Assembly (NCBI RefSeq): GCF_001434665.1
Contig: NZ_AZDG01000003.1
Span: 62,001-126,000, forward strand
Source: Companilactobacillus tucceti DSM 20183
GTDB taxonomy: Bacteria; Bacillota; Bacilli; Lactobacillales; Lactobacillaceae
DNA: 64,000 nucleotides
Reading direction: 5' to 3'
Part shown: positions 1-64,000 of the stretch, piece by piece
Position numbering within the stretch: the stretch's first letter is position 1
Layout of the letters: each line of letters begins with the position of its first letter
Program-made: the position numbers and the translations under genes
The notes under the pieces: model-generated
The model's database searches: none
Seen by the model: the letters and a program-made list of their open reading frames with translations, nothing else
What the model was told of the DNA's origin: nothing

Positions 1-180
1 TTCCATAAAAAAAGGAGCCATGATATGAGTCACAACTCCTTTTTACAAACTTTATAGACTAAACTTGTGACAAAAGACTGCAACCTCCACATAGCTACGA
101 AACACGAATGATTGATAATACCCAATCATCCGTATTTCTAGGCTATGCTCCGGTGGCAAACCGTCTTTTGTCCCACTCTC
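1..180 (-). repeat. Dispersed structured intergenic repeat, family A, copy 1
   Basis: Read on the minus strand, this block matches 57605-57790 on the plus strand over nearly its whole length. Both share the stretches TTTGCCAC, GGAGCATAGCCTAGA, TCGTAGCTATGTGGAGG and GTTTAGTCTATAAA. The outer arms pair in each copy but with different sequence (GACAAAAGAC/GTCTTTTGTC here), and a variable GC-capped hairpin followed by T residues closes the 3' end, so it may also act as a terminator. Function unknown; the covarying arms favour a folded RNA or hairpin DNA element. Confidence 0.75.
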
Positions 181-182
181 TA

Positions 183-821
183 CTAATACCAAGCAGGTTT
201 ATCACCATCAGTATTAGGTTTATTAACACCTAATGATTCTCTTACATGCTTATCAGGTGCTTGTGTTATATCAACAACTAATTGGGCAATTGATTTTCTT
301 GATACTTCTGTACCCTTAAATGTCTCACCCTTTTGAGTAAGCTCAAAATCAACTTCATCCTTATTAGTCAACCAAGCTGGGCGAATAATAGTGTAATCAA
401 GGTCTGAATCTTCAAGTACCTTGGCTGCTGCTGCATATGTTGTAATGTAATTTCCTAATGTACTATTATTCCACTCACCAAACTTACCAGGAACTTCATC
501 ATAAATACCTAATGTAGAGATCCAGATTAAACGCTTCTTGCCAGCTGCGTGCATTGCTTCAACAACTGCCTTGGCTTGATCCTCAATATTACCACCGGCC
601 AAGTTAGCGTAAACAATATCGACATCTTTCATAGAATCTTCAAGCGTTTTAACATCTGTGACATCCCCGCCAACAATTTCTACCAAATCATTCTTGATAT
701 CACGTAAACGTTCTGGTTTTCTAAGATATAGTCTCAAACTATTATCTGTTGAATCCAAAAATATTTGTTCTGCCAAACGTGCTATCTTTCCATTTGCTCC
801 TAAAACTAATACTTTAGCCAT
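183..821 (-). CDS. NAD(P)-binding Rossmann-fold (NmrA/SDR-like) protein
   Basis: 212 residues, starting at an ATG behind AGGAGGAATATT. The N-terminus VLVLGANGKIARL is a glycine-rich dinucleotide-binding loop, followed by DVTDVKTLEDSMKDVDIVYANLAGG and an ISTLGIYDE stretch typical of atypical short-chain dehydrogenases of the NAD(P)H-binding/NmrA-like group. No classical YxxxK active site stands out, so it may be a redox-sensing or isomerase-like member rather than a dehydrogenase. It stands alone between a dispersed repeat and the iron-uptake locus. Substrate unknown. Confidence 0.8.
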   Translation of the reverse strand: MAKVLVLGANGKIARLAEQIFLDSTDNSLRLYLRKPERLRDIKNDLVEIVGGDVTDVKTLEDSMKDVDIVYANLAGGNIEDQAKAVVEAMHAAGKKRLIWISTLGIYDEVPGKFGEWNNSTLGNYITTYAAAAKVLEDSDLDYTIIRPAWLTNKDEVDFELTQKGETFKGTEVSRKSIAQLVVDITQAPDKHVRESLGVNKPNTDGDKPAWY

Positions 822-964
822 AATATTCCTCCTATATTCCTATTCATACCTAATATAGTTGAGGTTGAGATTTATTACAAAAAATGTTTCTCGCAAAATT
901 ACTGATAGACATAAAATTGACAATAATGTATTTATTTTTTAATACATATAATTATTTGCTCTAA

Positions 965-1897
965 TTATTTAACAATATCCTTTAAAACGTTATCAATCAT
1001 TTCTGTATAGGCAATTGGGCCTTTATATTGCCAACTCGAATCGTCACCATACTTGAATAAATGATCATTTTTTACAGCTGAAATATTTTGCCAAATAGGG
1101 TCTTTGAACATCGAAGCATCTTTATCACTATTAACTAAGAAAATATAGTCAGCATCTAACTTAGCAAGCTTTTCCAAGGAAACGGCCGACCAATCAGCAG
1201 TAGCTTTTTTTGAAACTTGTTTGATTAGGTCGGGTTCTTTTAATTTCAAATCTCCATAAAGTAATGATCCACTGGCGGATTTATCACTAACAATAAAAGC
1301 CGAGTTATTAGTTACCCAAAGTACAGCAACGGATTTATTTGGAGCTGCTTCTTCTAATTCAGAACGTGCTGAATCTACTTTTTTATCATATTTCTTCAAA
1401 ACTTTCTTAGCTTTATCAGTTTTATTAACTGCTTTAGATACATCCATAAATTGTACTCGCCAACTTACGTTATTACCATTTTTAACAACATAAGTTGGTG
1501 CTATTTTTTTGTATTGATTATATTTCCCATTGGCGACCGCACTATCAGTCCCCATTAAAATTAAATCTGGTTTTGCTTTAGTTACTGCTTCATAAGGTAA
1601 GGAATAATCGATCAAAGGAACATTTTTCAAGTCTTTCTTTAAATATTGTTGTGTCCCTGAGCCCTTTTTTACGGACCATTGAACGACTGGTTTAACCCCA
1701 ACAGAGACTAAGTAATCTTCTAAATAACTACCAACAACACGCTTTGGTTCTTCGGGTACGGAAACTTTATGATTCATCGAATCAGTCAGAGTTCTGTTTG
1801 AACTTTTCTTGCTATTACCGTTACCACAAGCAGTCAAAAATATCGTAAATAATAATCCAATATAGACAAACACTCTAATAATTTTATTTCTCTTCAA
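965..1897 (-). CDS. Iron/siderophore ABC transporter substrate-binding lipoprotein (FecB/FepB family)
   Basis: 310 residues. A signal peptide ends in a lipobox (FLTAC), giving a lipid-anchored extracellular protein. The body has the helical-backbone class III binding-protein fold (Peripla_BP_2), with features such as KPDLILMGTDSA and PTYVVKNG. The start appears to be TTG, because GAGGG lies six bases upstream while the nearby ATG opens a frame that stops at once. It is divergent from the ATPase and two FecCD permeases and must be the binding component of that importer. The ligand is probably a ferric siderophore or haem; the sequence does not decide which. Confidence 0.87.
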   Translation of the reverse strand: MKRNKIIRVFVYIGLLFTIFLTACGNGNSKKSSNRTLTDSMNHKVSVPEEPKRVVGSYLEDYLVSVGVKPVVQWSVKKGSGTQQYLKKDLKNVPLIDYSLPYEAVTKAKPDLILMGTDSAVANGKYNQYKKIAPTYVVKNGNNVSWRVQFMDVSKAVNKTDKAKKVLKKYDKKVDSARSELEEAAPNKSVAVLWVTNNSAFIVSDKSASGSLLYGDLKLKEPDLIKQVSKKATADWSAVSLEKLAKLDADYIFLVNSDKDASMFKDPIWQNISAVKNDHLFKYGDDSSWQYKGPIAYTEMIDNVLKDIVK

Positions 1898-1982
1898 ATT
1901 TCTTCCCTCATATCCAATAAGATACCTAGATTATCTGTGAAAGGGTTATCAAATGTCAATAAAATACGGTAAAATATATTAC

Positions 1983-2002
1983 AATATTATGTATATAATA
2001 TT
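1983..2002. promoter_or_regulatory. Perfect AT-rich inverted repeat, candidate operator
   Basis: Arms AATATTAT and ATAATATT flank a four-base spacer, in the short divergent region between the binding-protein gene and the ATPase gene. The position suits a metal-responsive repressor. It is not a close match to the classical Fur box (GATAATGATTATCATTATC), so the regulator is not assigned. Confidence 0.45.
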
Positions 2003-2042
2003 CCATCTATATGTGGAAGTATTCCTTAGGAAGTGAATTTTT

Positions 2043-2834
2043 ATGAATATTATTGAGACAAAGGACGTCTGTGTTAGTTATGATAAAAAATTAACAATAC
2101 ATGATTTATCAATTCAAATTCCAAAAGGGCAAATAACAACTTTAATTGGTCCAAATGGATGCGGTAAATCAACACTAATACGCACTATTGCCCACCTGCT
2201 AAAACCATGTGAGGGCGTAGTTTATTTAGATAATCAAAATATTAATCAAAAGAAGATCAGTGATATTGCTAAAGAAATGGCTGTTCTTCCACAAACCAAT
2301 AATCTAGCTAACGATCTAACGGTACAAGAACTGGTAACGTTTGGACGTATTCCTTATAGAAAAAGATTTTCTACTTTATCAAAAGAAGATCACAAAAAAA
2401 TTGATTGGGCACTAGAAAAAGCATCCCTCAAAGATTTAAGAAATCGTCGTCTCAGCACTCTTTCTGGTGGGCAAAGACAACGTGCCTGGATTGCCATGGC
2501 TGTAGCTCAAGATACTGATACGATCATTCTTGATGAACCTACTACATATTTGGATCTGACACATCAATTAGATGTAATGCTTCTTATTAAAGAACTAAAC
2601 GAAAAAGAACACCGCACTATTATTATGGCTTTGCATGATTTAAACCATGCTGCTAGATTTTCTGATCAACTAATTGCTATAAAAAAGGGTGTCTTACAAG
2701 TTAGTGGCCCTGTTCAAGATGTTATAACAAAAGATAACTTACGAAACATTTTTGATATTGATGCACGTATTATTGAAGATAATTCAAAACCAATGATTTT
2801 AACTTATAATCGCTGGCGAGGTGGTCAGGTTTGA
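2043..2834 (+). CDS. Iron-siderophore ABC transporter ATPase (FecE/FepC family)
   Basis: 263 residues. Walker A is GPNGCGKST (residues about 37-45), the signature is LSGGQRQRAWIAMAVAQ, Walker B is TIILDEPTTYLD and the switch histidine lies in MALHDLNHA. This is the nucleotide-binding subunit that powers uptake by the two FecCD permeases downstream. Its stop codon overlaps the TTG start of the next gene, so the three genes are translationally coupled. The length and the LSGGQRQRA signature are ordinary for FepC-type ATPases. Confidence 0.93.
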   Translation: MNIIETKDVCVSYDKKLTIHDLSIQIPKGQITTLIGPNGCGKSTLIRTIAHLLKPCEGVVYLDNQNINQKKISDIAKEMAVLPQTNNLANDLTVQELVTFGRIPYRKRFSTLSKEDHKKIDWALEKASLKDLRNRRLSTLSGGQRQRAWIAMAVAQDTDTIILDEPTTYLDLTHQLDVMLLIKELNEKEHRTIIMALHDLNHAARFSDQLIAIKKGVLQVSGPVQDVITKDNLRNIFDIDARIIEDNSKPMILTYNRWRGGQV

Positions 2835-3829
2835 ACCAAAAACTAAAATTCTCGATAAATTTAATATCGGGCATAATATTGCTAGTTCTACTGGCTATTT
2901 TAAGTATTCGATTTGGAGCAAATCAAAATGATAACTCCACTGTTTTTAATGCTATTTTTAATTACCATTCGACTGATATAAATCAAAGAATAATTCGAGA
3001 TATAAGAATACCTAGAGTTATTGGAGCTATCTTGATTGGTGCTGCACTTGCCGGTAGCGGTGCCCTTATGCAAAGCGTTACAAAAAATCCTATGGCTGAT
3101 TCTGGTATTTTAGGTATCAACTCTGGTGCTGCTTTAATGTTGACACTAAGTTTTGTCTTCTTTCCGCACCTTTCTACTCAAGCTACAACTATATTTTCAG
3201 TTTTTGGAGCTGCCTTTACATCGATATTAGTTTTTATAATTAGTTCATTAAAAAAATCACAAATGAGCCCTACTATTTTAGTCTTAGCAGGTATGGCGAT
3301 AAGTGCTTTTTTTGCGGCGATAAGTGAGGGTCTGGCATTATTAATGCACTTGAAACAAGACTTAGCTTTTTGGCATTTTGGTGGTGTCTCGGCTGTCAGT
3401 TGGTCACAGCTCAACAATTTGGGTCCATGGATATTTGTAGGATTAGCTATCCTGTTGTTACTAGCGCCCAGTTTGAATTTACTACATTTAAGCGACGATT
3501 CTATTAAAAGTCTTGGAAAGAATATCAATGTAATTCGAATATTAGCATTATGCTGTGTTGTTATTCTTTCTGGAATATCTGTCTCTTTAGTTGGTGCTGT
3601 AGCATTCGTTGGTCTTATCGTACCTCATATTGCAAAATTTTTGATCGGTACAGATTATCGTCAAATCATTCCCTTAACACTAATTTTAGGAGCTGATTTA
3701 ACAGTTTGTGCTGATTTAGTTGCACGAATGATCAATCCGCCAAATGAAACTCCTTTTGGATTAATAATCTCACTAATTGGTGTTCCATTCTTTATTTATC
3801 TAGCTAGAAAGGATGGTCATAACGCATGA
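2831..3829 (+). CDS. FecCD-family iron-siderophore permease, subunit 1
   Basis: 332 residues with about nine or ten hydrophobic segments. Family hallmarks include RIPRVIGAILIGAALAGSGALMQSVTKNPMADSGILGINSGAA near the N-terminus and GAVAFVGLIVPH near the C-terminus, both usual for BtuC/FecCD subunits. The start is TTG, overlapping the ATPase stop (TTGA) with AGG just upstream. It should form a heterodimeric channel with the next gene, whose ATG overlaps this stop. Confidence 0.92.
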   Translation: MNQKLKFSINLISGIILLVLLAILSIRFGANQNDNSTVFNAIFNYHSTDINQRIIRDIRIPRVIGAILIGAALAGSGALMQSVTKNPMADSGILGINSGAALMLTLSFVFFPHLSTQATTIFSVFGAAFTSILVFIISSLKKSQMSPTILVLAGMAISAFFAAISEGLALLMHLKQDLAFWHFGGVSAVSWSQLNNLGPWIFVGLAILLLLAPSLNLLHLSDDSIKSLGKNINVIRILALCCVVILSGISVSLVGAVAFVGLIVPHIAKFLIGTDYRQIIPLTLILGADLTVCADLVARMINPPNETPFGLIISLIGVPFFIYLARKDGHNA

Positions 3830-4824
3830 GAAAAGGAATAAGACTTACTTCTTGGCTTTTGATATTGATTATTTTAATGATAGCTTTAGCAATTATTGAT
3901 CTTAATACTGGCGATATGAAAATAACTCCTTCAGAAATCATAAATTTATTACTAGGTAACGGAAATTATTCTCAATCGATTGTTATCTTCGACTTTAGAA
4001 TGCCAAGAATCGTAATAACTTTAATCGTCGGATTTTCCTTAGCTATCGCTGGTAGCGTTATTCAAACAACTACTCAAAACCCCATGGCAGATACAAGTTT
4101 TCTCGGTATTAATTCAGGTGCGGGTATCGCCGTTATGCTATTTATCGCTTTAGTAAAAAATCAAGATGCTAACATTTATTTATTACCGATACTTGCTTTA
4201 CTCGGAGCACTGATCAGTACTGCACTGGTATTTATCTTTTCTTACAAACGCAATAGCGGAATAACACCTAATAGACTATTGCTGACAGGTGTGGCTTTAT
4301 CAGGTTGTTTCTCTTCAATCATGGTTTTACTGACATTGAAGCTTTCGCCTGATAACTACCAATTCGTTATGAACTGGCTGACCGGGAGCATCTGGGGAAC
4401 GAGTTGGGAATATATTCTCATAGCTCTTCCCTGGATAATTATTTGTACTATTATCATTTTTACTAAATTAACTATTTTAGATTCATTTAATTTAGGTGAC
4501 GATGCAGCCCAATCACTAGGTATATCTCTTAAAAAAGAACGAATCCTTCTAATAAGTTTATCCGTTATCTTAGCAGGTGTGAGTGTTTCGATTAGTGGCG
4601 GAATTGGTTTTATTGGACTAATCACACCTAACTTAGCTCGACGCATTATAGGTTATAAACATAGCAAACAACTTGTTTTATCTGGTATGTTGGGAAGTTT
4701 CTTATTATTAGCCGCTGATACTATCGGTCAGTTAATAAGTTCTTCATCCGAAATACCTGTTGGTATAATCGTTGCTCTGATCGGAGCTCCTTACTTCGTT
4801 TACATATTGACTAAGTCTAATTAA
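3826..4824 (+). CDS. FecCD-family iron-siderophore permease, subunit 2
   Basis: 332 residues, the second FecCD permease, with RMPRIVITLIVGFSLAIAGS, then NPMADTSFLGINSGAG and GGIGFIGLITPNLAR, which mirror the motifs of the preceding gene. The ATGA overlap with the upstream gene shows coupled translation. It is the last gene of the importer operon and is followed by a weak hairpin with a T run. Confidence 0.92.
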   Translation: MRKGIRLTSWLLILIILMIALAIIDLNTGDMKITPSEIINLLLGNGNYSQSIVIFDFRMPRIVITLIVGFSLAIAGSVIQTTTQNPMADTSFLGINSGAGIAVMLFIALVKNQDANIYLLPILALLGALISTALVFIFSYKRNSGITPNRLLLTGVALSGCFSSIMVLLTLKLSPDNYQFVMNWLTGSIWGTSWEYILIALPWIIICTIIIFTKLTILDSFNLGDDAAQSLGISLKKERILLISLSVILAGVSVSISGGIGFIGLITPNLARRIIGYKHSKQLVLSGMLGSFLLLAADTIGQLISSSSEIPVGIIVALIGAPYFVYILTKSN

Positions 4825-4865
4825 GAATTATTTTCAGAAAGATTGAAGATGATTCTTATTTTTTT
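4823..4865 (+). terminator. Weak intrinsic terminator after the iron permease operon
   Basis: AAGAAT and ATTCTT form a six-pair stem with a long loop, followed by a T run. The stem is AT-only and loose, so termination may be partial. Confidence 0.4.
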
Positions 4866-5100
4866 GGCTCTAAATTAGGTTTCTTATTTAGCAAGTTTTA
4901 TGCTTATTGAAAATTAAAGTATTCAGAATTGGTCTAAGTATCAATCATATCAATACTCCTAATGGTTTCATTATTTTCATTTATAGACATTGTGAAATGG
5001 TTAGTTATCGAATAATAATTTCTTTTTAAATACATCTTGCATAAACACAGTGTATACAGCAATTTATTTATTTGAAAATAACTTATTTATCATTTTCATA
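4866..5100. other. AT-rich intergenic stretch without recognisable gene
   Basis: I see no ORF with a ribosome site and no strong hairpin here. It separates the iron operon from the alanine dehydrogenase promoter. Confidence 0.5.
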
Positions 5101-5129
5101 TTGTGAAAATTCAAAATTCTTGATATATT
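5101..5129 (+). promoter_or_regulatory. Promoter of the ald-permease operon
   Basis: A -35 of TTGTGA and a -10 of TATATT are separated by 17 bases. The perfect cre site begins 12 bases after the -10. The same -10 hexamer and spacing occur at the grd promoter. Confidence 0.6.
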
Positions 5130-5141
5130 GAAATCGCAACA

Positions 5142-5155
5142 TGTAAGCGATTACA
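5142..5155 (+). promoter_or_regulatory. Perfect cre site (CcpA) before ald
   Basis: TGTAAGCGATTACA matches the consensus TGWNANCGNTNWCA at every fixed position and is also a near-perfect palindrome. It lies between the predicted transcription start and the AAGGAGG ribosome site, a roadblock position, so the operon should be repressed when preferred sugars are present. Confidence 0.85.
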
Positions 5156-5174
5156 AAACTAAGGAGGCACTAAA

Positions 5175-6290
5175 ATGAGAATTGGTATACCTAAAGAAAT
5201 CAAGAATCAAGAGGAACGTGTTGGTTCAACACCTTCTGGAGTGGCAAATTTAGTTCGTGCTGGACATGAAGTAATTGTTGAAACAGGAGCAGGTATCGGT
5301 TCTGGTTATCCAGATAGTGACTATAAAGCAATGGGAGCATCAATCGGAAGCGTCACCGATGCTTGGAATTGCGATATGGTGATCAAGGTTAAAGAACCGC
5401 TTAAATCTGAATATAAATATTTCAGAGAAGACCTAATTATCTATACATATTTACACTTGGCGGCTGATAAAGAGCTAACCGAAGCTCTCCTAAACGCTAA
5501 AACTACTGGTATTGGATATGAGACAATGGTTGGCGCTCGAGGAGGATTACCATTACTTGTACCTATGAGTGAAATCGCCGGTAGGATGTCTGTCCAAGTA
5601 GGTGCCCACTTCTTAGAAGAACCACATCAAGGAAAAGGACTACTCCTTGGAGGTGTTCCAGGAGTTAGACGAGGTAACGTTACAGTTATCGGTGCTGGTA
5701 CTGTAGGCTTTAACGCCGCAAAAATTGCTATTGGATTCGGCGCTAATGTAACGATCTTAGATATTAATGCACAGCGTCTGGCTGAAATTGAAAACATATT
5801 TGACGGTAAGATTCAGACATTAATGTCAAATGAACATAATATAGCTGAATGCGTTAAAAATTCAGACTTAGTTATCGGTGCTGTACTTATTCCTGGTGCT
5901 GCAGCTCCTACTCTTGTCACAGAAGAAATGATCAAAAGTATGGAACCTGGATCTGTTATTGTTGATATTCCAATTGATCAAGGTGGAATTTTTGAAACAA
6001 GCTCTAAAGCTACAACTCACGATGATCCTATTTACATAAAACATGATGTCATTCATTATACGGTCGCTAATATTCCTGGTGCTGTTCCAAAGACTGCTAC
6101 TGAGGCTTTATCAAGTGCAACAATTCCTTATGCAATTCAAATTGCTAACAAAGGACTTGCACGTGCAGCAGAAAATAAAACTATCTTTACTGGAATCAAT
6201 ACTTTTGCCGGTAATTTAACTGAAAAAGCAGTGGCTGAAAGTTTGAACATACCTTATAAGGAATACTCAGCTGATGCCAATCTAGTTTAG
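5175..6290 (+). CDS. ald: Alanine dehydrogenase
   Basis: 371 residues, the family's usual length. It interconverts L-alanine and pyruvate plus ammonia using NAD. The N-terminus [17 protein letters not shown] is diagnostic; K of VIKVKEP and H of YTYLHLAAD are the substrate-binding and catalytic residues; [15 protein letters not shown] is the NAD-binding loop. It starts at ATG behind AAGGAGG. A permease gene follows after two bases, and a perfect cre site lies upstream. In this setting a catabolic role is likely, turning imported alanine into pyruvate and NADH, which could feed the glycine reductase encoded at 44-53 kb. Confidence 0.95.
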
Positions 6291-6292
6291 AT

Positions 6293-7723
6293 ATGGGTAA
6301 TAAAATTGATTTGGATTTCTTATTACACGGGAAAACAAATCGTAAAAAAACGCTTGGTTTATTTGATCTCTCTATATTGGGGATCGGTGCGATCATTGGA
6401 ACAGGAATTCTAGTTTTGACCGGTATTGTTGCTGCCACAGATGCTGGACCTGGTGTAATTTATTCATTTTTAATTGCAGCTCTAGCCAGTGGTCTTATTG
6501 GCCTATGCTATTCAGAACTAACAACTAGTATTCCAAATTCTGGTAGTGCCTACGTTTATGCCTGGGTAACTATCGGTCAAAATGTTGCTTTCTTTGCTGG
6601 GTGGACTCTACTTGGAGTATACATAACTACAACTGCAACGGTGGCTAACGGATGGACTGGTTATGTCCAATCATTCTTACATGAATTTGGCATTATCCTC
6701 CCTAATGCCCTTATAAAGTCACCATTCAATGGTGGAGTAATAAATCTCCCCGCTGTAATTATGATCATGTTAGTTACATTGATACTCACCCGTGGTACTA
6801 GCGAAAGTAAGGTTCTAAATAATATTTTAGTAATAGTAAAATTGTCGATCATTTTACTATTTGTGGTTGTCAGTTTTGCAGATATTCAGACTAAAAATTG
6901 GTCACCATTTCTACCTTATGGAACTACTGGAGTATTTGCTGGAGCTTCAACTGTATTTTTTGCCTTTTTAGGATTTGACGCTTTGGCAACTTCGGCTGAA
7001 GAAGTTAAAGATGTACAAAAAACTTTACCAAGAGCTATTATCATCTCACTTATAGTTTCCACATTATTATATATAGTTGTAAGCCTAGTTATGACTGGGG
7101 TCATGCACTATAAAAATCTTAACGTCCCTGAAGCTATGTCATTTGTTTTACTTGAAAATGGACATGGAATTTCAGCACAAATTGTTTCAGCTGGAGCAAT
7201 TCTAGGTATTATCGCTGTTGTACTCGCCTTCATCTACGCTTCATCAAATATAACTATGTCAATGAGTCGTGGCGGTTTTCTCCCTAGTAATTTATCCAAA
7301 TTAAACAGTAATACAGGTAGCCCAAATAAGGCCTTATGGTTGATAGGTACTATTGCTTCTGTTTGTGCCGGACTATTGGATATCAAAAATTTAGCAATAT
7401 TTTCTAATGTTGGTTCATTATGCGTCTTCTTTCTCATCTCGTTGATGGTCCTATTATTAAGAAGACAATACCCCAAATTAAACCGACCTTTTAAAGTTCC
7501 ATTTGGAAGAATCATCCCCGTTCTTTCAATGCTTGTATGTGCTTTTCTACTAGTCAACCTGCCGCTCAACGCTTGGCTAAATTATCTCGGATGGTTATTG
7601 ATCGGTGCAGTTATGTATCTATTTTATTCGAGAAAAAATATCAAAATTGAGCTTAAAGATACTACTACAATTAAAGGTGGTGATGCGTCTGATAATGATA
7701 ACGATGATGTCTTACTGGATTAG
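6293..7723 (+). CDS. APC-superfamily amino-acid permease, probably co-operating with alanine dehydrogenase
   Basis: 476 residues and about 12 membrane segments, opening with TLGLFDLSILGIGAIIGTG, the APC signature of the cationic/neutral amino-acid transporter group. It follows ald by two bases with no clear ribosome site, so translation is probably coupled. It is strikingly similar to the permease at 53176-54531 beside the glycine reductase operon; both share LTGIVAATDAGPGVI and SGSAYVY. An acidic tail with DASDNDNDDVLLD is peculiar to this copy. Alanine is the substrate suggested by context; the sequence alone does not prove it. Confidence 0.85.
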   Translation: MGNKIDLDFLLHGKTNRKKTLGLFDLSILGIGAIIGTGILVLTGIVAATDAGPGVIYSFLIAALASGLIGLCYSELTTSIPNSGSAYVYAWVTIGQNVAFFAGWTLLGVYITTTATVANGWTGYVQSFLHEFGIILPNALIKSPFNGGVINLPAVIMIMLVTLILTRGTSESKVLNNILVIVKLSIILLFVVVSFADIQTKNWSPFLPYGTTGVFAGASTVFFAFLGFDALATSAEEVKDVQKTLPRAIIISLIVSTLLYIVVSLVMTGVMHYKNLNVPEAMSFVLLENGHGISAQIVSAGAILGIIAVVLAFIYASSNITMSMSRGGFLPSNLSKLNSNTGSPNKALWLIGTIASVCAGLLDIKNLAIFSNVGSLCVFFLISLMVLLLRRQYPKLNRPFKVPFGRIIPVLSMLVCAFLLVNLPLNAWLNYLGWLLIGAVMYLFYSRKNIKIELKDTTTIKGGDASDNDNDDVLLD

Positions 7724-7778
7724 CCCTTTCCTAGGATTTAATTAGCTCTGCTGACATAAACTCGAAAAGAGTGAAAGT

Positions 7779-7810
7779 GATCGCAACATTCCCCTGTTGC
7801 GATCTTTTTT
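7779..7810 (+). terminator. Strong intrinsic terminator after the ald operon
   Basis: GATCGCAACA and TGTTGCGATC form a ten-pair stem with a six-base loop, followed by six T residues. Confidence 0.9.
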
Positions 7811-7892
7811 GTTTTGTAAAAATCCAGTTAAGGTACTCAATATATTTACATGCTATAATTTGTCTGTAATGTTTAAATCTTAGGAGGATACT

Positions 7893-8321
7893 ATGTCGAG
7901 TAATGTGGCTCACTTAATCAAAGTCGCATCAAATGAGATATCAAGAAGTGTCAATGATTTTGCGGCTAAATATGATTTAACTGGTACTCAAGTTCAGATC
8001 ATAGACTTTCTCACACATATTCCAGAAAACGAAGAAACTTTTCAAAAAGATATTGAGTCAGAGTTTAATATTAGACGATCAACTGCTACTAATATCTTAA
8101 AGAATATGGAGAGAATAGATTTAATTAAACGTGAGCCAGTCGAAACTGATTCTCGTCTAAAGAAAATCGTTATTTTACCTAAAGCTAAAAATCTACAAGA
8201 CAAAATTGATAAATTCATGAAAGAAAATGATCAAAAAATTCTTTCTAGTTTGGGCACTTTTGAAAGACGTGGATTCTTACATGCTCTACAAAAACTACCT
8301 GAGAAGTTAAAAAACAATTAA
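7893..8321 (+). CDS. MarR-family transcriptional regulator
   Basis: 142 residues, cytoplasmic. The winged-helix core runs from TGTQVQIIDFL through FQKDIESEFNIRRSTATNILKNMERIDLIKRE to the wing around DSRLKKIVIL, the standard MarR layout. ATG follows TTAGGAGGATACT. It sits 17 bases ahead of a nucleoside hydrolase gene and probably shares its transcript, so autoregulation together with that gene is plausible. The ligand cannot be read from the sequence. Confidence 0.88.
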   Translation: MSSNVAHLIKVASNEISRSVNDFAAKYDLTGTQVQIIDFLTHIPENEETFQKDIESEFNIRRSTATNILKNMERIDLIKREPVETDSRLKKIVILPKAKNLQDKIDKFMKENDQKILSSLGTFERRGFLHALQKLPEKLKNN

Positions 8322-8338
8322 AGCGAGGTAATTTAGTA

Positions 8339-9277
8339 ATGACAAAAGTAATTATGGACTGTGATCCTGGTATTGATGACGCCATTGCATTGACCGTTCT
8401 ATTAGCACACCCCGAAAAGGCTGATCTAATTGGTGTAACAACAGTTGGCGGAAACGTTCAATTGGATTACGTTACAGCGAACGCCAAAAAATTACTAACA
8501 TTTTTAGGATCAAACGCAGAACTTGCTTCTGGACAAGCAACTCCACTGGTTAAAGAAATTGAAACTGCCAGTCAAGTTCATGGTAAAACTGGTATGGACG
8601 GATACGACTTCCCTAAGAATAGTGAAGACTATCCTTTGACAAGTAATAACGCCGTTACATATTTGTACGACCGTATTTCAAACTGTGATGAAAAAGTTAA
8701 TATTGTAGCTACTGCTCCACTAACAAATATTGCTCTTTTACTAAAAGTTTTCCCTGAAGTAAAAGAAAATATCGAGCATATTTATATTATGGGTGGATCA
8801 ACTTTACAAGGTAATATAACTTTAGCCGCAGAGTTTAATGCTTATGTTGATCCTGAAGCTGCTAAAATCGTCTTTGAATCAGGGCTACCTATCACACTTT
8901 CAGGTTTAAATTTAACTGAAAATAAGGCTTATATGAAGATGGATGAAATTGACCACATTAAAGATCTTGGTCACGTGGGAGTTATGGCTAGTTCAATTAT
9001 GGAATTTTATTCCGCAGCGGAACTAAAGAACGGTCATACTAAGATTCCAGTTCACGATGCATGTGCCGTTATCAGCTTGATCGCACCAGAATTATTCACT
9101 AAGAGTGAAAGCTATCCTATCGATGTTTCACTTACAAATGACGAATTCCGTGGTATGACTTATCCAGATCGTCGTGTTTATGCTTCAAAAGAAAACAACA
9201 TTAAAGTTCTTGAAGATGTGGACCGTGAAGCATTTGTTAAATATATCTTCGATTCAATTCAAAGCTATGAAAAATAG
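8339..9277 (+). CDS. Ribonucleoside hydrolase (IUNH family)
   Basis: 312 residues. The N-terminal MDCDPGIDDAIAL is the calcium-binding DxDxxxDD signature of inosine-uridine preferring nucleoside hydrolases, and the later HDACAVISLI supplies the conserved histidine-aspartate pair. These enzymes split nucleosides into base and ribose for salvage and energy. It probably forms an operon with the upstream MarR gene and ends at a strong bidirectional terminator. The purine versus pyrimidine preference is not resolved. Confidence 0.92.
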   Translation: MTKVIMDCDPGIDDAIALTVLLAHPEKADLIGVTTVGGNVQLDYVTANAKKLLTFLGSNAELASGQATPLVKEIETASQVHGKTGMDGYDFPKNSEDYPLTSNNAVTYLYDRISNCDEKVNIVATAPLTNIALLLKVFPEVKENIEHIYIMGGSTLQGNITLAAEFNAYVDPEAAKIVFESGLPITLSGLNLTENKAYMKMDEIDHIKDLGHVGVMASSIMEFYSAAELKNGHTKIPVHDACAVISLIAPELFTKSESYPIDVSLTNDEFRGMTYPDRRVYASKENNIKVLEDVDREAFVKYIFDSIQSYEK

Positions 9278-9315
9278 AAAATGTCCATTTTGAATTAATT
9301 TGATTATATAAAAAT

Positions 9316-9360
9316 AGAGTCATCATCAATTTGATTATTCAAGTTGATGGTGACTCTTTT
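9316..9360. terminator. Bidirectional terminator between convergent genes
   Basis: A 14-pair stem (AGAGTCATCATCAA with TTGATGGTGACTCT, one G-T pair) is followed by T residues on the plus strand and preceded by A residues. It serves the nucleoside hydrolase and the convergent small gene. Confidence 0.85.
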
Positions 9361-9375
9361 GCTTTTATCTGTAGC

Positions 9376-9663
9376 TTACATTCCATATACTCTAACGTCT
9401 GGATTTCCATTCCATAATGGTTTTAATCCTGGGAATACCTTAGTCGTAAATAATTCGCTATCCAAGTATGCTTTAGCATGTTCGACACTGTCAAAACCAT
9501 GTAATACTTGAACATCTTCATCTCTAACTAGTAAATCCTTTGTTAATGCTCCTGGAATAGTATCTAAGAATGGTTTGCGGTAATCGTTATACACCTTTGC
9601 TGCAGCAGCACGATTTTTATCATCAACAACCATTGTGATTTGTAAATATGCTTTAACACTCAT
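9376..9663 (-). CDS. Small dimeric alpha/beta-barrel (antibiotic biosynthesis monooxygenase-like) protein
   Basis: 95 residues, ATG behind AAGGAGGAG. The pattern of a beta strand (AYLQITMVVDD), helix (AAAKVYNDYRKPFLDTIPGA), strand (TKDLLVRDEDVQVLHGFDS) and helix (EHAKAYLDSELF) fits the ABM/stress-responsive barrel fold of about 100 residues. The actual activity is unknown. It is divergent from an HxlR-type regulator 132 bases away, which probably controls it, as is common for redox or quinone-responsive pairs. Confidence 0.6.
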   Translation of the reverse strand: MSVKAYLQITMVVDDKNRAAAAKVYNDYRKPFLDTIPGALTKDLLVRDEDVQVLHGFDSVEHAKAYLDSELFTTKVFPGLKPLWNGNPDVRVYGM

Positions 9664-9795
9664 TAGTAACTCCTCCTTGTTTTCAAGTATAATTGTAAGA
9701 GATAGTATTTATAATATGAAGACGTTAGCAAATTTATTAGTTACTCATAAAATTATTAGTTATTGATATATCAACGTTTAAAGGAAGAGTTGAAT

Positions 9796-10185
9796 ATGTA
9801 CGAACACAAAATGGAAAATGATTTTCGAAGTCCTCTAGAAAAAGGATTAGCTGCTTTTGATGGTAAATGGAAAACTAGAATTATTTGTTGCTTATCTAAT
9901 AATGGTAGTTTGAGATATACAGCTTTGAAAAAAGAATTAGACGGAATAACAGATGCCGTCTTGGCTTTAACCTTAAAAGAATTAACTGATTATTCGATCA
10001 TAAGTCGAACACAGTTCAACGAAATACCCGTTAGAGTTGAATATGATTTAACCAAAAAGGGTATCGAAGCATTACCTATTCTAAAAGATATTTGCCAATG
10101 GACGCAAAAATATAATCCAAAGTCCGAACAAGTTAGATGTGGCTGCGGCCGTCCAGACTGTAAATTCGATTTAAAAACAAATTAA
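9796..10185 (+). CDS. HxlR-family transcriptional regulator
   Basis: 129 residues from the ATG that follows AAGGAAG. A longer frame from TTG at 9763 lacks a ribosome site. The DUF24/HxlR winged-helix domain is clear: FDGKWKTRIICCLSNNGSLRYTALKKEL and the SRTQFNEIPVRVEYDLTKKG wing. The C-terminus carries CGCGRPDCK, three closely spaced cysteines that could sense redox or bind metal, besides the paired cysteines at IICCL. Such regulators often sense electrophiles. Its divergent neighbour at 9376-9663 is the likely target. Confidence 0.88.
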   Translation: MYEHKMENDFRSPLEKGLAAFDGKWKTRIICCLSNNGSLRYTALKKELDGITDAVLALTLKELTDYSIISRTQFNEIPVRVEYDLTKKGIEALPILKDICQWTQKYNPKSEQVRCGCGRPDCKFDLKTN

Positions 10186-10249
10186 AAAAAACTCTTAATA
10201 TACTTGTCAGGAAATAATTCCAATGAAAAGTTTTTTAAGAGTTTTTTTG
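10186..10249. terminator. Bidirectional terminator between HxlR and Rrf2 genes
   Basis: AAAAACTCTTAA and its complement TTAAGAGTTTTT bracket a loop of about 36 bases, with T runs outward on both strands. It overlaps the 3' end of the Rrf2 gene. Confidence 0.6.
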
Positions 10250-10669
10250 TTGTCGTAAATCTTGAATACTATCGATCATATCTTGAATTGTGAGATTCGA
10301 CATTTCGTCTTCAGCAGCTTTTTGAACTCTTTTATAAGCATCATTTAACGTTTGTTGAATATTAGCCCCTACAGGACAATTCATATTCGTTCTTGGGTCA
10401 ACGTGTAATAGATCATGATTAGTTTCTACTGCTTTAAAAACATCTAATAGTGTGATCGTATCGGCTGGTTTAGCCAATTTGGGATGAGCAGCACCGACTT
10501 GGCTTTCTAACAACCCAGCTTTCTTAAGATTTGCCATCAATTTACGAACAACGCTGGGATTTGCTTCAATACTTTCGGCAATATCATTACTACTGATACT
10601 CTCATCAGGAATAATATCAATATACGTCAAAATATGAATGGCATCGCTCAACTTATAGGAATACTTCAT
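10235..10669 (-). CDS. Rrf2-family transcriptional regulator
   Basis: 144 residues from an ATG nine bases after GAGAGGAA; an upstream in-frame GTG sits too close to that ribosome site. The N-terminal winged helix (SSNDIAESIEANPSVVRKLMANLKKAGLLESQVG) and the following TLLDVFKAVE fit Rrf2. Only one cysteine (MNCPVG) is present, so the three-cysteine iron-sulfur site of IscR or NsrR is absent; this resembles the YwnA-like redox or small-molecule group. It lies just downstream of the QorB-like gene on the same strand and may regulate it. Confidence 0.85.
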   Translation of the reverse strand: MKYSYKLSDAIHILTYIDIIPDESISSNDIAESIEANPSVVRKLMANLKKAGLLESQVGAAHPKLAKPADTITLLDVFKAVETNHDLLHVDPRTNMNCPVGANIQQTLNDAYKRVQKAAEDEMSNLTIQDMIDSIQDLRQQKNS

Positions 10670-10718
10670 GATGGTCACTTCCTCTCTAAAACATACTCAC
10701 CCTATTATACTCAAATGC

Positions 10719-11576
10719 CTAGCGATTCAAAATTTCTTTGATTGCATCTGTAAGTGAAGTTAGTTTATGACCTAATACATCCGGTAAGTCACTAGAATCG
10801 ACGTTCAACTCGTTATCACGCATCATATCTTGCATCCCTACAAAAACATCTGCTAATCCTTCATCAAATCCAGACTTGATTAGACTTTGACGATATTCAT
10901 CATCTGAGACACTCTTGAATTCAAAGTCTTTTCTGGTAACTTCTTTAACAGCTTGACCCAATTCTGCATAAGTAACGGGTTTACCAGCAAATTCATAAAC
11001 ATTTTTTGCATCATCAAGTTCCATTACTTTAGTTGCGGCAACTGCGTATTCGCGTTCCAAAGCAAATCCTATTTTACCTTCTCCAGCCGCATAGACAGCA
11101 TCTTGTCCATTTGCTCCTGCTTTAAGATAACTGGCTTCATTTTCAAGGTACCATGCGTTACGTAAGAATGAATATTTAAGACCACTATCTTTGATCATCT
11201 TTTCAGTAGCCTTATGATCTGATGACAATGCTGACTTAGCATCATCTGCTTTTGCAAAACTAGTATAAGCAATGTAACTTACACCAGCCTCTTTTGCGGC
11301 GTCCACAACATTTTTATGTTGTGTTTCACGTGAGACTTTTCCTCCCGGTACTGAAGAAATAAATAACAATTTATCAATTCCCTTCAAAGCCTTTATTAAT
11401 GCATCTTTGTCAGTATAGTCGGCCTTTTCAATATTGATACCTGTAGGTAAAACCTTTTTAGCTTTATCAACATTTCTAACGATAGCCGTTACATCACTAG
11501 CATCGACATTTTTTAAAAGTTCAGGAATTACAATTTGTCCAAAATTACCAGTTGCAGCTGAGATTGCGTATTTCAT
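10719..11576 (-). CDS. NmrA-like NAD(P)H:quinone oxidoreductase (QorB/YtfG-like)
   Basis: 285 residues. The glycine-rich loop is ISAATGNFGQIVIPELL, and KLLFISSVPGG, YIAYTSFAKAD and NAWYLEN recall QorB-type atypical SDR proteins that reduce quinones with NADPH. It starts at ATG behind AAGAAGG and has a near-consensus promoter with an inverted repeat over the -10. The Rrf2 gene follows 40 bases after its end, suggesting co-transcription and feedback control. Substrate not proven. Confidence 0.8.
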   Translation of the reverse strand: MKYAISAATGNFGQIVIPELLKNVDASDVTAIVRNVDKAKKVLPTGINIEKADYTDKDALIKALKGIDKLLFISSVPGGKVSRETQHKNVVDAAKEAGVSYIAYTSFAKADDAKSALSSDHKATEKMIKDSGLKYSFLRNAWYLENEASYLKAGANGQDAVYAAGEGKIGFALEREYAVAATKVMELDDAKNVYEFAGKPVTYAELGQAVKEVTRKDFEFKSVSDDEYRQSLIKSGFDEGLADVFVGMQDMMRDNELNVDSSDLPDVLGHKLTSLTDAIKEILNR

Positions 11577-11609
11577 ATATATACCTTCTTATTTGTTGTT
11601 TTATTAATT

Positions 11610-11647
11610 ACAGGTATTATCATAACAACCTGTTATTTTATTGTCAA
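11610..11647 (-). promoter_or_regulatory. Promoter with inverted repeat before the QorB-like gene
   Basis: On the minus strand a perfect -35 (TTGACA, 11642-11647) and -10 TATGAT (11619-11624) are 17 bases apart. ACAGGT and ACCTGT (11610-11615 and 11628-11633) straddle the -10, a good operator position for the adjacent Rrf2 or HxlR regulator. Confidence 0.65.
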
Positions 11648-11684
11648 CAAGTAAACTTAAAAAAATAAACCATCTTCAAATGAT

Positions 11685-12242
11685 TTATCTAATCAGTGAT
11701 TTCATTGTAGAGTTCTGAAAGTCGGCTAAAATATCATGAATTTCCTTTAATGATTCTTTTTCCCCATTGATCAACCATTCTCTCCAAATAGCATAGACCC
11801 CTGCACTCATAAATTTTACCCAATATTTTCGTCTAGTATTAGTAATCTCTTTAGGTAAAGAAATTGTTTCATAGAAGGACATCATTTCTTTATCAAAAAT
11901 ATCTTTTATGACAAATTCAAATCCATGATCAGTCGATAATTTAAAAGTGTCCGCATAGTCCACAAAAAATTTTCCAACCTTAGACAATTTATCTTGTTCT
12001 GATATGTCATCTTTAATATCTTTAAATCTATCACTTATCAATGGTTCAAAATAAGCTGTCAATAAATCGCCTATAGTTTCAAAGTTCCTGTAAAAAGCCA
12101 TTCTACTGACACCAGCTTTTTTTACTACTTGACTGATAGTTATCTCATTAAGATTCTTTGTTTCCAATATTTGTAACAATGCAGTAGTTAAGTAGTCTTT
12201 TGAATCTTGTTTGATTGATTGTGCATGTTTGGTAGCTGCCAT
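11685..12242 (-). CDS. TetR-family transcriptional regulator
   Basis: 185 residues. The N-terminal helix-turn-helix NEITISQVVKKAGVSRMAFYRNFETIGDLLTAYF is typical of TetR. The C-terminal half, with YADTFKLSTDHGFEFVI and the region around KYWVKFMSAGVYAIWREWLINGE, resembles the TetR_C_33 or DhaS-like ligand domain. It is divergent from an NAD-dependent reductase gene and most likely represses it through the palindrome at 12323-12336. Confidence 0.9.
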   Translation of the reverse strand: MAATKHAQSIKQDSKDYLTTALLQILETKNLNEITISQVVKKAGVSRMAFYRNFETIGDLLTAYFEPLISDRFKDIKDDISEQDKLSKVGKFFVDYADTFKLSTDHGFEFVIKDIFDKEMMSFYETISLPKEITNTRRKYWVKFMSAGVYAIWREWLINGEKESLKEIHDILADFQNSTMKSLIR

Positions 12243-12322
12243 TACAATTTCTCCATTCTGTCACAGATGCTGTCCATTCGCTTGAAATATGATTACTCAC
12301 ATTGTAGTATTCGTTAACAGAT

Positions 12323-12336
12323 GTTACAAGTGTAAC
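12323..12336. promoter_or_regulatory. Palindromic operator candidate for the TetR regulator
   Basis: GTTACA and TGTAAC arms with a two-base centre lie 32 bases before the reductase start. A related half-site, GTTAAC, lies just upstream. Its position between the divergent TetR and reductase genes suits repression of both. Confidence 0.55.
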
Positions 12337-12367
12337 TATAGTGAATATAAAAAGGTAGGCAAATAAA

Positions 12368-13399
12368 ATGAAAAATCAATTAGTAGTAGTAACAGGTGGT
12401 AGTGGTTTTATTGCATCACGTATTATTATTCAATTATTAGAACAAGGTTACTCAGTTAGGACAACTATTAGATCTTCCAAGAAAATTGAATTAGTCAAGA
12501 AACTTTTAACTCGAGGTGGTATTAAAGATTTTTCCAATCTATCGTTTGAGATGGCAGATTTAACTTCTGATAATAATTGGGAAAAAGTAATGAATGATGC
12601 CACATATGTCATTCATCCAGCTTCTCCAACCCCAACATTACATTTTAAAAATGAAGATGAAATGATAAAGCCCGCAGTAAATGGTGTATTAAGAGTTCTA
12701 AAAGCATCTAGAGATAATGGCATTAAAAGAGTGGTTCTCACATCCGCCTATGGGGCTATTTTTGCAGGCCACAAGAACAGAAATACACCCTATACTGAAA
12801 AAGATTGGTCAAATCTTAATGCCAAAAATATCCATCCTTACCAAAAATCAAAGACCTTATCTGAACGTGCAGCTTGGGATTTTATTAAAAATCAAGGGCA
12901 TGGATTAGAGCTTTCTACAGTTAATCCCGTTGGAGTAATGGGACCTGTTTTGGCATCAGATTATTCACATTCAAATATTCAAATTCAACAATTACTTGAG
13001 GGTAAAATCAAAGCTGTTCCAAATATCAATTCTGGTTACGTTGACGTTCGTGATGTAGCCAATTTACATCTACTAGCAATGACATCCCCTAAAGCCAACG
13101 GAGAAAGATTTCTTGCCACAACTGGAGAGACACTCTCTATGCTAGATGTTGCCAATATTTTGAGAGAGACATTTCCAAAATATGCGGACAAACTACCAAC
13201 TAAAGTTATGCCAAATATTTTAGTAAAAACAGCAGCACTAATTGATCCTAAATTAAGAATGGTGGCTTCCTTACTAGGAGTATACGCAGAAACTAGTAAG
13301 GAAAAAGCTGTTACAATGCTAGACTGGCATCCTCGTTCGGCTAAAGAAGCAATTATTGCAACAGCACAATCTATGATTGATTTAGGGATAATAAAATAG
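12368..13399 (+). CDS. NAD(P)-dependent epimerase/aldehyde-ketone reductase (extended SDR)
   Basis: 343 residues. VVVTGGSGFIASRIIIQLLEQG is the TGxxGxxG cofactor loop, and YQKSK matches the YxxxK catalytic pair in the dihydroflavonol-reductase/aldehyde-reductase group; SAYGA is in the usual serine position. Members reduce aldehydes, ketones or methylglyoxal-like compounds. ATG follows AAAAGGTAGG. The divergent TetR gene is the likely repressor. Substrate unknown. Confidence 0.88.
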   Translation: MKNQLVVVTGGSGFIASRIIIQLLEQGYSVRTTIRSSKKIELVKKLLTRGGIKDFSNLSFEMADLTSDNNWEKVMNDATYVIHPASPTPTLHFKNEDEMIKPAVNGVLRVLKASRDNGIKRVVLTSAYGAIFAGHKNRNTPYTEKDWSNLNAKNIHPYQKSKTLSERAAWDFIKNQGHGLELSTVNPVGVMGPVLASDYSHSNIQIQQLLEGKIKAVPNINSGYVDVRDVANLHLLAMTSPKANGERFLATTGETLSMLDVANILRETFPKYADKLPTKVMPNILVKTAALIDPKLRMVASLLGVYAETSKEKAVTMLDWHPRSAKEAIIATAQSMIDLGIIK

Positions 13400-13662
13400 A
13401 CATAATAACACTATATTGATCCATTTACAGTCAATTTGGTCAATATGACAACACATTAAAAAAGTAAATTGTTTCACATGGAACATATTGTATTTTAGCA
13501 ATTTTGCAATACTAGATATGGTGTTGGATTTGTTTTGATTTCAATATGATGCAACATATAAGTCCTTAATAACCTAATAAATATTTCTTGAAAAATGAAT
13601 GTAATCGTTTTATTTGGTGTATATTTTACGTAGAAGAATAATTTTTAGGAGGACAATTGGTT

Positions 13663-14739
13663 ATGCTTACTAAAGTGCCTTTCCTTAAAAAAATATCACC
13701 TATACCTTTTGCGCTGTACCAAAATAGAATTTGTATCTTTGAATATGATATTAATGACACTATTTTTTTAAATACTATTTCCGAAAAACTTTGGGATAGA
13801 AATACAGAAGAAACAGTTAACATATTGAAACTCAGTTCTGACATAGTTGCAGCAACGAAATTTTACTTTAATGGCACTCCCTATATGTTTGCCGTAACTT
13901 CAGAAGAACAACCTGCCTTAGATAAGCAGTTGGTCAATATGCAAAAGTACGTAGAAATAGGTGCTGATTTTTTAAAGTCTGAGAAAATGCAGGCCGACAT
14001 TATTAACCTTCCCGACAAATTAGACCGTATGAACACTGCGAAAAGATTTAATCAGGATTTCAAAATATATAACATTGAAAATAAATTTCAATTAGAAGAA
14101 ATAGCTATGCATGAACTGGCTAGAGGCAACAAACAAAACGTTCAATTGTTATTCAATAAACTAATTAATATCAGTAATTCTCCACTATCTAACGACGAAC
14201 TGACTTCAAAGAAATATCGGATAATCAGTTTGATTACTTTGATCTCAAGATTATGCATTAAAAAAAATTGCCCAGTAGGTATCACTTTCAGATTATCCGA
14301 CAAACTAACAGCCAAACTAGATAAATTAAATAATGTGGATGACATTCAACTTTTTATAGAACACATGGCTGTAGAATATTACAGCCTACTAAAAAGCAAT
14401 GCTAACAACTACAATTCCAAGTGTATCAATGATGCGATCGAGTTTATCAACGTAAATATTTACAAATACATTAGCAATGAAACGATTAGTAACTACTTAG
14501 ATATGAATCCTAACTATCTATCATCCCTATTCAAACATGAAACAGGCATTCCTCTGCGCAAATTTATTATTGATAAAAGAATTTCCGAATCAAAATATCT
14601 ATTACGAAATACATCCATGTCAATAAATTCTATTGCACAAGCTCTACACTTTAGTAATCAGAGTCACTTTACTAAATCATTTAAAGATCGAACTGGTTTT
14701 ACTCCTAAGTACTACCAAGATGTTGTAAATTCAAAATAA
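13663..14739 (+). CDS. AraC-family transcriptional regulator
   Basis: 358 residues from the ATG ten bases after AGGAGG; a TTG two codons upstream is the alternative start. The last hundred residues hold the two AraC helix-turn-helices, ETISNYLDMNPNYLSSLFKHETG and MSINSIAQALHFSNQSHFTKSFK, ending in the canonical GFTPKYYQ. The N-terminal two thirds have no motif I recognise, and probably sense a ligand. It is convergent with the symporter gene downstream. Its target is not evident. Confidence 0.9.
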   Translation: MLTKVPFLKKISPIPFALYQNRICIFEYDINDTIFLNTISEKLWDRNTEETVNILKLSSDIVAATKFYFNGTPYMFAVTSEEQPALDKQLVNMQKYVEIGADFLKSEKMQADIINLPDKLDRMNTAKRFNQDFKIYNIENKFQLEEIAMHELARGNKQNVQLLFNKLINISNSPLSNDELTSKKYRIISLITLISRLCIKKNCPVGITFRLSDKLTAKLDKLNNVDDIQLFIEHMAVEYYSLLKSNANNYNSKCINDAIEFINVNIYKYISNETISNYLDMNPNYLSSLFKHETGIPLRKFIIDKRISESKYLLRNTSMSINSIAQALHFSNQSHFTKSFKDRTGFTPKYYQDVVNSK

Positions 14740-14748
14740 GACAGTATC

Positions 14749-14784
14749 AAAAAACCATGATTGAAAAATCCCATCATGGTTTTT
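14749..14784. terminator. Bidirectional terminator between AraC and symporter genes
   Basis: AAAACCATGAT pairs with ATCATGGTTTT around an eleven-base loop, with A and T runs at the two sides, as needed for the convergent genes. Confidence 0.88.
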
Positions 14785-14787
14785 GTT

Positions 14788-16098
14788 TTATGCCATAGCT
14801 GGCTTTGTTTTTGGTGAATCAGCCACCGCAACTTTATTTTCAGAAGCATTAACCAAAGTTGCTGCCACCATTGAGCTTGTGACGTTAGTGGTTGTTCTTG
14901 CCATATCGGCAAAAGCATCGATCCCAGCAAAGATACTTACCAATTCTACGGGTAGTCCAAGTGTTACAAACATTGCTGTTGCAAGCATAATACCACCACC
15001 TGGAACCCCAGCTGTTCCAAGAGACACTACTGGACAAAGTAAAACTATTACTGCAATTTGTAGAAATGAAACATTCATTCCCAATGAATTCATAGCATAG
15101 ATGGATAGTAATGGAGGCCATATCCCAGCACAGCCTGACATTCCTACCGTCGTTCCTAAAGGACCAACAAAGTTAGCTATATTTTCAGAAACGCCTTCTT
15201 TTTTAGTTAGGCATTCGACATATAGTGGCAAAGTCCCTGATGAACTTCTCGATGAGAAAGCCATCAATTGGGCCGGCATAATATTTTTGAAATATTGAAC
15301 CGGTGATCTTTTTGCTACAAATTTCAATAGCAAACTGTCCGTTACATACATATGGAAGAAGCAACCAACAAAGGCCAAAACGATTATAGTAACTAGTGGC
15401 ATTAAAGCTTTAGCGTCACTAGTTCCGATTGTATCTGCCATCAAAAATATAATTGAATATGGTAAAAACTTAATGATTACACGAATAATTTGGTAAACAA
15501 TATCATGACAGTCATCGATAAATGATTTGAAAGTCTTCATCGATCCTGGACGTTTACTTGATAAAGCAACCACGGCAATTCCTACAATAATAGAAAAGAA
15601 TACAATCGGAATAACCTTACCTTCAGCCATAGAAGTAAATAGATTATCAGAGAAGAAATCCGTTATTACCTCAGTGAAATGCGGAATTTTTTCAGCTTTA
15701 AATCCATTTACAATACTTAAATGACTTCCTTTACCAATGCCTGATCCAACAGCCAATGCAGCACCCACGATTGCTGCTAAGAAAGTTTGGAATAATAACC
15801 AAAATAATGATTTTGAACCAATTTTTTTAAGCTGTTTCAAAGATTGCATTGAGTAAATACTCTTTATCAATGAAACCATTAATAATGGAATAACCATCAT
15901 TGAAATGACTCTTGTATAAATAGTTCCCAAAACGGCAACATAGGATGTACTTCCTTTAAATACAAGTCCTATGACTATACCAACTATTAGAGCCACTACA
16001 GAAGTAAAAGTAAAGTTGGTTTTTCGATTCAACACATAAATAAAGTAACAGGCAATCAAAGAAACCAATAAAGTAGCTAAATTCATTGTTATATTCAT
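14788..16098 (-). CDS. Dicarboxylate/amino-acid:cation symporter, L-cystine TcyP-like
   Basis: 436 residues from an ATG preceded by AGAGGG. A longer frame begins at TTG 16149, but its AGGAGG is 18 bases away. Several membrane segments precede the family signature SSRSSSGTLPLYVEC, with later VGPLGTTVGMSGCAGIWP and GTAGVPGGG, as in the DAACS family. Overall order and length resemble the TcyP cystine importer more than glutamate carriers; this is a family-level inference. A cystine importer would fit the cysteine desulfidase and Cys-regulated PLP enzyme elsewhere in the window. Confidence 0.8.
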   Translation of the reverse strand: MNITMNLATLLVSLIACYFIYVLNRKTNFTFTSVVALIVGIVIGLVFKGSTSYVAVLGTIYTRVISMMVIPLLMVSLIKSIYSMQSLKQLKKIGSKSLFWLLFQTFLAAIVGAALAVGSGIGKGSHLSIVNGFKAEKIPHFTEVITDFFSDNLFTSMAEGKVIPIVFFSIIVGIAVVALSSKRPGSMKTFKSFIDDCHDIVYQIIRVIIKFLPYSIIFLMADTIGTSDAKALMPLVTIIVLAFVGCFFHMYVTDSLLLKFVAKRSPVQYFKNIMPAQLMAFSSRSSSGTLPLYVECLTKKEGVSENIANFVGPLGTTVGMSGCAGIWPPLLSIYAMNSLGMNVSFLQIAVIVLLCPVVSLGTAGVPGGGIMLATAMFVTLGLPVELVSIFAGIDAFADMARTTTNVTSSMVAATLVNASENKVAVADSPKTKPAMA

Positions 16099-16217
16099 CA
16101 AATCCCTCTTTTTGATAAATCTCTTTATTGTTCTTTTAGATTTGCTCAATAATTAAAACGTCTTACACCTCCTTTGTAATTTTTAATTACCGAGGCAAAG
16201 AACATTATTAGAATAAC

Positions 16218-16247
16218 AAAAAAAGGAAGCGACGAAAGCGTTTCCTT
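16218..16247 (-). terminator. Terminator of the DJ-1 family gene
   Basis: On the minus strand AAGGAAACG pairs with CGCTTCCTT (one G-T pair) and is followed by seven T residues. Confidence 0.8.
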
Positions 16248-16284
16248 GTATATTATTTCACTATCCTAAGATTTTTGATATTTA

Positions 16285-16986
16285 TCAAACATTTTTATTA
16301 AAATTGCTTACTAAAGTTTTAGCCACGGCTTTGGCAGAAAATGGATTTTGCCCTGTTATCAATTGTCCATCTTGAACCGCATACTCACTATATGCACGTT
16401 TCTTCATAAATTTCGCTCCACGCTTTTCAGCTTCATTTTGATTAAAAAATGGAACAATTTTCTTTTTACCAGCTAAAACTTCCTCTGACTCAGTAAATCC
16501 AGTAATTTCACGATTAGAAATCAAGTAATCATTATTTGGTAACTTAATATTCAATAATCCAGCGATTCCATGGCATACTGATGTCACAAATCCGTTATTC
16601 TGATATATTTTTAGGGCAATTTTTTGCAGAGGCTCACTATCAGGGAAATCCCACATCACACCGTGGCCACCTGCATAATATATTGCTGAATAATTATCTG
16701 GATCTACATCTTCAGGTGCCAATGAATTCATTAACGCACGTTTCTTAAAGTCATCAGATTCATAGAAATCCATAATTTCATCATCAACATATTTCATACT
16801 ACGTGGATCAAGTGGAACAAATCCACCCTTTGGACTGACATAATCCACTGTAAATCCAGCATCCTGAATTATTTTGGCAAATTCCGTAGCCTCACCTAAC
16901 CACAAACCAGTAGGCTCTTTTTTATCCCCATATTGCATAGTATTAGTTAAAACGATCAAAACCTTTTTTATATTCGACGATTGCAT
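16285..16986 (-). CDS. DJ-1/PfpI superfamily protein, Hsp31-like glyoxalase III or chaperone
   Basis: 233 residues, ATG behind ATGGAGG. The nucleophile elbow is VTSVCHGIAGLL, with the catalytic cysteine followed by histidine, and AIYYAGGHGVMWDFPDS forms the conserved glycine-histidine loop of Hsp31-type proteins. Such enzymes convert methylglyoxal to lactate without glutathione or act as stress chaperones. It has its own terminator and is transcribed in the same direction as rlmH upstream of it. Chemistry at family level only. Confidence 0.85.
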   Translation of the reverse strand: MQSSNIKKVLIVLTNTMQYGDKKEPTGLWLGEATEFAKIIQDAGFTVDYVSPKGGFVPLDPRSMKYVDDEIMDFYESDDFKKRALMNSLAPEDVDPDNYSAIYYAGGHGVMWDFPDSEPLQKIALKIYQNNGFVTSVCHGIAGLLNIKLPNNDYLISNREITGFTESEEVLAGKKKIVPFFNQNEAEKRGAKFMKKRAYSEYAVQDGQLITGQNPFSAKAVAKTLVSNFNKNV

Positions 16987-17057
16987 TTGACGACCTCCAT
17001 CAATTGATCAGATAAATGTTTCAAATTTTTATTTTCAGACCCGTGGAAAACTAAGTT

Positions 17058-17537
17058 TTACTTATGATAAGTTCGATGATTAATTATCATAAATGAACGA
17101 TAGATCTGTTCAGTCATAACTAGACGCATCAATTGATGTGGTAAAGTGAATTTCCCAAAACAGATACTAAAATCAGCTCGTTTTGTAACCTCTGGACTAA
17201 CTCCAAGAGATCCACCAATAACAAAAGTAATATCACTTGTTCCATATGTGGATAAGTCATCAACTTTTTTCGCTAATTCTTCAGATGTTAATTCTTTTCC
17301 ACGTAAATCTAGCAAAATAACATATTCCTTATCTTTTATTTTAGATAAGATTCTTTCACCCTCGACTTCCTTAACATGAGCATCCTCTGCTTCACTTAGG
17401 TTCTCGGGGGCTTTTTCGTCTGGACATTCTACAATTTGAAATTTACAAAATGCCCCTAATCTCTTAGCATATTCGGCAATTCCAGCCTTCAAATACTTTT
17501 CTTTTAGCTTACCTACGGTTACTAATTTAATATTCAT
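17058..17537 (-). CDS. rlmH: 23S rRNA (pseudouridine1915-N3)-methyltransferase RlmH
   Basis: 159 residues, the exact family length. It methylates pseudouridine 1915 in helix 69 of 23S rRNA. The SAM site [13 protein letters not shown] and the C-terminal HRTYHK, with the preceding [19 protein letters not shown], are diagnostic. ATG follows GAGGAG. In many Firmicutes rlmH lies near the origin, which agrees with the DnaA-box cluster immediately upstream. Confidence 0.97.
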
Positions 17538-17608
17538 TTATTTTCTCCTCGTAAATATAATAATCAAAATTAGCCTTATTGCCAAACCGTAAAAATCGAA
17601 TTATTCAG

Positions 17609-17813
17609 TTATCCACTTTATACACAGTTAATTAAAAGTTTGTATAAATCTGTGTAACACGGATTAAGCTTGATATGTAGGCGTTTTGCAAAATATATTT
17701 GTCAACTAATTTGCACTTATCAACAGAGTAACTGTGTATTGTGGAAAACTTCTCGACAACGCAAATATAAATTATTTTCTACTTATACACAAGTTATCCA
17801 CATATGTGGAAAG
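17609..17813. promoter_or_regulatory. Cluster of DnaA boxes between rlmH and htrA
   Basis: Three exact matches to TTATNCACA are present: TTATACACA at 17618 and 17783, and TTATCCACA at 17794. One-mismatch copies lie at 17609 (TTATCCACT), 17717 (TTATCAACA) and, on the other strand, 17740 (TGTGGAAAA). The spacer is AT-rich and holds no gene. It could titrate DnaA or regulate rlmH; without dnaA or dnaN nearby I do not call it oriC. Confidence 0.65.
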
Positions 17814-17873
17814 TTATTTTTCATTCATCATTTAAAAAGACGAAAAAAAACTAATAAATATTGATAAACGTTC

Positions 17874-17912
17874 AAAAAAAAACGTGAAACTATTTTAATA
17901 ATAGTCACACGT
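17874..17912 (-). terminator. Terminator of htrA
   Basis: On the minus strand ACGTG and CACGT close a stem that continues with ACTAT/ATAGT after a small mismatch, followed by nine T residues. Confidence 0.8.
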
Positions 17913-17918
17913 CTCATT

Positions 17919-19235
17919 TTAGTTAGAAGTTTTTTTAGTTAAATGAACCTTAGCTGTTTGTAACTTACCGTTATGGTAATATTGAACGCTCACCGTCTCA
18001 CCTAATGAATGCGAATACAAAGCACTATGTAGATCAGCAACCGAACTTACCTTCTTATCTCCAAGTTTGACAATAACATCTCCCTTAGAAATTCCAGCTC
18101 TTTTGGCTACTGAACCAGTTGTTGTACTATAAACTACCGCACCTTTAGTAACGTCATTTGGTAATTTCAAATTAGATTGCGAATCATCGGTAATTTGATC
18201 CAAATCAACTACTTTGATACCCAATGAAGGACGTTCCACTTTACCATTTTTAACAAGTTGATTAATAATTTTAACAACTTCGTTACTTGGGATGGCAAAT
18301 CCTATACCTTCAACTGAAGTACCGTCAGTACTTGAAGCTAACTTCATAGAATTAATACCTATAATTTGTCCTGCAGTGTTAACTAATGGACCACCAGAAT
18401 TACCAGGGTTAATGGCAGCATCAGTTTGAATTACGGTTGCTTCACCATTAGCTTGACCTGTATTTTGATCTTGAGTTTCAATAGTTCTATTCGTTGCAGA
18501 TATGATACCTTGAGTTACTGTAGTAGCATATTGGCTTCCTAATGGTGACCCTATAGCAATTACAGGGTCACCTGGTGAAATATTATCCGAATTGCCAAAG
18601 TTAGATGTTGCAGGTACTTTATCACCCGAAATTTCTAGGACAGCTAGATCAGTTGTTGAATCAGTACCTACTAGTTTGGCTGATAATTTAGTCCCATCGG
18701 CTAAAATAACTTCCAATGAATCTGATCCAGAAACAACATGGTTATTAGTTACGATATAACCTTTACCATTTTGTTTAGAATAAATCACACCTGAACCTTC
18801 ACTATATTCTTTTAAATTAGACTTTGAACTGTCTGAATTATCATTTGAATTTTCAGTTGAATCAGAGTTGCTATCTGAATCAGAATTACTGTCTCCAAAC
18901 AAATCACCAAAAATCGATGAAAGATCTCCATCACTAGATTTGCTTTGTCTTTGTAAGTTGACGACTGAAACAACAGAATTACTTACTTTTTTATATGCTC
19001 CAGACATTGTACTAGATGTATTTGCTTTAGAGTCACTAACTTGAGTCGTTCCAGGAGAACCAACTGAAGCAGTATCAGAAGTTCTATTCCCAAAATATGA
19101 GAACCCGGCAAAAGCAATACCAACACCTAACATGGCCGAAATAAATGCAACAAGAGCCATCTTTAGCATTGAATGATCATTTGGACTTCGCTTATTCTCT
19201 CTTACTCTAGAATCAGTTTTATTTTTATTATCCAT
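17919..19235 (-). CDS. htrA: HtrA/DegP-like membrane-anchored serine protease with PDZ domain
   Basis: 438 residues. A single membrane segment (about 25-48) follows a cytoplasmic basic tail. The trypsin-like domain has H166 (VTNNHVVSG), D196 (TDLAVLEI) and S280 (GNSGGPL). A PDZ domain fills the last 100 residues (SVAKRAGISKGDVIVKLGDKKV). Between anchor and protease lies a Ser/Asp-rich linker (117-139), longer and more acidic than usual. It degrades misfolded secreted proteins and sits beside the Wal operon, as in many lactobacilli and B. subtilis (YycK). Confidence 0.96.
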   Translation of the reverse strand: MDNKNKTDSRVRENKRSPNDHSMLKMALVAFISAMLGVGIAFAGFSYFGNRTSDTASVGSPGTTQVSDSKANTSSTMSGAYKKVSNSVVSVVNLQRQSKSSDGDLSSIFGDLFGDSNSDSDSNSDSTENSNDNSDSSKSNLKEYSEGSGVIYSKQNGKGYIVTNNHVVSGSDSLEVILADGTKLSAKLVGTDSTTDLAVLEISGDKVPATSNFGNSDNISPGDPVIAIGSPLGSQYATTVTQGIISATNRTIETQDQNTGQANGEATVIQTDAAINPGNSGGPLVNTAGQIIGINSMKLASSTDGTSVEGIGFAIPSNEVVKIINQLVKNGKVERPSLGIKVVDLDQITDDSQSNLKLPNDVTKGAVVYSTTTGSVAKRAGISKGDVIVKLGDKKVSSVADLHSALYSHSLGETVSVQYYHNGKLQTAKVHLTKKTSN

Positions 19236-19318
19236 ACGTATTCACTTCCCCAATACTCATTACACTTAATATAACCTTAAATTTTGAACAAATTATGAAC
19301 TAGATTAGATATTTTTTC

Positions 19319-19352
19319 AAAAAAAGCGCGAAATTTATTAGATTCCACGCTT
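19319..19352 (-). terminator. Terminator at the end of the Wal operon
   Basis: On the minus strand AAGCG and CGCTT close an imperfect stem with GGAA/TTTC inside, followed by seven T residues, just before htrA and after walJ. Confidence 0.75.
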
Positions 19353-19361
19353 CTTATTAAT

Positions 19362-20162
19362 TTACAAAGTCATCAAAGGATCGGCAATAGCCGGATCGGT
19401 GTCATGAATTGAAAAATCATGTTCAACTCCAAAATCATGATCCTCTAAAATATCTGCTACAGCTGTATGTGCAGCTTTTTTAGTATTATTCTCATGACTT
19501 AAATGACCAAGATATATTTGTTTTGTGTTATTACCAATAACGTCCATCAAAGTGTGTGCACCATCATCATTTGATAAATGCCCTTTTTCACTCAAGATAC
19601 GTTGTTTCAAAGGCCATGGGTACATGCCGTTACGTAACATCTCAACATCATGGTTACACTCTAACAAATATCCATCAGCGTTCTCAATCGTCTTTTGTAC
19701 ACGCTCTGATACGTATCCTGTATCTGTTAAAATAACGAATTCCTTACCGTTATGATAGAACTTATAAAATTGAGGATCAGCAGCATCATGAGACACCGCA
19801 AAACTCTCAATATCTAAATCATCTAAAGTCATAACTTTGTTATGCTCAAAAACATTGATTTTCTCTTCAGGAACTTTGCCGATTTTAGGCATCATTGCAT
19901 CCCAAGTTTTTTTATTAGCATAAACATTTAAATCATAGCGTCTTGCTAAAACTCCCACGCCTTTTATATGGTCTGAATGTTCATGCGTAACGAATAAAGA
20001 ATCAATAGTATTGATATCCTTACCAACACTTGCCAAAGATTCTTTAATTTTCTTTCCAGACATTCCTGCGTCTACTAAAACATGGTGCTTAGGAGTTTCG
20101 ATATAGGTAACATTACCTGAGCTACTACTTGCTAAAACACTTATTTTTAAATCATCACTCAC
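19362..20162 (-). CDS. walJ: WalJ/YycJ (VicX) metallo-beta-lactamase fold hydrolase
   Basis: 266 residues. The HxHxDH metal site is VTHEHSDHIKG, with LLECNHD and YLGHLSHEN supplying further ligands. WalJ proteins act as exonuclease-like enzymes and affect cell division and genome maintenance in Firmicutes. The start is GTG, inside the end of walI (eight-base overlap), with GGAGACG upstream, so it is translationally coupled. It is the last gene of the Wal operon. Confidence 0.94.
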   Translation of the reverse strand: MSDDLKISVLASSSSGNVTYIETPKHHVLVDAGMSGKKIKESLASVGKDINTIDSLFVTHEHSDHIKGVGVLARRYDLNVYANKKTWDAMMPKIGKVPEEKINVFEHNKVMTLDDLDIESFAVSHDAADPQFYKFYHNGKEFVILTDTGYVSERVQKTIENADGYLLECNHDVEMLRNGMYPWPLKQRILSEKGHLSNDDGAHTLMDVIGNNTKQIYLGHLSHENNTKKAAHTAVADILEDHDFGVEHDFSIHDTDPAIADPLMTL

Positions 20163-20967
20163 TATAGTCGTCTCCTGTTGTTGAACTTTTAATTACATTC
20201 CCTGTAAAGGCATTGACCTTCTTTAAGGAATTAACTTTACTATCTTTATTTTGAACCGTTACAAACCAAACTGGAATATATATCGTACTGCCCTTTGCTT
20301 CTAGAAGTTTTGTATAGGCCAAGTTAGCATACGTTATTTTAGAATTATTTGAAATCTCAGAATTAGTGTAAAGGTTAATAATTATATCCTTCTCACTCTT
20401 AGTAGCTTCTTTTTCATGAAGGATCATTACATCATTTACATAAGTCTGTGTATACCCTGTAACTTTATCACCACTAACATTAAAAGTCAGTTGTGCCGTC
20501 TTATCATATATCTCGCCTAGGGTTTCATCTGTTTGAGCAAAAACTATCTGACTACTAGTAGATAATTGTGGAACATACTTATATTGCGTACCAAAGAGAA
20601 CATTTGATTCTCTCTTCATAAATGTATCTAATTTTTTAATACGATTGGATTTAGTAATTGTAATAGGAGTATTCAATGAACTTGTTAGTTTATGAGTACT
20701 TTCATCATATTGGAATTCTTGATCTCGCAGTTTTCCAACATTATTAACCAAGTTATTATTTGGTTTTGATCCTAAATAATACGCCGAACCACTTTTAGTA
20801 TCTAATTTACCAAAGCTAATATCTCGTTTTCTCATCTCTGAAACCGTAGACGTATTTGTACTGCTGCTAGTTACAATTTGTTGACTATTACGAAAAGATA
20901 GCAAAAGGAATACATCTAACGATACGAAAACTATCAAAAAGATAATCTCAATTCTTCGAAAATCCAT
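20155..20967 (-). CDS. walI: WalI (YycI), membrane-anchored regulator of WalK
   Basis: 270 residues. An N-terminal membrane segment (IIFLIVFVSLDVFLLLSF, about 9-26) anchors an extracellular domain rich in beta strands. YycI and YycH form a membrane complex that modulates WalK activity. Two bases separate it from walH and it overlaps walJ, so the genes are one transcript. The late segment YANLAYTKLLEAKGSTIYIPVWFV fits the YycI family. Confidence 0.92.
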   Translation of the reverse strand: MDFRRIEIIFLIVFVSLDVFLLLSFRNSQQIVTSSSTNTSTVSEMRKRDISFGKLDTKSGSAYYLGSKPNNNLVNNVGKLRDQEFQYDESTHKLTSSLNTPITITKSNRIKKLDTFMKRESNVLFGTQYKYVPQLSTSSQIVFAQTDETLGEIYDKTAQLTFNVSGDKVTGYTQTYVNDVMILHEKEATKSEKDIIINLYTNSEISNNSKITYANLAYTKLLEAKGSTIYIPVWFVTVQNKDSKVNSLKKVNAFTGNVIKSSTTGDDYSE

Positions 20968-20969
20968 TA

Positions 20970-22283
20970 CTATCCCTCCTCTGCAGATTCATTGGTCCAC
21001 TCTTGATATGGACGCCAATGATTATCGATTTTAATATAGTAGGTTGGAGTTAAATCAACAACATCTTGATTTTCAGATTCACTTTCCCATTGATACCCTG
21101 CTTGTATATCTTGAATATCATTAACTGAATATCCAGCCTTATCTAATCCTTTAAGAATAGAAGTCGTTGATTTCAAAGTAGTCTCTGAATTAGATGATGG
21201 CACAGGGACTTCTAAGACCTTATTTAGAAAATGTTCAGTTGTACCATTTCTACTAAATCCTATCTTAATTGATCCAAACTGACTCTTCTTAAAGATTGGG
21301 AAACCTTCAACATATTCGCGGAAAACAAGATCCTTATCATTAAAATCAGCATCATATAAACGCAAATTAGAAACTGAACTTTGCAGGTTCACAGCTTTAT
21401 TATAACCACGTTGGAAAAAGGCTACCTTGTTCTTAGGAACTGAAGTATCTGTATAGTCGTAGAAAGTCAGCTCTCCTCGATCATGATCTGATATTAATCG
21501 TTTAGTTTCACTGTAGTTATAGGTATAAACATCACCATCTTGAGAAGTTACTAAGTCGTCACTATTGGCGTCAAACAATGAAGTAGTATATTCACTATCT
21601 TGCTTTTCATCAATAACATAAGAATATGTTCTCATTTTAATTGGCTCAGTATAGAAAGTGAACACGCCATGCTTCATTAAATTCAAGCGAACTTTCAAAT
21701 CAATATTAGACTTTTTAGCTAACTTCAAAATTGGTTCAGCCGAAGCATCTCTAACTCCAACTTTATAAACTGCATAATTATTGTCGTTTGCTAAGTATAT
21801 ATTCTTATCTTTCTTATTGTTTAAATTAATAATAATTCTATTAAATGAATAATCAGTAGAATGCTTTAACACAGAACTATTTAATAAATATCCCAAAGTT
21901 CTAACCGTTATGGCGGTTGGATAAACTAATTGAATATCATTATGCTTTTGGATGGTCTTTTGATATCTAGCACCATCTTTTTTGAAGATTTTTGTTACAT
22001 GATCAAATTTCCAGTCACTCATAACATTTTGAACACTAAATGAAATGTTTTCTTCATTATTATAAATAAGCTTTTGATCATTTCCATCCTGCCAAATAAC
22101 TTGAGTAGGACTTATCACTTGATTGATCGGTATCTTATTTTTATCTGATTCAGTAGTTGTCACATCAACATTTCTGCCTCGTTGATAGCGAGCAGTATTT
22201 GTCCAAATGAAATAGGACAAAACGACACTAGTTACAACTGCAAAAACTAAGAGAACTTGTACAACTAATCGACTAAATTTCAT
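20970..22283 (-). CDS. walH: WalH (YycH), membrane-anchored regulator of WalK
   Basis: 437 residues from the ATG right after GGAGGAGAATGGG; a longer frame to 22355 lacks a ribosome site and runs into walK. One membrane segment follows the start (VVQVLLVFAVVTSVVLSYFIW), then a large extracellular domain. It overlaps the end of walK by eleven bases. Partner of WalI in tuning WalK. Confidence 0.93.
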   Translation of the reverse strand: MKFSRLVVQVLLVFAVVTSVVLSYFIWTNTARYQRGRNVDVTTTESDKNKIPINQVISPTQVIWQDGNDQKLIYNNEENISFSVQNVMSDWKFDHVTKIFKKDGARYQKTIQKHNDIQLVYPTAITVRTLGYLLNSSVLKHSTDYSFNRIIINLNNKKDKNIYLANDNNYAVYKVGVRDASAEPILKLAKKSNIDLKVRLNLMKHGVFTFYTEPIKMRTYSYVIDEKQDSEYTTSLFDANSDDLVTSQDGDVYTYNYSETKRLISDHDRGELTFYDYTDTSVPKNKVAFFQRGYNKAVNLQSSVSNLRLYDADFNDKDLVFREYVEGFPIFKKSQFGSIKIGFSRNGTTEHFLNKVLEVPVPSSNSETTLKSTTSILKGLDKAGYSVNDIQDIQAGYQWESESENQDVVDLTPTYYIKIDNHWRPYQEWTNESAEEG

Positions 22284-24162
22284 CCCATTCTCCTCCAGTC
22301 TCATTAGGATCAAAAGGTAGAGAAATATAGAATGTTGAACCCTTACCTTCGGCACTATTTACCCAAATTCTACCTTTGTGTTGTTCTACGATTTCCTTAG
22401 AAATGGATAATCCTAGACCTGTACCACCTTGTTTACGAGAACGGGCTTTATCAACACGGTAAAATCTATCAAAGACTTTTTTAATATCTTTTCTAGGAAT
22501 ACCAAGGCCTTGGTCAGAAATACTAATAATAATGTGCTTGTTGGTCTCCAGAAGACGACACGTTATAACGCCTCCGTCTGGAGAATACTTGATTGCATTA
22601 TTTATAATGTTATCCATTACTTGCGTCATTTTATCAGTATCTAATTCTACCCACAAATCTTTGTTAGTAAAAATACGTTTAATGCGATAATTCTTGACGA
22701 CTTTCTTATCGTCTTCTTTAGCATCTGCTTTTTCTTTTTTAAGCATCATATCAAAGCGATCCAAAATATAAGAGAAGAACTCATTAAAGTTAACTAATTC
22801 CTTATCAAGTTTTGAACGGCCTTGATCCATACGTGAAAGATTCAATAAATCTTGAATCATACGAATCATACGGTCGGTTTCTTCTGCTGTGACCTTTAAA
22901 AATTGTGGAGCCAATTCTTTGTTTTCCCAAGCACCATTATTTAACGCATCAATGTAACTACTGATACTTGTCAAAGGTGTTCTTAACTCGTGTGAAACAT
23001 TTGAAACGAATTGGCGACGCTCACTATCAATTTTTTGTTGTTCAGTAACATCATGCAAAACACAAACCATACCACTGATAAAACCACTATTTCTTTGAAT
23101 CAATGAGAAATCAGCATTTAAAATCAATGAATTGTCATCATCGTCGTCGTTATCAGATATATCACTAGTTTCAATTATCATTGGTTCTGGATTTTCTAGT
23201 AATTGGTCAAAGCTGATTCGATCTTCAACTCCTAGTATTTCTACAAGGGGCTTTCCGTCAGCTTCTCCTTCCTCTTTATCCAAAAATTCTTGGGCCATTT
23301 CGTTAATAACTGTAATGTTTCCTAAACGATTAGTAGCGATAACACCATCAGACATCTGTGTTAGAACACTATCCAAACGCCTTCGCTCAGACTCCGAGTT
23401 TTCAGTAGCTTCTTCAACTTTAACTGAAAGATCATTAACCGCCATTGCCAATTGACCTAACTCATCCGGTGAATAGACACGAACTTGTCCGGAATAATCC
23501 CCTTCAGCCATTCTTACAGCCTGTTGCTTCATTTCATCAATTGGTCGAGTGATAGCACGAGCAATAAATATGGCGATAACTGCCCCTAATAGTCCGGCAA
23601 CTAACGAAGCCGTTAGGAAGATAACGATAATATTATTTATCCCTGAATAAACTGACTCCATACTGGCTCTAACATAAATAGCCCCAACAACAGTACTGTT
23701 ATCCGGAGATGAAACTGGTGAGATAGATTCGTAAGAACTACCTGTCGCCTTATCATAATAGATTTGAGTTATCTTCTTATCAGTACTGATACTCTTTTTA
23801 ACTTGATCTTTAAGAGTTTTGGTTCCAATCGATTCTTTATCGACATCTTTTGTACTAACAATTATTCCGTTACGATCCACTATCTGCACATCAGTAATAT
23901 CATTATTGTTTCTTGTATAATCTTGAATAACATTACTGATATTTTCCTTAGTTTTTGAATCATTATCATTCAAACTTTCTGAAACTTGGTTCAAACGATA
24001 TGCAGGAATAACAACAGAATCCTCGAACTGTTGGACGTTTTGTTCCTCTAATTGACGAACAAAGTATGCTCCAATGATTTCAATCGTAACTATCAAGATC
24101 AAAATAAATGACAGTCCTATTTTGAAATTAATGGAATGTAAAAAAGCAAATCTCTTTTTCAA
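22273..24162 (-). CDS. walK: WalK sensor histidine kinase
   Basis: 629 residues. Two membrane segments (about 13-32 and 182-204) flank an extracellular Cache-like sensor domain. Then come HAMP (about 205-257), PAS (about 262-370), the phospho-acceptor helix with SHELRTPLTSI, and the ATPase with N-box NNAIKYS, DQGLGIP and GTGLGLSI. The start is TTG behind AGGTGAGG. WalK phosphorylates WalR and controls peptidoglycan turnover, which is essential in many Firmicutes. An intrinsic terminator lies between walR and walK. Confidence 0.97.
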   Translation of the reverse strand: MKKRFAFLHSINFKIGLSFILILIVTIEIIGAYFVRQLEEQNVQQFEDSVVIPAYRLNQVSESLNDNDSKTKENISNVIQDYTRNNNDITDVQIVDRNGIIVSTKDVDKESIGTKTLKDQVKKSISTDKKITQIYYDKATGSSYESISPVSSPDNSTVVGAIYVRASMESVYSGINNIIVIFLTASLVAGLLGAVIAIFIARAITRPIDEMKQQAVRMAEGDYSGQVRVYSPDELGQLAMAVNDLSVKVEEATENSESERRRLDSVLTQMSDGVIATNRLGNITVINEMAQEFLDKEEGEADGKPLVEILGVEDRISFDQLLENPEPMIIETSDISDNDDDDDNSLILNADFSLIQRNSGFISGMVCVLHDVTEQQKIDSERRQFVSNVSHELRTPLTSISSYIDALNNGAWENKELAPQFLKVTAEETDRMIRMIQDLLNLSRMDQGRSKLDKELVNFNEFFSYILDRFDMMLKKEKADAKEDDKKVVKNYRIKRIFTNKDLWVELDTDKMTQVMDNIINNAIKYSPDGGVITCRLLETNKHIIISISDQGLGIPRKDIKKVFDRFYRVDKARSRKQGGTGLGLSISKEIVEQHKGRIWVNSAEGKGSTFYISLPFDPNETGGEWDEI

Positions 24163-24217
24163 AATTCCTCACCTATAATTTACAGTCTTAGTTACATTAT
24201 ACAGCTATGAAGATAAC

Positions 24218-24248
24218 AAAAAAACTGACTCAATGTTTCAAGTCAGTT
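24218..24248 (-). terminator. Intrinsic terminator between walR and walK
   Basis: On the minus strand AACTGACT and AGTCAGTT form an eight-pair stem with a ten-base loop followed by seven T residues. It lies between the walR stop and the walK start, so part of the transcripts should end after walR. Confidence 0.8.
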
Positions 24249-24262
24249 TATTTTTAATATTT

Positions 24263-24967
24263 TTAAACTTCAGACTCAGGGTCTCTTAGATAATATCCCA
24301 CACCACGTCTAGTCATTAACCATTCTGGTTGACTGGGATTATTTTCAATCTTTTCACGGAGTCTACGAACAGTAACATCAACCGTTCTAACATCACCAAA
24401 GTAATCGTATCCCCAAACTGTTTGAAGTAAATGTTCACGCTTCATTACTTGACCAATATGTTGTGCCAAGTAATAAAGTAGTTCAAACTCACGATGAGTT
24501 AACTCAATTTCTTTACCATTTTTGGTTACAGTATAGGCATCAGGGAGAATGGTCAAATCACCAATCTTAATTTCACTCACTTTATTATCTTCACTTTGAG
24601 CATGTTGTTGTGTTCTCAAACGTACTTTAACACGTGCAACTAACTCTCTGTTTGAGAAAGGTTTTGTGACATAATCATCTGCACCTATTTCCAAACCAAT
24701 GACTTTATCTATTTCTGCATCTTTAGCAGTTAACATGATAATTGGAGTGTCTTTAGTCTTACGAACTGTTCTAGCTACTTCTAGACCGTCAATTACAGGC
24801 AACATTAAATCGAGTAGAATTAAATCTGGATTCTCTTCTTCTACTTTGTCCAATGCTTCTTGACCATCAAAAGCTGTTATTACCTCGTAGCCTTCGTTCT
24901 CAAGATTATATTTAACAATGTCTGAAATAGGTTTCTCATCGTCTACTACTAGAATTTTCTTAGCCAT
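24263..24967 (-). CDS. walR: WalR response regulator
   Basis: 234 residues. The receiver domain has the acidic pair in [10 protein letters not shown], the phosphorylated aspartate in [10 protein letters not shown], and K in [10 protein letters not shown]. The OmpR/PhoB winged helix ends in [16 protein letters not shown] and [11 protein letters not shown] follows AAGGAGAG. It regulates autolysin and cell-wall genes. It heads the wal operon and is separated from walK by a terminator that probably raises its level over the kinase. Confidence 0.98.
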
Positions 24968-25124
24968 ATTTATCTCTCCTTGACTTGACCATTATACTAG
25001 TTATAGCTTATTAAAACAAAATCAGCATAAGCGAACCTTAAAAATAAAAAATTTTATTTAAAAAACACTTGCTCATGATTTGTTCCTTATGGTACTATAT
25101 AACTCGTTGATTGATAGATCACAT

Positions 25125-25197
25125 GGGTGGCTAGCTCAGCTGGCAGAGCAACGGACTCTTAATCCGTGGGTCCAGGGTTCGATCCCCTGGCCACCCA
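25125..25197 (+). tRNA. tRNA-Lys (anticodon CTT)
   Basis: A full cloverleaf: acceptor arms GGGTGGC and GCCACCC, D arm with AGCTCAGCTGG, anticodon loop CTCTTAA reading CTT, and T loop GGTTCGATCCC. CCA is not encoded. A stem with T residues terminates it shortly downstream. Confidence 0.97.
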
Positions 25198-25210
25198 TAA
25201 TATTACATTT

Positions 25211-25257
25211 AACCAGTTACGTTGAGGCTTGAAAGTCTTAATATAACTGGTTTTTTT
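25211..25257 (+). terminator. Terminator after tRNA-Lys
   Basis: AACCAGTTA pairs with TAACTGGTT across a loop of 24 bases and is followed by T residues. Confidence 0.75.
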
Positions 25258-25568
25258 ATACCCATTAATACCTGACTAGGTGAAATACCATGTCAGGACT
25301 TTTAAGGCTATTACTATGTATTTAAAATATTATATTATATTGCTACGTTTAAGTTAAAGCTTTCTGTTCTTGTTACATGGATATTCGATCTCTCCCATTT
25401 TTATTTTTGAATCCTGTGGGAATTTATGATACATAAATTACTATTAATTGATGACCGATTAGTAGATAATTATTTGTGATAGCAAGTTAATGACGGTGAC
25501 TAACTTCAAGAAAATCTGAGGTGATGCCTCTGATTAAAATAAATGTGTTGCCTCTCGAAAGGATAACC
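25258..25568. other. AT-rich region upstream of the toxin ORF
   Basis: I see no other gene here. It probably contains the toxin promoter and the long 5' leader usual for type I toxins, but no hexamers are convincing enough to mark. Confidence 0.4.
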
Positions 25569-25652
25569 ATGAGTGTTTTTGAAGCTCTCTCGTTTATGAT
25601 ATCTTTTGCAACGTTAGTAGTTATAATACTCAAATTTAATCAAAAAAAATAA
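25569..25652 (+). CDS. Holin-like type I toxin peptide (Hol_Tox/TxpA-like)
   Basis: 27 residues, starting at ATG behind AAAGGAT and opening with MSVFEALSFMISFATLVVI, which matches my recollection of the short 'putative holin-like toxin' family common in lactobacilli. One hydrophobic helix is followed by a short lysine-rich tail (KFNQKK), the plan of membrane-damaging type I toxins. A strong promoter on the opposite strand drives an antisense RNA that overlaps the mRNA 3' end. Too short for most gene callers. Confidence 0.82.
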   Translation: MSVFEALSFMISFATLVVIILKFNQKK

Positions 25653-25787
25653 CCGTCTAAACTTTTGGCCTAGTTTACGGTTATTATTTCTAATTAATAT
25701 AAGTTAATGCAGCCACCGTCTTAAACGGGCTATCTGGGGGATGTTCGAACATCCCTCTTTTTTATTTCTTGATAACCTTTTGACTAC
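25642..25787 (-). ncRNA. Predicted antisense RNA antitoxin of the holin-like toxin
   Basis: A near-consensus minus-strand promoter (25794-25822) would start an RNA near 25787. It runs toward the toxin gene, contains a GGGATGTTCGAACATCCC hairpin, and ends at an AATAACCGT/ACGGTTATT stem followed by eight T residues, which overlaps the last codons of the toxin. Convergent layout with overlapping 3' ends is the classical type I arrangement. Ends are inferred, not observed. Confidence 0.65.
25738..25763 (+). terminator. Probable toxin mRNA terminator
   Basis: A perfect palindromic stem, GGGATGTTC/GAACATCCC, is followed by TCTTTTTT on the plus strand. Termination here would leave the toxin mRNA overlapping most of the antisense RNA. 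Confidence 0.75.
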
Positions 25788-25793
25788 AGCTCA

Positions 25794-25822
25794 AGTCTAT
25801 CAACGCAATTCATAACTGTCAA
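25794..25822 (-). promoter_or_regulatory. Promoter of the antisense antitoxin RNA
   Basis: TTGACA (25817-25822) and TAGACT (25794-25799) are 17 bases apart on the minus strand. No ORF with a ribosome site follows, in keeping with an untranslated RNA. Confidence 0.7.
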
Positions 25823-25859
25823 CTAGATAATATGTATCTGATTTGCTGTACCACGGCCT

Positions 25860-26492
25860 TTACATATATCCTTCAGCCTCTTTACGTGTCATCCAAAAAT
25901 GAATTCCACCAGTTGAATCATCCCAACGATTTGGATTAAAGTTTTTCGCTACAACCATATGCCCTACTCGATATACAAAATTAGGATCAACATATGAAAT
26001 AGCATCTTGGTAAATATCATCAGTGTACATATCATCGATAGTCATAACTTTAGCTTTGTCACAACGACATGAATTAGCTGTAGCTGATGTCCTTTTAGCA
26101 TCTGCGGGTATCAACAATTTAACTATCCGATAATCAAAGCACTTTTTGTATCCTAAAAAAGCGCCTTTTTCCGGACAATGCAATCTAAAATATTGTGTCG
26201 CATCATTTGATACGATTCCAGTTAAATCAGCGTCTTCTAACATCGAATGAAACATATTAGCTCCAGAAATGTCACTATAGCTCATATCACATCCTCTTAA
26301 ATCTGCTCCTATCAAAGATGCATTTTTTAATGATGCATGTGAAAAATTGCAATTTACAAATAGACAATTATCCAAATCAATACCGTCTAAATCAGCATTA
26401 GAAAAATCAACATTTTTAAAACGAACATTGTTATAGTTTCTATTTGATAAGTTCTCAGTCGTAAAATTCTTATCAACTATTTGTTCAACCAT
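25860..26492 (-). CDS. Pentapeptide-repeat protein with C-terminal DUF5758-like domain
   Basis: 210 residues from the ATG nine bases after AAGAGG; an upstream in-frame GTG has poorer spacing. Residues about 15-100 are pentapeptide repeats of the A(D/N)LXX type (NVDFSNADLDGIDLDNC and ASLKNASLIGADLRGCDM), which fold as a right-handed beta-helix. The C-terminal half (FRLHCPEKGAFLGYKKC, IHFWMTRKEAEGY) resembles a domain often attached to such repeats in phage and bacterial proteins. Function unknown; I do not see evidence for a quinolone-protection role. Confidence 0.75.
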   Translation of the reverse strand: MVEQIVDKNFTTENLSNRNYNNVRFKNVDFSNADLDGIDLDNCLFVNCNFSHASLKNASLIGADLRGCDMSYSDISGANMFHSMLEDADLTGIVSNDATQYFRLHCPEKGAFLGYKKCFDYRIVKLLIPADAKRTSATANSCRCDKAKVMTIDDMYTDDIYQDAISYVDPNFVYRVGHMVVAKNFNPNRWDDSTGGIHFWMTRKEAEGYM

Positions 26493-26641
26493 GGTCACGG
26501 CCTCTTTTCACTTATGTAGTAATAGCCCTCCTACTATCAAGTGTAGGTCAATTAGTGAAATTAATCACTACTTTTGAATGCTTTATTTTTCTTTTCCTAA
26601 AACTCCATAATATAAATTGAAGATAATCGCCAGTGCCTGTA

Positions 26642-26655
26642 TGAAAGCGTTTTCT
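26642..26655 (+). promoter_or_regulatory. cre site (CcpA) upstream of cysteine desulfidase
   Basis: TGAAAGCGTTTTCT matches TGWNANCGNTNWCA at all fixed positions but the last. A TATACT -10 follows at 26661-26666, so the site overlaps the spacer and -35 of the likely promoter and would block it. Confidence 0.7.
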
Positions 26656-26779
26656 TTAATGCTATACTCTTTACGGAATCAGTAACTAGGTTGATGAACA
26701 TGATTTATGCTTACCACCTCAAAGGGCTGTTCAGCATAATTCTTCTATCATCAAACTTTGTAGAAAGGATATGTTGATT

Positions 26780-28072
26780 ATGTGCTTAAAAAAAGAAACC
26801 AGAACAAATCTCGTTCAAGCGCTAAAGGAAGGTGTAGTCCCTGCAACAGGATGTACTGAACCTATCGCAGTTGCTTTTGGAGCAGCAAATTGCATGGCAT
26901 ACCTCGAAAACAAAGATATTCAAAAAATAGAAATAAACGTTTCACTAGGTGTAATGAAAAATGCCATGGCGGTAATTGTTCCCGGTACTGGGAAACCTGG
27001 TTTGCTAGTAGCCGCTGCCACTGGTGCAATAGCCGGTGATCCAACAGCTGGCCTCAATGTTATTGCCGGATTAATCAAAGATGATCTTCCAAAAATCAAT
27101 GATTTAGTAGACTCTGGTAAAGTATCAGCAAAAATTGCACCCGTTGACGACAAGCTTTATGTAGAAGTAAGTATTGCTGATAAAAACGATACTGTTACAG
27201 TCAGCATTGCAGGTGGTCATACAAATATATTCTTAATAAAGAAAAACGATAAAGTGATTTTCTCTAAAGAACGTCCTGAACCACAATCAATATCAGCTTC
27301 TCAAGAATTTCTAAAAACAGTTAATCTTCAAGAAGTTTGGGATTTCTGCCAAACTGAGCCTTTAAAAAACTTACAATTCATTAAACAAGCCGCAAAACTT
27401 AATATGGATCTAGCTCATGATGGTCTAACAAATGATTACGGACTAAAGCTAGGAAAATCAATGCGCAATTCACCTCTTCAAAACGGAGCAGATGATTTAT
27501 CAAATAAAATAATCTCCTATTCTTCAGCAGCTTCTGATGCTCGAATGGGAGGATCACAACTACCTGCTATGACTAATTCTGGATCTGGTAATCAAGGGAT
27601 TGCTGCAACCGTTCCTATTTGTGTAACGGCTGATTATACTAAAGCCTCTGAAGAAGAACTCATTAGAGCTTTAGCCTTATCACACTTAACTGCTTTATAT
27701 ATTCACTCATTTTTACCATTACTATCCGCTTATTGTGCCGTTGATTCAGCATCAATGGGTGCTGGAGTCGGTTGCGTTTACCTACTAAAAAATGATTATA
27801 ATGTGGCAGTTTCTACTATTAATAATATGATGGGTGATGCTGTTGGAATGGTTTGCGACGGTGCTGGGTGTTCTTGTGCAATGAAAGTTGCATCATCAGT
27901 ATCATCGATGTACCGATCTATGAACTTAGCCCTTCAAGGTGTAAGTATTCCAGCTAATAATGGACTAGTCAGTGATGATATAGATAAAACTATTCGTGGT
28001 CTAGGAACTTTTGCTACAAAGGGACTAAAAGAAACTAATCCAATAATTTTAGACATTATGATGAATAAATAA
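26780..28072 (+). CDS. L-cysteine desulfidase / UPF0597 family (CyuA/YhaM-like)
   Basis: 430 residues from the ATG eleven bases after AAAGGAT; an ATG three codons earlier abuts the ribosome site. PATGCTEPIAVA near the N-terminus is the family hallmark, and the C-terminal CDGAGCSCAMK with earlier cysteines supplies iron-sulfur ligands. The enzyme splits L-cysteine to pyruvate, ammonia and sulfide; some relatives prefer serine. A cre site lies upstream. A possible 25-codon upstream ORF (26700-26777) ends two bases before this start. Substrate cysteine is likely but not proven. Confidence 0.87.
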   Translation: MCLKKETRTNLVQALKEGVVPATGCTEPIAVAFGAANCMAYLENKDIQKIEINVSLGVMKNAMAVIVPGTGKPGLLVAAATGAIAGDPTAGLNVIAGLIKDDLPKINDLVDSGKVSAKIAPVDDKLYVEVSIADKNDTVTVSIAGGHTNIFLIKKNDKVIFSKERPEPQSISASQEFLKTVNLQEVWDFCQTEPLKNLQFIKQAAKLNMDLAHDGLTNDYGLKLGKSMRNSPLQNGADDLSNKIISYSSAASDARMGGSQLPAMTNSGSGNQGIAATVPICVTADYTKASEEELIRALALSHLTALYIHSFLPLLSAYCAVDSASMGAGVGCVYLLKNDYNVAVSTINNMMGDAVGMVCDGAGCSCAMKVASSVSSMYRSMNLALQGVSIPANNGLVSDDIDKTIRGLGTFATKGLKETNPIILDIMMNK

Positions 28073-28118
28073 AATAAGACCTGCAGTCCAATTTTGGATT
28101 TTGCAGGTCTTATTTTTT
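28073..28118. terminator. Bidirectional terminator between convergent genes
   Basis: AAATAAGACCTGCA pairs with TGCAGGTCTTATTT, with T residues after and A residues before. It serves the desulfidase gene and the convergent UPF0340 gene. Confidence 0.9.
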
Positions 28119-28674
28119 ACTTAATTGGTTCGTAGTTTGCTCTTGGTCCACCGACATATTTAGGGCGTGAACGAAGCGCCGTTACATGAGCCGATCCAAG
28201 AGTTTGAATTGTAGGACGTACAGGAACTTGAACAAACTTAACGTGCATCCCTATAAAGGTATCACCAATATCAAGTCCAGCTTGTGCAGTTACATGTTCT
28301 ACTTCAACAGGATCATTAAATTGTTTAAACGCTTGAATAGATGCTGCACCACCAGCATGTAGAGCTGGAACTACTGAAACTATTTCAAAACCATTATGTT
28401 CTGCTACTGACCGTTCCACTACCAAGCTTCGATTTATATGTTCACAACCTTGAACGGCTAAGTTTATTCCTTTAGGAGATAAGTTAGCTAATATAGTTTT
28501 TATAATAACTTTACCAACATCCAGATTAGAATCTTTTCCGATCTTGCCACCAACTACCTCACTAGTTGAACATCCTAAAACAAACAAGTCTCCATCTTTT
28601 AAATTTGCTTTTTCTAGGACATCCTTCATGATACTATCTAAATCTTTTTCTATTTTATTTAAATCTAACTCCAT
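28117..28674 (-). CDS. UPF0340 / DUF436 protein (YwlG-like)
   Basis: 185 residues of a conserved family (TIGR01440) with no settled function. Hallmarks visible here are [12 protein letters not shown] near the N-terminus, [16 protein letters not shown] in the middle and [16 protein letters not shown] at the C-terminus. It follows an ECF substrate-binding subunit and a pyridoxal kinase gene with gaps of about ten bases, so it is part of the same operon. That placement suggests a link to vitamin B6 or amine metabolism, an inference only. Confidence 0.85.
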
Positions 28675-28685
28675 AAAAACACTCC

Positions 28686-29186
28686 CTAAACCAAGTTAGG
28701 TCTGAATTTAACTAAACTTTCAACAATAAGTAATGTTACTGCCATACCAAATCCAACTTGAATAATATTACTAAATATAGAAGCAATACCTGCAGGCCAA
28801 CCAAATAATAATGCGGTTGCCAAACAATACCCAACTACCATAATTACGCTTCCGATAAGTAATGGAACAATTGTTGTCTTAATTCTCTTATTTCTTTCTG
28901 GTGTAAAGTAAGCTACCGCTGCACCTTGAAGACCATGAATGATCAATGAGAAAAGACACCATTGTGGATATCCTGAAATTATATCGATCAAGAATCCACT
29001 AACAGCACCGACCGTGAATCCCATTGGGTTACCAAATAAAATTGCACTAGTATAAATACCTACTTCACAAAGAGTAACGATTCCCTTTGTAGCAGGAACT
29101 GGAATAACAACAAGTAATGAAAGACTGACCGTCATAGCAATTAAAATAGCTGCTAAAGTTATTTGTTTTACTGAATTATTTTTCAT
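28686..29186 (-). CDS. ECF transporter substrate-capture (S) subunit, probably for pyridoxine-type vitamin
   Basis: 166 residues with about five or six hydrophobic segments, matching the size of ECF S proteins. The N-terminal helix [18 protein letters not shown] has the small-residue AxxxA pattern used to dock on the shared Ecf[24 protein letters not shown] resembles the HMP/pyridoxine-type S group. Context between a pyridoxal kinase and UPF0340, under a PdxR-type regulator, points to vitamin B6 (PdxU-like). The shared ECF energising module is not in the window. Confidence 0.8.
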
Positions 29187-29196
29187 CGATTCACTC

Positions 29197-29982
29197 CTAA
29201 TGACGATATGCGCCTTGCCAGACGCTACCTAATTGAGAATTTATTTTTATTCCTTTTTTAATTCCTTGACGCACAAATCTTTTTGCAAAATTAACAGCTT
29301 CTGGCAATGATTGACCAGTTGCTAATTCAGCAGTAATAACCGCAGAAAAAGTACATCCCGCACCATCCGTGGCTAAATTATTAATTTTGGATCCCTCAAA
29401 CCAGTAATCGATATCTTCACATCTCAAATAATCTATTGCTTGATCGCCAGGAAATCTATTACCACCTTTGATCACTACGTTTTTACAACCAGTTTTTTGT
29501 ATTCTTTTGGCTGCTTCTCTAACATCATCTTTAGTAGTAATTTTTGATAATCCACTTAATTGTTTTGCCTCTTCTAAATTAGGTGTCACAACATATGCTA
29601 ATGGCAACAATCTTTCTTTCATCAAATCTAGATAATCAGACTTTATCTGACTATCTCCTTCTTTAAAGACTAAAACTGGATCTACGATCAATTTCAAATC
29701 GTATTGTTCCAACTTATTGCAAATTATTTTCAAAGCCGCAGTATCTCCTAATAATCCGGTTTTAGCAAAATGAATCGGCAATTGATCTAAGATAGAATCC
29801 AATTGTTGCAGTATCACGGCCGAATTTATCTGATTTAATATAACTTCATTATTTATGATCGATGCAATACTTGTTAGTGCACTGACACCAAATACATCCA
29901 ATTCTTCAAATGTTTTTAAATCAGCTTGAATACCGCCACCAGCTAAACTGTCTGACCCAGCTATAGTTAAAACATCTTCCAT
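29197..29982 (-). CDS. pdxK: Pyridoxal kinase (ThiD-like type) / HMP kinase family
   Basis: 261 residues from the ATG after GAGGAGG; the TTG one codon earlier is less likely. The ribokinase fold opens with LTIAGSDSLAGGGIQADLKTF. The anion hole GAGCTFSAVI includes the cysteine-containing GAGC form of ThiD-like pyridoxal kinases, with D-G before it. It phosphorylates pyridoxal or pyridoxine with ATP. HMP-phosphate kinase activity (ThiD) is the alternative. The divergent PdxR gene and the ECF subunit favour B6 salvage. Confidence 0.82.
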   Translation of the reverse strand: MEDVLTIAGSDSLAGGGIQADLKTFEELDVFGVSALTSIASIINNEVILNQINSAVILQQLDSILDQLPIHFAKTGLLGDTAALKIICNKLEQYDLKLIVDPVLVFKEGDSQIKSDYLDLMKERLLPLAYVVTPNLEEAKQLSGLSKITTKDDVREAAKRIQKTGCKNVVIKGGNRFPGDQAIDYLRCEDIDYWFEGSKINNLATDGAGCTFSAVITAELATGQSLPEAVNFAKRFVRQGIKKGIKINSQLGSVWQGAYRH

Positions 29983-30034
29983 CAATTCACCTCCTCATAA
30001 CAATAAGTATTGCTTTAGGTAGCGATTACTACAA

Positions 30035-30067
30035 CATCCAATTGGCTTGTTTTTTTTCCATCCAATT
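30035..30067 (+). promoter_or_regulatory. Direct repeats, candidate PdxR binding sites
   Basis: CATCCAATT occurs at 30035-30043 and 30059-30067, exactly 24 bases apart. The second copy overlaps the spacer of a promoter for the regulator gene (TTGTTT, 17 bases, TATACT at 30071-30076). MocR-type PdxR proteins are known to bind direct repeats in such divergent regions. Confidence 0.65.
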
Positions 30068-30103
30068 ATTATACTGAAGAAAAAAGTCTAAGGGTGTTCA
30101 TTA

Positions 30104-31504
30104 ATGATAAATTGGTATGACGACTTGCCAGATACAAAGCCTAAATACTTAGCAATAACCAAATTGATTCGCAGTTTGATTCAAGAAGAAAAATTACTTC
30201 CGGGTCAAAGACTGCCTTCAGAGAGAAAATTGGCAGATGTTTTTAAAGTCGATCGCTCAACAGTTACCAGAGCATTACTTGAACTCTCATCATCTGGCTT
30301 ATTGATCAAAAAAAGTGGTAGTGGGACTTTTGTTTCCCCACTACCACAGATCCATTCCACAACAAGAAAAGTCGATTGGAATTTATTTTTAGAAAATCAT
30401 GAAACAACTTACTCCTCATATCAAAGTAAAATAACTCAGGCCAGAGCACTAAATAACCATACCCTTTTGGACGGTGCCGGTAACGAACTACCTATGGAGT
30501 TAATACCTCATTTAGGTTCACTACAAATCAACTGGCAAAACTTCTTAATAGCTCAAAAGCAATCCCAAGATGCAGGTTATCTACCACTGATTCAAACAAT
30601 CAGCGAAATGCATGAAAAAAGAAATCAATTCAAATTAAATAATCAGAGTTTATTAGTAACAGGTGGAGCTCAGCAGTCCTTGTTGTTAATATTACGCAGT
30701 CTTTTACAAATTGGGGATTCTGTTGCCTTTGCTCAGCCATCATACTTTAATTCAAGTGCTATTTTTAAAACTGTTGGTATAAGAACTTTTCCTATTCCTC
30801 TAACTTCCTCAGGAATAGATATAGATGTACTGGAAAAAGTGATCCTAAAGCATCGCATAAAACTACTGATTTTAAATCCAACATTTCAAAATCCAACTGG
30901 AGAAATATTTTCACTTGAACAAAGACAAAGAATACTTAAAATCTGTCAAGATTACCAAATAGCCATTATTGAAGATGACGTTTTTGGCTGGTTAGTTGAT
31001 TCTAAGGACGAAGTCCCTACATTTAAGTCACTGGCTCCAGAAAATGTAATTTACATAAGTTCTCTTTCAAAATTGCTGGGGTCAAGCACTAGAATCGGAT
31101 GGATAGTTGCCCCCCAAGCAATCGGCCAAAGATTATTACAGGTTCAAAAGAAATTAGATATTGTTCCTAGTATGTTGGCACAAGTCATGGCTAATTTAGC
31201 TTTAAACGACAAGTCATTTAATTCGGAAATAACTACCTTGAAATTAGAACTAGCTGAACATCGACATATAGTCAGTCAAATATTCTATGAATTACGTCCT
31301 AACTGGCACTTCTCATCCCCTAAGGGTGGATTTTATTTATGGGTCAAACAAGATGATCCAGAAATATTTGAAAATCTCCTCAAAAAAGACATTCTGGTCA
31401 AACCTGGACCAATTTACGGTGCCACAAAAGAAAACTTTAGATTCAATTTTGCTAATTTTAATAAAGATGAGTTAGAACAATTAAGTACTAGATTAAAGAA
31501 ATAG
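30104..31504 (+). CDS. pdxR: MocR-type GntR/aminotransferase regulator, PdxR-like
   Basis: 466 residues. The N-terminal GntR winged helix (residues about 10-75, LPGQRLPSERKLADVFKVDRSTVTRALLEL) is fused to a fold-type I aminotransferase domain. The PLP-binding site includes the lysine in YISSLSKLLGSSTRIGW and the NPTFQNPTGE segment. Such proteins sense PLP and control vitamin B6 synthesis or salvage. It is divergent from the pyridoxal kinase operon and has paired direct repeats in between. PdxR rather than GabR or TauR is chosen from the neighbours. Confidence 0.87.
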   Translation: MINWYDDLPDTKPKYLAITKLIRSLIQEEKLLPGQRLPSERKLADVFKVDRSTVTRALLELSSSGLLIKKSGSGTFVSPLPQIHSTTRKVDWNLFLENHETTYSSYQSKITQARALNNHTLLDGAGNELPMELIPHLGSLQINWQNFLIAQKQSQDAGYLPLIQTISEMHEKRNQFKLNNQSLLVTGGAQQSLLLILRSLLQIGDSVAFAQPSYFNSSAIFKTVGIRTFPIPLTSSGIDIDVLEKVILKHRIKLLILNPTFQNPTGEIFSLEQRQRILKICQDYQIAIIEDDVFGWLVDSKDEVPTFKSLAPENVIYISSLSKLLGSSTRIGWIVAPQAIGQRLLQVQKKLDIVPSMLAQVMANLALNDKSFNSEITTLKLELAEHRHIVSQIFYELRPNWHFSSPKGGFYLWVKQDDPEIFENLLKKDILVKPGPIYGATKENFRFNFANFNKDELEQLSTRLKK

Positions 31505-31544
31505 TAGTATATTTAAATATAACTATTTCAATTAGGGGTATAAC

Positions 31545-33311
31545 ATGGTGAGCTTTAGAGAATTCAAATCATTAAACCAGATATTTTGGTCAAATTTTTG
31601 GAAATACAGTCAGATTATCATTTTAGTGGAATTATCCATTAATTTAATTGTCATTCCAGTTCTGAATACACTAACTAATGCAATTTTGGATCTAGGAAAC
31701 GTCAATTATATTTCTTATACAAATATTTTAAGTCTGATCACGGGTAAACCCTTAGTAATACTAGGTTTATTGTTGATATTACTACTTATTCTTATATTGA
31801 TATTTAGCCAATTCACTTTACTTTTAAATAGTTTTCAAGCTATTAAATCTAATGCAAATCTGCGTTGGCGTGACTATTTTAAAGATGTTTTTAGAAATGT
31901 CTACCAACTATCATTCAAAGGATTTGGATTCTTTCTATTATACTTTCTCATCGTTATGCCAATTGGAGACATTGGCTTTTACTCTAATTTATTAAATAAA
32001 GTTAAGATTCCTGAATTTATTCTTGATTGGATCTTTACAGAACACTTCTATTTAGGCGCACTTATAGTTGTTTTATACTTAGTAATTTTTTACATCGGTT
32101 TAAGATGGTTGTTTGTCTTACCAGCAATGATTTTTGAAAACAAAACTATTAGTCAATCAATCAAATATAGTTGGAGAAAAACCAAAAATCGCACGCTTCA
32201 TTATCTAGGTATACTCTTAGTAATTATCATTATTGTTCCCTTTGTATTTGAAGGACTTTTATTATTGATTGTTGGTCTACAATGGTTGATCGATAAAATA
32301 CCATTTATCAGATTCCCTATGGCAATAGTTAATATGACTGCTGTTCAAATAATTAATTATTCGGCTAGTATATACGGTACATCTATCGCCGCATTAATAA
32401 TCCTAAGTAATACTAAAACAACTTACTTTGAATCACATAACAAAAACAAATCACATAAGTGGTTCTGGGCATTACTTGCTGCTGGTATTTTATTCAGTTT
32501 CATGAGTTACAATACTGTATATTTTAAGGGCTGGTTATTAGATAGACCCGTTACAATATCCCATCGCGGAGTCGATGATGGTAATGGTGTTCAAAATTCA
32601 ATTCCCGCATTAAAAGAAACGTCTAAAGAAAATCCAACATATATTGAAATGGATATTCAAGAAACAAAGGATCATAAATATGTGGTTTACCACGACACCA
32701 CCCTCAAGGGACTTGCTGGAATTAATAAAAAGCCAAGTCAAATGACTTTAAATCAACTTAAACGAGTTCAAATTCATGAAAATGGTAAAACCGCCTATAT
32801 TGCAAGTTTTGATGACTATTTAAAAACAGCTACCAAGTTACATCAAAAATTACTAATTGAATATAAAGATGTAAAAGGAAACGGCCCTGATTTTGTTAAA
32901 AACTTTGCCCATAAATACGATCGGCAATTGCAGCATAACGGCGATATGGTACATTCCCTAGACTACGATTATATTCAAGAGAGTAAAAAGTATATGCCAC
33001 ACGTTCCTGCCAGCTATATTCTTTCATATAACTTATCTGGAGTCCCCAAAACACATGCGAATGCTTTTACGATGGAATACACAACATTAAATTCCACATT
33101 TATCGACGGAGCACATGCAATGAATAAAAGCGTATTTGCCTGGACTGTTAATGATACTAACGTCATGGATCAAATGATGTTTTTAGATGTAGATGGAATT
33201 ATTACAGATAATCTGTCAGATTTAAAAAAGGAGATCAAAAGTAATTTTGACGAAACGTCTTACTCTACTAGAATATTAAATTATATAGTTCAAATGCAGA
33301 GTCCATTTTAA
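31545..33311 (+). CDS. Membrane-bound glycerophosphodiester phosphodiesterase
   Basis: 588 residues. The N-terminal 325 residues hold about seven membrane segments of the GPDPase_memb type. The C-terminal GDPD domain begins at SHRGVDDGNGVQNSIPALKE, with the catalytic pair in HRG and YHD (YVVYHDTTLKG) and metal ligands EMDIQ; it ends AWTVND and DGIITDNL. It hydrolyses glycerophosphodiesters, probably lipoteichoic acid or lipid headgroups, at the membrane. ATG follows AGGGGT. It ends at a strong terminator. Confidence 0.92.
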   Translation: MVSFREFKSLNQIFWSNFWKYSQIIILVELSINLIVIPVLNTLTNAILDLGNVNYISYTNILSLITGKPLVILGLLLILLLILILIFSQFTLLLNSFQAIKSNANLRWRDYFKDVFRNVYQLSFKGFGFFLLYFLIVMPIGDIGFYSNLLNKVKIPEFILDWIFTEHFYLGALIVVLYLVIFYIGLRWLFVLPAMIFENKTISQSIKYSWRKTKNRTLHYLGILLVIIIIVPFVFEGLLLLIVGLQWLIDKIPFIRFPMAIVNMTAVQIINYSASIYGTSIAALIILSNTKTTYFESHNKNKSHKWFWALLAAGILFSFMSYNTVYFKGWLLDRPVTISHRGVDDGNGVQNSIPALKETSKENPTYIEMDIQETKDHKYVVYHDTTLKGLAGINKKPSQMTLNQLKRVQIHENGKTAYIASFDDYLKTATKLHQKLLIEYKDVKGNGPDFVKNFAHKYDRQLQHNGDMVHSLDYDYIQESKKYMPHVPASYILSYNLSGVPKTHANAFTMEYTTLNSTFIDGAHAMNKSVFAWTVNDTNVMDQMMFLDVDGIITDNLSDLKKEIKSNFDETSYSTRILNYIVQMQSPF

Positions 33312-33312
33312 G

Positions 33313-33343
33313 AAGAATCGGCCAACTTGGTCGGTTCTTTTTT
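33313..33343 (+). terminator. Terminator after the GDPD gene
   Basis: AGAATCGGCC pairs with GGTCGGTTCT (wobble pairs included) over a short AACTT loop, followed by T residues. Confidence 0.85.
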
Positions 33344-33492
33344 ATAATTAAAATGATTGGTATATATACAAATCTCTGTAAAGTAAGCATTAAATAATAA
33401 TTGGGCTGATTGTTTTATTTAAAATTTGTATGGACCTATAATTACGTTTGATTAAAAGATAAGAGCATTTATTGCTAAGGGAGATGTTAATC

Positions 33493-35712
33493 ATGCGCAT
33501 TAAAAAGTCTAAACTTTTAATTGCGATGGTAACAGTAATATTGGCCCTTTTAACATGGATGGTTCCAACTTCTGAAACTGCTCGTGCCGCGAATACCAAT
33601 ACCCAACCGCTATCATCGATTCCAACCTCCGGACTTGGTGCCGGTGATGCTATCTTAACAAATTCAAGTGGCAAACCTGTCCAAGTTGGAGACACAATGT
33701 ATACCTGGGAAAAATTTTCAGTAAAGTATGAATGGTCTATTGCAGATGGCGTACAAATTCAAGCCGGTGATACTGCAACGTTTACCTTGCCAGACGATTT
33801 TAGTTCTAGTGGTGACTTGACTAATATCCCAATGTATAACGATGAAGGCCTTCAAATTGGTACTTTCAGTGTTAAAGCTGGTGAAAAAACTGGTACTATA
33901 ACATTCAACGATGCTTTATCATCTACATCACATGATAGAAAAGGTACCATCAATATTAGTGGTCATGGTACACAAACCAGTACTACAAATCCAGGCCATT
34001 TTGATTGGACTGTCAATAAAATAGGCTGGCTATATGACTACGATGAAGATGGTTTACCACAGAATGTTGTTTGGAATATTGCCTTTAATCCTAACGGTGA
34101 AAAATTAACCAACGTTGTTATTGTCGATACTTTAGGATCCGGACAAACTTATGTTGATAGTAGTGTTTATGCTCCTGCTGGTTCATACAATGAAAATGGT
34201 GTATTTGAGCCAAACGGAACTTACCTATCACCTAAAGTGACTGTTTCTGGTAATAAAGTGATTTTTGATTTTGGTGATGTTGATACCGCCGTCGATATGA
34301 CCTTTAGAGTTAAAATTGAAGCTGATAAAAATGCCCCAAATAATTGGTCAGATAACGCCTCCTTATCATCTGATCAAGTACATTCAGATGTTACTGCTGA
34401 TGTAAATTGGGGTGGTTCTGGTACTGGTACCGGTAATTCTCTTGGAAACTTTGTTTTTCAAAAGAGCAATTTTGAAGGTAACCCACTTACTGGTGCTGTT
34501 TATCAACTAACTGATTATAAAGGAAACATTATTGAGGACAATCTTACTACTGATGAAAATGGTCAATTTAGAGTAGGAAATCTACCTATTGGTACATATG
34601 TACTTAAAGAGATTAAAGCTCCAAATGGCTATCAGTTAAACCAAAATTCAATCACATTCAGTGTTATGGGTAGTACAAGTATACCTATCGAATTATCACA
34701 ATCAGATGAGCCTATTCGTGGTTCGCTATCCATAATTAAGTACGCTGCTGATACAAATAAGGCCCTTGCTGGAGCAGTATATGATTTATATGATTCAAAT
34801 GATAATATTGTCCGTCCAGATTTGACTACTGACGAAAATGGATCTATCAAAGTAGGTGATTTACCTATTGGTACATATCATTTGATTGAGACAAAAGCCC
34901 CTGAAGGTTATCAAATCAACGAAACACCTATCTATTTTGACTTAACAAGTGATAATACAAATCTTAACTACGAAGCTGTTGATTATCCTATTTCATCCGG
35001 TGACCACGAGTTTGGTAACTTTGAACTAACTAAAACAAATACAAGCACCGGATTGGGTGTACCAAATGCCCTATATGAATTAAGGGATGCTCAAGGACAA
35101 GTTATTAGCAATGTAAAAACTGGCAAAGACGGTATATTCTATATGTCAGGACTTTCTGCCGGGAAATACTCATTAGTAGAAATTGAAGCTCCTGAAGGAT
35201 ATACATTAGATAAAACTCCAATTAACTTTGAAGTAAAAGCTGACAAGACAACTCAAGTATCTGCAAAAGATAATCCAGAATTACCAACAAATCCAGGTGT
35301 AACTCCTCCTGTTGAACCTGAACCTGAACCAGAACCTGAAGAGCCCGAGGAACCTGAAAAACCTGGTGTAACTCCTCCTATTGAACCTGAACCAGAACCT
35401 GAAGAGCCTGAGGAACCTGAAAAACCTGGTGTTATTCCTCCTACAACTGGTCCTGAAGAACCCGGTGATCAAAATGATGAAGATGTTCCTAGTGTTAAAC
35501 CAACACCTTCTCCATCAGAGCCTATAAAACCAGGCCAACCTGGAGTAATCACTGAACCTAGCTTCCCTGAAGTAACACTTCCTGGAAATGTTTCCACAGG
35601 AAAAGGCAGATTACCACAAACTAGTGATATCAAAGATACATGGATCATTATCGTTGGATTTGCAGTTGTAATGTTTATTCTTGGACGTATAATTCGTAAA
35701 TTTGATCGATAA
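33493..35712 (+). CDS. SpaA/Cna-B-type LPXTG cell-wall adhesin
   Basis: 739 residues from the ATG nine bases after AAGGGAG. A signal peptide ends near RAANT. An N-terminal collagen-binding-like Ig region is followed by three SpaA/Cna-B repeats, each with a GAVYxL or NALYEL start and a GTYxLxExxAPxGY end. A Pro/Glu-rich wall spacer (about residues 606-650) precedes the sortase motif LPQTS, a hydrophobic stretch and a basic tail. It should be covalently anchored by a housekeeping sortase. Ligand unknown; no sortase gene or pilin partners are adjacent. Confidence 0.92.
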   Translation: MRIKKSKLLIAMVTVILALLTWMVPTSETARAANTNTQPLSSIPTSGLGAGDAILTNSSGKPVQVGDTMYTWEKFSVKYEWSIADGVQIQAGDTATFTLPDDFSSSGDLTNIPMYNDEGLQIGTFSVKAGEKTGTITFNDALSSTSHDRKGTINISGHGTQTSTTNPGHFDWTVNKIGWLYDYDEDGLPQNVVWNIAFNPNGEKLTNVVIVDTLGSGQTYVDSSVYAPAGSYNENGVFEPNGTYLSPKVTVSGNKVIFDFGDVDTAVDMTFRVKIEADKNAPNNWSDNASLSSDQVHSDVTADVNWGGSGTGTGNSLGNFVFQKSNFEGNPLTGAVYQLTDYKGNIIEDNLTTDENGQFRVGNLPIGTYVLKEIKAPNGYQLNQNSITFSVMGSTSIPIELSQSDEPIRGSLSIIKYAADTNKALAGAVYDLYDSNDNIVRPDLTTDENGSIKVGDLPIGTYHLIETKAPEGYQINETPIYFDLTSDNTNLNYEAVDYPISSGDHEFGNFELTKTNTSTGLGVPNALYELRDAQGQVISNVKTGKDGIFYMSGLSAGKYSLVEIEAPEGYTLDKTPINFEVKADKTTQVSAKDNPELPTNPGVTPPVEPEPEPEPEEPEEPEKPGVTPPIEPEPEPEEPEEPEKPGVIPPTTGPEEPGDQNDEDVPSVKPTPSPSEPIKPGQPGVITEPSFPEVTLPGNVSTGKGRLPQTSDIKDTWIIIVGFAVVMFILGRIIRKFDR

Positions 35713-35714
35713 TA

Positions 35715-35890
35715 GAGCGTGACAAAAAATGAGTTTGGGACAAAACCATTTTTTCCTTAAACATGCAGCATAAACGTGCGACAAAACATAGCTTTTTCCG
35801 CTTAAAACAAAAGAGTCCAGTAATCCAAAATCGGATTACTGGACTCTTTTGCCTTAATGCTCGAAAGCTGAACATGTTTTGTCCCACTCT
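35715..35890. repeat. Dispersed structured intergenic repeat, family B, copy 1
   Basis: It shares ACATAGCTTTTT, CGCTTAAAACAAA, CTTAATGCTCGAAAGCTG and ACATGTTTTGTC with the copies at 43029 and 44401. A central perfect hairpin (GAGTCCAGTAATCC with its complement) carries sequence different from the other copies, and the outer arms GACAAAACAT/ATGTTTTGTC pair. It probably also terminates the adhesin transcript. Confidence 0.8.
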
Positions 35891-36007
35891 GTCTTATTTA
35901 TCTTTCCATATATAATTATGCACGGATTTTTGAACCAATACAAGACTGTTATTTAATGACATAACGTAATATCATTTAATATCTAAAATGGTTATGGAGG
36001 GCAATAG

Positions 36008-38068
36008 ATGGAGAATACTTTTGATTTAGAACAAATACATCTTAAAAAGGTTTACCAAGAACTAAGCGATACACTTATAACAGTCGAAGAGTTACTTTCT
36101 AAAAATTCTAATCAAGCTATAAATTTTAAGAAACAATCCGGACATGACACAGCTCTAAATTTCGATAGTTACGCTGATAATTTAGATACTTTTGCTTCAA
36201 TGGAAAGTATGAACAAGCAAATAGATTACTTTAATAGTAAACAAAACCAATTAGAGATAACTAAGAAAAAAATAACACAACTACTACCTAGTCCCTACTT
36301 TGCCAGAATTGACCTTAAATACCCTGACGAATTAGAAAGTATTCCTTTTTACATTGGATCAACTGGTTTCTCAAAGAATAATGAAGATCCATTAGTGATT
36401 GATTGGCGTTCTCCAATTGCTGACCTATATTACAACAATAAAATGGGTAAAACCTTTTATACAGCAAACGGATCAAATATAAATGTCGATATTAAATTGA
36501 GACGTCAATTTCTATTACATGACAACATACTACAAGATATCTTCGATACAAACGTTGCTATTCAAGATCCATTATTAGTTAAAACACTTCAAGAAAACAA
36601 AAGTAATCAGATGACATCTATCACCGCTACAATTCAAAAAGAGCAAAATGTTATCATTCGAGATGAAAAATCTCCGGCACTATTAGTCAATGGTATAGCT
36701 GGAAGTGGAAAAACATCTGTAGTTTTGCAACGTATCGCTTATTTGCTATACCGTTATCGCGAAACGCTGGTTGCTGAGGATGTCTTATTAATAACGCCAA
36801 ACTCTTTATTTACCAACTATATCAATGATGTTTTACCTAGTCTTGGTGAAGATACGCCTTCACAAATGACTTTCAAGCAATTTTTAAATACTCCTACTAA
36901 CACTACTAATTTTAAAAACAAACAGAGTCATTTAAAAAATATTAATGAGCAATTAAATGACTTATCTTTGTCTTATCAAGACTTTAAACCGTTAAAGGTT
37001 AATACAACTGTTGTCTTTTCTAAATCCAAATTATTGGAAATTTTTAATAGAACACCAAAATCTTTATCCTTACCAAAAAGGATCACCGCATTAACTGAAC
37101 TATTACTAAAAGAAGTGAAGGATCATATCTTAAAATCTGCAACGGACTCAAATATCCAAGCTAAACTAGATGGGTTGACCGACTCAGACCAAGAAGCAAT
37201 CTTCGGTAAATTAATATCGCCAACTACCGATTCAGAAATCATAAAGGCAACCAAAAGAATGCTTACTTGGCAATATCGCAATTTAATCCAACAAATAAAA
37301 CAAAAAAGTTGGCTCAATATATTCCAAATTATCGACGACATTTTAGGAATAGATGAACACAACTTTTTAGATTACCGATTTATTCAATTGAAATTATTTA
37401 ATCTTAATAAGAACAATATTAAATTTGTCATGATAGACGAAGTCCAAGATTATTCTTTAGATGAATTATTCTTCTTAATAAATGCACTGCCTAATGCCAA
37501 ATGGACACTTGTCGGTGATGAGTTTCAGTCCATCAAAGAATCTAACAATCCTATTGATTTTACTGATCTGTCAAAATTATTTGAAGAAAATATGATAAAT
37601 GTCAAACAGCGCAATCTTTATACAAGTTATCGTTCTAGTGGCAGTATTACCAAAGAATTTATCAGTTTTGGCACTTCGTCACTTTTAGAAAATATAAGAA
37701 TCATTCAAGCAGATGGTCAGACGCCAATTCATTCAAAAATAGCATCTAAAAACTTAATTTCTAATATTGATCAGCAAATAAAACAATTTAAACCTACTGA
37801 GCTATCAGCAATAATTACACCAGACATAGAGAGTGCTAAAAAAATATCAAACGATTTACATATAAAAGCACTCGATTCAAATAGTATTCTACCTAAAAAA
37901 GGTATATCCGTTATGCCACTTATAGTTGCTAAGGGATTAGAATTCGACAATGTAATTGTTATAAATAACGACAAAAATTACTTCTCAAAAAATAGACTAG
38001 GAAACAACAGAATGTATACTGCTTTATCAAGAGCATCCAAGAAGTTATTTATCAATACTATCAACTGA
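36008..38068 (+). CDS. helD: HelD-like UvrD/PcrA-family ATPase (RNA polymerase recycling factor)
   Basis: 686 residues. An N-terminal coiled-coil region (residues 1-100) precedes IDWRSPIADLYY, a HelD hallmark. Motif I is NGIAGSGKTSVVLQRIAYLLY; FVMIDEVQDYS is motif II; TSYRSSGSITKEF and SVMPLIVAKGLEFDNVIVIN follow. HelD pulls RNA polymerase off DNA, so this is a transcription-recycling enzyme rather than a replicative helicase. It is somewhat shorter than B. subtilis HelD. ATG follows GGAGGG. Its 3' end overlaps the convergent yibF-like remnant. Confidence 0.9.
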   Translation: MENTFDLEQIHLKKVYQELSDTLITVEELLSKNSNQAINFKKQSGHDTALNFDSYADNLDTFASMESMNKQIDYFNSKQNQLEITKKKITQLLPSPYFARIDLKYPDELESIPFYIGSTGFSKNNEDPLVIDWRSPIADLYYNNKMGKTFYTANGSNINVDIKLRRQFLLHDNILQDIFDTNVAIQDPLLVKTLQENKSNQMTSITATIQKEQNVIIRDEKSPALLVNGIAGSGKTSVVLQRIAYLLYRYRETLVAEDVLLITPNSLFTNYINDVLPSLGEDTPSQMTFKQFLNTPTNTTNFKNKQSHLKNINEQLNDLSLSYQDFKPLKVNTTVVFSKSKLLEIFNRTPKSLSLPKRITALTELLLKEVKDHILKSATDSNIQAKLDGLTDSDQEAIFGKLISPTTDSEIIKATKRMLTWQYRNLIQQIKQKSWLNIFQIIDDILGIDEHNFLDYRFIQLKLFNLNKNNIKFVMIDEVQDYSLDELFFLINALPNAKWTLVGDEFQSIKESNNPIDFTDLSKLFEENMINVKQRNLYTSYRSSGSITKEFISFGTSSLLENIRIIQADGQTPIHSKIASKNLISNIDQQIKQFKPTELSAIITPDIESAKKISNDLHIKALDSNSILPKKGISVMPLIVAKGLEFDNVIVINNDKNYFSKNRLGNNRMYTALSRASKKLFINTIN

Positions 38069-38792
38069 TTTTTTACCAGCATTTCGATAAACAAAGTATG
38101 CCGTTATAGGAACTGTCAAAATAACTCCGATGGCACAGATCAACATAGTTAAAACTTCAGCAACAAGCAGTTTATTGTTGATAACATCTGAAAACTTATA
38201 ATTCAAAGAGTTCATTAAAAAGAACAATGGAAAAGTTGAACAATAAAGTATTAGTTTGCGTGCTTAATATCTTATTACCAACTGAAAAACCATCCGAGAA
38301 AACTTCTTTAGGAGTAAGAGTCGGCTTACTTAGGATAATTTCGTTTAATCCACTAGAGATTGCAACACTAGTTTCAGAAATAACACCTAAACTATTTACA
38401 ACAATGATTGCTATAGCTAACTGAGGAAAAGACACACCTGCTGCTAGAGAGAACGATTCTAATTCTTCTTGGTCTTCAAATCCCATTCCTTGAGCACTAG
38501 CCCAAAATTCTAAGGGAACAGTAATAATCAAGATAATAACGACAATTAATATAGATGTCTTAAAAGCAATATTTGCTGTAGCAGCATTCTCAACATTCAT
38601 ATAAATAGCAACGATCAAAATGATCAAGGAGATGATTGACGTTGTTATCAACACATTAAAACCATCAGCTATCAATATCAATAATGCAACGATAGAAACC
38701 AGATTTATCGATAACCCAAACAGTAAAGAAAAGCCTCTACTACCTGCTACAATTAATAATAAAACTACAAAAGCACCCAACAAAAATAGCAT
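38045..38792 (-). pseudogene. YibE/F-family membrane protein, frameshifted
   Basis: The frame from ATG 38792 (sequence LLIVAGSRGFSLLFGLS onward) runs to GLNEIILSKPTLTPKEVFSDG and then stops prematurely at 38196. The family's C-terminal part continues in the next frame (LMNSLNYKFSDVINNK then LTMLICAIGVILTVPITAYF) to a stop at 38045. One extra T in the run at about 38215-38222 would explain it. Joined, it would be about 248 residues, a normal size. It is coupled to the upstream yibE-like gene through a TAATG overlap. Real mutation or base-call error cannot be separated here. Confidence 0.75.
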
Positions 38793-39868
38793 TAATAAGC
38801 CCTCCTTGTAATTATTTTACTAGCAATAAAACTAGTTATTGGAACTGTTAAGACGATCCCTATCGCACTAATCAAAAGTTGTGCAAATCCAAGACTTAAA
38901 GTCATCGTAAATGTATAACCAATTGAGTTACCATTACTCAAATACAATAAAATCAAATTCAAATGCTCCGCTATAACGATGAATAATAGAATATTGATTA
39001 GCGGTCCGATCAACTCTCGTCCAATATTAATTCCAGCTTTAAATAAGACTTTTTCTTTAACATCATTAACTTCTTTTTTCATTTCTATCAATGATGAAGA
39101 AATATCCATAGTCTCATCTAAAATGACTCCTAATACACTAAAAATAACTTGTGAATAAAAAACACTGAAATATGGTTGCAGTCCAAAATCTGTTAATTCC
39201 ATATGAACACCACTATTACCTGAGAGTTTCAATAACAGAATGCTTAATAATATCGACAATGTAGTTGCAGAAACCGTACTTAAATATGCCATTAAGGCGT
39301 CACTATTAGGCCCTAAAATAATTAATAAAGCTATTCCTGAGATTAAAAGAGACGTTATAACGGTCATCAATAGTAACAAGTTAGTGTTGTTATGAATCAG
39401 CAATTTTACGAACCCATAGTAAACTAATAAATTAAGCAGCACACTTATCAATAGTTTCCCTCTGCTGAATTGCATACAAAATAGAAGAATAATTACTAAC
39501 CCTAAGCTAAACACTATAACAGTATCTCGCTTAACATTTTTTATTGAATAATGATGTCCTGACTTTGATAAAATCACCTGTTGACCAACATGATATTTCT
39601 GGTCTAAAAGCTGAGATTGATAATAAGTATTTTTTAAGGTTAATCTCTGTTTTCGCTTATTAGTATTTAAAAATACTCCCGTTAATTTTTGTTCAATTTG
39701 CGTATCTGTATTTTTATATTCATCCGTACTCTTATCTTTTTTGATAGTTTGCGTTTGTTCGATTCTTATAATCGGATTTTTATATAAGAACGAATCAAAG
39801 TAAGTAATTATTGTCACCGTTAAGACAGCCAATATTACCGCAAAAATTCTAATTACATTTTTTTTCAT
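38792..39868 (-). CDS. YibE/F-family multi-pass membrane protein
   Basis: 358 residues from the ATG seven bases after AAAGGTG. An N-terminal anchor, an extracytoplasmic domain of about 100 residues and then seven or eight membrane segments make up the YibE/F architecture (LGVILDETMDISSSLIEMKKE in the core and IGIVLTVPITSFIASK at the end). Function in bacteria is unknown. The second half shares the closing GIVLTVPITxF motif with its downstream partner, showing they are related paralogues. Confidence 0.85.
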   Translation of the reverse strand: MKKNVIRIFAVILAVLTVTIITYFDSFLYKNPIIRIEQTQTIKKDKSTDEYKNTDTQIEQKLTGVFLNTNKRKQRLTLKNTYYQSQLLDQKYHVGQQVILSKSGHHYSIKNVKRDTVIVFSLGLVIILLFCMQFSRGKLLISVLLNLLVYYGFVKLLIHNNTNLLLLMTVITSLLISGIALLIILGPNSDALMAYLSTVSATTLSILLSILLLKLSGNSGVHMELTDFGLQPYFSVFYSQVIFSVLGVILDETMDISSSLIEMKKEVNDVKEKVLFKAGINIGRELIGPLINILLFIVIAEHLNLILLYLSNGNSIGYTFTMTLSLGFAQLLISAIGIVLTVPITSFIASKIITRRAY

Positions 39869-40089
39869 CTGAAAACACCTTTGAAAATCCATTTGAACGA
39901 ATACCTAATATAATACTTCTACAAAATAAATTTGTATCGATTTGATTCAAAAAATATATAAATTAGTCCTATTAACAAATAATTTTAATTTTATTAAAAC
40001 AGGCTCCAAAAACTTGCTACAGATGTGTTTTTGGACTAAAATACTTTGTATAAAACGTGCCATTTTATTATCTTTTTAACATTTAGTTA

Positions 40090-40118
40090 TTGACAAGTTT
40101 TAATTTATGAAATAACAT
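40090..40118 (+). promoter_or_regulatory. Promoter of the trp leader and trpXYZ operon
   Basis: A perfect -35 (TTGACA) and a -10 of TAACAT are separated by 17 bases, just upstream of the leader peptide. The stretch between the yibE start (39868) and this promoter has only an AT-rich region and a loose hairpin near 40001-40036. Confidence 0.65.
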
Positions 40119-40150
40119 TTTAGCCATCAACTAGTTAGGAGATTTCAATT

Positions 40151-40204
40151 ATGAAAAATATTAATTCTCTAAACATCGTAAATAATCGTTGGCAAAGCCG
40201 ATAA
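40151..40204 (+). CDS. Leader peptide with Trp codon before trpXYZ
   Basis: 17 residues, ATG eleven bases after TTAGGAG. The peptide is MKNINSLNIVNNRWQSR and has one TGG codon four codons before the stop. Two mutually exclusive pairings follow: AAGCCGA of the leader's end with TCGGCTT at about 40253-40260, or CCGATATGGAT with ATCCATGTCGG. Two intrinsic terminators come next. The arrangement suggests that ribosome position at the Trp codon controls read-through into a tryptophan importer. Confidence 0.75.
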   Translation: MKNINSLNIVNNRWQSR

Positions 40205-40281
40205 TTCAGGTTGATCCGATATGGATGCAGCCTGAAAGGGATTGTATCCATGTCGGCTTATTAAACTACGTTTAAATAACA

Positions 40282-40320
40282 CCCACATGGAATAACTTTA
40301 AATTTCATGTGGGATTTTTT
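40282..40320 (+). terminator. First attenuator terminator before trpX
   Basis: CCCACATG and CATGTGGG form an eight-pair stem with a loop of 16 bases, followed by ATTTTTT. Confidence 0.8.
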
Positions 40321-40328
40321 GTTTTATT

Positions 40329-40363
40329 AAGACAATCTCACAATGCTGAGATTGTCTTTTTTT
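40329..40363 (+). terminator. Second attenuator terminator before trpX
   Basis: AAGACAATCTCA and TGAGATTGTCTT form a twelve-pair stem with a six-base loop and run into T residues, eight bases before the GGGGGAG ribosome site of trpX. Confidence 0.88.
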
Positions 40364-40384
40364 ATACATTTAGGGGGAGAAATT

Positions 40385-41392
40385 ATGAAACACACGAAAC
40401 GATTATATGGCACTCTTATCTTTTTATTCGCATTTCTGATATTTGCATTCTTTTATACAGGCCATACTGAGAAGGTTGCTAAAAATAAGATTCCAAAGGT
40501 TGGCGTTTTACAATTAATGTCACATCCAGCCTTAGATCAAATTAATAAGGGATTAGATGATACCTTGAAAAAGCACGGTTATATCAATGGTAAAAATATC
40601 AAAATTGAATTTCAAAATGCTCAAGGTGACCAAAGTAATTTAAGAACTATCAGTAAACAATTTGTCGAAGATAACGTTGATGTTGCTGTCGGAATTGCTA
40701 CTCCATCAGTTCAATCATTAAAGAACGCTACTTCAAGTATTCCTATCGTCATGGGAGCTGTTACCGATCCAAAAGGATTTGGTATCATCCCTAGCAACAC
40801 CAAACCAGGGGGAAATATAACTGGTGTTTCTGACCAAGCTCCTCTTGAAAGCCAACTCAAGATGATAAAAGAAATCATGCCTGATTTAAAGACATTGGGA
40901 ATTGTTTACACTTCAAGTGATATGTCAGCCACAACTGAAATGAAGGCAATGAAGAAACTTGCTCAAAAAAATAATATTCAAGTGAAAGTTTCAAGTATTA
41001 GTAACGTTAACGATTTACAGCAAGTCGCTACAAACTTATCCGAAAACTCACAAGCTATCTTTGTTCCAACAGACAACACTGTTGCAAGTGGTATGAAACT
41101 TCTATCAAGTATTGCCGGAAAGAAAAACGTTCCTGTTTTCCCAGCTGCAACAACAATGGTTAAAGATGGTGGCCTTGCCACGATCGGACTTAGCCAATAT
41201 GAACTAGGTCAAAAAACTGGTGATGATGTCATCAAAATTCTTGAAGGAAAAGGAAAACCAGCTACAATGCCTGTTACATTTATTAAAAAGGGACATTTAG
41301 TTCTTAATGAAAAGAAAGCCAAGGAACTTAATATTCAATTTCCTGACTCACTCGTTAAAAAAGCTCAAAAAGAAGGGAAGATCATAAAATGA
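40385..41392 (+). CDS. trpX: Tryptophan ABC transporter substrate-binding protein (TrpX family)
   Basis: 335 residues from the ATG after GGGGGAG; a longer frame would start inside the terminator. An N-terminal membrane anchor (LIFLFAFLIFAFFY) without a lipobox cysteine precedes an ABC_sub_bind domain: VGVLQLMSHPALDQINKGL, TPSVQSLKNA, NITGVSDQAPLESQ. The same architecture is found in the streptococcal TrpX of trpXYZ. Its stop overlaps the start of the permease. Trp specificity is supported by the Trp-containing leader peptide, not by residues I can read. Confidence 0.85.
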   Translation: MKHTKRLYGTLIFLFAFLIFAFFYTGHTEKVAKNKIPKVGVLQLMSHPALDQINKGLDDTLKKHGYINGKNIKIEFQNAQGDQSNLRTISKQFVEDNVDVAVGIATPSVQSLKNATSSIPIVMGAVTDPKGFGIIPSNTKPGGNITGVSDQAPLESQLKMIKEIMPDLKTLGIVYTSSDMSATTEMKAMKKLAQKNNIQVKVSSISNVNDLQQVATNLSENSQAIFVPTDNTVASGMKLLSSIAGKKNVPVFPAATTMVKDGGLATIGLSQYELGQKTGDDVIKILEGKGKPATMPVTFIKKGHLVLNEKKAKELNIQFPDSLVKKAQKEGKIIK

Positions 41393-42279
41393 ATCTAATA
41401 ATATCAACTATCAGCCAGGGTTTTATCTGGGCTATCATGGCTATCGGCCTTTTCATCACATTTAGAATTTTAGATTTTCCTGATATGACCGTTGAAGGAA
41501 GCTTTCCACTTGGAGCCGTTACAGCGGTAATGTTGATTCAACATGGTTATTCAGCAGAAATTGCATTACTTGTAGCTTTTATTTTTGGTAATCTAGCTGG
41601 TTTTGCGACAGCTTTCATGTATACAAAATTACATATCCCTAGCCTTTTAGCCGGAATTTTAACAATGACTGCTTTATATTCTGTTAATTTAAGAATTCTA
41701 GGCAAGGCCAATATGTCTTTGACTAAACCAAATAATATTTTCGATCAATATGGATTAAACAAGTTACCAGTCAACTTCAATGGAATTATTTTAGGAATCA
41801 TTATCATAGCTATTATCACTTTCCTACTAATAATTTTCTTAAACACAGAAAAAGGCCAAGCAGTTATTGCCACTGGTGATAACGAAATAATGGCAGCATC
41901 ACTTGGTATTAATACAACTGTTATGAAGTTTATCGGCATTATGGTTTCAAATGGTATCGTTGCTTTAACTGGTGGATTGATTGCTCAACAAAATGGATTT
42001 GCCGATGTCAACATGGGAATTGGATCCATCGTTATTGGACTTTCAGCTATCATTATCGGTGAGGTTTTATATCCTGACGTTCCATTAAGTGTCAGAATAA
42101 TAACAATCGTGATCGGCTCTATTGTTTACCGCTTGATCTTAATGATCGTCCTACAATTAGGCTTTAATACTAATGATCTTAAACTTATTTCAGCCATCAT
42201 CTTAGCATTATGTTTAGCACTTCCTACTATTAGAGAACAATTCTTCAGAGCATTTAGAAACGGGGTCAAGTCAAAATGA
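41389..42279 (+). CDS. trpY: TrpY-like ABC transporter permease
   Basis: 296 residues with about eight membrane segments. It belongs to the branched-chain-type permease group (BPD_transp_2), shown by ILDFPDMTVEGSFPLGAV near the start and GDNEIMAASLGINTTVMK in the cytoplasmic loop. It overlaps trpX and the ATPase by four bases each (ATGA), so the three subunits are coupled in translation. Confidence 0.88.
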   Translation: MNLIISTISQGFIWAIMAIGLFITFRILDFPDMTVEGSFPLGAVTAVMLIQHGYSAEIALLVAFIFGNLAGFATAFMYTKLHIPSLLAGILTMTALYSVNLRILGKANMSLTKPNNIFDQYGLNKLPVNFNGIILGIIIIAIITFLLIIFLNTEKGQAVIATGDNEIMAASLGINTTVMKFIGIMVSNGIVALTGGLIAQQNGFADVNMGIGSIVIGLSAIIIGEVLYPDVPLSVRIITIVIGSIVYRLILMIVLQLGFNTNDLKLISAIILALCLALPTIREQFFRAFRNGVKSK

Positions 42280-43025
42280 AACCATTACTAGAAATCAACA
42301 ATGCAGTTAAAACAATTTATAACGACAATCAAGATTTAAATATTCTTGATGGAATCAATTTGAAAATTTATCCAAAAGACTTCATTGTCGTTTTGGGAAC
42401 TAACGGTGCTGGTAAATCAACTTTACTTGATGCTATAACTGGTGCTAACAAGTTATCATCTGGTGACATCAAATTAAATGATGAAGATATAACTCACAAA
42501 AACCTTGCTAAAAGAAGCCATTATATCAGCCGTGTATATCAGGATCCAAAACTTGGTACTTCTCCAAGAATGACCGTGGCTGAAAATCTTCTATTGGCAA
42601 AACGTCGCGGTCTGCCTAGAAGATTACGTCTTCGTAAACTAAATGACAATATGGAAAAATTTAAGGAGTTAACCAAAGATCTACCTACACTAGATAATCG
42701 ACTCAATACTTTTACTGAAAATTTATCTGGTGGTCAAAGACAGACTTTAAGCTTCCTAATGGCAATCATTCAAAGACCTGAATTACTTTTATTAGATGAG
42801 CATACAGCTGCTCTAGACCCACAAACTAGTCAAGAATTGATGGAGCTTACTAACAAGGTTATCTTAGAAAAAGAATTAACCTGTTTAATGGTCACTCATA
42901 ATTTAACCGAAGCTATTAAATACGGTAATCGACTAATTGTTTTGAAAAAGGGTAAGGTAATTCTTGATCTTGATAAAGATCAAAAAGCAGCTTTGAAGGA
43001 ACAAGATTTACTTGAATACTTCTAA
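42276..43025 (+). CDS. trpZ: TrpZ-like ABC transporter ATPase
   Basis: 249 residues. Walker A is GTNGAGKST, the signature LSGGQRQTLSF, Walker B ELLLLDEHTAALDP and the switch histidine is in MVTHNLTEA. The LDEH variant of Walker B (histidine instead of the usual proline after E) is a recognised feature of this subgroup. It completes the importer; a family B repeat follows and probably terminates the operon. Confidence 0.9.
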   Translation: MKPLLEINNAVKTIYNDNQDLNILDGINLKIYPKDFIVVLGTNGAGKSTLLDAITGANKLSSGDIKLNDEDITHKNLAKRSHYISRVYQDPKLGTSPRMTVAENLLLAKRRGLPRRLRLRKLNDNMEKFKELTKDLPTLDNRLNTFTENLSGGQRQTLSFLMAIIQRPELLLLDEHTAALDPQTSQELMELTNKVILEKELTCLMVTHNLTEAIKYGNRLIVLKKGKVILDLDKDQKAALKEQDLLEYF

Positions 43026-43028
43026 CAA

Positions 43029-43163
43029 GAGAGTGTAACAAAAAGCGGTTTGTCACTGGAACATAGCTTTTTCCGCTTAAATCAAATAAAGTAGGTAATC
43101 CAATTGGATTACCTACTTTATTTACTTTAATGCTCGAAAGCTGAACATGTGTTGTCACACTCT
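43029..43163. repeat. Dispersed structured intergenic repeat, family B, copy 2 (hybrid)
   Basis: The right half equals the family B copies (CTTTAATGCTCGAAAGCTG then ACATGTGTTGTCACACTC), but the left half (GCGGTTTGTCACTGGAACATAGC) resembles family A. The central hairpin is GTAGGTAATCCAA with its complement, and the outer arms pair as GAGTGT/ACACTC. It lies between two convergent genes and may terminate both. Confidence 0.75.
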
Positions 43164-44300
43164 TTAATTCCCTAAAATTTCCTGGGTCAACTCTTTACCA
43201 AGAGATCCCATTGCATCCTTTTGTTCATCAGAATCTCCATTTTGACTCATAACTACTAAAACAAAGGCTTTATTATCACGTTTTAGAATGGCCGCATCAT
43301 TTTCTACACCGTAATCAGCGTATTCACCTGTTTTATTATAAACATCAACTACATTAGTGTTTATCTCCGCAGGTATCTTCGAATGATTACTTGTATTAGA
43401 TAAAACTGACATCATTTCTTTATCGTATTTAGCTGATACCACGTCGTGTCGATAAAGTTTTTTCATAAATATGGCTAAATCATACGATGTTGTCTTATTA
43501 TCTTTACCTTCAGCCAACGCATCTTGATCCATTAACATACGTTCCATTTTAGTATTGTCACTTAAACCTAATTTTTCTATTTCATCATTAACAGCACTCA
43601 TACCACCTACTTCTTTAGTAATGATATTGGCTGCTGTATTATCACTTTTAGTTATCATGTAATCGATCAAGTCACGATATGTTAATGATTCTCCGGCCTG
43701 CATATTTTGAGTGACACCTGTTCCACCAACTTTATCATCATTAGTCAATTCATAACGGTCATTAAGTGAAATATCACCGTCAGCTATTTTTTGAAAGGCC
43801 GCTGCCATAATATACAATTTAATATCACTAGCCGCACGTTGAGGAGTTTTAGCATCGCCATAACTAGCTGTAGTGTCATCATCTAAATTATAGTAATAAG
43901 CTGTAGTATCACCTTTTATACCAGATAGATTACTCGATAAAATCGTTTTGACATCTGCATCAGAAGAAGATTGATTACTTTTTGGCTCATCATGTTTATT
44001 ATTTTTATCTGTAGAATTTTTAGTATTTTCTGTTCTAGTCTCGTCACCATTATGATTTTTCATATAATCAAACCCTGCAGCTAAAACAAGCAAAACAATA
44101 ATAATAATCCCAATGATCAAAGATTTATTATTAGGCTTTTTAGGAGACAGTTTACTCGATTGTGTCTCTTGTTCAACTTGACGTTCACCTTGACTTACTA
44201 CAGATTGATGGGCTCTAGTTTCTTCAATCAACGCCCCACAATTTTCACAAAACTTGGACCCCTCTGGATTCAAATGACCACAGTTTTTACATATAATCAT
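43164..44300 (-). CDS. Zinc-ribbon, membrane-anchored serine hydrolase (class A beta-lactamase-like)
   Basis: 378 residues. A zinc ribbon (CxxCGHLNPEGSKFCENCG, residues 4-23) is followed by a membrane segment (about 60-80) and an extracytoplasmic domain with the penicilloyl-serine triad: SDIK (SxxK), KSDN (SDN) and NKTGEY (KTG). This suggests a beta-lactamase or PBP-like hydrolase acting at the wall, here attached to a cytosolic zinc ribbon. Resistance is not implied. ATG follows AGGAG. Confidence 0.85.
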   Translation of the reverse strand: MIICKNCGHLNPEGSKFCENCGALIEETRAHQSVVSQGERQVEQETQSSKLSPKKPNNKSLIIGIIIIVLLVLAAGFDYMKNHNGDETRTENTKNSTDKNNKHDEPKSNQSSSDADVKTILSSNLSGIKGDTTAYYYNLDDDTTASYGDAKTPQRAASDIKLYIMAAAFQKIADGDISLNDRYELTNDDKVGGTGVTQNMQAGESLTYRDLIDYMITKSDNTAANIITKEVGGMSAVNDEIEKLGLSDNTKMERMLMDQDALAEGKDNKTTSYDLAIFMKKLYRHDVVSAKYDKEMMSVLSNTSNHSKIPAEINTNVVDVYNKTGEYADYGVENDAAILKRDNKAFVLVVMSQNGDSDEQKDAMGSLGKELTQEILGN

Positions 44301-44400
44301 ACTGTTTCTCCTATTATTTTCTTTTATACTATATACATTTCTTATTATATAACAGTAATCTCGAGTATATTTTTAAAAGTAAAAATATTTCCGACAAATA

Positions 44401-44571
44401 CTAAAAGCTGGACTGTGGTATAAATATTTCTTGCTTAAATATGCTGCCGAAACGTGCAAGAAAACATAGCTTTTTACGTTTAAAACAAATGGCCCCCAAC
44501 AATCCAAGATCGGATTGTTGGGGGCCATTTGCCTTAATACTCGAAAGCTGACCATGTTTTCTTGCACTCTA
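44401..44571. repeat. Dispersed structured intergenic repeat, family B, copy 3
   Basis: It has CTTAAATATGCTGC, ACATAGCTTTTTACG and CTCGAAAGCTGACCATG. The central hairpin is GGCCCCCAACAATCC with its complement and the outer arms GTGCAAGAAAACAT and ATGTTTTCTTGCAC are a perfect 14-pair match, with bases altered together compared with copy 1. It directly follows the grdD stop codon and is the likely terminator of the grd operon. Confidence 0.85.
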
Positions 44572-45726
44572 CTACAAATAGTCTGCCTTCTTTAAAACTT
44601 CACGAGCATGATCTTCATCTTCTGGCGCTACCATAACGACTGGACCTGTACATCCCATGCCGCTTGTAGCGTAAATATCAGCTTTCCAAAGCTCTGTAAC
44701 AGCATCTTCTAGCACTAGAATATCAATACCTAAGATAGCTTCTGAAACGGCTTTTTTAGCAGGTTCTTTGACCTTAGCTTGTTCTTCTTTCTTAGGAGCA
44801 GCTGTCAAATTATCCAATACTTCTGACAAGCCGGCATTTTCGGCAGCTTTATATTCAGCGTTTACTTTATCTATTAAGTTACCCTTCACACACCTACCTG
44901 CATAACTTAATGCACCAGCAATAACGTTAGCTCCTGAAGCACGACTTACAATATTGATAATCTTGTCATACCCTTTACCGGCACCAGGGCCGTATCCTTC
45001 ACCAACAGATTCATAGCTTCCACCTGTTAGAAAAGAGCTCATTACTTTAGTAATGATGTTACCAGTCAAACTATCCATAACCATTATATCTGGGACACCT
45101 TGAAGTAAATCATTACCACGCATTTCTACACCGCCATCAGCACGATGACTCTGTGTAAAATTGATTTCATAACCATTATTTTTTAATTTATTCAATGCTT
45201 TCTCAACTTGATGTGCTCCATCAATATTCAAAATACCTACAGTTGGATTTTCAATACCATTGGCTTTAGCAACACCTATACCAGAGATAGTATTTTTAAC
45301 CATAGCGCTGATGCGCTCCATATCTGAAGTGCCTGTAGTATTGGCTAAAAACATATTTTTGCCAATACCTGGTGTAGTAGAGTGACCCACAGTTGATACA
45401 CCAATTGGGAAAGTGTAATGCATTGTTACTGCGGCATCTAATCTACCATCAGCTAACATCTCATCCATTTTGTTATGCCCATCTTCAGGATCCTTTGCAG
45501 CGACTGTTTCCAGTTTTGTATCCGTCAATGTACCAATAGCAACAACTTCAATGGAGGGATCATTTGCCTGTGCTAACTCAGCTCCGCGAAGAACTTCTTC
45601 TTCACCATGTTCACTACCAAGTAACGTTACACCTACACGAGGTCTGGAGCCAAAATTACCACTCTCTAATCCTTGGGCAATTTCATTAAACACATCAGCA
45701 ATAGTGTTTTGTACGTTATTTTCCAT
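44572..45726 (-). CDS. grdD: Glycine reductase complex protein C, subunit GrdD
   Basis: 384 residues. With GrdC it forms protein C, which releases acetyl phosphate from the carboxymethyl-selenoether on protein A. The PlsX/phosphate-acyltransferase-like fold is suggested by GVTLLGSEHGEEEVLRGAELA and DIMVMDSLTGNIITK; SGMGCTGPVVMVAPE at the C-terminus carries a conserved cysteine. ATG follows AAGGGGGGAG. It is the last gene of the grd operon and is followed directly by a family B repeat. Confidence 0.95.
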   Translation of the reverse strand: MENNVQNTIADVFNEIAQGLESGNFGSRPRVGVTLLGSEHGEEEVLRGAELAQANDPSIEVVAIGTLTDTKLETVAAKDPEDGHNKMDEMLADGRLDAAVTMHYTFPIGVSTVGHSTTPGIGKNMFLANTTGTSDMERISAMVKNTISGIGVAKANGIENPTVGILNIDGAHQVEKALNKLKNNGYEINFTQSHRADGGVEMRGNDLLQGVPDIMVMDSLTGNIITKVMSSFLTGGSYESVGEGYGPGAGKGYDKIINIVSRASGANVIAGALSYAGRCVKGNLIDKVNAEYKAAENAGLSEVLDNLTAAPKKEEQAKVKEPAKKAVSEAILGIDILVLEDAVTELWKADIYATSGMGCTGPVVMVAPEDEDHAREVLKKADYL

Positions 45727-45756
45727 TTTTCTCCCCCCTTAAGGATGGTTTATTCT

Positions 45757-47295
45757 TTATTTTAGAGAATCAGCGAATTTCTTCATTGATTCGGCGATCA
45801 TTTGGCGAATTGTGTCTTTATCGACTGAATCATCTCCAACATGGCCGTCGTTTGTTTCTACAATAAATGAAATACCATCAAAGAGGTTTGTTAATCTTCC
45901 TAGGAACAAGCTACCTTTACCAATGATCATAGTACGGTGAATATCACCATTTTCAATCATTTCTTTAGCATGTCCCAAGAATGGAACACCAGATGGAATG
46001 TGACCTTGTGTAGGCACAAATCCTGGCATACCAATATTTTCAACGACTTGATTTAATTCGTCTCTAGCAAACACTTTTTTCATAATTCCTAAAGCAGCAA
46101 TCATCTTGTAGTTTGCTGAAGGTATGTCTCCAGCACCAGCAGGAACAGTAATTTCAGGATTTTGCATTTCGGCAGAAAATACGTCAACATCTTTAATTGA
46201 TAAACCTGCATGTTCTAGAGGGTCCGCAACAATAGCTTGCATGATAGCTTGTGGAGCAGCACCACTGCCTATCTTATGCTTACCAACAATATCGGTACGG
46301 ATAACAGGAGATTTACCATCGTTTTCACCCACATGAATAGCAAAAGCACCTAAACAGTCTTCAAGAAGTGGTTGATCTTTTTTAACATGATCTTTTCCGT
46401 TCATTCCTAATTTTGCTGATGATCCACCGGCAAGAACTACAATGTTTGAATATACTCCAGCTTGCACAAGGGCTGAAGCTTCTACCATTGAATGAGATGG
46501 TGCGGCACAAAAACTTCTTGTATCTGAACCAGTTGCGTTTACACATCCGCAAATTTCACCGATAGATTTAGCATAATTACCACCGGCACGCTGGAACATA
46601 TCACCACAGCCTTCTTCACTACATTCAATTAAGTAGTCAACATCGTTGGGTTTAATATCATTTTTAGCAAATAATTCAGCTAATACATAAGCTGCTGAGG
46701 CTTTACTTACTAAGTTTTCGAACATAACGTCACTTGTTAAAGCTGCATCAAATTCATGGGCTCTCTTAATGCAACCAACGAGTTTTCCGTCAAGATACAA
46801 TGGTTTTGCATCTTTATCTTCGATCAATGATTTGATTTCATCAACAGTACTGGGGTTTTCTGTCAATTTATCTAAAGTTACCCAATACTTGCCAATTACA
46901 GGATCATCATTTAATTTTTTAGCAATTTCTTCTTGATAGCTGGCTTCTAAAACGACTAGATCAAACATGTCGACGGCTTTCAAACAGCCATAAAACATAT
47001 CCTCAGACATGATTGAACCAAATTTACCGTTAGTAGTAGCATCCTTTAGTGGATGTTCATACCAAGGCTTTTCAATATTCTTTAAATCACGTGGATGAAT
47101 ATTACCAATATAAGCTTGATTAGGTCCATAACCTACAGCATCTTCGAATGAGCGTAAATGATCTGGGATAGCTTTGAGGTAATCTGAGTCTGGATTATTT
47201 CTCATTTCACTCTCTTGCAATTTACCTTCATGTACCAAGATATCCGGTGTATGAACTAATGTATAAGCGGTTCCTTTAAGTACTGGAAAAGTCAT
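45757..47295 (-). CDS. grdC: Glycine reductase complex protein C, subunit GrdC
   Basis: 512 residues from the ATG (MTFPVLKGTAYTLVHTPD) seven bases after GGGGGTG; a TTG start 15 bases upstream has no ribosome site of its own. It is a beta-ketoacyl-synthase III-like acyl-transfer subunit, with LIECSEEGCGDMFQRAGGNY and TRSFCAAPSH holding the cysteines. It accepts the acetyl group from protein A as a thioester, and GrdD helps convert it to acetyl phosphate. A terminator hairpin lies between grdB and this gene. Confidence 0.95.
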   Translation of the reverse strand: MTFPVLKGTAYTLVHTPDILVHEGKLQESEMRNNPDSDYLKAIPDHLRSFEDAVGYGPNQAYIGNIHPRDLKNIEKPWYEHPLKDATTNGKFGSIMSEDMFYGCLKAVDMFDLVVLEASYQEEIAKKLNDDPVIGKYWVTLDKLTENPSTVDEIKSLIEDKDAKPLYLDGKLVGCIKRAHEFDAALTSDVMFENLVSKASAAYVLAELFAKNDIKPNDVDYLIECSEEGCGDMFQRAGGNYAKSIGEICGCVNATGSDTRSFCAAPSHSMVEASALVQAGVYSNIVVLAGGSSAKLGMNGKDHVKKDQPLLEDCLGAFAIHVGENDGKSPVIRTDIVGKHKIGSGAAPQAIMQAIVADPLEHAGLSIKDVDVFSAEMQNPEITVPAGAGDIPSANYKMIAALGIMKKVFARDELNQVVENIGMPGFVPTQGHIPSGVPFLGHAKEMIENGDIHRTMIIGKGSLFLGRLTNLFDGISFIVETNDGHVGDDSVDKDTIRQMIAESMKKFADSLK

Positions 47296-47339
47296 ACTCT
47301 GCACCCCCAAAATAATTGTTTGAAAAAAATGTTACTTAT

Positions 47340-47370
47340 AAAAAAAGGAGTCGAAAAATTTTCGGCTCCT
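47340..47370 (-). terminator. Intrinsic terminator between grdB and grdC
   Basis: On the minus strand AGGAG-C-CGAAAA and TTTTCG-A-CTCCT form a long stem with one mismatch, followed by six or more T residues. It lies within the operon, between grdB and grdC. Confidence 0.7.
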
Positions 47371-47393
47371 AGTTGAAACTCTTGAGCTCCCTA

Positions 47394-48689
47394 CTAGCTA
47401 AACACTGTTTGTTCAGTAACAGGTGTTTCAAGTGCTTTAAGAGCTTTTCTTACTAGTTTTCTACGTAATTCTTTTTCATCTTTTGGATCCAATTCTGGAT
47501 TTCCAAGAGGATATGGAATTGCGACTGTAGGAACGATTCTATTAGCACCAACAGTCTTAGAAATAGGAACAATTGTACACATGTGAACAATTGGGAGTCC
47601 TGTGGCTTCAATAGCCTTAACCATCGTTGCACCGCAACGAGTACAAGTTCCTCAAGTGGATGTAAGAATAACAGCATCAACGCCGTCTTTCTTTAATTGC
47701 CCTGCAATTTCTGTACCAAATTTCTTAGCATTTGCTACAGATGTACCATTACCAACGGTAGCGTACCAATAATCATGTAACGAACCGATTTCACCGTTAG
47801 CAAGCATTTCTTTAATCACGTCGACTGGTAGGACACGATCCAAGTCTTCATTTGCATAGACTGGGTCATAACCACCATGAGCTGTTTGTCCGTTTTCTGG
47901 TGTAAAGTCATCGATATCTTTCAAGCTGTATTTACCATACTTAGATGCACTTGATGATTCGATATGGTCTGGATTTCCTTTAGGAACCGGACCACCAGAT
48001 GATACTAAGGCAATTCTAGCCTTTGTAATATCTTTAACGGCCGGAGCTGGATCGACACGGTCGAAGGTAGGCATTGGATATTCTGTTGCGAACTCCTTGC
48101 CTTGAATTTTATCTACGAGCATTTCAACAGCGCGTTTTGAACCACGTTCTTCTCTGAATACATTTTCACGGAGACCTTTTGGCATATAGCCTGTAATTTC
48201 TTTATTGCCGTCAATAATTTGCTTTGCGACAGAAGACATTGCAGGAATTGCTTTTCTCATTGTAGCAGCACTGTTACCAACTTCTACAAAATATCCGTGC
48301 TTTCTGTATAGCTCAAAACCAGGATTTTCTGGATACATCCCACCAACAACTGGTAAATGAAGATTCTCATCAACCAATTTGGCAACTGCACCAGCAGCGA
48401 CACCGTAACGACCAGCATTAAAACTTGGTCCTACGATAACGAGATCTGGATCGTAGCTTTTGATCATTTCAAGAACAGTTTCTGAAGCTTCTGCTTCATT
48501 TTCATTGAAGTAACTATCACCACATATAACTGTACCAACGATTTCGGCTACATCATTTAGTTGACCTTTAAACGCCATACCAGGTCCAACAACACCGTCT
48601 CTCTTTTCAGGCTTAACATCAGCCTTCTCTTCACCACCGATCCCGGCAAAGAATTGGTTTATGTAATGCACAATTCTTTTTTTGGTCAT
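47394..48689 (-). CDS. grdB: Glycine reductase protein B, selenoprotein subunit GrdB (in-frame TGA)
   Basis: 431 residues if TGA at 47652-47654 is read as selenocysteine, residue 346. The flanking sequence TST-U-GTCTRCGATMVKA is the GrdB U-x-x-C-x-x-C site that binds glycine as a Schiff-base-activated substrate on protein B and passes the carboxymethyl group to protein A. Both sides of the TGA are in the same frame and fit the family length. ATG follows AAAGGAGG. Without Sec readthrough only 345 residues would be made. A SECIS-like hairpin lies at 47624-47640. Confidence 0.93.
47624..47640 (-). promoter_or_regulatory. SECIS-like hairpin in grdB
   Basis: UCGUUGC and GCAACGA form a seven-pair perfect stem with a GGU loop, with the loop 22-24 bases from the first base of UGA. 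The spacing and the GGU at the tip match the bacterial SECIS plan recognised by SelB in formate dehydrogenase mRNAs. Confidence 0.75.
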
Positions 48690-48730
48690 TTTATTTCCTC
48701 CTTTACAAAAGGTTTGGGAAGTAGTGAAAA

Positions 48731-49180
48731 CTATCCACGATATTCTTGTACTTCTTTGTTTATAGCGTCTTTATCTAATACCATTTCCATCATTGATACT
48801 TGTTCGTCATATACTGCTGGATCTACTTCATCTTTTAGTTCAAACATGTGATATGCTTTGAGTCCTAACTGGACTCCTGCTAATGGACCAGCGAATGTTG
48901 GATCACCAGTTGATACGGTTTCAGCAGCCAAGCCACAAGCTTCTGCTTCTCCACCACCTAGTACTACTACTAGATCGTCTTTTCCGTATTTGTCTGTAAG
49001 ATCTTTAATTCTTTGTTGGTTTTCCAAGTCCATAGCTCCCGCGCTTGTTCAAACAAAGCATTCAGTTGTTGAAAATACAACTTCTGCGCCCGCTGTTTTT
49101 ACACAAGCCTCGATAGCCATACCAGGAATTCCATCACGGTCGCCTAAAATGGCGATCTTTTTGTTTTCAAGAATACCCAT
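48731..49180 (-). CDS. grdA: Glycine reductase selenoprotein A (GrdA, in-frame TGA)
   Basis: 149 residues when the TGA at 49049-49051 is read as selenocysteine, at residue 44, the same position as in clostridial selenoprotein A. The context [18 protein letters not shown] is the diagnostic GrdA signature. Protein A carries the carboxymethyl-selenoether that is reduced by thioredoxin. Start ATG at 49180 follows GAAGGAGAG, and [17 protein letters not shown] is the usual N-terminus. Neither half alone would be active. A convincing SECIS stem is less obvious than in grdB. Confidence 0.95.
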
Positions 49181-49232
49181 AATGTGCTCTCCTTCAATTT
49201 TATTAAATTTAATGTTTACTATAATTTCGTTA

Positions 49233-50522
49233 TTAGATTGTTTTAGCTGATAGATTGAAGAATCCTAGTTCATTTGTTGAACCAGTGATTACTTGAAGTT
49301 CAGCTTCAATTGATCCATCTTCACGAAGACTTCCATCCCAAGCACCAGCAATAATGTTGGCAACTTCTGGATGTCCGATAACTGTATCCATAACTGGAAG
49401 ATCGATAACTTCATTGGCGTTACCCGCAGTTACAACGGCGTCTCCTTTTGGAGTTGAATCTGCTAATGATTGACTGGCACCATCTTGTCCAGCATACTCA
49501 TCAGTTACAAGAACTGTCTTAATACCTTTATTTTCAAGGTTGTTACAGTTCATAACTAAGTCAGCGTCAGGATTACCAAATCCTTCTTCTGAGATGATTG
49601 CTGCATCTGCGCCAAGCATTTCAACCAATTTAGCAGTCATATTTGATGAACGTTTCTTATCTTGTAGCGTTACGTTCTCATTGGTAATGACACATCCGAT
49701 AAAGTTAATATCTTTACCATGTCTTGAATATAAATCATCGATAACTGGACTATTCAGATGTACATATGATGGATTCTTATCACAAGCTGAAACACAGTTA
49801 CCACTTGTAATAGCTCCATCAAATACTTCTGTTGGATACATAAACGTTGGAACTATCTTCATAGCATTTGCGCCATAGAAGAAGGTGTTATGCATAAGTC
49901 CTTGTGTTTGTAGTGCATATACATATACGACTTTTGGTAGATCAGGATATTGTTTAACTTGTTCTAGAAGTGGCTTTGTTTCATATACCTTTTCTTCATC
50001 AGGTTCAACATTTCTTCCTGCTTCACCAATATAGTTGGCAGCTCTAAAACCAGCTAAACGAATTACTTCTTCATGTTCATGCTGCTTGATGCTGTCAATT
50101 GGTTCCATCTTAATTACAATATTATTTAGTTTTGAGAATGGTGTATATTTAGCACCTTCACCACTCATATCAATGATTCCTTCTTGGAATCCAACAATCT
50201 TACCAGTTGTTACAACTGCTGCACCTTTAAGTACATGTGTACGTCCTGAACCAACTTGGTCAACATCCCCAATAACACCTGGGAAAATATTGCCTTTTCC
50301 GTCAACTTTACAACGTGGTTCAATGACATCTTTAACTGGAATGATACGAGTCTTGTCACCTGGTTTTGCTAAATACACATCAAGAGATTTGATTCTTTCA
50401 TCTCCGCCTGTTGCGGCTTCGATCAATTCGTCTTTATCAACGAAAAGTGTGCCATCTTTAACTTCGGTTTTTGAGCCGAAGGCAATATCTTTTATTAGGA
50501 TATTGCCAATTTCTAATCGCAT
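49233..50522 (-). CDS. grdE: Glycine reductase protein B proprotein GrdE
   Basis: 429 residues. GrdE is cleaved at an internal cysteine to give two subunits, the new end becoming a pyruvoyl group that binds the substrate amine. The site [10 protein letters not shown] is present with Cys243 and Cys247, very near the position known in clostridial GrdE. GrdE pairs with GrdB and, together with gene order, defines glycine rather than sarcosine or betaine specificity. ATG follows GGAGGG. It lies between trxA and grdA, the canonical place. Confidence 0.95.
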
Positions 50523-50572
50523 AATATCCCTCCATTCCTTGCCTATTTGCAGTTATTCAATCAATGATGAAA

Positions 50573-50908
50573 CTAAACTGTTAATTCATCTAGTTTAGCT
50601 GTTACAGCTGCCATTCCTTTTTCTTCAAGAATGTCTTTTCCTAGAGAAGCAACTTTCTCACCATCTTTATAGAATAGATATGCTGGGATGCCCATTACTT
50701 TTTGTTTCATGGCCATTCTCATATTTCCTGTAGTATCAAATGCGTAGAATGTAGCTACATCAGATTTTTCGTCTGATAGTTTTTCAACATCAGGCATCAA
50801 TGCCATACATGGTACGCATTTTGGACTAAAGAAATCCACCATAACTAAACCTTTCGAATTACTGATTGTTTCTTCAAAGTTCTCCTTTGTAAGATGTTCC
50901 ATCATCAT
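50573..50908 (-). CDS. trxA: Thioredoxin of the glycine reductase operon
   Basis: 111 residues. The redox site is KCVPC (Cys31, Cys34) rather than WCGPC. Clostridial thioredoxins that serve glycine reductase also carry a CVPC-type centre, so it is the specific reductant of GrdA. The cis-proline is in VMGIPAYLFYKDGEKV. Three adjacent ATG codons follow AAGGGGG; the first is taken. It sits between trxB and grdE. Confidence 0.93.
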   Translation of the reverse strand: MMMEHLTKENFEETISNSKGLVMVDFFSPKCVPCMALMPDVEKLSDEKSDVATFYAFDTTGNMRMAMKQKVMGIPAYLFYKDGEKVASLGKDILEEKGMAAVTAKLDELTV

Positions 50909-51006
50909 CTTCGCCCCCTTTCAATTTTTTATCTTTGAAATCTAATACAGGACTAAATTTCAAAGATAAAAAATTTAGATCTCTCTAAACTTTTTATTCA
51001 TCTGTT

Positions 51007-52251
51007 TTAGACTTCAACAGATTCTTTCAATAAATCTTCTAATGCTTCTGGAGTAATATTCTTTGTACCTTCAAGACGAGCTATATCTTTTCCATCTTTG
51101 AACAATACAATAGTAGGAATTTCTGAAACATTATATTGTGTAGCTGTTTTCTTTGCTCTATATGTATCAAGTTTTACTAATCCAATAGAACCATTTTTCT
51201 CTTCGACAACCTTATCCACAATAGCGATCGAATCAATACTTTCTTCTACCTGTGGTGCCCAAAATGCCAAGATAACTGGTTTCTTTTTACTTTCATCAAG
51301 AACATCATTTTGTAGTGTTTCTAGTTCTGATAAGTACTTTTCAGCTGCAGATGCGGCAATAGCTCCATCAGCTGCTGCTGTTACAACTTGACGTAGATAC
51401 TTAACTCTTGCATCCCCTACTGCGTAAACTCCAGGAACGTTAGTTTCCATCATATCGTTAGCAACAAGATAACCACGATCATCTAATTCAACTTTTCCTT
51501 TAAGAAAGTCTGTATGTGGTTCTGTACCAATAAATACAAAGACACCATTTGTCTCTAAGTCTGTTAGTTCGCCAGTATTGATGTTCTTTAGAACAACTTT
51601 TTCTACTAGTTCGTCACCAGCAATTTCTTCAACAGTTGAATTCCAGACCCACTTGAGTTTTGGATTCTTCATAGCCTTTTCAGCACTGGCTTTATTACAA
51701 TCAAGATTTCCTTCTTCATGAATAACAATGATAGTTACTGTTTCAGCAAATTTAGTTAAATACATTGCCTCTTCAATGGCAGCATCACCATTACCTACGA
51801 CTACAACATCTAAATCTACAAAGAAATCAGCGTCACAAGTTGCACAATAACTTACACCTTTACCTCTTAGTTCAGCCTCTCCTTTGACATTGATTTTTCT
51901 AGGAGTAGCACCTGGTGACAAGATAACCACTTTAGACTCATAAGTATCGCCTTGTTGTGTATGGACTGTTTTAATAGGTCCAGTAAAATCAACTTCATCA
52001 ACTGTGCCTCTTAAAAATTCTGTGCCAAATGCTTTAGCATGATCTGCAAATTCCTTCATAATTCCAGGACCTGTAGTACCTTTATAAAATCCCGGATAAT
52101 TTTCCATTTCATCTGTTGTTGAAGCTTGTCCACCTGGTTCAGCATTCTTATCCAATACAGCAGTCTTCATTTTTGCACGACTTCCATAAATACCTGCAGC
52201 TAAACCACCGGGTCCTGCACCAACAATTAAAAGATCATATATCTCTGACAT
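51007..52251 (-). CDS. trxB: Thioredoxin reductase with fused C-terminal thioredoxin-like domain
   Basis: 414 residues from the ATG after AGGGAGGAG; an ATG seven codons earlier is unlikely. FAD loop VGAGPGGLAAG (about 10-20), active-site CATC (Cys136, Cys139) and YAVGDARVKYLRQVVTAA make up a low-molecular-weight reductase of about 315 residues. The nucleotide loop VVGNGDAAIEE is kept but the NADPH-phosphate motif HRRxxxR is replaced by IHEEGNLDCNK. Residues 322-414 are an extra thioredoxin fold whose WCxxC is WAPQV, so it has no redox pair. Donor may be NADH rather than NADPH. Confidence 0.9.
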   Translation of the reverse strand: MSEIYDLLIVGAGPGGLAAGIYGSRAKMKTAVLDKNAEPGGQASTTDEMENYPGFYKGTTGPGIMKEFADHAKAFGTEFLRGTVDEVDFTGPIKTVHTQQGDTYESKVVILSPGATPRKINVKGEAELRGKGVSYCATCDADFFVDLDVVVVGNGDAAIEEAMYLTKFAETVTIIVIHEEGNLDCNKASAEKAMKNPKLKWVWNSTVEEIAGDELVEKVVLKNINTGELTDLETNGVFVFIGTEPHTDFLKGKVELDDRGYLVANDMMETNVPGVYAVGDARVKYLRQVVTAAADGAIAASAAEKYLSELETLQNDVLDESKKKPVILAFWAPQVEESIDSIAIVDKVVEEKNGSIGLVKLDTYRAKKTATQYNVSEIPTIVLFKDGKDIARLEGTKNITPEALEDLLKESVEV

Positions 52252-52292
52252 AAAACTCTCCTCCCTACACATAAGACAATTTATAAGTCTAT

Positions 52293-52679
52293 TTATTCAT
52301 GGTATTCATAAGGTAATCCATCAATAGCCGAATCTAATAGGTCCAAATCTATCACTTGAAAATCCTCTAAGACACTTTCAGCATATCCACGTCTTCTAGG
52401 ACCTAATTTCTTTAACACTTGATTAGCCCCCTCAATTAAAGTTAACGAGAACATATCCAAATCGCCTTTTCGATCGCTCAAAACTAAACTCTTATATGGG
52501 CTTTGATTGGGTTTGATACTTCCAGCAAGTGGATGATTAATCAAATTGGCGCCTAAATGAATGGCATCTCTACTGTGATTAAAAATATCCCCAACTGTTG
52601 AATCTTCTTCAAATTCTGTAATTTCTGGATATTTCTCTTCAACCATCGGATTATTGGTTAAAATATAAAAATTCGCCAT
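52293..52679 (-). CDS. grdX: Glycine reductase operon protein GrdX
   Basis: 128 residues. The N-terminus MANFYILTNNPMVEEKYP and the middle DIFNHSRDAIHLGANLINHPLAGSIKPNQ match my memory of GrdX, a protein of unknown role that heads glycine reductase operons in clostridia. It is the first gene here, 47 bases after the -10 hexamer, with AAAGGGGG before its ATG. Its presence makes the operon identical in order to the clostridial grdX-trxB-trxA-grdE-grdA-grdB-grdC-grdD type. Confidence 0.87.
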   Translation of the reverse strand: MANFYILTNNPMVEEKYPEITEFEEDSTVGDIFNHSRDAIHLGANLINHPLAGSIKPNQSPYKSLVLSDRKGDLDMFSLTLIEGANQVLKKLGPRRRGYAESVLEDFQVIDLDLLDSAIDGLPYEYHE

Positions 52680-52726
52680 TCTTTAAGCCCCCTTTGTTAA
52701 GTTTTTCACTTTTATCTTACACTTGA

Positions 52727-52764
52727 AATATAGCGTACTATATTGTGATTTGCAAGCGCTTTCG
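52727..52764 (-). promoter_or_regulatory. Promoter of the grd operon with overlapping cre site
   Basis: On the minus strand TTGCAA (-35, 52750-52755) and TATATT (-10, 52727-52732) are 17 bases apart. The cre-like sequence TGCAAGCGCTTTCG (52751-52764, plus strand reading) has two mismatches to the consensus and overlaps the -35, so CcpA bound here would block polymerase. Confidence 0.65.
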
Positions 52765-53175
52765 GGAAAAAATATAAATTATTTTCTATTAATAATCATT
52801 AATACGGATTTTCCTATTTAGTTAACTGATTTTTTTAATAGTAACGATTTGTGTTTCCTTATCCATCTTTCAAAATAATATAAAGCCTCATTTCCCTTGA
52901 TATAAAGGCAATAACATCAAGTCGATTTACTTATAATTATTCAATACATTCTGAACGATCTTTGTAAATTATCATTGATCAAAATCATTTACGGATCCTA
53001 TTTCAAATTTCAACTGACAATTTGTGCCTTTGACTTTAAGTAATTTCTATTTCACATTGTCGTAATTTCATGTTTCCTTAATGTAAAAATAAATTACGTT
53101 TTTGTGTATTTAGTGAAGTGTTTAACAAGAGTGAACAAAAAAAATAACATTTATTCACCGAGAATGAACACGGTT
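52765..53175. other. Long AT-rich intergenic region between the permease and grd promoter
   Basis: About 410 bases with no ORF carrying a ribosome site and no strong hairpin. It may hold upstream regulatory sequence of the grd operon; I see nothing I can name. Confidence 0.4.
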
Positions 53176-54531
53176 CTAATATATGACATGAGATTTAGAA
53201 TAAGTAATGTATAGCAATAATCCGATTGCTAACCAGCCGAGATAATTCATCCAAGCGGTAATTGGCAAATTAAATAGTAATAAAACGCAGACAGAAGCAG
53301 ATAACACTGGTAAAACAATTCCAAAAGGAACTTTAAATGGACGTTTTAAATCTGGATGTTGTTTTCTTAACAGAACCACTGAAACCGAGATCAATAGAAA
53401 AATACACAAAGATCCTACATTGGCGAAAGTGGCCAGTTTCTTAATGTCTAATAATCCTGAACAAATAGAAGTTATTATACCTATCATCCACAGAGACTTA
53501 TTCGGTGTCTGTGTATTTTTATTCAACTTACTAAAGGATGATGGTATAAATCCTCCACGACTCATAGCCATGGCGATATTCGAAGATGCATAAATGAAGG
53601 CTAGAATAACCGCTAGAATACCTAAGATAGCTCCAAGTGAAACAATTTCAGCAACGATTGGATGATCAACAGTAATTAAAACAAATGACATTGCCTCTGG
53701 AACATTCAATAAGTTATACTTAACGTCTCCAGTCATTACTAAACTAACAATGATGTACAGCAATGTTGATATAGCCAGTGATGAAATAATAGCTATAGGT
53801 AAATTTTTTTGAACTTTTTTACAATCTTCTGCTGAAGTTGCCAAAGCATCAAAACCTAAAAACGAGAAGAAGACAGTTGATGCTCCTGTAAAAATACCTT
53901 TCACACCAAACGGTAAAAATGGTTTCCAATTAGTCGTTTTAATATGAAAAGATCCAACGACAACAAATAGTATGATAATTCCTATCTTAACTAGAACCAA
54001 AACATCGTTAACGACCTTACTTTCACTCATACCTCTTGTTAGTAAAAGTGTTATAAGCAAAACAATAATAACTGCCGGTAGATTTACCAATCCTCCATTA
54101 AATGGTGATAAAATTAAATCCTTAGGCAAATTAATTCCAACTTCTCTCAGGAATGAGGCTACATACCCTGTCCATCCAGTTGCGACAGTCGCAGTGGTTG
54201 TTATATAAACCCCAAGTAATGTCCAACCTGAGAAAAACGCTATTTGCTCACCCATTGTTATCCACGAATAAACATAAGCACTACCCGAACTCGGTATGGC
54301 GGTAGTTAATTCTGAATAACATAATCCGATCAAAGCACTTGCCAAGGCAGCAATTAGAAATGAAAATATTACCCCCGGACCAGCATCTGTAGCAGCTACA
54401 ATTCCAGTTAAAACTAAAATTCCAGTACCAATAATGGCTCCAACACCCATAATAGTTAGATCGAAAAGTCCTAACGTTTTGGGTTTGTTTTTTGAAACAT
54501 TTATTAAATCCTCAATTGATTTTCGTCGCAT
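53176..54531 (-). CDS. APC-superfamily amino-acid permease next to the grd operon
   Basis: 451 residues and about 12 membrane segments, closely related to the permease at 6293-7723 (shared TLGLFDL and GVGAIIGTGILVLTGIV blocks, DIKKLATFANVGSLCIF) but without its acidic tail. It is transcribed in the same direction as the grd genes, from its own promoter, ending 500 bases ahead of them. By context glycine import for the reductase is the likely job. The family also includes cationic amino-acid carriers, so specificity is not proven. Confidence 0.83.
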   Translation of the reverse strand: MRRKSIEDLINVSKNKPKTLGLFDLTIMGVGAIIGTGILVLTGIVAATDAGPGVIFSFLIAALASALIGLCYSELTTAIPSSGSAYVYSWITMGEQIAFFSGWTLLGVYITTTATVATGWTGYVASFLREVGINLPKDLILSPFNGGLVNLPAVIIVLLITLLLTRGMSESKVVNDVLVLVKIGIIILFVVVGSFHIKTTNWKPFLPFGVKGIFTGASTVFFSFLGFDALATSAEDCKKVQKNLPIAIISSLAISTLLYIIVSLVMTGDVKYNLLNVPEAMSFVLITVDHPIVAEIVSLGAILGILAVILAFIYASSNIAMAMSRGGFIPSSFSKLNKNTQTPNKSLWMIGIITSICSGLLDIKKLATFANVGSLCIFLLISVSVVLLRKQHPDLKRPFKVPFGIVLPVLSASVCVLLLFNLPITAWMNYLGWLAIGLLLYITYSKSHVIY

Positions 54532-55114
54532 AATACCCTACTCCAAGCTTTCTATTTTTTTGTAGTTGTTATTATCATATCACTTTTTTGGAATATCTAA
54601 GTAGAGTTAGTGATTTTTTTAACATTAAAAAACTTTTATTGCATTATTTTAAAGTGAATGAATTCACTTTCATAAGTTCGCAATATAAATCTATTATTTT
54701 AAACTTATTAACCACGCTGTACATTATTAATGAATAGACATTTGCATTAATCAAAAGACTGAATTAAGATGTCCATTTATAGTTGACACTTTTTATATAA
54801 ATGATCAAAAATCATATACAAAATCTTCTATACAGGCTTTTCAGTATCACTAATACGTTCATTATAATTTGTCATTACTTTTTTGTAGATTATTGTTGTT
54901 TATTTACAATGAACACTTGTATTGTGCTAATGCAAAAACCTCAATTTTTTAATTCAAAAATTTGGTTTTAGTATCAAAAAGATCAACTTTAGGATTCCAA
55001 AAAATCGAGTCAAAGTAAGCAACTTTTTATAAAAAATGCTGTTTGGCCTTTCAAAAATTTTAAACTTTGATAGAATGATTGTGAAAACATTCTCAATATA
55101 AGGAGGAAAGTAAA
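54532..55114. other. Long divergent intergenic region between two permease genes
   Basis: About 580 AT-rich bases. It contains the inverted repeat at 54651-54670 and, just before the downstream gene, AGAATG and CATTCT arms (55073-55078 and 55089-55094). No gene or strong terminator is visible. Confidence 0.45.
54651..54670. promoter_or_regulatory. Perfect inverted repeat, candidate operator
   Basis: AAAGTGAA and TTCACTTT flank a four-base centre, about 120 bases upstream of the permease start on the minus strand. No regulator is assigned. Confidence 0.4.
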
Positions 55115-56452
55115 ATGAATGAAGATGGACAGCTCAAAAGAAATATTGGCTTTTGGGCGGCTCTTTCAACAGTAATAGGAACTGCTATCGGTGGGGGGGT
55201 CTTCTTTAAAACGCCGGTTGTTACGCAGGTAACAGGATCATCAAGTCTAACGCTTTTTAGTTGGTTACTTGGTGGTTTGATTACCATTGCTGCAGGACTA
55301 ACAACAGCTGAACTTTCTGCTGCTATTCCAAAAACAGGTGGGATGGTTGAATATATTAACCATACTTACGGAAAAACCCCTTCTTTCCTATTAGGATGGG
55401 CCGAAATGGTTATCTATTTCCCAGCTAATATATCTGCTTTATCTATTATTTTTAGTACTCAACTTATTTATCTACTTGATATTAGTATGAAATGGCTAAT
55501 TCCAATGGCATTGGTCGTTGCTGCATCTATTACTTTGATCAATTTATGCGGTTCTAAATATGGTGGTGGATTTCAAACATTTACTACTGTATTCAAATTA
55601 ATACCTATCGCACTTATAATTATTTTTGGTTTATTCTCAAAACATGGAGCACCCGTTCCACTATTTCCAATTAAATCTGGTCAAAATATCAACTTCCTAA
55701 CAGGATTAGGTCATGGTTTACTTGCCACAATGTTTGCTTATGATGGTTGGATCCAAGTAGGTAATATTGCTGGTGAGCTGAAAAATCCTAAGAAGGATTT
55801 ACCACGTGCTATTATTTTTGGTTTACTTGGTATCACGGTAATTTACTTATTTATTAATTATGCCTTTTTAAAAGCTCTACCTATTCATAGCATTATTGGT
55901 AATGAAAATACCGCTGCTGATGCAGCCAAAGTTATTTTCGGTGATTTTGGTGGTAGATTAGTTACGATTGGTATTTTGATTTCTGTATACGGAGCTATTA
56001 ACGGTTATACTATGACCGGTTTACGTATTCCTTATGCACTTTCTAAAGATAAATCATTACCTTTCAGTAATAAATTATCCCATGTATCAAAACTTGGTAT
56101 TCCGGTCGCAGCTGCATTATTACAACTTGTTATTGCCTTTGTCATGGTATTTCTAGGTGACTTCAATACACTAACAGATATGTTGGTATTCGTTATTTGG
56201 ATTTTCTACACAATGACATTCGCTGCTACTATTATTTTAAGAAAACGTGAACCTGACATGAAACGTCCATATAAAGCTTTACTTTACCCATTTACTCCAA
56301 TAGTAGCTATCTTGGGTGGTATCTTTATCGTCGTTTCAACAATCTTCACACAAACATCCCTTGCTTTACTTGGATTAGGTATTACTATACTTGGTCTACC
56401 TGTATATTTACTTGTTAAAAAACATAACGAATCACAAAAAAGCTCTAAATAA
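55115..56452 (+). CDS. APC-superfamily amino-acid transporter (LAT/SteT-like)
   Basis: 445 residues and about 12 membrane segments. The GTAIGGGVFFKTPVV opening and GGMVEYINHTYG match the LAT/SteT branch, in which SteT exchanges serine and threonine. The later YDGWIQVGNIAGELKNPKKDLPRAIIFG block is typical. ATG follows AAGGAGG. It could supply serine, a glycine precursor. Substrate unproven; it is divergent from the grd-linked permease. Confidence 0.83.
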   Translation: MNEDGQLKRNIGFWAALSTVIGTAIGGGVFFKTPVVTQVTGSSSLTLFSWLLGGLITIAAGLTTAELSAAIPKTGGMVEYINHTYGKTPSFLLGWAEMVIYFPANISALSIIFSTQLIYLLDISMKWLIPMALVVAASITLINLCGSKYGGGFQTFTTVFKLIPIALIIIFGLFSKHGAPVPLFPIKSGQNINFLTGLGHGLLATMFAYDGWIQVGNIAGELKNPKKDLPRAIIFGLLGITVIYLFINYAFLKALPIHSIIGNENTAADAAKVIFGDFGGRLVTIGILISVYGAINGYTMTGLRIPYALSKDKSLPFSNKLSHVSKLGIPVAAALLQLVIAFVMVFLGDFNTLTDMLVFVIWIFYTMTFAATIILRKREPDMKRPYKALLYPFTPIVAILGGIFIVVSTIFTQTSLALLGLGITILGLPVYLLVKKHNESQKSSK

Positions 56453-56459
56453 ATGAAGG

Positions 56460-56496
56460 AAAAGCATATTCTCGACTGAGAACATGCTTTTTTATT
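56460..56496 (+). terminator. Terminator after the SteT-like gene
   Basis: AAAAGCAT and ATGCTTTT outer arms, with TTCTC/GAGAA inside, form a stem with one mismatch and a four-base loop, followed by T residues. Confidence 0.88.
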
Positions 56497-56605
56497 TTGA
56501 AGAAATTTATTAATATCATCTAATTTAGGCGAATTACTTGCCAACTGGCAGTCATAATACTTATAGTAATTAGTATTGTCATTAATTTGGATTGGAAGTG
56601 AAAAT

Positions 56606-57604
56606 GTGACTCAGTCAGCATACTGGAATCGCATCACAGAAAATGCTAAGAAGGAAAATCGCCCCTTCTTTAGCTTGGCTCCGATGGAAGCTGTAACAGG
56701 TTCTGTTTTTCGTCGCGTCGTTATGAAAGCAGCTGCACCGGATATTTTTTATACAGAATTTACAAATGCGTTAAGCATCACGCATCCTTTAGCTAAAGAA
56801 ACAACTAAGGGACGTTTATATATTGATCCTAAAGAAGATCCTAAACCAATAGTACAGTTATGGGGAAATTCTGGAGAGGATTTCTCTAAGGCTGCCAAAG
56901 AGGTCGCAAAGCAAGGATATGAAGCTATCGACATCAATACCGGTTGTCCTGATATAGCCGTTATTAAAAACCATAGCGGTAGCGATTTAATTCGCCATTT
57001 TGATACTACTAAAGAAGTTATCGAAGGTGCACGACAAGGTGGACTACCTGTTAGTGTAAAAACAAGAATCGGATATAGCGAGATAGAAGAGTTTGAAACC
57101 TGGATTCCTTTCCTATTAAAACAACAAGTTCCAGTTTTGACTGTACATGTTAGAACACGTGAAGAGATGAGTAAGGTACCAGCTCACTACGAATTGATAG
57201 ATCAACTCATACAAATGCGTGATACGTATGCTCCTGATACACTACTTCAAATCAACGGTGATATTGCTGACTATCAAGCAGGAATAAAATTAGCAAATGA
57301 ACATCCCGGTATAGATGGTATTATGATTGGCCGTGGAATATTCATGAATCCATTTGCGTTTGAAAAAAATCCCAAGGAACATTCCAGTCATGAACTATTA
57401 AATCTTCTACGTTATCAATTAGATCTTTACGACCAGTTTGTCGCTATGGGCATTCCTGGACATTTTGCACCCTTACAACGATTCTTTAAAATCTACGTTC
57501 GTGGGATGAAAGGCGCTTCAGCAATCAGAAATGATTTGATGCAAACTAAAACTACCGATCAAGCTCGTGAAATTATTGAACGTATTGATCCTGGGGCAAA
57601 ATAA
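56606..57604 (+). CDS. dus: tRNA-dihydrouridine synthase
   Basis: 332 residues from a GTG after GGAAG; a longer TTG frame to 56576 has no ribosome site. FSLAPMEAVTGSVFRR is the Dus FMN-binding signature, INTGCPDIAVIKNHSGSDL holds the catalytic cysteine (GCP), and HVRTREEMSKVPAHYE and NGDIADYQAG complete the TIM barrel. It reduces uridine to dihydrouridine in tRNA D-loops. The subtype (DusB-like) is not fixed. A family A repeat follows. Confidence 0.9.
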   Translation: MTQSAYWNRITENAKKENRPFFSLAPMEAVTGSVFRRVVMKAAAPDIFYTEFTNALSITHPLAKETTKGRLYIDPKEDPKPIVQLWGNSGEDFSKAAKEVAKQGYEAIDINTGCPDIAVIKNHSGSDLIRHFDTTKEVIEGARQGGLPVSVKTRIGYSEIEEFETWIPFLLKQQVPVLTVHVRTREEMSKVPAHYELIDQLIQMRDTYAPDTLLQINGDIADYQAGIKLANEHPGIDGIMIGRGIFMNPFAFEKNPKEHSSHELLNLLRYQLDLYDQFVAMGIPGHFAPLQRFFKIYVRGMKGASAIRNDLMQTKTTDQAREIIERIDPGAK

Positions 57605-57790
57605 AAGAGTGTGCAAAAAAAGCGATTTGCCACTGGAGCATAGCCTAGAGACACGAATGATTGGTACCATCAATCATTTGTGGTTCGTAGCTATGTGGAG
57701 GTTGCAGCTTTTTTTCACACGTTTAGTCTATAAAAGTTCAAAAACAAAAAAGGGGGTTACGACTTATGTCGTGGCCCCCTTATTTATCTT
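57605..57790 (+). repeat. Dispersed structured intergenic repeat, family A, copy 2
   Basis: It matches copy 1 (1-180, opposite strand) over most of its length. The outer arms here are GTGTG-C-AAAAAAAGC with GCTTTTTTT-CACAC, different in sequence from copy 1 but equally paired. The closing hairpin is GGGGG and CCCCC with CGAC/GTCG inside. It follows the dus gene and may terminate it. Confidence 0.8.
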
Positions 57791-57813
57791 AATTCTATAA
57801 AGATGAACGCATT

Positions 57814-58473
57814 CTATTGAATTATTTGCTGTTCTTTAATAGTAATATCTTTCAAATATTTTTTAGCATACATTGAAATTGATGATTGGATTTTTTCAGT
57901 ATCTAACCTATCAACGCCAAATATATAAGCTACGATCACGGCACTTCTGGTGTTATCACCTATCATCGCACGTGTTGAATCTGATGTAGGTCCACCAAAA
58001 GGACCGTCTTCATCTTTAAGTAATAACATATTCTCTAAATTGATAGTTTTTTTGCCAATACCATTATAAGTTTCACCTGGTTTACCTAAAGTTAAAACGA
58101 TATCCCCTGCAACTTTGTCCAAATCATAACTACCAAACGGTAGCTTATAAACTAACGATAAATAGTTATTCAAGTCAACTAGACTATTGATTTGATAAAG
58201 CCCCTTTCCTTTGACAACTCTTCTCCATAAACTGTCAGACGAAGGACGAAATCTTGCAGGATCTTTCCCTAACTCTTTATAAACTTTTTTAGTATTCATA
58301 ATCGTGGGATTTTCTCTAATTGTCTCCAGAGTATCTTCATGACTTATTTTTTCATCAATTGGATTTAATAATTCATCCCACATTTTCTTATCATAAGATT
58401 GATTTTCAAAATCAATTACAGTTATTCCTAGTGATACCTTATTTTTTAATGATTCATCTATTTTAAATTTCAT
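57814..58473 (-). CDS. B3/B4 tRNA-binding domain protein
   Basis: 219 residues from the ATG after GGAGGA; a longer frame to 58485 is less supported. The B3/4 fold of the phenylalanyl-tRNA synthetase beta subunit is recognised in YKELGKDPARFRPSSDSLWRRVVKGKGLYQINSLVDLNNYLSL, followed by DEDGPFGGPTSDSTRAMI. Free-standing members may bind tRNA or clear mischarged tRNA. Function not established. It is separated from the PLP enzyme by about 110 bases. Confidence 0.85.
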   Translation of the reverse strand: MKFKIDESLKNKVSLGITVIDFENQSYDKKMWDELLNPIDEKISHEDTLETIRENPTIMNTKKVYKELGKDPARFRPSSDSLWRRVVKGKGLYQINSLVDLNNYLSLVYKLPFGSYDLDKVAGDIVLTLGKPGETYNGIGKKTINLENMLLLKDEDGPFGGPTSDSTRAMIGDNTRSAVIVAYIFGVDRLDTEKIQSSISMYAKKYLKDITIKEQQIIQ

Positions 58474-58585
58474 TTTTTCCTCCACTTTTTTTATTAGTTT
58501 TGGAATCCTGGAACATCACATTCATTTAATGGTGAATAGATCATTATAAAGCCCCCTTTGTAATTATCATCATGATACTACACCA

Positions 58586-59785
<1,200 letters not shown>

Positions 59786-59819
59786 TTTACAAAACATCAT
59801 TATTGTCTTCAATAAACTT

Positions 59820-59894
59820 TTAGACACTCAAAATGATGGTTCGCAAACGATGCGAGCCATAACAACATAGGTTTTGAGTGTTAGTTAAAAGCAT
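59820..59894 (-). CDS. Cysteine-rich leader peptide (tandem Cys codons)
   Basis: 24 residues from an ATG seven bases after AGGAGG, with two adjacent TGT codons (Cys10-Cys11, context QNLCCYGSH). Its coding RNA folds into a long stem: ACACTCAAAA with TTTTGAGTGT, extended by CTTTTA/TAAAAG and GTCTTCA/TGAAGAC, placing the Cys codons in the loop region. An intrinsic terminator follows. The arrangement predicts attenuation that senses charged cysteinyl-tRNA. Not a T-box: no conserved TGGN bulge or specifier loop is visible. Confidence 0.8.
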   Translation of the reverse strand: MLLTNTQNLCCYGSHRLRTIILSV

Positions 59895-59925
59895 GTGAAG
59901 ACCTCCTAATAAATTTATGTCTAAG

Positions 59926-59954
59926 AGCATATAGCAACTTTATTATATTGTCAA
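59926..59954 (-). promoter_or_regulatory. Promoter of the Cys leader and PLP enzyme
   Basis: On the minus strand a perfect TTGACA (59949-59954) and TATGCT (59926-59931) are separated by 17 bases, placing the transcription start about ten bases before the leader's AGGAGG. Confidence 0.7.
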
Positions 59955-60240
59955 TTGAACCGTATTTATTTTGAAATAACTCCGACAATTTATTGTGTCA
60001 GAAAATTAAGAATAAGTTTATTTATGATTTATATACAGACTCATTCCAAAATGAACAGCATTTTATTGGCATCTAGTATTGAAATATAGTTTAATTTTTA
60101 GATTATTTTATTTTGTTCAAACCTAAAATTAATTAATATAATAATTCATAAATTATAAAAATCCTTTACGAAAGCTGATGAAATAAACAATCGGTTGTCT
60201 GATACTATTTAAGTAGAATCTTTGTGGGAGGAGGTATACT

Positions 60241-61020
60241 GTGAAAAAATTAAAAAGAGTCCTATTTAGCTTGTTAATAGCCACTTCAACCCTCCTAACT
60301 TTGTCCACAAACACAGTTAACGCAGATACTACTACTGCGACAGTTGCCTCCGACGGAACAAGCACAGCTGCTGACGGTACAGTTGTTGATTCAAAGACTT
60401 CCACAGTTTCAGTTACCGTCCTTTCTGGTATTTTAACTTTAGATGCGGTACCGGATTTTAGTTTCCGTGCTGTTGATGGTGCCAAGGTCAGCCTTAAATC
60501 AAATACAACCGACAATTCAAATAATTCTGCCGGTGCTGCCACAGCTAATGATGGTAATAGCGATGGTAACAATACTGGTTTACTTCAGGTTACTGACTCA
60601 CGTGTTTCAATATCTGGCACTAATGCAATATCCGCTGGTTTTACACTTGGGGCAAAAATTTCAACCCTTCAACCATTTAATAGTGATGACAAACCTATTT
60701 CAGGTTTTGAATTAACCCTTAATCCGCAAGCTTTGATCAATGCCCAAGGCAATGGTATCAGTACTAATACCCCTCATCCAATATTTTCTAAGAAGGCCGT
60801 ATTATCCGATACTAAAACATCTGATACAAATGTTATTGATCTGGATTCCGGTGAATACAATCCAGGAGTTGTATCAGCTACATTTTCACAGTTTACTGAC
60901 GGTGCTAGTTTGTACCTACCAAAAGGGTCTACTGGAACTTCTACCAAAGAAAAGCGTGAATATAATGCCGTAATAACATGGACACTCACACCTAAACCTC
61001 AAAGTACCGTTACAAAATAA
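60241..61020 (+). CDS. WxL-domain surface protein
   Basis: 259 residues. It starts at GTG behind GGGAGGAGG. A signal peptide (LFSLLIATSTLLTLSTNTVNA) ends near NADT. The C-terminal region ends EYNAVITWTLTPKPQ, the WxL anchor that binds peptidoglycan non-covalently, preceded by SGEYNPGVVSATFSQ. Ser/Thr/Asn-rich upstream half. No other CscA-D partner genes are adjacent, which is less usual. Role in cell-surface interaction is inferred from the family. Confidence 0.87.
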   Translation: MKKLKRVLFSLLIATSTLLTLSTNTVNADTTTATVASDGTSTAADGTVVDSKTSTVSVTVLSGILTLDAVPDFSFRAVDGAKVSLKSNTTDNSNNSAGAATANDGNSDGNNTGLLQVTDSRVSISGTNAISAGFTLGAKISTLQPFNSDDKPISGFELTLNPQALINAQGNGISTNTPHPIFSKKAVLSDTKTSDTNVIDLDSGEYNPGVVSATFSQFTDGASLYLPKGSTGTSTKEKREYNAVITWTLTPKPQSTVTK

Positions 61021-61033
61021 ATCTTCTCCATCC

Positions 61034-61061
61034 ACCAGTTGAAAATTCAACTGGTTTTTTT
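61034..61061 (+). terminator. Terminator after the WxL gene
   Basis: ACCAGTTG and CAACTGGT form an eight-pair stem with a six-base loop, followed by T residues. Confidence 0.88.
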
Positions 61062-61245
61062 ATTTTAAAAGCCCTTTCAAAGAAAGACTTATTAATTTAT
61101 AGCCTGTTTACGGTTATTTTATTAGAATTTTATTAAAAAAATAGAGATTTTTTTGAAAAGTTGTAGTAAGATGGGATTCTACAGTAGAGTTACAGTTGTT
61201 TTCAAACTGTGAACAGGGATTAAATAAGAAAGGTGGTCCATAATT

Positions 61246-62622
61246 ATGGATAAAGAAAACAAAACGTTAAACCGTAGTTTGTCATCTCGACAGATGCAGA
61301 TGATTGCTCTTGGAGGAACTATCGGGGTTGGGCTCTTCATGGGATCTGCCTCTACTATTAAATGGACCGGACCTTCAGTTTTGCTGGCATATGCATTCGC
61401 TGGTGTAATTTTATATATTGTTATGCGTGCCTTAGGGGAAATGATTTACGTCGATCCATCTACTGGATCATTCGCCAAATTTGGTGCTGAATATATTCAC
61501 CCTGTAGTTGGTTATTTGACTGCTTGGAGTAATGTCTTCCAATATCTTTGTGTTGGTATTAGTGAAGTTATCGCTGTTGGTACTTATCTTCAATTTTGGT
61601 GGCCCAATATGCCTCAATGGATCGCGGGAGTTATTGTTGTAATAACACTTTGTGCTGCCAATTTAGCTTCTGTTAAAGCTTATGGTGAGCTAGAATTTTG
61701 GTTTGCTTTAATAAAAGTCTTAACAATTATTTTCATGATCATTATGGGTCTTTTAGTTATTATTTTTGGTGTTGGTAATCATGGCCAACCCGTTGGTATT
61801 AGTAATCTCTGGACTAACGGTGGTTTCTTTACTGGCGGTTTTAAAGGATTTATTTTTGCGTTATCTATTGTTGTAGGTTCATATCAAGGAATTGAAGTTA
61901 TTGGTATTACAGCTGGTGAAGCTGAAGATCCACAAAAAAATATCGTTAAAGCTATCAGAACTATCGTTGGTAGAATTTTAATTTTTTATATTGGTGCAAT
62001 TTTTGTTATCGTTTCAATTTATCCTTGGAACAAGCTAGGTACTATGGGTTCTCCATTTACAGAAACATTTGCTAAAGTTGGTATTACTTTTGCCGCAGAA
62101 ATCATTAACTTTGTTGTTCTTACTGCAGCTCTGTCTGGATGTAATTCTGGTATCTTTAGTTCAAGTAGAATGCTTTATACACTTGGTATGGAACACAACT
62201 TACCAAAAGCATTTACTAAACTATCCAGACATCACGTTCCATACTTACCAGTTATCACTATTTCAGCTGGTATTTTGATTGGTTTATTATTAAACTTCTC
62301 TCTTCCAGCTTTATTCCACACTTCAAATAATGTCTTTGTTATTGTTTATAGTTCTAGTGTTCTTCCAGGTATGGTTCCTTGGTTTGTTATTTTGTTCAGT
62401 GAATTAAAATTCAGAAAACAAAATAAACAACATATGGATGAACATCCCTTTAAAATGCCTTGGTATCCATTTAGTAATTATTTTGCTATTGTTTCACTTA
62501 TCATTATTCTCATTTTTATGTTCTTAAATCCCGAAACAACAGTTTCATTGTTAGTAGGGGTAATTTTCCTTCTCGTCATGACAATTATTTACTTTATCAG
62601 AGAAAAAATGACAAGAGCCTAA
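61246..62622 (+). CDS. AAT-family amino-acid permease
   Basis: 458 residues, about 12 membrane segments, beginning LSSRQMQMIALGGTIGVGLFMGSA, the AAT (amino-acid/proton symporter) signature, and containing GEMIYVDPSTGSFAKFGAEYI and GAGEAEDP-like AGEAEDPQKNI. Members carry aromatic or small neutral amino acids, GABA or others; specificity is not readable. An ACAGTT/AACTGT inverted repeat lies 36-54 bases upstream of the start. ATG follows AGAAAGGTGG. Its own terminator follows. Confidence 0.87.
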   Translation: MDKENKTLNRSLSSRQMQMIALGGTIGVGLFMGSASTIKWTGPSVLLAYAFAGVILYIVMRALGEMIYVDPSTGSFAKFGAEYIHPVVGYLTAWSNVFQYLCVGISEVIAVGTYLQFWWPNMPQWIAGVIVVITLCAANLASVKAYGELEFWFALIKVLTIIFMIIMGLLVIIFGVGNHGQPVGISNLWTNGGFFTGGFKGFIFALSIVVGSYQGIEVIGITAGEAEDPQKNIVKAIRTIVGRILIFYIGAIFVIVSIYPWNKLGTMGSPFTETFAKVGITFAAEIINFVVLTAALSGCNSGIFSSSRMLYTLGMEHNLPKAFTKLSRHHVPYLPVITISAGILIGLLLNFSLPALFHTSNNVFVIVYSSSVLPGMVPWFVILFSELKFRKQNKQHMDEHPFKMPWYPFSNYFAIVSLIIILIFMFLNPETTVSLLVGVIFLLVMTIIYFIREKMTRA

Positions 62623-62630
62623 AAATACAA

Positions 62631-62664
62631 GTGTTTGCGACGTTAGTCGTAAATGCTTTTTTTA
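62631..62664 (+). terminator. Terminator after the AAT permease
   Basis: GTGTTTGCGAC pairs with GTCGTAAATGC (wobble pairs included) around a GTTA loop, followed by seven T residues. Confidence 0.88.
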
Positions 62665-62750
62665 TTTATCAAAAAAAATCGTTTCACAAGTAACTCAAAA
62701 GTGTAACATGTTAAGGTATATACAGAAATTTACTAAGGGGAATTTACTAT

Positions 62751-63689
62751 ATGGAAGTATTTTTTCAAAGTGTCCAAGGTATCTTCATAATAATCGGACT
62801 TATTGCCGTTGGATACGCTCTGGCTCTAAAGGGCTGGTTCACTGAAGATACTACTAAACTAATTGCAAAATTAGTTACACAAGTTGCCTTACCGGCTTAT
62901 ATGATTTTTACCATAACTAAAGATTTTACGGCTCACAAATTGATCACTCTATTGCCTAACTTAGTTATTCCATGCCTTTCTATGACCATTTTAATTGGCG
63001 TTTCAGTTTTGATGATTCGCCTATTGAAAATTGACCCGCAACACCGTGGACTATTCTCGTCTATGTTTTTTAACTCCAATACGGTCTTTGTTGGTCTACC
63101 AGTAAATATGGCGCTATTTGGTTCAGAAAGTTTGCCTTACGTATTAGTTTATTACATGGCTAATACTACTTTCTTTTGGACATTAGGAACTTATTTGATT
63201 CAAGTTGATGGAGAACAAAAAGGTTCTTTTAGTCTAAAAAAGACTCTTGGTAAACTATTTTCTCCTCCATTAATGGGATTCATAATTGGTTTATTGCTAG
63301 TGATTTTTCATATCCAACTTCCTCATTTTCTAATGGCTGACTTTGAATACTTAGGTAACTTGACCATCCCAATGTCGATGATCTTTATCGGTATCTCAAT
63401 TGCTAATGCCGGACTAAGTAATCTTACTTTGCATAGGGAAAATGTTGGGATATTATTTGGTCGATTCATTTGTGCACCATTATTAATGAGTGCTTTATTC
63501 TTATTTATTCCTGGTCCTGCACTAATGAAACAAGTATTTATTATTCAAGCCGCTATGCCCGTTATGACGAATGCTCCTGTTGTTGCCAAGCTCTATCACG
63601 CCGACTCTAACTACGCTGCCGTTATGGTTACAGAAACCACTTTAATGAGCCTTGTAGTAATCCCAATATTGATGTTGATAATTAAATAA
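62751..63689 (+). CDS. AEC-family transporter (auxin efflux carrier/malate permease type)
   Basis: 312 residues and about ten membrane segments. The AEC pattern shows in IGLIAVGYALALKGWF at the start, PHFLMADFEYLGNLTIPMSMIFIGISIA in the middle and AAMPVMTNAPVVAKLYHADSNYAA near the end. Members include MleP malate carriers and efflux proteins; substrate unknown. ATG follows AAGGGG. The next gene starts six bases after its stop. Confidence 0.88.
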   Translation: MEVFFQSVQGIFIIIGLIAVGYALALKGWFTEDTTKLIAKLVTQVALPAYMIFTITKDFTAHKLITLLPNLVIPCLSMTILIGVSVLMIRLLKIDPQHRGLFSSMFFNSNTVFVGLPVNMALFGSESLPYVLVYYMANTTFFWTLGTYLIQVDGEQKGSFSLKKTLGKLFSPPLMGFIIGLLLVIFHIQLPHFLMADFEYLGNLTIPMSMIFIGISIANAGLSNLTLHRENVGILFGRFICAPLLMSALFLFIPGPALMKQVFIIQAAMPVMTNAPVVAKLYHADSNYAAVMVTETTLMSLVVIPILMLIIK

Positions 63690-63694
63690 AATAT

Positions 63695-64000
63695 ATGGAA
63701 AAAGAATTTCCAATATACGAAAGAACTGCGATAGTACAACTACTAGCAATGACATCTGGTGGAATCGATGCTTATTCTTATCTAACTCATGGACATGTTT
63801 TCGCTAGTATGCAAACAGGTAATTTAATCTTATTAGGCGTGAACTTAGTAAACGGAGACTTTTCTGTTATCTTAAATTACCTATTACCAATTTTGACCTA
63901 TTGTTTTGCGGCCGCAATCACAAAATGGTTTCAACTTCATTTTCCAACTGAATCCAAAATGGATCGACAATCCTTAATTCTTACTTTTGAAATGTTTATT
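63695..64000 (+). CDS. YoaK/DUF1275-family membrane protein (5' part, cut by window end)
   Basis: 102 residues are visible, then the window ends. The opening ERTAIVQLLAMTSGGIDAYSYL followed by HGHVFASMQTGNLILLG matches the DUF1275 signature (GxxDAxxY, then MxTGN). At least two membrane segments can be seen. No ribosome site is visible before the ATG, so translation may be coupled to the AEC gene six bases upstream. Function unknown. Confidence 0.8.
   Translation, partial: MEKEFPIYERTAIVQLLAMTSGGIDAYSYLTHGHVFASMQTGNLILLGVNLVNGDFSVILNYLLPILTYCFAAAITKWFQLHFPTESKMDRQSLILTFEMFI

Follow-up and report, generated by a model that had tools for sequence, protein, structure and literature searches.

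A selenocysteine-dependent glycine reductase operon of clostridial type in Companilactobacillus

The grd locus and its selenocysteine codons

The window analysed here, a stretch of 64,000 nucleotides from Companilactobacillus tucceti DSM 20183, carries on its minus strand (positions 44572–52679) the eight genes grdX-trxB-trxA-grdE-grdA-grdB-grdC-grdD. Families were assigned with NCBIfam and Pfam models and the strand was read with TGA as selenocysteine (Sec); read in this way, all eight genes are intact and full length (Table 1). A preliminary description of this DNA had named the same genes, and its coordinates, order and strand were right, as was its statement that every subunit is complete. 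The best match of the trxA product is the clostridial TrxA model NF047697 (110.9 bits, under the cut-off of 140). The trxB product has an extra C-terminal thioredoxin-like domain that lacks CxxC (Pfam Thioredoxin at residues 321–405).

Table 1. Features of the grd locus (positions in the window)
Feature	Position	Strand	Assignment
Amino acid permease (BcaP-like)	53176..54531	-	Directly 5´ of grdX; candidate substrate importer
cre-like site (CcpA)	52751..52763	+	Upstream of grdX; overlaps the -35 of a promoter-like site, 52755-52727 (-)
grdX	52293..52679	-	NCBIfam GrdX NF038093, 116.2 bits (cut-off 40)
trxB	51007..52272	-	421 aa; TIGR01292 over cut-off
trxA	50573..50908	-	Thioredoxin of the reductase system; Pfam Thioredoxin
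grdE	49233..50522	-	Component B proprotein; Pfam Gly_reductase, 695.5 bits
grdA	48731..49180	-	Selenoprotein A; NF040748, 249.5 bits (cut-off 130)
grdB	47394..48689	-	Selenoprotein B; glycine-specific TIGR01917, 637.9 bits (cut-off 602.2)
grdB SECIS	47614..47651	-	Rfam RF01990 SECIS_4; starts directly after the grdB TGA
grdC	45757..47310	-	Component C subunit beta; NF040746, 766.9 bits (cut-off 450)
grdD	44572..45726	-	Component C subunit alpha; NF040747, 568.7 bits (cut-off 350)
Hairpin	44479..44542	-	Just 3´ of grdD; probable operon terminator

The key residues to which the preliminary description had pointed are in place. In GrdA, the CxxU motif, in the form CFVU, occupies residues 41–44, and Sec44 is encoded by an in-frame TGA at 49051–49049 (codon 44). 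In GrdB, Sec346 opens the motif UGTCTRC, an instance of UxxCxxC, and is encoded by a TGA at 47654–47652 (codon 346). The cleavage-site motif of GrdE, NCVSAC, is present, as it is in 108 of the 109 GrdE matches examined. Both TGAs are retained in all nine species that carry the operon, where they are its only internal stops. The grdB codon is followed by a SECIS_4 element scoring 60.2 bits against a gathering score of 38 (E 8.7e-12); downstream of the grdA codon, folding revealed no clear SECIS structure (z -0.31). The region around the probable terminator (44470–44560) folds at -46 kcal/mol (z -8.95), and the Rfam miRNA matches at 44456–44565, all below the gathering score, are look-alikes of this hairpin. 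Elsewhere in the window, the Listeria sRNA rli28 has a match at 25455–25639 (98.7 bits, gathering score 45), just after a tRNA-Lys gene (25124–25198).

The locus shares all components and both Sec sites with the glycine reductase genes of C. difficile (trxA2-trxB3-grdXEABCD) and Clostridium litorale (grdAB), and is also like the clostridial operon in the pro-GrdE site, the thioredoxin system and a CcpA-type control suggested by cre. It differs in its host, a member of the Lactobacillaceae, and in the additional domain of TrxB. The enzyme is a canonical glycine reductase; what surprises is the host family, the mosaic origin and the double set of Stickland reductases described below.

Host genome, distribution and ancestry

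Clostridial DNA joined to a lactobacillus contig, by contamination or misassembly, would produce a similar picture, and the G+C content of the operon (37.9%) does exceed that of the remainder of the window (33.9%). The third-position G+C of most operon genes, however, is about 0.25, the value of the adjoining permease gene. The host genome (2.17 Mb) is 99.3% complete with 0.07% contamination. Among 36 Companilactobacillus genomes, nine encode a full GrdB. In these nine, the operon occupies one and the same site, keeps its gene order and has the same conserved permease upstream, and one of them (G419) is a single contig of 2.67 Mb. GrdE is 86–99% identical within the genus and at most 79% identical outside it: the nearest named matches are Companilactobacillus kedongensis (97%), zhongbaensis and furfuricola (both 90%), mishanensis (89%) and versmoldensis (86%), and the next is a Ruminococcaceae (79%). 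The median pairwise dN/dS across the nine species is 0.05–0.09 for each operon gene, which indicates that the operon is under purifying selection. Because it recurs at one site in nine genomes and is under such selection, we conclude that it is neither contamination nor misassembly, an explanation to which we assign practically no probability. The host is a lactic acid bacterium, as had been supposed: all genomes with the operon at this site come from its own genus, and those of them that are named are Companilactobacillus species.

The expectation that Stickland selenoenzymes would be foreign to lactic acid bacteria does not hold for the order as a whole. Of 395 Lactobacillales genomes sampled, 27 have GrdA, the present genome being the sole one of its family among these, and PrdA of D-proline reductase was over cut-off in 23 of the 395. 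Among 398 Lactobacillaceae genomes, matches over cut-off were confined to Companilactobacillus and a single genome of another genus (G438 of genus g95), whose grd cluster resembles those of the other Lactobacillales and is, by gene order and tree, of separate origin. In the open-access literature, searched mostly by titles and abstracts, we found no report of a glycine reductase operon in Lactobacillaceae or lactobacilli, and no paper on grd, Sec decoding, Stickland metabolism or 5-aminovalerate in Companilactobacillus; one paper lists grdB for Enterococcus durans. Several features of the sampled genomes may be recorded here. In G438, selB, a cysteine desulfurase gene and selA lie near the independent grd cluster (L204). 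Some other Lactobacillales genomes have two grdA copies per grd cluster (L211, L213, L218 and L221). In grd-negative Companilactobacillus genomes, stretches of about 170 residues resemble the N-terminal part of GrdB (L175–L182) and perhaps represent NCBIfam GrdB_like_no_Se.

The occurrence of grd and prd in other Lactobacillales families could mean that the operon and the Sec machinery were inherited vertically within the order and lost elsewhere, and the grouping of Companilactobacillus SelA and SelB with Lactobacillales agrees with this. The other Lactobacillales families and genus g95 likewise have a Sec-dependent GrdA, and GrdB where they hold one, but their grd genes are arranged as grdX-E-A-B-trxB-trxA-C-D, in variants of that order or in split clusters, with a short TrxB where measured, and share only about 60% identity with the Companilactobacillus genes. 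In a GrdE+GrdB tree (70 sequences; quick tree searches with SH-aLRT as the only support), the operons of the nine Companilactobacillus genomes are monophyletic (support 100) and nest in a clade of 15 rows (100) with Oscillospiraceae, Defluviitaleaceae and uncultured clostridia. The sequences from other Lactobacillales, 16 in number, fall in a separate clade (100), sister to Peptostreptococcaceae/Peptoniphilaceae, and a joint clade of all Lactobacillales grd is rejected (AU p 2e-58). We consequently reject vertical inheritance as highly improbable for grd; it may apply to the Sec genes.

The suspicion that the operon clusters with clostridia is borne out by this tree, which points to a gut-type clostridial donor related to Oscillospiraceae/Defluviitaleaceae. 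The long TrxB agrees, being common to the loci L045, L046, L047 and L049, while other clostridial forms measure about 316–353 aa. The closest relative outside the genus is Ruminococcaceae bacterium OttesenSCG-928-I18 (L045), a single-cell genome from cockroach gut in the same clade, with the long TrxB, identical gene order, and GrdE and GrdA identities of 79% and 82%; it differs in that its trxA, grdC and grdD are just 53–68% identical. Glycine reductase A and B account for as much as 10% of the transcripts of this bacterium (PMC10266427). Its clade mates L046 and L047 carry sel genes that are not closely related to the Companilactobacillus ones. In sparse trees from quick searches, again with SH-aLRT support only, the SelA and SelB of Companilactobacillus fall beside those of another Lactobacillaceae genus and of further Lactobacillales. 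Since grd is clostridial and SelA and SelB are of Lactobacillales type, selenoenzymes and decoding machinery appear to differ in ancestry.

Selenocysteine machinery and D-proline reductase

The genome encodes SelA, SelB, SelD and tRNA-Sec, the Sec machinery for which the preliminary description had called. One cluster on another contig (G000:C45) comprises selA, a cysteine desulfurase-family gene, selB, yedF and selD, and the SelA, SelB, SelD and YedF products are all over cut-off. A tRNA-Sec gene with anticodon TCA (67.7 bits, cut-off 47) is found nearby. Between the sel cluster and the tRNA lies a D-proline reductase operon with prdC (Sec), prdA, prdB (Sec), prdD, a prdE-like gene and prdF; the whole region, including a TauE-like permease gene, spans G000:C45:16726-31069 (from 6726 in L120 to 5069 in L134). 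PrdA, PrdB, PrdC and PrdD are over their cut-offs (TIGR04480 970.4, TIGR04483 415.6, TIGR04481 560.2 and TIGR04482 342.6), and PrdF best matches proline racemase (NF010576, 510.3, under the cut-off of 556). D-proline reductase is, like glycine reductase, a Sec-dependent Stickland reductase of the same cell, here beside the Sec machinery. It is nevertheless a different enzyme, encoded outside the window; prd is lost in C. furfuricola and occurs without grd in genome G142.

The loss in C. furfuricola (G399) bears on the idea that the grd operon is a decaying relic, acquired once and now out of use. In this species, the companion prd operon is destroyed by a within-contig deletion that cuts prdC off at residue 379, ahead of its Sec, and joins it to the end of prdF (L236, G399:C17, 2807–4077); the fusion keeps the last 76 residues of prdF, and prdA and prdB are gone. 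However, selA, selB, selD, tRNA-Sec and an intact grd operon are all kept, from which we infer that grd alone is enough to maintain the Sec system. SelB is over cut-off in 10 of the 36 Companilactobacillus genomes, namely the nine with grd and the prd-only G142, and in none of those without grd or prd. Together with the low dN/dS of each gene and the two TGAs kept in nine species, this leads us to reject the relic as having only the slightest probability, and the operon is probably in use.

Proposed function, regulation and meaning

The steps that follow are taken from the biochemistry of the clostridial family. Electrons would pass from NADPH through TrxB and TrxA to selenoprotein A. Glycine would be bound by component B (GrdE/GrdB, with Sec346) via a pyruvoyl-type carbonyl, with release of ammonia, and selenoprotein A (Sec44) would carry the carboxymethyl group. 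Component C (GrdC/GrdD) would then form acetyl phosphate, from which acetate kinase would give acetate and ATP; the host genome has two acetate kinase matches (TIGR00016) over cut-off. Sec would be inserted by SelA, SelB, SelD and tRNA-Sec encoded elsewhere in the genome and of Lactobacillales rather than donor type. Formation of ATP from glycine in these cells is thus inferred by analogy.

An intact operon might instead serve mainly as an electron sink, or act on sarcosine or betaine, with ATP from glycine of little account. GrdE and GrdB score strongly with the sarcosine models NF040793 and NF040794, and D-proline reductase, also present in this genome, is a typical electron sink. The GrdF, GrdG and GrdH models for sarcosine or betaine reductase nevertheless stay under cut-off (NF040794 647.1 against 800, NF040793 616.7 against 780, NF040795 524.3 against 775), whereas the glycine-specific TIGR01917 is passed, and the genome has a single full-length B component. 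A sink for electrons and a yield of ATP are, moreover, not exclusive, because the product of component C is acetyl phosphate. We consider the alternative unlikely and retain glycine as the probable substrate. No Rnf complex is evident in the genome, the sole rnfC match being PrdC, below cut-off. Reductant supply and energy coupling would therefore differ from those of C. difficile, and proline reduction would act as a redox sink and not as an ion pump.

Upstream of grdX is a gap of 245–496 bases, of which only the last ~100 are conserved. In each of the nine species, the cre-like site stands 84–86 bases before grdX and has 0–2 mismatches to WTGNAARCGNWWWCW. By chance, roughly one match to the relaxed cre pattern would occur in every 64 kb, so that the weight lies on the fixed position and not on the match alone, and the nine species are related to each other. 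The grd operon of C. difficile is repressed by CcpA, which there binds a cre within grdX (PMC3510511); in Companilactobacillus, the site is instead upstream of grdX and over the promoter. From the predicted cre and promoter, the operon is probably under CcpA control and repressed while sugar is present. Upstream of prdC, no cre site recurred consistently, and between 44000 and 55200 no glycine riboswitch was found, even at a relaxed threshold. The permease gene 5´ of grdX has orthologues (81–91% identity) in exactly the other eight grd-positive Companilactobacillus genomes, always beside grdX, and its best other match within the genus is about 70%. An amino acid permease at 6293–7723 of the window is also about 70% identical to it and is probably its paralogue. 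The grd-linked orthologues and the ~70% paralogues suggest that a duplicated native permease was recruited to the grd system.

In conclusion, it is very likely, judging from sequence, that the product of the locus is a functional Sec-dependent glycine reductase and that an ancestor of one Companilactobacillus lineage obtained the genes from a gut clostridium of the Oscillospiraceae/Defluviitaleaceae kind. On balance, we also favour a broader proposal, that this is a lineage of Lactobacillaceae with a Stickland-type energy metabolism and two Sec-dependent reductases, in which a clostridial grd operon that came without Sec genes of its own runs on lactobacillar Sec machinery, under carbon catabolite control and with a duplicated permease as importer. 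Lactobacilli are generally seen as sugar fermenters that draw little energy from amino acids, and to our knowledge they are not expected to have genetically encoded selenocysteine. They are usually grown on sugars, a condition in which CcpA would silence the operon.

The carriers are a small group of food-type lactobacilli within Companilactobacillus. For these species, glycine appears to be a source of ATP and proline an outlet for electrons, with selenium required. If true, this bears on survival after sugar runs out, and on flavour and ammonia in fermented food and on selenium-enriched products. It also bears on the movement of Sec-dependent pathways between bacteria, in that selenoenzymes and the machinery that decodes them may come together from different ancestries.
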